DNA of 32,971 nucleotides, from contig JAFGRW010000091.1 of assembly GCA_016934935.1 (NCBI GenBank), positions 1-32,971 on the forward strand, in the 5' to 3' direction. Made by a program: the position numbers and the translations under genes. A model generated the notes under the pieces. It did no database searches. It had not been told where the DNA came from and worked only from the letters and a program-made list of their open reading frames with translations. Positions 1 to 32,971 of the stretch are shown piece by piece; within the stretch, counting starts at the first letter, position 1; each line of letters opens with the position of its first letter. The DNA is from Spirochaetota bacterium. GTDB taxonomy: Bacteria; Spirochaetota; UBA4802; JAFGJZ01.

Positions 1-2781
1 ACAGCCAGAATAAAAGGAATCATTGCCGAGCAGACCGGTTACGATACAGAGATGCTGGAGGATAATCTTGATCTTGAGGCCGACCTTGGTATCGATACCG
101 TTAAACAGGTAGAGATTTTCGGTAAGATATCTGATAGCTATTCGCTGGCGGTTCCGGAGGATCTTCAGCTTTCGGATCTTAACACAATCGATAAACTTGC
201 AGGTTACATCGCTGAACGCGCGGGATCAGCCGCGGTTCCGGCTAAGGCTGCCCCGGTACCTGCATCGGCAGTACAGGCTCCGGAAAAGAGTGCTGCTCCA
301 GAGAGTGTATCCAAAGAGAACGGTATTTACCGATTTTCGATGACAGTCGAGGAGCGTCCGCTTAAGGCTGAAAAAGTTGATGTTTTCAAAGGTAAACGAT
401 ATATCGTAATAAAGGATTCTCATGGATTCGCTGACGAGTTTATAGAGTACGCGAAAAATGCCGGAAGCACAATAGTGACGGCTGGAACCATGGAAGGTTG
501 TGATTACAACCTTGATGTTAAAACCTACGATACTTTACAGAAATCGGCAGACGCAATGGCGGATGCAGTAAAGGATATAAACGGCATAATTCATTTTGGT
601 GCTGTTGATGGATATTACGCCAGGAAACTGAGTGATTCTGATATAAATCTTGCGGTTAAATCGCAGTTTATTCTGGCTCAGAACTATTTTGATGACTTAA
701 ATAGGGAAGGATCTTTAATTGCGGCGCTTTCATTTAACTCGGTTGTATTTGCCTACGGTAACAGCGACAACAAAATGGAGCCGCTTTTTGCCGGAGTATC
801 CGGTCTTTACAAGACTCTTAACAAGGAGATCGCACCGGCCCGTGTCAAGGTTGTTGACTTCGATGTTAAGGATCCCAAAAAGAGTAGTAAAAGTGTTATG
901 GAAAATTTCATTACCGAAATTGCTTCTGATAACAGAGAGGTCGAGGCAGGTTATAAAGACAGCAAGCGCTATGGAATACGGCTCGTTGATGAAGTTCCGG
1001 TTATGGGTGATTCAATAGTCAAAAACGGAGACCGTTTTCTGGTTACTGGCGGAGCCCGCGGAATTACTTTTAACATACTGATGTCGGTTGTTAAGAAGTA
1101 CAAGACTAACCTGGTTATTCTCGGCCGAAGTGATGTTTCAAAGGTTGATCCAAAGTATCTTGAAGCATCGGTTACAGAGAAGACAATCTTTGATGACCTT
1201 AAGACAGGCATGGCAGGAAGCAAACCTCTTGAAATAAAGAAAGCTGCCTCTAAAATCATGACTCTGGTCGAGACAGTGCGAAATATCGAAGAGCTTAAAA
1301 ATCAGGGCGTTCAGGTCGATTATCATGCCTGTGATGTTACCGATGGCAAAAAAGTTAAACAGATTGTCTCTTCGTATGATAGAATTGACGGAGTGCTTCA
1401 TGCCGCGGGTGTAGAGATAAGTCAGTTTTTAACCAAGATGGATGCCTGGTCGTTTAACATGGTCTTTGATGTCAAGGTTAACGGTCTGCGCAATCTGATA
1501 GATGCTCTAAAGGATATGGATTACAGATACATGATGACATTCTCTTCTGTAACCGCCCGATTTGGCAATGAGGGACAGACGAGCTATACGTCGGCTAACG
1601 ATATGATAGGCAAAATGCTTCAGCGTCAAAAGCAGCTTAATCCTGACCGCGCTTACAAGGTTTACGACTGGACCGCCTGGGAAGGTGCCGGTATGGCAAC
1701 CAAAGAGACTGTTAAAAAGGTTCTTGAAGCACGGGGACTGGAGTTTGTACCACTTGATTTTGGCGTACAATGTTTTATGGACGATCTCTGTTTTGCTGAT
1801 AGAACCGAGGTTCTTGTTTCGGGAATGGATCACGCGTTTGATCCGGACAAGATTCTTCCTCAGCCTGGTATGGGCGGTGTGGACTATTTTCTGGATCGTG
1901 AAGTTGAGTCAAAAGATGGTTTTAAAAAGTTCGAGCGTCTTTTGACAGCCGAGCGCGATCTGTTTCTCTTTGATCATGAGAAGGACGGGGTTCCGCTGTT
2001 TCTTGGAGCAACAGGGCTTGAGACTATGGCGGAAGCAGCAAGCCGGGTCGGTGAAGGTGAGCTTATAGGTATGGCCAAATATCAGATTCCTTACGGTATC
2101 AAACTGTTAAAGAACCGTCCAAAGGCGCTGGATATTACTGCAGAAAACAGAGGGTCTTCGGTATTGGCTCAGATTACTTCGGTATTCAGGAATCCAGCCG
2201 GTAAGGTTATGGGTGATCCTAAGCTTCATTATCAGGCCGAGTTTATCTTTGGCAAACCGCTTGCGGATAAAAAGATAACTGTTCCCGAATTTAAGCCTGC
2301 ATTGATTACAGGAAACTTTCAGGATCTTATCTATCATCCAAAGCGTCTTTTTATGCACGGTCTTTTCAAGACAGTTGAAGAGCTTCTCTCTTTTGAAGAA
2401 GAACGGATGATCACAAGAGTTTGCAACAGCAGTGACCGTGAGTTTTTTGCGGGAGTTCAGAATCCGGAATTTACAACTGATCCGGTTCTGGTTGACGCCA
2501 TGTTTCAGACAGGCGGAATGCTGGATGTAATGACCACAGAAAAGATCATTTTGCCGTACATGATGAAAGAGATGAAGTTTTACCGTAAGCCTGAGAAAAA
2601 TGTGCCGTATCTTTGTATAACAGAAAAGACCGCGGCAACGGCAGACATCAACACTTATAATTTAACACTATGTTCAGAAGATGGACAGGTTTATCTCGAA
2701 ATTCTTGATTTTGAGATGATTCAGGTAGGTGATGTTGAACCGGGTATGAGTATTAAGGATAAGATTAAACTTCAGAAGTAA
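1..2781 (+). CDS. PfaA-like polyketide/fatty-acid synthase, 3' part (ACP-KR-DH), 5' truncated
   Basis: The reading frame is open from base 1, so the gene continues upstream of the window; 926 codons are visible. Residues 1-62 are an acyl carrier protein with the motif DLGIDTVKQVEI, where Thr33 stands at the position that is normally the phosphopantetheinylated Ser. An Ala/Pro-rich linker (about 63-100) follows. A ketoreductase spans about 115-600, with the nucleotide-binding motif TGGARGI (G350-G354) and catalytic S516, Y529 and N533. The C-terminal part (about 640-890) resembles a polyketide-synthase-type dehydratase: His659 in DHEKDGVPLFLG and Asp832 in VDAMFQ fit the His/Asp dyad. Order ACP-KR-DH at the C-terminus matches PfaA-type synthases, whose ketosynthase and acyltransferase would lie upstream. 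The product cannot be named. The next gene, a carboxylase, fits extender-unit supply. A hotdog-type DH is inferred from motifs only. Confidence 0.85.
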   Translation, partial: TARIKGIIAEQTGYDTEMLEDNLDLEADLGIDTVKQVEIFGKISDSYSLAVPEDLQLSDLNTIDKLAGYIAERAGSAAVPAKAAPVPASAVQAPEKSAAPESVSKENGIYRFSMTVEERPLKAEKVDVFKGKRYIVIKDSHGFADEFIEYAKNAGSTIVTAGTMEGCDYNLDVKTYDTLQKSADAMADAVKDINGIIHFGAVDGYYARKLSDSDINLAVKSQFILAQNYFDDLNREGSLIAALSFNSVVFAYGNSDNKMEPLFAGVSGLYKTLNKEIAPARVKVVDFDVKDPKKSSKSVMENFITEIASDNREVEAGYKDSKRYGIRLVDEVPVMGDSIVKNGDRFLVTGGARGITFNILMSVVKKYKTNLVILGRSDVSKVDPKYLEASVTEKTIFDDLKTGMAGSKPLEIKKAASKIMTLVETVRNIEELKNQGVQVDYHACDVTDGKKVKQIVSSYDRIDGVLHAAGVEISQFLTKMDAWSFNMVFDVKVNGLRNLIDALKDMDYRYMMTFSSVTARFGNEGQTSYTSANDMIGKMLQRQKQLNPDRAYKVYDWTAWEGAGMATKETVKKVLEARGLEFVPLDFGVQCFMDDLCFADRTEVLVSGMDHAFDPDKILPQPGMGGVDYFLDREVESKDGFKKFERLLTAERDLFLFDHEKDGVPLFLGATGLETMAEAASRVGEGELIGMAKYQIPYGIKLLKNRPKALDITAENRGSSVLAQITSVFRNPAGKVMGDPKLHYQAEFIFGKPLADKKITVPEFKPALITGNFQDLIYHPKRLFMHGLFKTVEELLSFEEERMITRVCNSSDREFFAGVQNPEFTTDPVLVDAMFQTGGMLDVMTTEKIILPYMMKEMKFYRKPEKNVPYLCITEKTAATADINTYNLTLCSEDGQVYLEILDFEMIQVGDVEPGMSIKDKIKLQK

Positions 2782-2801
2782 AAGACAAGTCGTAGATATA
2801 A

Positions 2802-2825
2802 TACCGGGTCTGAAAAGACCCGGTA
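2802..2825 (+). terminator. Perfect hairpin between synthase and carboxylase
   Basis: The arms TACCGGGTC and GACCCGGTA form a 9-bp stem with a 6-nt loop. It is followed by A7 rather than a U-tract on the + strand, so intrinsic termination would be weak. It may be a partial attenuator or an mRNA processing/stability element between two co-directional genes. The hairpin starts 20 bases after the synthase stop. Confidence 0.5.
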
Positions 2826-2842
2826 AAAAAACAATACAACAT

Positions 2843-2849
2843 GGAGAAG
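2843..2849 (+). promoter_or_regulatory. Ribosome-binding site that fixes the carboxylase start at 2853
   Basis: GGAGAAG sits 3 nt before the ATG at 2853. The upstream in-frame ATG at 2841 has no Shine-Dalgarno sequence before it, and its second codon is itself part of this site. The 2853 start is therefore preferred. Confidence 0.65.
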
Positions 2850-2852
2850 TGT

Positions 2853-5800
2853 ATGAGCGCTGATATTCTTAAGGCGGTTAATGAGTCAATTGATCGTTTG
2901 AAGGAGCTTAATCCTGAAATCAACGGCGATACAATTATCAGAACCAACCGTCCTCACAGGTTAAAAAAGGTTGTGGTAGCAAACCGCGGGGAGATCGCGA
3001 AACGCTTTTTTTTATCGCTTCATGAAGAAGAGATCCCATCTGTTGCGGTTGTAACAGAGGTTGACCGCGGCCAAAGCTGGTATGAGTTTGCGGATGAGGT
3101 AGTGTTTATCGGAGAAGAGACCAATTATACAAATATTCCGGTTATAATTGGAGCCGCAGCATTGGTTGAGGCTAACGCAATATATGCCGGTTATGGCTTT
3201 CTTTCTGAAAATGCCTCTTTTGTCGAAAATATTGATGAATACGCGAAACTCTCTTCAAAAGATATCTTTTTTATGGGACCAACATCTCAAACCATGCGCC
3301 TTATGGGTGACAAGGTAAGTTCGCGTGAATTGGCAAAGAAGAACGGAGTTCCGCTTTTTGAGAGTACCGAATGTGTTGATCCAACAGATATTGAAGGTAT
3401 TAAAAAAGAGATCGAACGTGTTGGATACCCCGTTATTGTCAAACTCTCGGCCGGCGGCGGCGGAAAGGGAATGTACCCGGTTTATAAGGAAGAAGAGCTT
3501 AAAGATGCTGTGGATTCGTGCGTACGTATCGGTAAGGATTTATATAACGATTCACGCTTTTTTATTGAACAGTATATACAGGAGCCTGTACACATAGAGG
3601 TTCAGGTTTTTAATGATAGAGCGCTTGGTATACGTAAATGTGCCGTACAGAGGCGTAATCAGAAAATCATTGAAGAGTCAGGGCATACTTTTCTGCCTGA
3701 CCATCTGGCTTTATCGTTTTTGTCGGCAGCTGAACGGCTTGCGATCGAGTCGGGATACGGTAACTGCGGAGCAGGAACTGTTGAGTTTTTGATCGATGCA
3801 GCAACAGGTAAAGTCGGTTTTATGGAGATGAATACCAGACTTCAGGTCGAGTATGGTGTTACGGATCAGTCACTTGGTATTGACCTTGCAAAATGGCAGA
3901 TACTCTATTTTGACGAGCGCGGTAACGAGATAGAGGATACTGCAGCCATAAAGTACCGCTATTTCGCGCGTATGCACTCGATAGAGTGCCGTATTTATGC
4001 CGAAGAGCCGGAAAACGATTATCGTCCGTCACCCGGAACAATTACAGAGATAAATCTGCCTGCATTTAACGGTATCAGGTGTGATTTCGGTTTTGGTGAG
4101 GGCGACAAGATCTTGTCAATGTATGATCCGATGATCGGAAAACTAATCGCTTATGCGTCTTCCCGTGAAGAGGCTCTGATACGTATGGAGAGAGCTCTTC
4201 AGGAACTTTATATAAAAGGTGTAAAGACAAATATAAATCAGCTGTTAAAGATTGTACGTCACGACAGTTTTAAAGATAAAGATTACACGAATCTTCTGAT
4301 ACCTAAAAACGATGAGCTTGGTTTTTTAGGGCCCGATCACAAGTACTTATCAGCAGTATCAAGCAGCAGGCAGATTATTTTTGGCGCTTTCGGTGAATAT
4401 GTCAAGTATCAGTATGATAACGCACAAAAATTCAGTGTTGTTGCCGCTTCCAAGGGCATACTGGATACAGATGCTGCTGATTTCCCATACCGCTTTAATG
4501 TTGAGTTTGAAGGAGCGGCACATACTGTTGAATTTATGCAGGAGAATATCGATACGGTCCATGTGCTGCTTGATAATCAGTACCGTGGAAAACTTTCACT
4601 TCATGAGGTTAATGACCGTCTGGATGATCTTGCGATCAGCTTTGATTCGCGCATACGCAGGGTGCGTGTTGAACGTCATATAGGCTTTTGTATTGTGCGC
4701 ATGAAAGACGACAGTAACAAGTATAACTATTACCGGATGAACATTGTTCCAGAAGGCGTTGAAGAGGCTGACACCTCAGGTCATGTCTGTTCACCTTTTC
4801 AGGGAACATTTGTCTCTTTTTGCGGAACGCATAAGGTTGGCGATCGTGTAAAAGAGGGTGATAAACTTGTCATCCTGTCCGCAATGAAGATGGAAACAAT
4901 AATTACTGCTCCCGTTGACGGAACCATATCCTATATCATTGAAGACGGTGATGTATCTAAGCTTCAGATAGGCACCACCTCTGACGGGCGTGTTATTGGC
5001 AAGGCCGTTCAGGAAGGAGAGGTTATCTTCCGTATCGACGGTGATAAAAAAGAAGAAGAGAGCGGAAAAACAGCGGCTGTTATTAATGCTTCCGGCACTC
5101 AAAATACCTATGAGCTTCTTCTTGCCGAAGGCGGTTGCGACAAGCTTCTTGATAATATAGAAGATCATTTTGATAACCTGATGCTTCTTTTTACTGCCAT
5201 GATAAAAGGTTTTCTTCGTCAGGCTGCGGTTATTGAAAGACTTAAAGAGATAATGAACAAGCTTCCTAAAGAACAGTGGAAGGTTCTTATGACAAGGGAG
5301 CATAGTGATCAGATATGTAAATTGATTCTTCATTACACATACGTTCGTCGACTGTATTCGCTTGTTGTATCTGAAGAGGGCTTCTCTTTCCCTGACGAGC
5401 TCGATAACTTTATTCGCGGATGGAGCAGTGCGGATATTGAATTTTCAGACGGGTTCTACCGAATGCTAATGGACACTTTTAACTCTTACGGTATTCGTCG
5501 GTGGAAGCGCGGAGCCGGAAACAGCAGATCCAATATCTTCAGATTCTTCTACTTCCTGAACTTGTCGTATGAGTCAATCTTGCGAAACTGGAGCCGTATT
5601 GGAAAGCAGACGAATATTGTAGGGAATCTTGATCCTACCTCTCCGTTAACACAGCAGACTCTTAAGAAACTTGTGGAGCATACCGGACATCAGATCGATG
5701 ATTCATCGGAGCGATTTTTGAAGCGCGTTATTGATAACTATTTTCCCGAACGTGAAGCAGAACTTTACGCAGGGGCGGTTGATGGTTCTGATAATAAAAC

Positions 5801-8513
5801 GGCTTGCTCTACCTGTAAGGATATATCCTCTCTTGACGGAGTAAAAAAAGTCGATGGAGGGAAACTGCTCTATTCTATTGTCTCATCCGGCGATCTTGCC
5901 AATGCCGAATACAGTTATGAAAAAGACCATGGGCTATTGATATGTGGCAACGATGAAACATGTGCAGCTCTTTATGTCACGGAGTATCCGGGAGACGAAG
6001 AGATTGTGTCATGTACAAGCAATGTCAAAACTGCCCTTGCTGTTTTTGCTCAGCTAAAAAATGAGCAAAAAAGCGCCTGTCGTTTTGAACTTGTTCTGGA
6101 TAAGGCTCTCTTTTCTCTAGAAGCGGGCGAGCATAAGGCTTCCGGTTACCGTCAGCTTGTGCAGATAGCCAAACCTCTGTTTAAATCAATATTGGCTGGT
6201 GATATAACATACGGACTTATACATGCCGATTTAACATGTGACGGTAACAGTAAAGCTTCAGTATTCAAGGTTGCTTCTGTTAATAATCGTATGGTACTTG
6301 ATCTGCTTTTCGATAATGATCCTCTAAATCCGTATAAAAAAGCAGAACCTTCTGCAGCCGATTCAAAGATGTATGCCCTCGATAAGTGGCCTATCGAAAA
6401 CTGGGCCGGGGTAATGTTCGACGGTGGCAATTATGAAGAAGTGATAGTCGAGCTGGCTGATAAAGGCGAAAAACCTGCCGGATCAAAGATATTCACAGGA
6501 AAAGTCGGCGGCAGTGAAGCCTGCTTTTATATGAAAGACTATCGTGTAATAGGTGGTGCTACAGGCAACAGGGAAGGTCTTAAATATTCGGCTGCCTGTT
6601 ATCTCGCCTATATGAAGGGTTGGCCTCTTTACGTGTGGAATGATTCGGCTGGTGCGAATATCAAGGAAGGCATGGTCTCGTTAAATCGTGGCGGACAGGG
6701 TTTTATGATGAACTCTCTCTTGGCTGCTAACGTTCCCCTTGAAAAGTTTAAGAACTATGTAACCAATATCTATGATGAAGATGTTAAGGCTGTATTCAAA
6801 GATATGGATACTAAATACGGTCTCTCACTGGATCAGGACAGGGGAGATAAAAAAACGATGGTAGTGGCTATCGGTACAGGTGCCTCTGCCGGACTTGACG
6901 TTTACGGTTCCAGCCAGGCTACCGTACAGATAATTCTTGATTCTGAAAATTCTTACAGGGTTTTAACGGGATCTAATGTAATAAAATCTGTAATGGGAGA
7001 GGATATCTCTAATTATGATATTGGCGGAGCAACTATTCTGGGCAAATGGACCGGTATAGTAGATCTGGTTGCTTGTGACAAGCCGGACATGATTCGTAAG
7101 CTAAACGAAATACAATATATATTCTGTTCCAAAACAAAATCTGAAGTTATTAAGAGAAACAGCGAGAAATTGGTGTCGTTTACTGAGAAATACCAGGGAG
7201 CAGTTATTGATGAGGCTCTTGTCCGTAACAATGTTGATGAGGGCAAGTTTTTCATTTATAAAGAAGATTATTACGCTTCGGGTGCTCTTCTCGCAGGATT
7301 TGCCCTGCTTGGTGGAACACGAACACTGATAATGGGCGCACGTACAAACAGTGGATTACGATCCAAGTCATGTGTGACTAAAGGGCGTGAACTTTTAAGA
7401 ATGGCATACCGGACATCGACTCCACAGATACTTATATATGGAGACAGCTGGATAAGACGATCGACATCGGGAACCCATTTGCGTGCATATTACGATTTTA
7501 TGAACGAGCTTACAAACAGAAGCTCGCATCGAATACATATCGTTACATCGGCCGCGGCACTTCATAATTTCGAGGTGACTTCATGCGCGGATGCGGTAAT
7601 CTTTGTTAAAAATGAATCGTTAAGTGAACTGGATGAGAAGTTTGCATCACAAAACGCTGCTTTTGTTGTAAACAGTATGGAAGAAGCTTTTGACGTTTCG
7701 GCCAATATTTTTGCCCTTCTTGAAAAAAGAAGTACAGAGGAAGTGAAAAGTGGCAAAGGCAAGATAAATGTGCCTGATGATAAGGGAACTCCTTTTGATA
7801 TTATCGATTCGGTAATTACTCCAGCTTTTGATGATGAGAGCTTTGTGGAGTTTTATGCTCCGTTTAATCAACCGAGCGGACCGAATCTGGTTACAGGGCT
7901 TGCTCGTATTAAGGGACGTACTGTGGGAATAGTAGCCGATCAGCCAAAGATCAAGGGTGGTGGTGCAGATGCCCTGGGTACCGAAAAATTCAGGGTTTTT
8001 GTTCAGTTTTTAAACAGAAAGAACATTCCTCTTGTAATGCTTTCGAACTCTTCCGGCTTTGTTCCGGGATCCCAGCAGGAACGTTATAGGATACAGGCTA
8101 TTGGTGCTGACTCACTGGATGAAAATGTACTTGGAGAGATTCCGGTAGTTTCGGTTGTTCTGAACCAGAACTATGGCGGCCGCCAGATACAGTCGTTCAG
8201 CAAATCGTTACGCCCCGGTATTTACTATACAGCGCGGCATGACGCTACACTCGCCGTTATGGGAGCAACAGCTGCTTATGATCTTCTTGGTGCAAAAAAT
8301 TACAGCAAACTGGTTGCCGAGGGCAAACAGTCCGAAGCCGATGCTTACCAAAAGAAATTTATGGATGATTATTTAACCAAAGCTATGGCCGAAAACGACG
8401 CTACTGCGACAAAAGTGATGGATTCGGTATTTAAGGATGTATCTACGTTGAGAGAGCATATTTCTGAATCTTTGGTTAAAGCTGAAGATGAGTGCGTAAG
8501 GGCATTTGGCTGA
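2853..8513 (+). CDS. Single-chain biotin-dependent acyl-CoA carboxylase (BC-BCCP-CT fusion)
   Basis: This 1886-aa protein should carboxylate acetyl-CoA or another short acyl-CoA using ATP and bicarbonate. Numbering below counts from the ATG at 2841; subtract 4 for the chosen start. Biotin carboxylase is about 35-490: ATP-grasp loop KLSAGGGGKGM (201-211) and the catalytic set E329, N331, R333 in EMNTRLQVE, followed by Tyr where His is usual. The biotin carrier has AMKMET with biotinyl Lys683. Residues about 740-1175 are an unassigned linking region. The carboxyltransferase follows: N-half about 1177-1435 (GGATGNREGLKYS, NDSAGANI, GTGASAGLDVYGSS), a further segment of about 200 aa, then the C-half about 1641-1880 (VADQPKIKGGGAD, SNSSGFVPGSQQE, NQNYGGRQIQSF). 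Most bacteria use separate Acc subunits. It lies 71 bases after the synthase stop, probably co-transcribed. Substrate choice cannot be read from the sequence. Confidence 0.9.
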   Translation: MSADILKAVNESIDRLKELNPEINGDTIIRTNRPHRLKKVVVANRGEIAKRFFLSLHEEEIPSVAVVTEVDRGQSWYEFADEVVFIGEETNYTNIPVIIGAAALVEANAIYAGYGFLSENASFVENIDEYAKLSSKDIFFMGPTSQTMRLMGDKVSSRELAKKNGVPLFESTECVDPTDIEGIKKEIERVGYPVIVKLSAGGGGKGMYPVYKEEELKDAVDSCVRIGKDLYNDSRFFIEQYIQEPVHIEVQVFNDRALGIRKCAVQRRNQKIIEESGHTFLPDHLALSFLSAAERLAIESGYGNCGAGTVEFLIDAATGKVGFMEMNTRLQVEYGVTDQSLGIDLAKWQILYFDERGNEIEDTAAIKYRYFARMHSIECRIYAEEPENDYRPSPGTITEINLPAFNGIRCDFGFGEGDKILSMYDPMIGKLIAYASSREEALIRMERALQELYIKGVKTNINQLLKIVRHDSFKDKDYTNLLIPKNDELGFLGPDHKYLSAVSSSRQIIFGAFGEYVKYQYDNAQKFSVVAASKGILDTDAADFPYRFNVEFEGAAHTVEFMQENIDTVHVLLDNQYRGKLSLHEVNDRLDDLAISFDSRIRRVRVERHIGFCIVRMKDDSNKYNYYRMNIVPEGVEEADTSGHVCSPFQGTFVSFCGTHKVGDRVKEGDKLVILSAMKMETIITAPVDGTISYIIEDGDVSKLQIGTTSDGRVIGKAVQEGEVIFRIDGDKKEEESGKTAAVINASGTQNTYELLLAEGGCDKLLDNIEDHFDNLMLLFTAMIKGFLRQAAVIERLKEIMNKLPKEQWKVLMTREHSDQICKLILHYTYVRRLYSLVVSEEGFSFPDELDNFIRGWSSADIEFSDGFYRMLMDTFNSYGIRRWKRGAGNSRSNIFRFFYFLNLSYESILRNWSRIGKQTNIVGNLDPTSPLTQQTLKKLVEHTGHQIDDSSERFLKRVIDNYFPEREAELYAGAVDGSDNKTACSTCKDISSLDGVKKVDGGKLLYSIVSSGDLANAEYSYEKDHGLLICGNDETCAALYVTEYPGDEEIVSCTSNVKTALAVFAQLKNEQKSACRFELVLDKALFSLEAGEHKASGYRQLVQIAKPLFKSILAGDITYGLIHADLTCDGNSKASVFKVASVNNRMVLDLLFDNDPLNPYKKAEPSAADSKMYALDKWPIENWAGVMFDGGNYEEVIVELADKGEKPAGSKIFTGKVGGSEACFYMKDYRVIGGATGNREGLKYSAACYLAYMKGWPLYVWNDSAGANIKEGMVSLNRGGQGFMMNSLLAANVPLEKFKNYVTNIYDEDVKAVFKDMDTKYGLSLDQDRGDKKTMVVAIGTGASAGLDVYGSSQATVQIILDSENSYRVLTGSNVIKSVMGEDISNYDIGGATILGKWTGIVDLVACDKPDMIRKLNEIQYIFCSKTKSEVIKRNSEKLVSFTEKYQGAVIDEALVRNNVDEGKFFIYKEDYYASGALLAGFALLGGTRTLIMGARTNSGLRSKSCVTKGRELLRMAYRTSTPQILIYGDSWIRRSTSGTHLRAYYDFMNELTNRSSHRIHIVTSAAALHNFEVTSCADAVIFVKNESLSELDEKFASQNAAFVVNSMEEAFDVSANIFALLEKRSTEEVKSGKGKINVPDDKGTPFDIIDSVITPAFDDESFVEFYAPFNQPSGPNLVTGLARIKGRTVGIVADQPKIKGGGADALGTEKFRVFVQFLNRKNIPLVMLSNSSGFVPGSQQERYRIQAIGADSLDENVLGEIPVVSVVLNQNYGGRQIQSFSKSLRPGIYYTARHDATLAVMGATAAYDLLGAKNYSKLVAEGKQSEADAYQKKFMDDYLTKAMAENDATATKVMDSVFKDVSTLREHISESLVKAEDECVRAFG

Positions 8514-8536
8514 TAATACAAAGTTTTGTGGAAATA

Positions 8537-8568
8537 TATAAAAGCCGGGCTTAAGCCCGGCTTTTATA
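8537..8568. terminator. 32-bp palindromic terminator after the carboxylase
   Basis: The half TATAAAAGCCGGGCTT is followed by its exact reverse complement, giving a GC core flanked by A/T. The end of the 3' arm supplies CTTTTATATTCCTTTT. It starts 24 bases after the carboxylase stop and would work on either strand. Confidence 0.85.
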
Positions 8569-8748
8569 TTCCTTTTGGTAACTCAATAAAATGAAGTATA
8601 AGGTGATCGGTAAAAATTTAGTCTGACTCGTCTTTTCTTTCAGAACATAACAGCTATGAAATTTTTCGGTATCTTCAAGAAGTTTGAAGTTTAACAGATT
8701 AATACAACATATTGGTTTTAGTTTATTGTAAATTTATGATTCAAGGAT

Positions 8749-8775
8749 TTGACCACTATAATTTCTGCTTATAAT
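8749..8775 (+). promoter_or_regulatory. Candidate promoter of the tandem-RHH gene
   Basis: TTGACC (8749-8754) and a perfect TATAAT (8770-8775) are separated by 15 bases, a short spacer. A second TATAAT lies at 8757-8762 without a clear -35. Transcription from the first would place the 24-bp palindrome at 8805 about 20-25 bases downstream of the start, a position suited to repression. Confidence 0.4.
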
Positions 8776-8804
8776 CAAAAAAAAATTTCAAAAACTGGAA
8801 TTTA

Positions 8805-8828
8805 TTACGTCTATATATATAGACGTAA
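8805..8828. promoter_or_regulatory. Perfect 24-bp palindrome, probable operator
   Basis: The half TTACGTCTATAT is followed by its exact reverse complement. Within it ACGTCT (8807-8812) and AGACGT (8821-8826) are inverted around an 8-bp AT run. It ends 3 bases before the AAGGAGG ribosome-binding site of the next gene. RHH repressors such as MetJ bind paired short sites containing AGACGT, so autoregulation by the downstream protein is a natural hypothesis. As RNA it could also hide the ribosome-binding site. Confidence 0.65.
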
Positions 8829-8845
8829 AATAAGGAGGAAAAAAA

Positions 8846-9328
8846 ATGGAAAACAGTGATTTTAGGACATCTATTGATGTAGAGTTGGTCAGCCTGGAAA
8901 GAATTGAAAAATACGCAAAAGAGCATAACATGGGAATATCGGATGTTCTCAATGCAGTTTTAGACAGATATGCAAAGAAATTGGCTGATAAGCCAAAATA
9001 CAATAGTCGTCTTCTTAAGTATTTGGAACGGGGTACAGAATATAGATCTGTTCATATCAGATTATCCAGTATTTCATGTAAACGATTAAGAGATGTGTGT
9101 TCTCAATATTGTTATAGTCTTTCGTACATGCTGTCTCTTGCAATGCGACAATTTGATGAGTTTATGAATGGGGTATTTGAGTTTGTACGTCCGTCTTTTC
9201 ACGCTTCTTTTTCTACCAGCTTCTTCGGGTTCCCTTATTTTATCAACTATTGGGGACTACCACTATTTGAAGATCAATTTCAGCATACTGGACAAGAAAC
9301 CGGAAGACAGCTTGTTTTATTGGAATAA
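8846..9328 (+). CDS. Putative tandem ribbon-helix-helix DNA-binding protein
   Basis: This is a 160-aa protein with a strong start (AAGGAGG, 7 bases before ATG). I do not recognise a named family. Residues about 6-44 (FRTSIDVELVSLERIEKYAK onward) fit a beta-strand plus two helices of the RHH/CopG-MetJ-Arc fold. Residues about 66-105 (YRSVHIRLSSISCKRLRDVC onward) show the same pattern: strand, helix, turn, helix, with matching lengths. One chain may thus be a pseudo-dimer. The last 50 residues are rich in Phe, Tyr, Trp and Ser (SFHASFSTSFFGFPYFINYW) with no motif I recognise. No toxin-like gene is adjacent. The palindrome upstream suggests a self-regulating repressor; other targets are unknown. 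The RHH call rests on pattern, not a profile search. Confidence 0.6.
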   Translation: MENSDFRTSIDVELVSLERIEKYAKEHNMGISDVLNAVLDRYAKKLADKPKYNSRLLKYLERGTEYRSVHIRLSSISCKRLRDVCSQYCYSLSYMLSLAMRQFDEFMNGVFEFVRPSFHASFSTSFFGFPYFINYWGLPLFEDQFQHTGQETGRQLVLLE

Positions 9329-9475
9329 TGGACTTTTTTACTGATTAATCATAGCATCTAGATCGTAAAGAAGTAAAATAACAGTTATAACTAACTTAAT
9401 CAAGAAAGAAAAATCTGCTCATAAAGTGGAGTGGGGTACTTGTGTCAATTTTTTCCAGATTATGCATAATTTTAT

Positions 9476-9500
9476 AGCAAGTGTTCTAAAACTTGCTTTT
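9476..9500 (+). terminator. Candidate terminator downstream of the RHH gene
   Basis: AGCAAGT and ACTTGCT form a 7-bp stem with an 8-nt loop, followed by TTTTGTATT. It lies 147 bases after the RHH stop, in the convergent gap with the ROK gene. The rest of 9329-9615 is AT-rich and shows no gene. Confidence 0.45.
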
Positions 9501-9615
9501 GTATTGAAGAAATAACGAAGATTTTTGTCTTTTAGTCATTTTGTACTTTTTTTAAAGTTTTAATAATGTGGTATTTAGAGAAAAAAGTGATTTTTGCTGG
9601 ATAAGAAATATGAAA

Positions 9616-10779
9616 TTATCTATTTAATAGATTTTCCAAAAGAATCGTGCCGCGCATCAATTTTTCTTTACCAAGTTTGGGGATGGAAAAAATTCTGGAG
9701 AGAACATGGCAAGCTGCTCCAAAGGCAATCGCATTTTCACCAAAAGGCAAGAAGTCAATGGAGATCTTTTTTTCTTCGAGGTTACTGTACACCCAGTTTT
9801 CGGTAACAGCACTTTTCAGGGTTCTTAAAATTTCATCCTTATGCTTAACAAAATCGCCTGCTATCATTACATGGTTAAAGTTGCAAATATTAATAATAAG
9901 CGCAATGTTTCTTGCGAGTTCGCTAAACATGAGTGATAAATCTTTTGGTTTATTGCTGATCGAATTTGTCATAGAGTTGTCGAGCGAAAACTGCGTAATA
10001 AGCCCCGGTTTCCAGTCAACGCTGCGAAATTCACCGGCAGTAAAGTTTTCACCGTAATAGACCTCTCCGTTAATAACCATTCCGATACCAACAGCAACCC
10101 CCGGCTCACGTAAGCCATAAAGATCAGTGCTTCTGAATTCACCCATCAGTGATAAAAAATTTTTAAACGAGCTCTCTTTGCGGTAAACAATTTGAGCCCA
10201 GCAGCAGCAGTTGGCGTCGTTTTCAATTATAACCGGAATCTTTATTCTGTTTTCAATGGTTTCAGATAAATTGCGTGGCGATTCAATTTTCATGGGGTTA
10301 GACATTAGAACTGTTCCAGTGAAGGGGTCTACAATTCCGGAAATACCAATGCCGGTCATAAGGATTTTACGACCATTAATTGCGGCATTACTTTTTATGG
10401 AGTTATAAATATTTAAACTTATGTCTTCGATGGTCTCTTTGTCGGGCTCAAAACTGAATAATTCGGAATGGATAATTTCACCATTAAGATCGGTTACAAT
10501 AGCCGAGCAGTTTTCGGTTTTTATTTCTATACCCAATATCAGTCCAAGCTGAGTATTGAGTGTCAGCCCAACCGGTTTTCTACCTACATTTTCACGACTG
10601 TCTTTACTCTGTGACAGAATCCAACCCTTGTCCATAAGGTTTTTCATGATTTTTGTGATGGTTGAACGATCCAGTTTTAGCTGTTCGGCAATTTCGATAC
10701 GACTAATACCCGGATTTTGCCAAATTTGCCGGATAATTCGTGAAGAGTTTATAATATTCAGTTTTGCTATATCTGCCAT
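9616..10779 (-). CDS. ROK-family transcriptional regulator (NagC/XylR type)
   Basis: This 387-aa protein has an N-terminal winged helix (about residues 10-65: IWQNPGISRIEIAEQLKLDR then STITKIMKNL) and a C-terminal ROK sugar-kinase-like domain (about 85-380). The ENDANC motif keeps Asp188, equivalent to the kinase base. The usual N-terminal DxGGT phosphate loop is replaced by EIKTENCSA, and the zinc motif CxCGxxGCxE is absent. It is therefore probably a sugar-sensing repressor and not a kinase. It is divergent from the GH16 glucanase gene, the likely target, with a 187-base shared promoter region. No Shine-Dalgarno sequence precedes its ATG, and a candidate promoter ends so close that the mRNA may be leaderless. 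The ligand is unknown, perhaps glucose or a beta-glucan oligosaccharide. Confidence 0.88.
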   Translation of the reverse strand: MADIAKLNIINSSRIIRQIWQNPGISRIEIAEQLKLDRSTITKIMKNLMDKGWILSQSKDSRENVGRKPVGLTLNTQLGLILGIEIKTENCSAIVTDLNGEIIHSELFSFEPDKETIEDISLNIYNSIKSNAAINGRKILMTGIGISGIVDPFTGTVLMSNPMKIESPRNLSETIENRIKIPVIIENDANCCCWAQIVYRKESSFKNFLSLMGEFRSTDLYGLREPGVAVGIGMVINGEVYYGENFTAGEFRSVDWKPGLITQFSLDNSMTNSISNKPKDLSLMFSELARNIALIINICNFNHVMIAGDFVKHKDEILRTLKSAVTENWVYSNLEEKKISIDFLPFGENAIAFGAACHVLSRIFSIPKLGKEKLMRGTILLENLLNR

Positions 10780-10785
10780 GCGTCA

Positions 10786-10813
10786 ATTATTAATATCCAC
10801 AATAAAAAGTCAA
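10786..10813 (-). promoter_or_regulatory. Candidate promoter of the ROK gene
   Basis: On the minus strand TTGACT (10813-10808), a 16-base spacer and AATAAT (10791-10786) lead directly to the ATG at 10779. A start 7 bases past the -10 would fall on the A of that ATG. Confidence 0.45.
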
Positions 10814-10849
10814 TATTCATTAAGTTTTGGTGCAAAGCAAAATAAAATG

Positions 10850-10877
10850 TTGACAACAAAAACAAATTAAATATGTT
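10850..10877 (+). promoter_or_regulatory. Candidate promoter of the GH16 glucanase gene
   Basis: TTGACA (10850-10855) and TATGTT (10872-10877) are separated by 16 bases. The -10 overlaps the inverted repeat at 10875-10898, which would let a bound repressor block transcription. Confidence 0.5.
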
Positions 10878-10898
10878 GCAAATAGAAACAAATGCAAC
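10875..10898. promoter_or_regulatory. Inverted repeat GTTGCA-N12-TGCAAC, candidate ROK operator
   Basis: Two exact 6-bp arms enclose 12 A-rich bases. The site sits at the -10 and transcription start of the GH16 gene and between it and the ROK gene. The layout fits a ROK repressor acting on its divergent neighbour; the assignment is inference. Confidence 0.4.
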
Positions 10899-10966
10899 CG
10901 GGAGCATTGTTTCACATAATCATTATGATCTATTATTTAAAAAGAAAATTATATGAGGAAAAGAGT

Positions 10967-13453
10967 ATGAAAAATTATTTGATTATACCGTTTTTGACTT
11001 TTTTGCTCCTATTGGGGGCTTGTTCAAGTGACGGAGGGGGAAAAGATCCTTCTACGGCAGGAGAGGATAATAAAGATGAACCAGTTAATGATGAAAACAA
11101 AGATAATTATGGTATTATTTGGGATTTAATTTGGAGTGATGAATTTGAGTCAACCGTTATAGATAGCTCAAAATGGGCGTTGCAGACAGGAAATGGCTTC
11201 TATAATGATGGTGAGTGGGTTACCGGATGGGGAAACAATGAACTTCAGTATTATACTGACAGCAGCAGGAATGCTTTTATAAAGGATAACGCGCTTGTTA
11301 TCCGTGCGATTGAAGAAGATTTTGATGAAGAGGATCCCGATAATCCGCAAAAAACCTATAGCTATACCTCGGCAAAACTTCTGACAAAAGGGAAATTCAG
11401 TGCGACATACGGCAGGTTTGAAATAAGGGCTAAATTACCCGAAGGGCAGGGTTTGTGGCCGGCTATCTGGATGTTAAGTGAAAATGATGAATACGGACCG
11501 TGGGCTGGTAGCGGTGAAATAGATATAATGGAGAATAGAGGAAGCAACAGCTCGGAGGTTGAAGGAACGATACATTATGGTGCACCATGGCCCAATAACT
11601 CAAGCAGCGGTGGTAAATATAATTTTCCTGAAGGTGAGAGTTCAACCGGTTTTCATGAATATGCAATTGAATGGGTGCCTGGTGAGATACGATGGTATGT
11701 TGATGGAAATCTGTATCATACTGAAAATTTCTGGTACAGTGAAAGCGATACTGAAAATCATGATCTGCACGATTATCCGGCTCCGTTTAACAAGGATTTT
11801 TATTTGATACTCAATCTTGCGGTTGGTGGTAATTTCGGGGGGGATCCAGACGGCAGTTATGATTTCCCAAGAGATATGGTAATCGATTATGTTAAGGTCT
11901 ATCAGGCAAAAGACGGGTATGTCTCGGCAGGCAGCCGACCCGAGGGTGATTTCTGGTGGATACAACCATCTGCACGTACGGCCGTATCTGATGGTAATCT
12001 GGTTTATAATGGAACATTTGACTGGACAGAATCTGATACTCCGGATTCGGCGGAAAACACAGGCGCTCCGTCAATAGAAGGTGCTTCGAATACAATTTTC
12101 TGGGATTACAAGACAGCATCAGGTGGAGAGAGCAGTGTAAGCAATGATAACGGTTTTCTGAATATTAACATTACTGCTGCGGGATCTGTGTTTTACGCTA
12201 ACCAGCTTATTCAGCGTGGTATTAATCTGGAGAAAAACTGTATTTATAAGGTAGAGTTTCAAGGTTGGGCCGATAGCGACAAAAGTATAATGGTTCAACT
12301 CGCGGCAGGAGAAGAGCGTGGTTGGGCAAAATTCAGTCCTGAAAAAAACATAACTATGGGTACCTCTGCACAAACTCATTCGTTTGAGTTTACCATGACA
12401 CAGGCAACTCATACCCGGGCATTAATAGAGTTCAACATGGGGCAGATAGGAACCGGGAATATCTACATTGACAATGTTGTGGTTAAAAAAATTGGTGAAA
12501 TTGATCCAGATGGAAGAGCTCCTCTTGCAGACGGGAATTATGTTTATAACGGAACTTTTGATGTAGACGGAGAGTTTGCAGGTATTGAAGGCGTCTCAAA
12601 TAGCGATTATTGGGAGATATTCACTTCAACAAACGCGGTTCCGTCTGTTCAAAGCGGAGAGATGAAAATTTCCGTAACCGATGTAAACAGCTCAAATGAT
12701 TGGAACATACAGCTTGTTCAAAAAAACGTGCCGGTAGTTAAAGGTGAAAGCTACACTCTTTCATTCGATGCACGAACAACGGATTCGCGTGAGATAACCG
12801 CTCTTGTCGGTGAAGATGCCGGAAGTTACGCGAGATACGGACAGAATAAATTCGTGATTGATACAACCATGAAAACATATTCCTTTGATTTTATGATGAG
12901 CGCTGAAACGAATACTCTTTCAATTGTACAGTTCCTTCTGGCTAACGGCAGTGGCAGTTACGATATTTTTATAGACAACGTCGTTCTGAAAAAAGCTGAC
13001 ACACCGGTTGAACTTCCTACAGTTGACACTTTTGTTAACGGATCATTTGCTTCAGGTCTTGATGGATGGGATACTTATGTTCATTGGGATGCCTCTGCCA
13101 GTATCACTGTGCAATCAGAAGAGGCAAAGGTAGATATCACATCAGTTGGCAATGAAACCTGGGGTATAATTATGCATCAGGGTGAATATCTGTTTGAAGA
13201 GGGGAAGAGTTATCGTGCCTCATTTCGTGCAAGAAGCAGTGTTGATGTCGATATCGAGTTTATTGCCGAAGCTGCGGGCAATTCGCGTGTAATCGATAAC
13301 ACGGTATCATTAACTTCGACAATGCAGACCCATTCAATAGATGTTGATATTACAGCTGATGTTATGGTTACCTTCAAGTTCTTGATGGGCAATCACGGCT
13401 GCACCGATCCACATACAGTTTATATTGATGATGTGATTATTACAGAACTTTAG
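10967..13453 (+). CDS. GH16 endo-beta-1,3-glucanase (laminarinase-like) lipoprotein with three CBM-like modules
   Basis: This 828-aa enzyme should cleave beta-1,3 or mixed-linkage glucans outside the cytoplasm. The start at 10967 is chosen because GAGGAA lies 6 bases upstream and it gives a lipoprotein signal ending LLLLGAC (Cys19). A longer frame from 10892 would bury this signal. After an acidic linker, the GH16 domain spans about 48-315, with GEIDIMEN supplying nucleophile E184, D186 and acid/base E189; WNNELQYY-like and GLWPAIWML segments are typical. Three tandem jelly-roll modules of CBM4/9 type follow at about 343-510, 523-678 and 689-828, the first two opening with VYNGTFD and the third with FVNGSFA, and each ending near IDNVV or IDDVI. 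The gene is divergent from the ROK regulator and closed by a hairpin at 13461. Laminarin versus mixed-linkage preference cannot be settled by reading. Confidence 0.92.
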   Translation: MKNYLIIPFLTFLLLLGACSSDGGGKDPSTAGEDNKDEPVNDENKDNYGIIWDLIWSDEFESTVIDSSKWALQTGNGFYNDGEWVTGWGNNELQYYTDSSRNAFIKDNALVIRAIEEDFDEEDPDNPQKTYSYTSAKLLTKGKFSATYGRFEIRAKLPEGQGLWPAIWMLSENDEYGPWAGSGEIDIMENRGSNSSEVEGTIHYGAPWPNNSSSGGKYNFPEGESSTGFHEYAIEWVPGEIRWYVDGNLYHTENFWYSESDTENHDLHDYPAPFNKDFYLILNLAVGGNFGGDPDGSYDFPRDMVIDYVKVYQAKDGYVSAGSRPEGDFWWIQPSARTAVSDGNLVYNGTFDWTESDTPDSAENTGAPSIEGASNTIFWDYKTASGGESSVSNDNGFLNINITAAGSVFYANQLIQRGINLEKNCIYKVEFQGWADSDKSIMVQLAAGEERGWAKFSPEKNITMGTSAQTHSFEFTMTQATHTRALIEFNMGQIGTGNIYIDNVVVKKIGEIDPDGRAPLADGNYVYNGTFDVDGEFAGIEGVSNSDYWEIFTSTNAVPSVQSGEMKISVTDVNSSNDWNIQLVQKNVPVVKGESYTLSFDARTTDSREITALVGEDAGSYARYGQNKFVIDTTMKTYSFDFMMSAETNTLSIVQFLLANGSGSYDIFIDNVVLKKADTPVELPTVDTFVNGSFASGLDGWDTYVHWDASASITVQSEEAKVDITSVGNETWGIIMHQGEYLFEEGKSYRASFRARSSVDVDIEFIAEAAGNSRVIDNTVSLTSTMQTHSIDVDITADVMVTFKFLMGNHGCTDPHTVYIDDVIITEL

Positions 13454-13460
13454 AAAACGA

Positions 13461-13485
13461 AAGACCGGGTTAATAGCCCGGTCTT
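13461..13485. terminator. Hairpin between convergent GH16 and SNF2 genes
   Basis: AAGACCGGG and CCCGGTCTT pair over 9 bp with a 7-nt loop. It begins 8 bases after the GH16 stop and lies 28 bases past the SNF2 stop on the other strand, so it can serve both. U-tracts are short on both sides. Confidence 0.7.
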
Positions 13486-13512
13486 GATAAAGGCATATTG
13501 CATTATAATTTG

Positions 13513-16500
13513 TTAACTCAAAATATAATCTATATCATTTTTTGTTAGTGACTTAAAAAAAGATTTTTCTTCTGTAATAAGATTATTCACCAGATCTTTT
13601 TTTCGATTCTGAAGTTCCAGCATCTTCTCTTCAATTGTGTTTTTCACAATAAGCTTGTAGGCAATAACTTTATTAATTTGACCAATTCTGTGGCTGCGGT
13701 CAATTGCCTGGTTTTCAACAGCCGGGTTCCACCATGGATCAAAGATTATTACATAATCGGCTGCGGTCAGATTAATTCCTACGCCACCTGCCTTAATACT
13801 TAATAGAAAAATTTTGATCTTTTCGTTGGACTGAAAGTTATTTATCTGCGTTTCGCGTTTTTTTGTGGATCCGTCAATATATGAGTAGCCCCATTTCTTA
13901 GAGTCACAATATGACCTGATTATTTTTAGTGATTCTACAAATTGAGAAAAAACAAGAACTTTATGATTTTCTGATGTTATCTCTTCTAAAAGATCTTGTA
14001 ATACTTCAAATTTAGCAGATTCAACCGGATCAAAATATTGATTAACCAGCTGCGGGAATAGTGCCATCTGTCGCAGGCGCAGCATTGCTTCAAGAATTGC
14101 CATTGAGGCTCCGGGTAGACCTTTCTTTTCTATCTCTTTGTCAAGATCACCTTTGATTTTTTTACGGTATGTTTCATAAAGTTTATGCTGTTTTGGGTGC
14201 ATCTCCACATAATAGGTGATCTCCTCTTTGTCGGGCAGATCTGTGGCGACATCCTCTTTTTTGCGCCGCATAATAAAAGGAAAAACTGTTTTTCGCAGAT
14301 CTTCGGCAGCATCTTTATCGTTGTTTTTTTCTATTGGATAAAGGTAGTTTTTTCGAAAAGAGTGCTGGGTACCTAGAAGGCCGGGATGAAGAAACTCCAT
14401 CTGAGAATAGAGGTCAGAACATGAGTTTTCGACCGGTGTACCTGTGAGTGAAATACGATGTTTGGCGTTGACGGATGTAACTGTTTCAAATGATTGTGAT
14501 CTGGAATTCTTGATTGCCTGGGCTTCGTCAATCACTATATAATAAAAGTTGATATCCTTAAAAAATTTAATATCCCGGGCAAGCGTCTGGTAGCTTGTAA
14601 TAATCAGATCATGCGATAAAATATAACTGGCTTCCCGTATGCGGTTTTGACCCAGGTGTATAGCAACATTAAAATTATCGCAAAAACGCTCGATTTCCGA
14701 ACTCCAATTGGGTATTGTGCTTACCGGAACAACAAGCAGAGAAGTTTTAAAATTACCCTCCTCTTTAACTTTTTGAAAAAGTGCCAGTGTCTGAATAGTT
14801 TTGCCCAATCCCATATCGTCTGCGAGACAGCCGTTAACCTTGTATTCTTTTATAAACATCAACCAACGATAGCCCTCTTTCTGGTAGTCACGAAGCTTTG
14901 CCCTGAAATTTTCTGGTAAGGCATATTTTTTTATTGATTTGAAATTTTTAAGCCGCTCATAAAGAGCCATGGTCTCTTCAAATATCTTTTTTTCTGTGTC
15001 CGGTACAGTTTCTTTTAAATCTTCAACACTTGCAAAATTATATTTTGGCACCTTGTATTTTCCGTTTTTGCATGTTGTGTTTTTACTGATCGTCTTGAGT
15101 TGGTCTATATCCTCGGCACTTAACGGAATATATTCGTCTTTATGCCGGATAAGCCCTGAGTTTAAAAGATCTTCTTCAATTTTAAGAGAGTGTTCGTTTC
15201 CTTCGTAATCCCTGTAACTAAGACTGATCTCAAACCAGTCAATTCCGCTGGTAACTCTTTTTTGAACTTTTCCTCCGGCAGACATGGGGCGGATTTTTTT
15301 CTGTTTAAAACGTATTTCATAACCCTCTGCCGCAAGACGGGCACCGTATTTGATCAAAAAAGCATTGGCGTTCGTAAAATTTATAATAAATTTGTCCGGT
15401 TTTATGGTTCCCGCAAAAAAACGGTCCTGTTCAACATAACAGTCGGTGACAATTGCCATAAGAAGATTGATGTATGTCTCTTCGATATTGCTGTCACGTA
15501 CATAAAGAATAAAGCCTTTTGAATTGTCTTCGATGGCCTCGAGAAGAGATGAAGGATCGCCGGCATTGATTTCGCGTGTAGCGTATCTGAAATTTAAAGT
15601 AAAAGAGCAGTAAAGAGGATATCCTTCCATATATAAAACCGGATCAGGCACACAAAACCTGAAGTTGACCTTTTTGTGATCAAAAATAACTGCAGTATTT
15701 GCGGAAGGATTTTTTTTGACGTAGGCCTGCAGTTTATTTATGTCATTGATGTCCAGCTCTCTTTTCGCTTTGAGTACCTGAACTATATATGATGTCAAGG
15801 GAGCATCGGTTCCTATATGAAGTGTATTGTCATCCGAGACAGCACCGAAATTCCGGGTCGAAGAAAAAAAGCGTTCTATGGGAATTCCTTCGTCCGGCTT
15901 TATCTGTTTATTAATATAAAGATACGGCTTAAAAATAACGCACTCTTCTGCATCGATATTTGATGATCCCTTCTCGAATTCGACATAGCTGACTTTAAAT
16001 CTGATTGTTATTTTCGATATTTTATTTTTTACCAGCTGATAATAGCTTTTATTCTGGGTAAAAAACAGCGGCAGTCCTTCTGTATCAAAGATGTAATCCG
16101 CAGCATCGGAAAGGTTTATTTCATTTTTATGGAGCAGCATGGTGTTAAAAAGTGAGCACTCTTCGGGCATAGGCTCGATCTCTTTTCTGCTGTTATACTC
16201 TTCAATGCGTCCCGGGCTGCCGTCTTTTTTAATGTAACGAAGACCTCTGCGAAGATAGTAACAATCCGCATATTTGTCATATCGTACAAGCAAAACAAAT
16301 ATAAATTTTCCGGCTGGATTTTCGGCGTTTGCTGATTGCAGTGCCGCATCGGGTAAAAAATTGCCATCAGCGGCTGATTGGGATGGTTTTATACTGACAG
16401 TCTTTTCGCTTATCTCACTTAATGCTTTTTTACGTTCATTAATTATGTTTCTAAGAATAGCCGTTTCCTGTTTCTGATTGAGCATTGAAGGATTCCGGTC

Positions 16501-16761
16501 CTGTATATCAACGAGTTCAAGAAGCACAGCACCTATATGTTTGCAGATGCGCGGATAGGGGCAACTGCAGGCATACTTGTTTGATTCCAAATTCATGTTT
16601 ATACGATAAAGGGATCGGTTGCTTCCTTTAACCATCGCTGTTACAGCCGGATAATCATCTGTAACCAGAGATCTGACATGATCGTTGTAAAAGTAGTCAA
16701 GCGCACGCAGATAAACCTGGGGATCAAGCAGCTCTTTAATCATTTTAACTGATAAAGGCAT
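13513..16761 (-). CDS. SWIM zinc-finger SNF2/Rad54-type helicase
   Basis: This 1082-aa ATP-dependent DNA translocase has an N-terminal SWIM finger (C65, C67, C73, H75 in CSCPYPRICKH). A long bacterial SNF2-associated region spans about 90-620. A two-lobe SF2 motor follows: Walker A DDMGLGKTIQT (K654), Walker B DEAQ (745-748), motif III SLTGTPVEN, then the C-lobe with FSQF and DPWWNPAVENQAIDRSHRIG. Order and length match bacterial SWIM-SNF2 proteins, whose role is uncertain (chromatin-like remodelling, transcription or repair). An in-frame ATG at 16773 lacks a ribosome-binding site, while GGAG lies 6 bases before the ATG at 16761, so the shorter form is preferred. The gene stands alone between GH16 (convergent) and trpB (divergent). 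No restriction or defence partners are nearby. Confidence 0.9.
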   Translation of the reverse strand: MPLSVKMIKELLDPQVYLRALDYFYNDHVRSLVTDDYPAVTAMVKGSNRSLYRINMNLESNKYACSCPYPRICKHIGAVLLELVDIQDRNPSMLNQKQETAILRNIINERKKALSEISEKTVSIKPSQSAADGNFLPDAALQSANAENPAGKFIFVLLVRYDKYADCYYLRRGLRYIKKDGSPGRIEEYNSRKEIEPMPEECSLFNTMLLHKNEINLSDAADYIFDTEGLPLFFTQNKSYYQLVKNKISKITIRFKVSYVEFEKGSSNIDAEECVIFKPYLYINKQIKPDEGIPIERFFSSTRNFGAVSDDNTLHIGTDAPLTSYIVQVLKAKRELDINDINKLQAYVKKNPSANTAVIFDHKKVNFRFCVPDPVLYMEGYPLYCSFTLNFRYATREINAGDPSSLLEAIEDNSKGFILYVRDSNIEETYINLLMAIVTDCYVEQDRFFAGTIKPDKFIINFTNANAFLIKYGARLAAEGYEIRFKQKKIRPMSAGGKVQKRVTSGIDWFEISLSYRDYEGNEHSLKIEEDLLNSGLIRHKDEYIPLSAEDIDQLKTISKNTTCKNGKYKVPKYNFASVEDLKETVPDTEKKIFEETMALYERLKNFKSIKKYALPENFRAKLRDYQKEGYRWLMFIKEYKVNGCLADDMGLGKTIQTLALFQKVKEEGNFKTSLLVVPVSTIPNWSSEIERFCDNFNVAIHLGQNRIREASYILSHDLIITSYQTLARDIKFFKDINFYYIVIDEAQAIKNSRSQSFETVTSVNAKHRISLTGTPVENSCSDLYSQMEFLHPGLLGTQHSFRKNYLYPIEKNNDKDAAEDLRKTVFPFIMRRKKEDVATDLPDKEEITYYVEMHPKQHKLYETYRKKIKGDLDKEIEKKGLPGASMAILEAMLRLRQMALFPQLVNQYFDPVESAKFEVLQDLLEEITSENHKVLVFSQFVESLKIIRSYCDSKKWGYSYIDGSTKKRETQINNFQSNEKIKIFLLSIKAGGVGINLTAADYVIIFDPWWNPAVENQAIDRSHRIGQINKVIAYKLIVKNTIEEKMLELQNRKKDLVNNLITEEKSFFKSLTKNDIDYILS

Positions 16762-16767
16762 AATCGG

Positions 16768-16771
16768 CTCC
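16768..16771 (-). promoter_or_regulatory. Ribosome-binding site deciding the SNF2 start
   Basis: On the minus strand the sequence reads ATGGAGCCGATTATG. GGAG is 6 bases from the second ATG, while nothing resembling a Shine-Dalgarno sequence precedes the first. The carboxylase gene starts with the same arrangement. Confidence 0.6.
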
Positions 16772-16815
16772 ATTTAAAAAAGAGGATATGCTTGCTTGAT
16801 GTGAAAAAAATGGGG

Positions 16816-16842
16816 TTTCCGTTTTTTACGAGCAGACGGAAA
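16816..16842. promoter_or_regulatory. Inverted repeat TTTCCGT-N13-ACGGAAA upstream of the SNF2 gene
   Basis: Exact 7-bp arms lie 55 bases upstream of the SNF2 start in the divergent SNF2/trpB gap. It could be an operator or leader hairpin; nothing else supports a specific role. Confidence 0.3.
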
Positions 16843-16952
16843 TTGATAATAAAACAAAGGAGCAAGAAAAGCATAATATAAATACTTTTGGAAAATAGCA
16901 ACTATTTTTTATAAACATAACAAGTAGAAATAATCAATAGATGATGATTCTG

Positions 16953-16981
16953 TTGACAGAAACAATCATAAATGAAATAAT
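16953..16981 (+). promoter_or_regulatory. Promoter of trpB
   Basis: A perfect TTGACA (16953-16958), a 17-base spacer and AATAAT (16976-16981) make this the best sigma-70-type promoter in the window. It would give a leader of roughly 27 bases, too short for a peptide attenuator or T-box. Confidence 0.65.
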
Positions 16982-17014
16982 ATCCAGAATATTGAGAGCA
17001 CAAGGAGAACCGCT

Positions 17015-18226
17015 ATGAATAACTATTTTAAAAGCATGCCGGATCAAAAAGGTTTTTTTAAAGAATACGGTGGAAGCTTTATTCCTCCTGATCTTCAGAC
17101 CGAAATGGATAAAATTACTGATGCTTATTACAAAATAAGTAAATCTCACGAGTTTATCGCGGAATTACGTGATATACGCAAGCATTTTCAGGGGCGCCCT
17201 ACTCCTGTTTACTATTGTCGGCGATTATCAAATGAGCTGGGTGGTCGTATTTACCTGAAACGTGAAGACCTTAATCATAGCGGAGCACATAAACTGAATC
17301 ACTGTATGGGAGAGGCGTTGTTGGCTAAATATCTTGGCAAAAAAAGGTTAATTGCCGAAACAGGCGCGGGGCAGCACGGTGTAGCGCTCGCGACGGCCGC
17401 CGCGTACTTTGGACTTGAGTGTGAGATACATATGGGCGAGGTTGATATCGTTAAAGAACATCCAAATGTTGTTCGTATGAAAATACTCGGCGCAGAAATT
17501 GTACCGGTAAGCGCTGGGCTTAAGACCCTCAAAGAGGCGGTTGATTCGGCTTTTATGTCTTATCTTAAGGATCCCGTAAACACTATATACTGTATAGGTT
17601 CTGTTGTAGGCCCCCATCCTTTTCCAATGATGGTTCGTGACTTTCAGCGATGTGTTGGTATCGAAGCCAAAGAGCAGTTTTTCGAGATGACTGGCGAAAT
17701 GCCGGATAATGTTGTTGCCTGTGTGGGCGGTGGAAGTAATGCAATGGGAATTTTTAGCGCGTTTCTTGACGAAGAGGATACTCACCTTATTGGAGTAGAG
17801 CCCGCCGGTCGTTCACTAAAAAAAGGTGATCATGCTGCGACCATAACATACGGTAAACCCGGATTAATTCATGGCTTTAAGTGTTATCTTCTTCAGGACG
17901 ATAAAGGAGAGCCGGATCCAGTATATTCAATTGCCAGCGGTCTGGATTATCCCGGTGTTGGTCCTGAACATTCGATGCTTAAAGACAAAGGGCGTGTTGA
18001 GTACACGTCTGCAAATGATAAAGAGGCGCTGGACGCCTTTTTTGAACTGAGTAAAAAAGAGGGAATCATTCCGGCGCTTGAGAGTGCGCATGCTGTCGCG
18101 CACGCGATGAAAATTGCCAGGGATAATCCGCGCCAGTCTATACTTGTTAATCTTAGTGGACGTGGCGATAAAGATATTGATTTTGTTGTAGAAAACTACG
18201 GCAAGGATTATGGTGTAGTTCTTTAA
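17015..18226 (+). CDS. trpB: Tryptophan synthase beta chain (orphan)
   Basis: This 403-aa PLP enzyme joins indole and L-serine to make tryptophan. The start has AAGGAGA 7 bases upstream. PLP Lys93 lies in SGAHKLN, the catalytic Glu115 in AETGAGQHG, the phosphate loop is GGGSNA, and PGVGPEHS is conserved. Length and the opening [11 protein letters not shown] fit TrpB1, not the longer TrpB2 type. No trpA or other trp gene is in the window, and the gene has its own promoter and a downstream hairpin, so it is a monocistronic unit. Without trpA here, it may pair with a distant TrpA or salvage free indole. Confidence 0.93.
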
Positions 18227-18247
18227 TAAATTCGAAATATTTTGATA

Positions 18248-18278
18248 ATGGGCAGATTCAACCTATGAGTCTGCCCAT
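18248..18278 (+). terminator. Candidate terminator after trpB
   Basis: ATGGGCAGA and TCTGCCCAT pair over 9 bp with a 13-nt loop, 21 bases after the trpB stop, followed by CCTTTCCCC. The U-run is weak. Confidence 0.55.
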
Positions 18279-18432
18279 CCTTTCCCCAGAAACACATTTC
18301 TGCATTACAATTACTGAATAGTATATACTTTTGATATATACCAGAATTACCGTAATAAAGCCCGCCCAAGCTTGCCTGTCGTGTTAAATGAAAAACCACA
18401 AAAAAAAATAGTTAATGAATCATCCAAATCAA

Positions 18433-18464
18433 TTGATAATTATTTGAATCTGGGAAATTATCAA
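18433..18464. promoter_or_regulatory. Inverted repeat TTGATAATT-N14-AATTATCAA (copy A)
   Basis: Exact 9-bp arms with 14-bp spacing, fully conserved in copy B while the spacer varies at three positions. TTGATA and AATTAT inside the arms are 17 bases apart, so the repeat may also overlap a weak promoter. This looks like a dimeric activator or repressor site. Confidence 0.5.
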
Positions 18465-18487
18465 TAAAAAAAGATTATTCAGGTAGA

Positions 18488-18499
18488 GCAAACGGTTGC
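18488..18499. promoter_or_regulatory. LacI-type operator upstream of GH9 gene 1
   Basis: GCAAACGGTTGC is a near-palindrome (GCAA/TTGC) with a central CG, the hallmark of LacI/GalR-family operators. The same 12-mer occurs at 21767. The cognate repressor is not in the window. Confidence 0.6.
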
Positions 18500-18570
18500 A
18501 TCCGAACAAAATTGTTAATGTATTAAGAAAAATTCTTAAAACAGTTTTGTATTATGGAGGTAATACTTTT

Positions 18571-21519
18571 ATGAGTACATTGAAAAAATGTATGTTTTAT
18601 CTTTTATTGTTGCCCATCCTGTTTTTTAGTGCTTGCGATGATGATTCAGGTTCAGGTAACGGAAATCCCGGAACAAACGCAGAAGGTCAACTGTTTGGAG
18701 AGACTCAGTTTACAGAGCGTGTCTACCCTTGGATACTTATGCGTGACAAGGGCGCTGAAGCAACTCTTGAAGAGCTTTCTGATGGTTCTGTAAAGATTAA
18801 CGTGACTCGGGATACCAAAAGCGGTTTCGAGTACGGCCTGCAGTTTGTGCATCCTAATCTTGAGATTCAAAATGGAAAGACATATACTCTCCGTTTTGAG
18901 GTTAGAGCGGATAAAAATATTTCGGTTGGCACAGCACTTGCGCGCCCACGTCCGGATTATAAGTGCATGTGGAACGATTGGGGAGATACTTTTACAGTAA
19001 GTGCAAATCAGTGGGTCGAGAAAGAAGTTGTATTTACAATGCAAAAAGATACCGAAAAAGCGGCAGAGTGTTATATCCGTTTTGGAGGAAATGGTGCAAA
19101 TTACAATGTTTGGATTCGCAATGTATCTTTAACCAGTGATGACCATGTTTTTTCGGATATGAGTGTTCCCTCATCAATAATCAGGGTTAATCAGCTTGGA
19201 TATCTTCCTAAAGCTGTAAAGCGGACTTCAATAGTTTTGGGAGACGAAGAGCCGGTAGCCGGAGATGAAGTTCCTGTGGTTGTTGTCGAAGAGGTAAACG
19301 GCTCATGGAGAAGTACGGATGTTGCCCTTGTGCGTCACGCGTTTGATCAGGATGCCGGGGAGTATGTTGCGGTTGTTGATTTTACTTCTATAGAACGTGA
19401 AGGTGTATATAAAATCAGAGCATCTTATGACGGTGAAACAGTATATTCACATAAGTTTATAATTGGATCTGATATATACGCTGGTCTAAAAAAACATGCC
19501 GTTGACTATTTTTATTACAACAGAATAGGGGAGGTCGAGGCTCGTTATGCTGCACGTCCTGATCTTGCTCGAGAAAAAGGTAATAATCATACAGGGACTT
19601 TCGCCAGTTTAAGTGAAAGTGATTTATATTCTAATGATTTTGGTGATGCGGCTGCTGACTATCAAAATCTTATAGGCCCCGCGTTTACCGCTAATATACA
19701 GTCGGGCTGGTATGATGCCGGTGACTATGGTCTATATGTCGTTAATGGTGGGATTGCCGCATGGACGCTCTTGAATCTGTATGAGCGCATGCCGGATGCG
19801 TTTGGTGACGGCTCCTTGCCTTACCGGACTTCTGCCAATCAGACACCTGATATAATAGAGGTTGTAGATGACGAGCTCAGATTTATGCTCGCTATGCAAC
19901 GTAGTGATGGAATGGTTCATCACAAGATACACAAGCTTGCCTGGTCCGAGTTTCCAAATACACCAGCTGAAGATGCAGGTGAACGGAAGATATTCCCGGT
20001 AAGTACCGCAGCAACTCTTAATTTTGGAGCAGTTGCAGCTCAGGCTTCGCGCATTTATATGAAACTTTCAAAAGAAGCAACAGGTACGGCCGCATCTGAT
20101 CTAATAGAAAAAGCTGAACAGTATCTAACTGCAGCCGAAAAGGCGTGGAGTGCCGCAAGAGCAAATCCGGCAATATATGCACCTAGTCCACGATGGCAGC
20201 CTGGTGGCGGGCCATATGATGATACTCATGTAGCAGATGAATTTTACTGGGCTGCCGCAGAGTTGTTTGTAACTACCGGAAAGCAGGTGTATCTTGATTA
20301 CCTGCAGTCGTCGGATTACTATCTGCAGATGGAGAGCCGCCTGTCAGCAGGAGAAGACGATGGTTACTATGGATCATTCACATGGGGTAACACAGCTGGT
20401 ATGGGTACGGTTTCATTGTCATTAGCGGCACCAGGATATGATGCCGGGAACTCTAATGAGTCAATAGTATTTGTTACCGAATCGATGAAAACCACCGCTC
20501 GCAATAATATTATTTCTGCAGCCGATGTCTGGATTCAAAATATTAATACTCAGGGTTACAGCACACCGATCAAGGCTGTTGATGGAAGTTACCCTTGGGG
20601 TTCAAACTCGTTTGTACTTAATATCTCGATAGCTCTTGCTTATGCCTTTGATTATTCCGCAGATATCAAATATATAAACGGTATTGCAGAGAGTATGGAT
20701 TATGTTCTTGGTCGTAATGCTATGGATACCTCTTACATTACCGGTTACGGTGAGCGTACTGTTAAAAATCCTCACCATCGTGTTTGGGCCAATCAACTGG
20801 GCGATCAGTTTCCAGAGCCTGCTCCTGGAGCAATATCGGGGGGGCCAAACAATGGTGGACATTGTCCATACGGTTATTCTTATCTGCGTTATGATGAAAT
20901 TGCTCCTCAAAAAAGCTATATCGACAGTATACAGGCCTGGTCAACGAATGAGGTTACTGTTAACTGGAATGCGCCGTTGACCTGGGTTACAGCGTATTTG
21001 GATGAGAACAAGGATGCTTTTGCTGTTCAGAATCAGACATTGTCCATATCTTTAACAGAGGGGTGGAACTTAATTTCCATTAATGTTGTTCCGGAGGACG
21101 CGTCAATAGCTGCTTTGTTTGCGGGTAATATTGATAAAATTGTGGAAATAAAGGACAACGATGGTTTTTATAATACATCACAACCTGCTTATCTTCAGAG
21201 CCTGACTTCATTGACACCAGCGCAGGGGTATCTAATCAATGTGACAGAACCATTTGTATTTACTGTAGAAGGAGCTCCTGTTGAGGCTGGTTCTTTAAAC
21301 TTAAGGAGCGGGTGGAATATGGTCGGTTGTCCCTGGAGTGAATCAATTGACATCTCGACTTTTATTGGCTCTTTTTCAATAAGTTCCAGCCTTATTACAA
21401 CGATCAAAAATTTCGATGGGTTTTATGAATATGGAAATTCTTTAAACAGTCTAGATCAGATAGAGCCGGGTAAAGGGTATCAGGTTTATGTTGAAAGAGA
21501 CTGTGTAATTAGTTGGTAG
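18571..21519 (+). CDS. GH9 endo-beta-1,4-glucanase lipoprotein with C-terminal GWN repeats
   Basis: This 982-aa cellulase-type enzyme starts at 18571 (GGAGG 10 bases upstream) with a lipoprotein signal ending FFSAC (Cys22). Domains in order: a CBM4/9-like jelly roll (about 35-190), a CelD-type Ig domain (about 200-300, opening IIRVNQLGYLP), and the GH9 (alpha/alpha)6 barrel (about 310-820). Catalytic features are GWYDAGDYG with D382 and D385, NPHHR with His735, and STNEVTVNW with acid Glu794. The C-terminus (about 823-982) contains two related repeats of about 75 aa, SLTEGWNLISINV and NLRSGWNMVGCPW, each with a DGFY motif and a GYL/GYQ ending; the role is unknown, perhaps surface attachment. 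It is transcribed singly from the shared 85-bp block and closed by a strong terminator. Confidence 0.92.
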   Translation: MSTLKKCMFYLLLLPILFFSACDDDSGSGNGNPGTNAEGQLFGETQFTERVYPWILMRDKGAEATLEELSDGSVKINVTRDTKSGFEYGLQFVHPNLEIQNGKTYTLRFEVRADKNISVGTALARPRPDYKCMWNDWGDTFTVSANQWVEKEVVFTMQKDTEKAAECYIRFGGNGANYNVWIRNVSLTSDDHVFSDMSVPSSIIRVNQLGYLPKAVKRTSIVLGDEEPVAGDEVPVVVVEEVNGSWRSTDVALVRHAFDQDAGEYVAVVDFTSIEREGVYKIRASYDGETVYSHKFIIGSDIYAGLKKHAVDYFYYNRIGEVEARYAARPDLAREKGNNHTGTFASLSESDLYSNDFGDAAADYQNLIGPAFTANIQSGWYDAGDYGLYVVNGGIAAWTLLNLYERMPDAFGDGSLPYRTSANQTPDIIEVVDDELRFMLAMQRSDGMVHHKIHKLAWSEFPNTPAEDAGERKIFPVSTAATLNFGAVAAQASRIYMKLSKEATGTAASDLIEKAEQYLTAAEKAWSAARANPAIYAPSPRWQPGGGPYDDTHVADEFYWAAAELFVTTGKQVYLDYLQSSDYYLQMESRLSAGEDDGYYGSFTWGNTAGMGTVSLSLAAPGYDAGNSNESIVFVTESMKTTARNNIISAADVWIQNINTQGYSTPIKAVDGSYPWGSNSFVLNISIALAYAFDYSADIKYINGIAESMDYVLGRNAMDTSYITGYGERTVKNPHHRVWANQLGDQFPEPAPGAISGGPNNGGHCPYGYSYLRYDEIAPQKSYIDSIQAWSTNEVTVNWNAPLTWVTAYLDENKDAFAVQNQTLSISLTEGWNLISINVVPEDASIAALFAGNIDKIVEIKDNDGFYNTSQPAYLQSLTSLTPAQGYLINVTEPFVFTVEGAPVEAGSLNLRSGWNMVGCPWSESIDISTFIGSFSISSSLITTIKNFDGFYEYGNSLNSLDQIEPGKGYQVYVERDCVISW

Positions 21520-21545
21520 TACTTAATCATGGTTTAAAAGTAATT

Positions 21546-21573
21546 AAGAGAGCGGGTAAAAGCCCGCTCTCTT
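21546..21573. terminator. Intrinsic terminator after GH9 gene 1
   Basis: AAGAGAGCGGG and CCCGCTCTCTT form an 11-bp stem with a 6-nt loop and run into TTTTAT. It lies 27 bases after the stop codon. Confidence 0.9.
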
Positions 21574-21711
21574 TTATGGTGTGCAACGGGTGTGCGCCAA
21601 GTTGAATCTAGGTGGCTTTCGGTAATACGGAAACAAAGCCTGTTCGGGCTTAAAAGCTGACAAATAAGGTCAATTAAGAAAAAAAAATTATTAAGGAATC
21701 TTCCCAATCAA

Positions 21712-21743
21712 TTGATAATTTTTTGAATTCGGGAAATTATCAA
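21712..21743. promoter_or_regulatory. Inverted repeat TTGATAATT-N14-AATTATCAA (copy B)
   Basis: Both 9-bp arms and the 14-bp spacing are identical to copy A, which argues for protein binding and not chance. Confidence 0.5.
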
Positions 21744-21766
21744 GAAAAAAAGATAATTCAGCTAGA

Positions 21767-21778
21767 GCAAACGGTTGC
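21767..21778. promoter_or_regulatory. LacI-type operator upstream of GH9 gene 2
   Basis: GCAAACGGTTGC, identical to the site at 18488 and at the same place within the shared block. It implies that one LacI/GalR-type regulator controls both GH9 genes. Confidence 0.6.
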
Positions 21779-21897
21779 ATAAGATGTACATTGTATAAGC
21801 GTTTAGGAATAATTCTTAAACAAAGAAAAAGTATATGATAACACCTTCTTTTTTCGGGTTATCAGAATATTATTTTGTATTAATAGGAGAAAGCAGT

Positions 21898-24800
21898 ATG
21901 AAAATCAGATTTAAAAGCTTTGCTTTTCAGATTATCTCTGTTTTGACGCTTTTTGTGTTGGTGTCATGCGCTGATTCATCTGACAGCAAAGACAAAAAAG
22001 GAATGCAGGCACCTGAAATAAGCCGCAATGAACTTTTTCGCAACACTGATTTTGAGTCAAATTACGCGCCATGGGTTGTTGTAGAAGATACTGGTGGTGA
22101 AGTAACTGGTGAAAGAAGGCTTTACACAAATGGTAATGGTGATGACAGCTATGCCATGGTCGGAACTGTTACAAATCAGGGAGCCGACACCTGGAGTGTA
22201 CAGATCCGTCATGGTGGTTTGACTCTTGAACAAGGACATACGTATACAGTGAAGTTTAGCGTTATGGCTACAGAAAGTATTAATGTTTGTCCTCAGTTGG
22301 TAAAACCGGAACCATGGGCGCTTTTCTGGCAGGTAAATGCAGACTGGAGCCCTGTATCGTTAACTGCGAATGAATGGTTTCATTATGAATCAGAATTCGT
22401 AATGAATGATTCTACTGCAGAAAATATAGAGTTTGCATTTCATTTTGGTGGTAATTATGCCAATGGAAATTCAAATTTCGAGGTCTGGATCGACGATTTG
22501 TCGCTTGAAGATCCGGAATTTGCAGGTTATGATGATGACGAGGGAGAGTCCGCTCTGATTCGTGTTAATCAGGTAGGGTATTTTCCACGAGGTATTAAGA
22601 AGGCAACTGCTGTTACAGAATCAGCGAGCTCGCTTGAGTGGCAGCTAATCAATTCGGCTGAGACTGTTGTAGCAAGCGGATTTACAACTGTTTTCGGTTT
22701 TGACAGGGATTCAGGTGATAATGTTCATACTATAGATTTTTCTTCATTTAAAAATGCAGGAACATATCGTTTGCGAATGAATCTTGCCGGAAGTGAGCCC
22801 TCGGTTAGTCACGAATTTGAAATCGCTAACGATCTCTATTCTCAGATGAAATATGATGCGCTTGCGTACTTTTATCACAATCGATCTGGTATTGCTATTG
22901 AAATGCCGTATGCCGGCCGAACAGACCTGGCACGAGCTTCAGGTCCGGCTGATACAAGTATCAGTACCTGGCCGGGAACCGGTCAGGCGTCTTACTCTAA
23001 AGATGTAAGCAAGGGCTGGTATGACGCTGGTGATCATGGTAAATATGTTGTTAATGGTGGAATCGCTGTCTGGACAATGCTGAACCAGTATGAGAGAACA
23101 CTTTATATCGATAACGCTGCCGGGGCAGATTTTTCTGACGGTTCCATGAACATTCCTGAAAACAGCAACGGCATACCTGACATACTTGATGAAGCCAGAT
23201 GGGAAATGGAATTTTTGCTGAACATGCAGGTAAAAGAGTCTGAAGATATGGCAACAGCCGGCATGGTTCATCATAAGATGCATGACAGTGCGTGGACAGG
23301 TATCCCAATGGCGCCTGGTAATAACACAAGTACACGTTATCTCCGCCCAGTTAGTACTGCTGCCACTCTTAACCTTGCGGCAACGGCGGCACAGGCTGCT
23401 CGTCTTTTCAGGGAATATGACGCAACTTTCGCGGATAAGTGCCTTGCTGCAGCCGAGGCTGCCTGGAATGCTGCTTTGGCCGATCCCGAAAATTATGCTC
23501 CATACGATAACGAAAACGGAGGCGGACCATACGACGACACATATGTTCTTGATGAATTTTACTGGGCCGCTGCGGAACTTTTTATAACTACAGGTGAAGG
23601 TGCGTACTATGACTTCATGAGTTCTTCTCCGCATTTTCTGGAATTAAGATGCAACCTTTTGAATGGAGAAGATGCAGGACTTTTCGGACCTTTCACATGG
23701 CAGAATGTTGCAGGACTAGGTACCGTTTCTCTTTCTCTGACATCTAACAATCTTGACAGCAGCGAAAAGGAGACAATCAGAAAAAAAATCTGTTATGCTG
23801 CGGATGTATGGCTGAATAACATAAAGATGCAGGGTTATGATGTGCCGCTTTGGACAAACAATACCAACAAGTATCCCTGGGGGTCTAACTCGTTTATACT
23901 TAACATGATGGTTGTTATGGGTTACGCTTATGACTTCAGCTCCAATGTTAAATACCTGAACGGAATGATTCAGAGTATGGATTACCTGCTTGGACGAAAC
24001 GCTATGGACAAGTCTTATGTTACCGGCTATGGCGACAGACCACTACTGAATCCGCATCATAGATTCTGGGCAAAACAGGCAAACAGTGCTTATCCTTCAG
24101 CACCTGCCGGAGCGATAAGTGGTGGTCCTAATTCAGGTTATCAGTGTCCGATTGCCCAGTCGATGTTTGATGACAACACACCGCCGCAGAAAGCTTTTGT
24201 GGACAATATTGAAGCATGGTCAACAAACGAGATAACAGTCAACTGGAATGCTCCATTTGCATGGGTTGCCGCGTATCTTGATGAAAAGAAAAACGCTGTA
24301 ACAATAGATATTGCAAGTATTGGCCCTAAAACACTCTGGATGACCGGAAGCGGAATTGTCAGCCCGAAATTCGCCGAAGTCCTGCCGTTACGAGTTAAAG
24401 CAAGTGCGGGCAACTCGGGTGTAACTTTGCAAAAGATAGAGTTCTGGTATGATGGACAGAACAGCTCTTCACAAAGAGTAACTGAACGTGCGATGACTTA
24501 TACAATAAGCTCTTCTGACAGATCTGGATTTGATAAGCAGATTGATGTACCGCGACCTGATAATTCAACATTTGACGTGTACAAAACTCTTAAAGTCAGA
24601 GCTAAAATGTTCTGTTCTGATGGAACTGTAAAAGAGCTTGAGTACGGTTTATTCAATTTTCAAAAATCATACTGCAGCGGATCTGACATTACCGGAATCG
24701 AAGCCAGCTATACCAATGATGGAATCAGTTCGTATGTTGAAGGCGGGCAGGTTTCGGTTGGAGTAATAATTGGTACCACTTACGACTATGAAAGCTGTTC

Positions 24801-25068
24801 CGGTGCATGGTTATTTGTTATTCCAAAAGATGCTGACTACAACAGTACAAGCGCATGGACCTGTGTAGGGTCGGTTAATACTTCGACAGATGTACCTGTT
24901 GAAACAACAGTTGAGGGTTACAGAATTTATACCATTAACTGGGTTCCGCAGGCGGGTGTGGAGTATCTTTATGTCCTTAGATCTGACTGGAATCATCGTT
25001 ATATTTCTAATGGTTATAACAGATACAGCATCTATCCTGAAGATGACAGCTATATTGTTTATGAGTAG
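21898..25068 (+). CDS. GH9 endo-beta-1,4-glucanase lipoprotein with unassigned C-terminal module
   Basis: This 1056-aa protein begins at 21898 (AGGAGA 7 bases upstream), with a lipoprotein signal ending FVLVSC (Cys24); a frame from 21835 would bury it. It has the same order as its upstream neighbour: CBM4/9-like domain (about 45-210), CelD-type Ig domain (about 216-310, LIRVNQVGYFP), GH9 barrel (about 315-800). Catalytic features are GWYDAGDHG with D376 and D379, NPHHR with His720, and STNEITVNW with Glu778. The C-terminal 250 residues differ entirely from the GWN repeats of the neighbour: a beta-rich segment beginning TLWMTGSG and a second with paired Cys, probably Ig-like or binding modules that I cannot name. 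The pair looks like an ancient tandem duplication with swapped tails. Confidence 0.92.
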   Translation: MKIRFKSFAFQIISVLTLFVLVSCADSSDSKDKKGMQAPEISRNELFRNTDFESNYAPWVVVEDTGGEVTGERRLYTNGNGDDSYAMVGTVTNQGADTWSVQIRHGGLTLEQGHTYTVKFSVMATESINVCPQLVKPEPWALFWQVNADWSPVSLTANEWFHYESEFVMNDSTAENIEFAFHFGGNYANGNSNFEVWIDDLSLEDPEFAGYDDDEGESALIRVNQVGYFPRGIKKATAVTESASSLEWQLINSAETVVASGFTTVFGFDRDSGDNVHTIDFSSFKNAGTYRLRMNLAGSEPSVSHEFEIANDLYSQMKYDALAYFYHNRSGIAIEMPYAGRTDLARASGPADTSISTWPGTGQASYSKDVSKGWYDAGDHGKYVVNGGIAVWTMLNQYERTLYIDNAAGADFSDGSMNIPENSNGIPDILDEARWEMEFLLNMQVKESEDMATAGMVHHKMHDSAWTGIPMAPGNNTSTRYLRPVSTAATLNLAATAAQAARLFREYDATFADKCLAAAEAAWNAALADPENYAPYDNENGGGPYDDTYVLDEFYWAAAELFITTGEGAYYDFMSSSPHFLELRCNLLNGEDAGLFGPFTWQNVAGLGTVSLSLTSNNLDSSEKETIRKKICYAADVWLNNIKMQGYDVPLWTNNTNKYPWGSNSFILNMMVVMGYAYDFSSNVKYLNGMIQSMDYLLGRNAMDKSYVTGYGDRPLLNPHHRFWAKQANSAYPSAPAGAISGGPNSGYQCPIAQSMFDDNTPPQKAFVDNIEAWSTNEITVNWNAPFAWVAAYLDEKKNAVTIDIASIGPKTLWMTGSGIVSPKFAEVLPLRVKASAGNSGVTLQKIEFWYDGQNSSSQRVTERAMTYTISSSDRSGFDKQIDVPRPDNSTFDVYKTLKVRAKMFCSDGTVKELEYGLFNFQKSYCSGSDITGIEASYTNDGISSYVEGGQVSVGVIIGTTYDYESCSGAWLFVIPKDADYNSTSAWTCVGSVNTSTDVPVETTVEGYRIYTINWVPQAGVEYLYVLRSDWNHRYISNGYNRYSIYPEDDSYIVYE

Positions 25069-25095
25069 AATTTGAAAAATAAACAAGAAATAATT

Positions 25096-25120
25096 AAAAC
25101 AGCGGGTAATGCCCGCTGTT
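25096..25120. terminator. Intrinsic terminator after GH9 gene 2
   Basis: AAACAGCGGG and CCCGCTGTTT form a 10-bp stem with a 5-nt loop (TAATG) and continue as TTTT, giving seven Ts in a row. It lies in the convergent gap with GH5 and is 91 bases past the GH5 stop on the minus strand. Confidence 0.9.
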
Positions 25121-25210
25121 TTTTTGTGAAACTTGCAAAAATTGATATGCTGAATAGTACGGTGCACAAATATCACTGTTGTTACATGCTGCATTTTTTT
25201 ATAGTTACGT

Positions 25211-26539
25211 TCAATACTGTTTTGGTCTAAAAAACCATTTTACCGTGTCTATAAGTTGAGTGTTTGGATAAGATGAACCAACCTTTGACCAGTTATTGTA
25301 TATTTGTTCGTAACTATCTGTTTCGCAGTTTGTCGAGGGTATTTGCTGATTATACAGCCCCCAGTTTCCATGTTCAGATACAGCTTTATAGGTCCATATA
25401 GTCCAGTTAATACCGCTATTATTAAGTAAATCCAGACCTTTTGACCAGGCGTCCAAATTCTTGAAATAGTTAAACTCTCCCATATAACTTGGCACATTAT
25501 AGTTTGCCTGAGCTATCAGGTTTAACTTTTTTTCCATATTATATATTTGATTACCTTTTGAATTATCATAATCATCATAAAGATAGTTGTGGTACTGATA
25601 CATGACATTAATCCATTGGTAGTCGTTTGGATCCGGTAGATCACCAGGGTCCCATGTCGCAGACATAATTATAATGTGATCAGGGTCAATTGCGCGTATT
25701 TTTTTATAGGCTGTGTCATATATATTCCATAAAAGTGAGTGTAAATACTGGACAGAATATGATGAATTATATCGGTATGTACAATAAGGTTCATTTAAAA
25801 GGTCATAACCGGCAACAATCGGGTTCTCCTTGTATCTGTTGGCAATTTTTTCCCATATCATGTAATACATCTTTTGATTTGCAGAAGCGTTTTTACCAAA
25901 AAAAAACTCTGAGGCTTTCTCTTTGTTATCTCCTCCATCAATCCCTGAATGGTCACTTCCGTTCTGTGATCCGGGTGCTCCGTGAAAATCGAGTATTACA
26001 TATAGTCCCCTGGAACCCGCCTCTTTAATGAACCAGTCCAATTTATCAAAACATTCACTTTTCAAATTGCCTTTAGTGTCTACAAAATTCATATACCAAA
26101 ACGGGAGTCTAATAACATTCATACCTAATTTTGCACAATTATCAAAATCTTTTCTTTTCCAGTAATTATCCTGATAAAGCTTAACAAGAGCGAACATGGA
26201 TTTTTCACCGAAACGTTTTGCCAGAGTTTTATGAAGATCAATTTCGGCTTTTACATTGCTACTGTATTCAGTCGGAGTCATCCAGAATTCTTGAAGCAAA
26301 TACCCTCCGGCATTAACACCTTTCAGGAAAACAATATCTCCGGATCCTTTTTTCTTTCGTAATACCTTTCCATCGACCTTTAAAAAATCGTCACAAGTGA
26401 TTGGAACGGTTTGAATATTATTCCATTCAGTTTTATCATCAGTTACTGTTGGATTACATGAGAAAAAAAGAAAAATTATTATAAGCAGGTATTGATAGAG
26501 TATCTTGTTGCATAAGGGCTTTTCTTCTGTTTTTCTCAT
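25211..26539 (-). CDS. GH5 exo-beta-1,3-glucanase-like lipoprotein
   Basis: This 442-aa enzyme probably releases glucose from beta-1,3-glucans or related oligosaccharides. The signal peptide ends LFFSC (Cys28). The TIM-barrel GH5 signatures are NVIRLPFWY, the substrate-site motif DFHGAPGSQNGSDHSG, DLLNEP with acid/base Glu250, and YMGEFN with nucleophile Glu355. HGAPGSQNG followed by an N/D-HSG segment is characteristic of exo-1,3-glucanases of the yeast Exg type (GH5_9 and relatives). There is no clear ribosome-binding site before the ATG; a TATAAT lies 12 bases upstream, so translation from a very short leader is possible. The MATE gene ends 67 bases upstream on the same strand. It complements the GH16 endo-enzyme in beta-1,3-glucan breakdown. 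Confidence 0.88.
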   Translation of the reverse strand: MRKTEEKPLCNKILYQYLLIIIFLFFSCNPTVTDDKTEWNNIQTVPITCDDFLKVDGKVLRKKKGSGDIVFLKGVNAGGYLLQEFWMTPTEYSSNVKAEIDLHKTLAKRFGEKSMFALVKLYQDNYWKRKDFDNCAKLGMNVIRLPFWYMNFVDTKGNLKSECFDKLDWFIKEAGSRGLYVILDFHGAPGSQNGSDHSGIDGGDNKEKASEFFFGKNASANQKMYYMIWEKIANRYKENPIVAGYDLLNEPYCTYRYNSSYSVQYLHSLLWNIYDTAYKKIRAIDPDHIIIMSATWDPGDLPDPNDYQWINVMYQYHNYLYDDYDNSKGNQIYNMEKKLNLIAQANYNVPSYMGEFNYFKNLDAWSKGLDLLNNSGINWTIWTYKAVSEHGNWGLYNQQIPSTNCETDSYEQIYNNWSKVGSSYPNTQLIDTVKWFFRPKQY

Positions 26540-26550
26540 TAATGTTCGCC

Positions 26551-26556
26551 ATTATA
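26551..26556 (-). promoter_or_regulatory. Perfect -10 box close to the GH5 start
   Basis: TATAAT on the minus strand lies 11 bases before the GH5 ATG; the position 17 bases upstream (AATTAT) is a poor -35. A start from it would leave a leader of about 5 bases. Confidence 0.35.
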
Positions 26557-26606
26557 TTTTTTTTTGATTGGTGATAATTACTTTGTGCATAAAGATAATA
26601 ATAATC

Positions 26607-27989
26607 TCAATTATGTTTGTCAAATAATCCGGTATCTGTTTTTTGGTGCGCTAGATTTTTGGCAAATAGCACTATCCACGATATTGATATGAAAGCAAAA
26701 ATAATATGTACAGAAGCTCCGGCATAAACAAATTCCTGAAAGCCGTAACCCATTACTTGAACAACAAAATAAGATAAAGGAACCAGCACCAGAATGGATT
26801 TTGTGAATGTGAGTACAAAACCCGGCATAGCGCGTCCTGCTCCCTGAAAAGCAGAACCGATTACTATACTTGCTGATATGCCAATGCTTCCGATACCGAA
26901 TATTCGAGCTTGCATTATCGCAAATGATACTATCTCCGGTACTTCGCTAAAAAGTGGAAAAAGCAGTGGAGCCGAAATAATTATGATCAGCGCGAAAAGA
27001 AAAGAGGCTGCAGCACCCGCTTTGATGCAGCTTTTTACTATATCATAAACACGTGTATAATTTTTGTTCCCGTAATTCTGCCCTACAAGGGTCATGGCAG
27101 CATTGCCTATTCCATAGGCCGGCAGCATTATCAGTTCGTTAATTCTTCCGTAAATAACATAGCTGCTCATTGCAATTTCACTGATTGAGCCGACAAGCCT
27201 GTTAAGTGCCATAAAACTGAAGCTGAGTATAATCATGGAGATCGTATGCGGTATTCCAATTCTGAGAATTTCAACTATTATAGAAAGTTTTGCCTTCAGG
27301 ATGTTCCAGTGTATCGCAAGACCGCTTTTTTGCCGTATAAAAACCATGATTATTATAAGCAGTGATATCGAGATTGATATTGAAGAGGCCAATGCCGCTC
27401 CTTTAACGCCCAAACCTAAAACAAATATAAAAACAGGATCAAGAATGATATTAAGTACAGTGGATATTGTCATTGATATACCCATGTATTGAGGCTTCCC
27501 TTCGCCTTGTAAAATGCCGGTCAGTGTCATCTGTATCAGCATCAGTGAAAGCCCGGGTGAAAAATAGAGAAAGTAGTCTTTGGCATGACCAAGTGCTTCT
27601 TGTGATATTTGCGAACCCGCTAATATGTTCAGTATAGGGGTGCTAAAAAGAAAGGCAATAATTATAGTAGCAGCTGCCGCTATAAGTGAAAGCAAAAGAC
27701 CGGAATCGGCAACCCGGCTTAAGGTCTTTTCATCTCTAGCGCCTATTGAACGAGCTACAAGCGAGCTTATTCCGTTAAAAATACCGCTGCCCAAAGCAAT
27801 ATAAAGGAAGAAGAGCGGAAAAACGAGTCCAAGTCCGCTCATTAATGTTTCAGAGCTACGGTCTATATAAGAGATAAATATTGTATCAGCTATATTGTAA
27901 AAGAACATAAGCATATGGCCAATAACTACGGGTACACTTAGTTTAGTGATAATCTTGTAAATATGACCTTCCAGTATCTGGTTTTGCAC
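26607..27989 (-). CDS. MATE-family multidrug/Na+ efflux transporter
   Basis: This 460-aa inner-membrane protein is of the length and hydrophobicity of a 12-helix MATE transporter, which exports cationic or aromatic compounds using Na+ or H+. Seen: SVPVVIGHMLMFFYNIADT near the N-terminus, the internal two-fold pattern with a second half beginning ILRIGIPHTISMIILSFSFM, and the QGEGKPQYMGISM and QGAGRAMPGF segments. The start codon is GTG, well supported by AGGGAGG 7 bases upstream (27997-28003). It may share a transcript with the GH5 gene. The substrate cannot be deduced. Confidence 0.9.
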   Translation of the reverse strand: MQNQILEGHIYKIITKLSVPVVIGHMLMFFYNIADTIFISYIDRSSETLMSGLGLVFPLFFLYIALGSGIFNGISSLVARSIGARDEKTLSRVADSGLLLSLIAAAATIIIAFLFSTPILNILAGSQISQEALGHAKDYFLYFSPGLSLMLIQMTLTGILQGEGKPQYMGISMTISTVLNIILDPVFIFVLGLGVKGAALASSISISISLLIIIMVFIRQKSGLAIHWNILKAKLSIIVEILRIGIPHTISMIILSFSFMALNRLVGSISEIAMSSYVIYGRINELIMLPAYGIGNAAMTLVGQNYGNKNYTRVYDIVKSCIKAGAAASFLFALIIIISAPLLFPLFSEVPEIVSFAIMQARIFGIGSIGISASIVIGSAFQGAGRAMPGFVLTFTKSILVLVPLSYFVVQVMGYGFQEFVYAGASVHIIFAFISISWIVLFAKNLAHQKTDTGLFDKHN

Positions 27990-28270
27990 TGTACTGCCTC
28001 CCTGTTTTTGAGTAAAGACATGTTGTTTCGAGAAAGTGTTTTGTAAAGCAAAAAAAGATTTAAATAAAATATTAAAAATAAATTAACACAATGAAATTTG
28101 TTTTATTGATTAACGGGTATTTCGTATGATAACTTATTTGAAATTATGGTGATTCCTGCAAATGTTCCGTCTGTATCTTCTGTTTTATCGTTAGGTAAAG
28201 TTTTTTTGTTGTCTTAAAACAGATAACCATTATTATTTGACATTCATTCAAAATCAGTTTGATATGTATT

Positions 28271-28282
28271 GGAAACGGTTGC
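28271..28282. promoter_or_regulatory. LacI-like operator GGAAACGGTTGC
   Basis: It differs from the GH9 operators by one base (GG instead of GC at the start), keeping the central CG and the right half. It lies between the MATE and activase genes, 282 bases from the MATE start, so the regulated gene is unclear. Confidence 0.4.
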
Positions 28283-28283
28283 G

Positions 28284-28295
28284 CAATCCGGATTG
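28284..28295. promoter_or_regulatory. 12-bp palindrome CAATCCGGATTG
   Basis: This is a perfect palindrome starting one base after the LacI-like site. Two adjoining symmetric sites suggest a compound regulatory region, though a 12-bp palindrome alone can be chance. Confidence 0.35.
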
Positions 28296-28537
28296 TAATT
28301 TGTACCGATTGCTTTGTGTGTTTTCCGGGATGCTTTAATGGAATTTGACTTGAAAACCCTCTGTCTATTAATACAAAATGATGCTATTATCCCGAAAAAA
28401 CATCGATCGTTACAGTCAAACTGGTTTTATGAAACATTATAAGAGTATATTTGAAAACTATCAGTTTTTCGGATATACAAAACAGTGATTGCGGATTAAT
28501 CAAATAATCTGTAAAACCAGACTGTCGGAGTTTATTC

Positions 28538-31500
28538 ATGTCTAAAAAGTATTTTATTGGTATGGATCTTGGTTCAACTACTGCCAAAATTGTTGTCGGG
28601 TACCCAAATGATAGCGGTATTTCTATTGAATATTCCGCTTATAAGAGACACCACGCCAAGATTCGGGAAACAATAGTTGGTATACTGAAGGATGTTCGCG
28701 AAAAGTTAGGCAACGCGGAATGTCTTGTCTCTATTACCGGATCTGCCGGGATGGGTATTTCTGAAACTACAGGTCTTCGTTTTGTGCAAGAGGTTGTGGC
28801 TTCAGCAACCTATATAAAAAGGGTGCAGCCTGATATAAGAACCTTTATTGAAATAGGCGGTGAAGATTCAAAAATCATATTTTTTGATGATGATTTTCAT
28901 GCCGATATGAGAATGAATGGAAGTTGTGCCGGTGGAACCGGTTCGTTTATTGATCAGATATCGGTTTTGCTTGATATTCCTGTCGAAGAGTTTGATGCTT
29001 ATGCTTCAAGGGGCGTCAAGGTCTTCCCGATTGCAACCCGTTGTGGTGTTTTTGCTAAAACAGATGTTCAGAGCCTTCTTTCACATAATGTATCTAAAGA
29101 AGATATTGCCCTGTCGGCTTTTCATGCTGTTGCTTTACAGGTTTTGAGTACTTTAACCCGTGGACATGATATCGAGTCAAAAATATTACTTGGTGGAGGC
29201 CCTTTGACCTTCAATAAGTATTTGAGAAAGGCTTTTGTTGAGTGTATCAAGGATATTCCTGAAAACGAATTTGTTGTAACCGATAACCCTCAGCTTATAC
29301 CGGCAATTGGTACAGCGCTTACTTGTGACGATCAAAATGAAGTTCAATATCTTGATGATCTTATTGCTCTGGTCGAAATAGTGCCTGAACAAAAAGTAGA
29401 TAACAGTAATCGTACAACTGCCATTCCGGAACTTTTTAAAGACGATGATGATTACAAAAGCTGGCTTGCAACATTTGACAAGTATCGTGTTAACCGTATT
29501 GATTTTGATAATCACAAAACAAAAAATTGCTTTCTTGGAATAGACTCGGGTTCTACCACAACAAAAATTGTACTTTCTGATGATGATGGCAATGTCGTCG
29601 CAACATATTATCATAATAATCTAGGTGACCCTATTGGTACTGTACAGAAGGGGCTTTCCGAAATATCAGGGTTCTGTAAAGAGAAGGGATTTACACCTAA
29701 TATTGTTGGAAGCGGGGTAACGGGCTACGGTGAAGGCCTAATAAAATGCGCGTTTGACCTGGATCATGGCTTTGTAGAGACGATGGCTCATTACCGTGCT
29801 GCTTCCCACTTCGCGCCCGATGTCTCTTTTATACTGGATATCGGCGGTCAGGACATGAAGGCCATGTTTATACGTGACGGCTATGTGGCGGACATACAGA
29901 TAAACGAAGCATGCTCATCAGGTTGTGGTTCGTTTATCGAAACGTTTGCTAACAATATGAGTTATAAGGTTGCCGATTTCGCGGAAATTGCGTGTCGTTC
30001 CAAGAATCCTTACGACCTGGGTACGCGTTGTACTGTTTTTATGAATACAAAAGTTAAGCAGGCATTAAGAGAGGGGGCCTCTATTGAAGATATTTCAGCG
30101 GGGCTTTCCTATTCAGTAATTAAAAATACCCTTTATAAGGTTCTTAAACTAAAAGATAGTGAACCTCTGGGTAAGAAGATACTTGTCCAGGGCGGAACCT
30201 TTAAAAACAATTCGATACTTCGTGCTTTTGAGCAGCTTACCGGATGTGATCTGATACGGCCAGATATTCCGGAACTTATGGGAGCTTTTGGTTGTGCCTT
30301 AAAAGCAATGGATCTTTATAAAGAAAATGCTTATGATACAAGCTTTAAGGGTTTCGAAGCCGCTCTGAATATAGCAGATACCGAAAAGAAAATCATAAAT
30401 TGTAAAGGCTGTGAAAACCATTGTCAGGTTACAAAATTAACATTTGCGAATGGTAATCATTTTTACATTGGCAACAACTGTGAACGAATTTTCACCAATA
30501 ACACCGAGGTTGTTACCAGGGGGGATAATCTTGTCTCTGAAAAAAGAGATATAATCTTCAGGAGAAACCTTTCTGCCAGAAAACCCCGCGGCATAAAAAT
30601 GGGTATTCCCCGAATTTTAAATATGTTTGAAAATTTTCCGTTTTGGGCAACCTTCTTCAATGAGTGCGGCATAGATGTTGTATTGTCAGATCGTTCGAAT
30701 GTGGAGATATTTGAGGCCGGTGTCAAATCGGTTATGTCCGAAAATATTTGTTTCCCGGCCAAAATCGCTCACGGTCATATTCTTAATCTTGTTGAAAAAG
30801 ATGTGGATAGAATATTTTTCCCTAACGTTGTATTTGAGCGTGATGAGTATGAGGGGGCACAGAATACCTATAATTGTCCGGTTGTTACCGGCTATCCCTG
30901 TGTTATTCGAAGTTCCATAGATCCTGAAGGGCGATACAATATTCCTTTTGACTCCCCACCGATCAGTTTTAAGAGCAGTAGACTTATTGTTCGACAGCTT
31001 ATAAAGTACATGAAAACTCTCAATGTGCGGGAAGGCATTGTTAAACGCGCGTACAAGGCGGCAATTCACGAGCAGAAGGCCACCAAAAAAAGGCTGCAAG
31101 ACCGCGCACGTGACCTGATTGCCAAAGCCGACTCAACCGGACAGCCGCTTCTTGTTATGGCTGGGCGTCCATATCATATTGACAAGCTGATTAATCATGG
31201 AATACCGGAGCTAATAAGTGATCTTGGTGCTATCGTCATTCCTGAAGATTCAATACCCGATCTTAACAGCATCATTATTTCGGATGTGAATGTGCTTTCA
31301 CAGTGGGCTTATACAAACAGATTGTATGCAACCGCTAAATGGGTAAGCCAGCATCCAACTGCTCAAATAGTTCAGGTCAATTCGTTTGGTTGCGGTCCTG
31401 ATGCCGTATCAGTAGACGAGGTAAAAGAGATCCTTGAAGAGAATGATAAGCTCTATACAATTATTAAAGTTGACGAGGTCTTCAACTTAGGTGCGGTCAA

Positions 31501-32836
31501 GATTCGGTTGAGATCCATGCTTGAGGCGCTCAAGAAGAAACAGAAAGTGATCAAAGACGGATCGACTTCTCGTCGTAACGTTAATCAGGCAGTACCTTTT
31601 TCAAAAGAGAAGACGGTAATTGTTCCTCATTTTTCTAAATACTATTCTCCCCTTATTCCCCCGCTATTCAGGAGCTTCGGAATAAAGATGGAAACACTTC
31701 CTCTTCAGGATCACGATTCTGTTGACTATGGCATAAAAAACATAAACAACGAGATCTGTTACCCGGCGATTCTTGTGGCGGGTGATATTATTAAGGCTTA
31801 TATGGAGAACAACTATAGTAAGGATGATACTATAGTTCTTTTGACGCAGACCGGCGGTCAATGTAGGGCTTCCAACTATATTAATCTAGTTAACAAGGCT
31901 TTGGATCGTGTGGGTTTTGGAGATGTTCAGGTTGCTACCCTTTCTACAGCTTCTCTAAAAACTGTTGTAACCGGTCGGGAAGGCCTTCTTTTGGCCAAAA
32001 AAATGGTTTTGGGAATTCTGCTTCTTGACCAGTTGATGTACATGTATTTAACAACCAAACCGAGAGAGATAAAAAAAGGAACATCCAATGCTTTACATAA
32101 AAAGTATATGGAACTTTTTAACGAGATTATTGTTACCAAGCATTACGAAAAAAGCATGGATATTCTTGCTCAGGCCGTCAAAGAATTTAACGCTGTTGAA
32201 GTAAGCAATGATCCGGTTCCGCGTATCGGTTTTGTTGGAGAAATTTTTGTAAAGTATAATGAATTTGCCCATATGGATCTTATAGAGTGGGTACTGGAGC
32301 AGGGAGCAGAGATTGTTCTTCCTCCTCTTCAGGGCTTCTTTTTGCATGATTTTATCAGCCGTGACTATATGCACGACATGCATATAGCAGGTTCGGTTTT
32401 GAGCCGTCTGATTAATCGTTTTATATGGAACTATGTAAACGGTAAGGTTAAAAAAGTAGATGCTATTATGAAGAGCTACAAACGTTATAAAAAACCACAT
32501 GATCTTCACAAGCTTGCTGATAAAACCGAGAATTTTGTGTCGCTGGTCAATCAATTTGGTGAGGGATGGCTATTAACTGCAGATATGCTCTCCATGCTTG
32601 ACGAAGGCGTTGAAAATATTATTTCTGTACAGCCGTTCGGTTGTATATCCAACCACGTTGTGGCTAAGGGTGTCGAGAAAAGGATTAAGAATCTTTACCC
32701 CAACTTCAAATTATTGGCAATAGATTTTGATCAGAGCACCAGTCCGGCCAACGTTTTTAACAGAGCGCATTTTATGGTTGCTTCGGCTAAGGAATCTTTG
32801 CAAAAACAGCAGGAAAAGGCGACTGGTACCGATTAA
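28538..32836 (+). CDS. 2-hydroxyacyl-CoA dehydratase activase fusion (two BadF/BcrA ATPase domains plus dehydratase-like region)
   Basis: This 1432-aa cytoplasmic protein is preceded by GGAG 7 bases upstream. Two ASKHA-fold ATPase domains come first: residues 1-300 (MDLGSTTAKIVV, GGEDSKI, NGSCAGGTGSF with Cys130) and 325-610 (IDSGSTTTKIVL, GGQDMKAMF, NEACSSGCGSF with Cys459 and Cys463). The Cys residues fit the bridging [4Fe-4S] cluster of HgdC/BcrA-type activators, which drive low-potential electron transfer with ATP. Residues 622-648 hold CxxCxxxC plus a further Cys (C622, C625, C629, C648). The remaining 780 residues resemble HgdB-like dehydratase-activase-related modules (GRPYHIDKLINHGIPELI, SFGCGPDA, TQTGGQCRASNY, QPFGCISNHV). 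Fused proteins of this size are widespread in anaerobes, but their substrate is not established. No dehydratase subunit genes adjoin it. Confidence 0.87.
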   Translation: MSKKYFIGMDLGSTTAKIVVGYPNDSGISIEYSAYKRHHAKIRETIVGILKDVREKLGNAECLVSITGSAGMGISETTGLRFVQEVVASATYIKRVQPDIRTFIEIGGEDSKIIFFDDDFHADMRMNGSCAGGTGSFIDQISVLLDIPVEEFDAYASRGVKVFPIATRCGVFAKTDVQSLLSHNVSKEDIALSAFHAVALQVLSTLTRGHDIESKILLGGGPLTFNKYLRKAFVECIKDIPENEFVVTDNPQLIPAIGTALTCDDQNEVQYLDDLIALVEIVPEQKVDNSNRTTAIPELFKDDDDYKSWLATFDKYRVNRIDFDNHKTKNCFLGIDSGSTTTKIVLSDDDGNVVATYYHNNLGDPIGTVQKGLSEISGFCKEKGFTPNIVGSGVTGYGEGLIKCAFDLDHGFVETMAHYRAASHFAPDVSFILDIGGQDMKAMFIRDGYVADIQINEACSSGCGSFIETFANNMSYKVADFAEIACRSKNPYDLGTRCTVFMNTKVKQALREGASIEDISAGLSYSVIKNTLYKVLKLKDSEPLGKKILVQGGTFKNNSILRAFEQLTGCDLIRPDIPELMGAFGCALKAMDLYKENAYDTSFKGFEAALNIADTEKKIINCKGCENHCQVTKLTFANGNHFYIGNNCERIFTNNTEVVTRGDNLVSEKRDIIFRRNLSARKPRGIKMGIPRILNMFENFPFWATFFNECGIDVVLSDRSNVEIFEAGVKSVMSENICFPAKIAHGHILNLVEKDVDRIFFPNVVFERDEYEGAQNTYNCPVVTGYPCVIRSSIDPEGRYNIPFDSPPISFKSSRLIVRQLIKYMKTLNVREGIVKRAYKAAIHEQKATKKRLQDRARDLIAKADSTGQPLLVMAGRPYHIDKLINHGIPELISDLGAIVIPEDSIPDLNSIIISDVNVLSQWAYTNRLYATAKWVSQHPTAQIVQVNSFGCGPDAVSVDEVKEILEENDKLYTIIKVDEVFNLGAVKIRLRSMLEALKKKQKVIKDGSTSRRNVNQAVPFSKEKTVIVPHFSKYYSPLIPPLFRSFGIKMETLPLQDHDSVDYGIKNINNEICYPAILVAGDIIKAYMENNYSKDDTIVLLTQTGGQCRASNYINLVNKALDRVGFGDVQVATLSTASLKTVVTGREGLLLAKKMVLGILLLDQLMYMYLTTKPREIKKGTSNALHKKYMELFNEIIVTKHYEKSMDILAQAVKEFNAVEVSNDPVPRIGFVGEIFVKYNEFAHMDLIEWVLEQGAEIVLPPLQGFFLHDFISRDYMHDMHIAGSVLSRLINRFIWNYVNGKVKKVDAIMKSYKRYKKPHDLHKLADKTENFVSLVNQFGEGWLLTADMLSMLDEGVENIISVQPFGCISNHVVAKGVEKRIKNLYPNFKLLAIDFDQSTSPANVFNRAHFMVASAKESLQKQQEKATGTD

Positions 32837-32860
32837 TCGGGAGAGAAATTGAGTAATGAT

Positions 32861-32888
32861 AACAGAGCCGGTTTAACCCGGCTTTGTT
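32861..32888 (+). terminator. Terminator after the activase fusion
   Basis: AACAGAGCCGG and CCGGCTTTGTT pair over 11 positions (one G-U) with a 6-nt loop, 24 bases after the stop, and continue into ATTTTGTTT. Confidence 0.85.
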
Positions 32889-32893
32889 ATTTT

Positions 32894-32958
32894 GTTTGCC
32901 CAGCGAAGCTGGCAAACCCAGTCTTCTGAAAGAAGAAGACATCGCCCCGATCAGGGGG
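32894..32958. other. Run of three consecutive hairpins at the window edge
   Basis: Hairpin 1 (32894-32917) pairs GTTTGCC/GGCAAAC plus AGC/GCT around GAA with one bulged C. Hairpin 2 (32921-32940) pairs GTCTTCT/AGAAGAC. Hairpin 3 (32945-32957) pairs CCCC/GGGG. They follow the terminator immediately and are cut by the window end. It may be the start of a structured RNA or a dispersed repeat; I cannot name it. Confidence 0.4.
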
Positions 32959-32971
32959 AAGATAATCCGAA

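Follow-up and report, generated by a model that had tools for sequence, protein, structure and literature searches.

A many-copy spirochaete family of predicted single-chain tandem RHH proteins with a CGT-centred upstream element

The locus

The window, meaning the whole stretch of 32,971 nucleotides that was analysed (contig JAFGRW010000091.1 of a Spirochaetota bacterium), contains a gene for a 160-residue protein with two predicted RHH units. The open reading frame reported in the first-pass annotation is real, runs from 8846 to 9328, and is preceded by a GGAGG ribosome-binding site. The genome of the window gene (G000) is a 3.75-Mb assembly that is 89% complete; G001 is a congener, and L-numbers designate the loci compared. 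The neighbours are a biotin carboxylase/carboxyltransferase gene and a convergent ROK-family gene, in line with the earlier statement that a toxin partner is absent. The 11 large window proteins scanned have neither a relaxase nor a toxin domain, and PADLOC gives no match. The features are as follows.

8536..8569, + strand: 34-bp palindromic terminator-like hairpin, 3' of the upstream gene (inverted-repeat and terminator scan)
8805..8828, no strand: perfect 24-bp palindrome TTACGTCTATATATATAGACGTAA, likely operator (inverted repeat, arm 12, no gap)
8805..8812, + strand: left half-site TTACGTCT, common to several G001 family promoters as TTACGTCTTC
8816..8822, + strand: inferred -10-like TATATAG within the palindrome; many paralogue promoters have TATATAG at the aligned position
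8821..8828, - strand: right half-site AGACGTAA, an inverted copy that the paralogues do not conserve
8834..8838, + strand: Shine-Dalgarno GGAGG (sequence)
8846..9328, + strand: tandem RHH protein, 160 aa (open reading frame, ATG at 8846 to stop at 9328)
8861..8986, + strand: RHH unit 1, residues 6-47 (AlphaFold2 model; CopG matches this part)
9041..9166, + strand: RHH unit 2, residues 66-107 (AlphaFold2 model; weak CopG-family match 9kkd, E 0.075)
9203..9250, + strand: predicted C-terminal beta hairpin, residues 120-135 (AlphaFold2 model)
9272..9325, + strand: low-confidence tail, residues 143-160 (AlphaFold2 model)

Predicted fold and known tandem RHH proteins

The structure prediction that had been proposed for the protein returns two RHH folds, followed by a beta hairpin and a tail (AlphaFold2, pLDDT 84.6). 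Unit 1 comprises a strand (residues 6-13) and two helices (14-26 and 31-47), and unit 2 comprises a strand (66-73) and helices at 75-88, 92-100, and 103-107. The repeated strand-helix-helix units read from the sequence by eye are thus present in a confident model, but each has about 42 residues instead of about 39. A sequence-profile search matches CopG at E 0.0012; the E-values of this search are weak, since a designed helical repeat protein tops its list (E 0.00098). With strand-helix-helix units whose two strands pair as a ribbon, the protein is predicted to belong to the RHH (MetJ/Arc) superfamily, and the superposition of two units of one chain on an RHH dimer supports a single-chain tandem RHH protein.

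The best solved structural matches of the model are F-plasmid TraY (9f0y, 9f10) and then AvtR (4hv0). The tandem architecture itself, which had been considered unusual, is already known: F TraY, DndE, and AvtR are described in this way in the available portions of three reports (PMC12117103, PMC10853773, PMC5569661). The unusual part is a many-copy, partnerless, strongly conserved family with its own cis element. In F-plasmid TraY, one chain holds all elements of an RHH dimer, according to the text available (PMC12117103). TraY is a plasmid oriT accessory of the relaxosome that acts beside a relaxase, whereas the window family lies on chromosomal contigs in many copies with no partner, and the window protein has in addition the predicted C-terminal beta hairpin. 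TraY is absent from the sequence-profile matches of the window protein, and no relaxase or conjugation domain is found in the 11 large window proteins. AvtR of Acidianus filamentous virus 6 is viral, unlike the window protein, and its sites are imperfect inverted repeats; in the portion available, one figure legend labels it a dimer, against the text (PMC5569661). It comprises 99 residues in the structure as given in the accessible part of a further report (PMC5425179), and so lacks the aromatic tail of the window protein. DndE and VirC2 are knotted and serve DNA modification or T-DNA transfer together with partners, while the window gene has no such partner.

Copies in the genome

G000 contains 34 matches to the window protein, itself included, both in a single-sequence search (E<=10) and in a profile search (E<=1e-5). 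Among the others, 25 are 54-66% identical to it over most of its length. The profile search finds 15 family matches in G001. It also covered 37 further genomes, all of the same family or order: 26 give no match, and the remaining 11 give between one and four weak ones. A large protein database yields 40 matching proteins, none of which carries a precomputed Pfam domain and whose named members are all Spirochaetota or Spirochaetes bacteria. A phage or plasmid origin was rejected, since tblastn against phage (50,697) and plasmid (72,556) records gives no match. A PHROG family of "transcriptional repressor" is matched by 18 of 55 family members (best E 5.7e-7), the window protein not being among them. 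The family is not described in the literature that joins RHH with Leptospira or spirochaete terms, as far as the accessible portions go (PMC3493377 included; subscription journals lay mostly outside the scope).

No recurrent partner gene accompanies the copies: across 126 flank ORFs (minimum 70 aa) from 33 paralogue loci, each flank protein is shared by two loci at most. Orientation was counted only for copies with mechanically assigned ORFs of at least 100 aa on both sides. In G000 (n=24), 11 copies are antisense to both neighbours, one is co-directional with both, and 12 are mixed; the figures for G001 (n=14) are eight, zero, and six. Where the neighbours agree in direction, the family copy is antisense in 19 of 20 cases. 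The copies therefore hardly ever lie in operons, and such placement is what an insulated transcription unit would be expected to have.

Purifying selection has maintained the copies, which are old. Across 23 close copies (253 pairs, one with undefined dS), dN/dS has a median of 0.094 and dS a median of 1.17; this set leaves out the window copy (W), L033, L034, L036, and seven others that are partial or distant. Residues R7, T8, S9, Y66, S68, H70, I71, R72, and S74 are invariant in 27 of 27 copies; on the RHH pattern, R7, S9, S68, H70, and R72 would face DNA, and the copies probably share one DNA specificity. Among paralogues, change is fastest in residues 144-160 (pN 0.31, pS 0.41). Four copies (L027, L028, L029, and L031) end at Ser-Gly-stop while most others run about 11 residues further, so the last stretch may be dispensable.

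At the window site in G001, the carboxylase and ROK genes are adjacent with no family gene between them, and the gap between the aligned gene ends is 514 bp against 1222 bp in the window. This G001 gap (L113, G001:C57) contains by eye about four tandem units of about 80 bp with GCCTTCGGCGG. A second comparison (L012) has its flanks on different G001 contigs and is not syntenic. Most close copies resemble each other upstream over only about 65-90 bp plus the ORF, and some pairs over up to about 240 bp.

The palindrome and the inferred promoter

The perfect 24-bp palindrome TTACGTCTATATATATAGACGTAA noted earlier at 8805-8828 is confirmed and ends 17 bp before the ATG. An arm of 12 is reached in one of 20,000 dinucleotide shuffles of the 75-bp region upstream of the gene, and the 33-kb window has one further inverted repeat with an arm of at least 12 (gap up to 6), namely the hairpin at 8536-8569. 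The genome search suggested in the first-pass annotation finds no further copies, the 24-bp site occurring once in the G000 assembly with up to three mismatches allowed. The palindrome had been placed between a candidate promoter and the ribosome-binding site; in the alignment of paralogue promoters it instead covers the inferred -10. A consensus sigma-70 scan reports no promoter above threshold at the palindrome, so this promoter is deduced from paralogue conservation only. The palindrome reads CGT N12 ACG around the inferred -10, and it can be regarded as two CGT sites, because the left arm TTACGTCT has the form of the G001 element and the right arm is its inverted copy.

A strong palindrome, defined as one for which no shuffle of 500 is as long, occurs in four of 28 tested G000 upstream regions (the window copy, L010, L026, and L030) and in none of the 15 upstream of G001 family copies. 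The L030 palindrome sits upstream of the core promoter region. A palindrome as family-wide operator is not supported, given that 24 of 28 tested G000 copies and 15 of 15 G001 copies have no strong one and the arms do not covary. A covarying promoter dyad among paralogues was rejected, as the observed mean is reached by 617 of 5000 permutations.

The CGT-centred element

In the alignment, most G000 copies have a conserved upstream block TTTAACAAAAC..CAGTATACATATATAG..GGAGG. Most close G000 paralogues read CAGTATACATATATAG or nearly so, without CGT. Outside G000, the comparison drew on 15 relatives in G001 and 22 in other genera. The element common to most of them is CGT-centred, for example ATTCGTATA, TTCGTTGTAA, and TTACGTCTTCA, and many distant relatives carry TTCGTATA-like sites. 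Most close paralogues in G000 have thus, to judge by their sequences, lost the CGT.

The pattern [TA]CGT[AT] occurs 62-22 bp upstream in 17 of 22 and nine of 15 relatives, against three of 63 other genes of the same loci with mechanically assigned starts. Shuffled sequences give a mean of 2.8 (maximum 7) of 22 and a mean of 2.2 (maximum 6) of 15. For 26/37 against 3/63, the Fisher P is 2.8e-12, with paralogues that are not independent. Counted by start position, the pattern is present in 28 of 37 relatives at a median of -41, and in 10 of 14 clusters at 50% identity. Bare CGT is found in 18 of 22 and 14 of 15 relatives against 12 of 63 controls (P 3.5e-11). The dyad CGT N9-16 ACG is present in four of 22 distant relatives, zero of 15 in G001, and one of 63 controls, with P 0.015 for the first set alone. 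A CGT element before the relatives' genes would fit autoregulation.

In L031 the family promoter lies about 180 bp further upstream, displaced by a sequence that recurs in part near L019, L022, and L026. In L099 (G001) a promoter-like site precedes the start codon by about 190 bp.

Searches for a wider regulon

With up to three mismatches, TACGTCTTCATTTATAG has 18 matches in each of G000 and G001, fewer than the reversed control (29 and 21). Its two best matches precede G001 family genes. The pattern TTWWACAAAAN{7,15}CMGTNTA has 15 matches against zero in the control. Of these, 12 precede family copies, one precedes a UPF0149-like gene, and two have no clear gene. The UPF0149-like gene (L122:1563-2201; 24.5 bits, cut-off 25) has the family-type promoter CCAGTTTATATATACAG. 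This is the only candidate beyond the family that the motif searches in G000 and G001 found.

DUF1564 (PF07600)

DUF1564, an uncharacterised family, is known mainly from Leptospira. In 198 genomes of the phylum, 15 have it over the cut-off, six of these with at least 17 matches each, while G000 has zero matches at E<=0.001. The window protein scores 14.1 bits, below the Pfam gathering cut-off of 25. An hhalign comparison of the window family with an 18-sequence DUF1564 alignment gives 91.3% and E 9.5e-7 over 96 columns, and the match spans both RHH units and a shared YQ linker. An AlphaFold2 model of a DUF1564 member has two strand-helix-helix units at modest confidence (pLDDT 64.6). This homology over both units, together with the two-unit model, suggests that DUF1564 is probably a sister tandem-RHH family. 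Both families have many copies per genome and two predicted RHH units, but upstream regions of DUF1564 genes lack the CGT element (present in one of 18). Several DUF1564 genes (L147-L178) have by eye their own pattern, GCGCA ... ACCTANTATTAGT, right before the assigned start. The literature searched, in which subscription journals lay mostly outside the scope, gave no mention of DUF1564.

Hairpin motif and mobile-element traces

A 14-bp hairpin motif, TGGCTAASAANCCA, has 38 exact sites in G000, 24 in G001, and zero in the 37 other genomes of the family or order. It occurs as single sites or as tandem arrays between genes, commonly with a spacing of about 20 or 41 bp, for example at L075:588-684, L139:1764-2003, and L130:1534-1763. 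One outer stem pair covaries (zero of 1000 shuffles), and most other flanking pairs do not. An array of four to five sites (one mismatch allowed) lies between the genes of a divergent pair, and this pair is alike in both species by eye.

Many family genes hold CTGGCTAASAANCCAG or a close variant internally or at their ends, and the half copy L037 is flanked by two variants of CTGGCTAASAANCCAG. A related hairpin lies inside the window gene at 8981-8996, and some G001 family genes (C3 and C27) have the motif (at most one mismatch) at about -102, +136, and +440. An integron-like gene cassette was rejected, as the motif also forms tandem intergenic arrays with no gene between the sites, and the tandem architecture also occurs in relatives whose genomes lack the motif.

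Window positions 8572-8730 are 79% identical to part of a PD-(D/E)XK transposase-like gene (PF12784; L114:594-753), which stands upstream of a G001 family copy. PF04754 transposase-like genes lie upstream at L018 and L024.

Interpretation

The window gene product likely represses its own promoter through the palindrome that covers the inferred -10. Autorepression within a many-copy family is favoured because the CGT element is common, most copies have no palindrome, and almost no wider regulon is seen. One chain would constitute a ready-made RHH dimer, and its unlike beta strands (6-13 and 66-73) would insert into the major groove of a CGT-centred site that is short and asymmetric. The window copy has two CGT sites in inverted orientation on either side of the inferred -10, which would let two adjacent molecules bind and keep RNA polymerase out. 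The promoters of close paralogues would presumably be cross-bound as well.

Bacterial repressors are usually one gene with its targets. Here a predicted single-chain repressor is present in dozens of old copies maintained by selection; the predicted DNA face is invariant, no partner recurs, and hardly any regulon is visible outside the family. The comparison also gives DUF1564 a predicted fold and a function open to test, and it supplies an operator candidate (TTCGTATA-like) for the order to which the window organism belongs.

The strongest rival, although unlikely, is that the asymmetric CGT element alone is functional, and that the symmetry in the window, L010, and L026 is a mutational by-product with no gain to the protein. 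Template switching would have copied one arm onto the other. The palindromes are copy-specific and unrelated in sequence, one arm is family-like while the other departs from what the siblings have there, and a pseudo-dimer with two unlike strands need not read a symmetric site. The second arm is nevertheless an inverted local site on the promoter in all three copies, and the CGT..ACG dyad recurs in four of 22 distant relatives, which speaks against this rival.

A broader extension of autorepression, in which the dispersed copies form a self-referential network, appears quite unlikely. All copies would share one specificity and bind every family promoter, so that the family would be its own regulon, distributed and dosage-compensated. 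It would be retained for its sites across the chromosome, to buffer or bridge loci, rather than for targets outside the family, and would have expanded at least twice in spirochaetes, here and in DUF1564.

It is improbable that the gene is carried by a selfish or mobile unit, as its cargo, with self-repression keeping the copy number down. The 34 and 15 matches in two congeners, the absence of the gene at the G001 window locus with the flanking genes adjacent (one informative site), and the short span of upstream similarity would suit such a unit. The dN/dS and dS values, in contrast, indicate old, maintained duplicates, and the lack of a flank protein common to more than two of 33 loci implies that there is no common transposase.

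A role as chromosome-organising proteins, with dozens of one-specificity copies on many dispersed sites that include their own promoters, is distinctly improbable. MatP, which binds matS, is the best Pfam and NCBIfam match of the window protein, but at sub-threshold scores (16.1 bits against 24 in Pfam and 14.7 against 165 in NCBIfam) and E-values of only 0.015-0.025. The identical predicted DNA face of 27 copies and the genus-only hairpin motif (39 genomes searched), with some sites inside or around family genes, would agree with such a role, but the hairpin motif is not the same as the promoter element.

An orphan antitoxin or a TraY-like conjugation accessory is very improbable: the fold is common to RHH antitoxins and TraY, but no flank protein is common to more than two of the 33 loci, as an adjacent toxin of a type II system would be, the 11 large window proteins have no relaxase or toxin domain, and the copies are nearly always antisense where their neighbours agree.

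The MetJ box is the 8-bp AGACGTCT. A MetJ-like methionine or SAM sensor, raised in the first-pass annotation on the grounds that AGACGT is the core of this box, has next to no likelihood: the contiguous box is absent by reading, Pfam and NCBIfam give no MetJ family match, the 11 large window proteins include no methionine-related domain, and many distant relatives have TTCGTATA-like sites and no MetJ box, although the palindrome does contain AGACGT and ACGTCT, and the paralogue L013 is convergent to a gene that reads like metK by eye.
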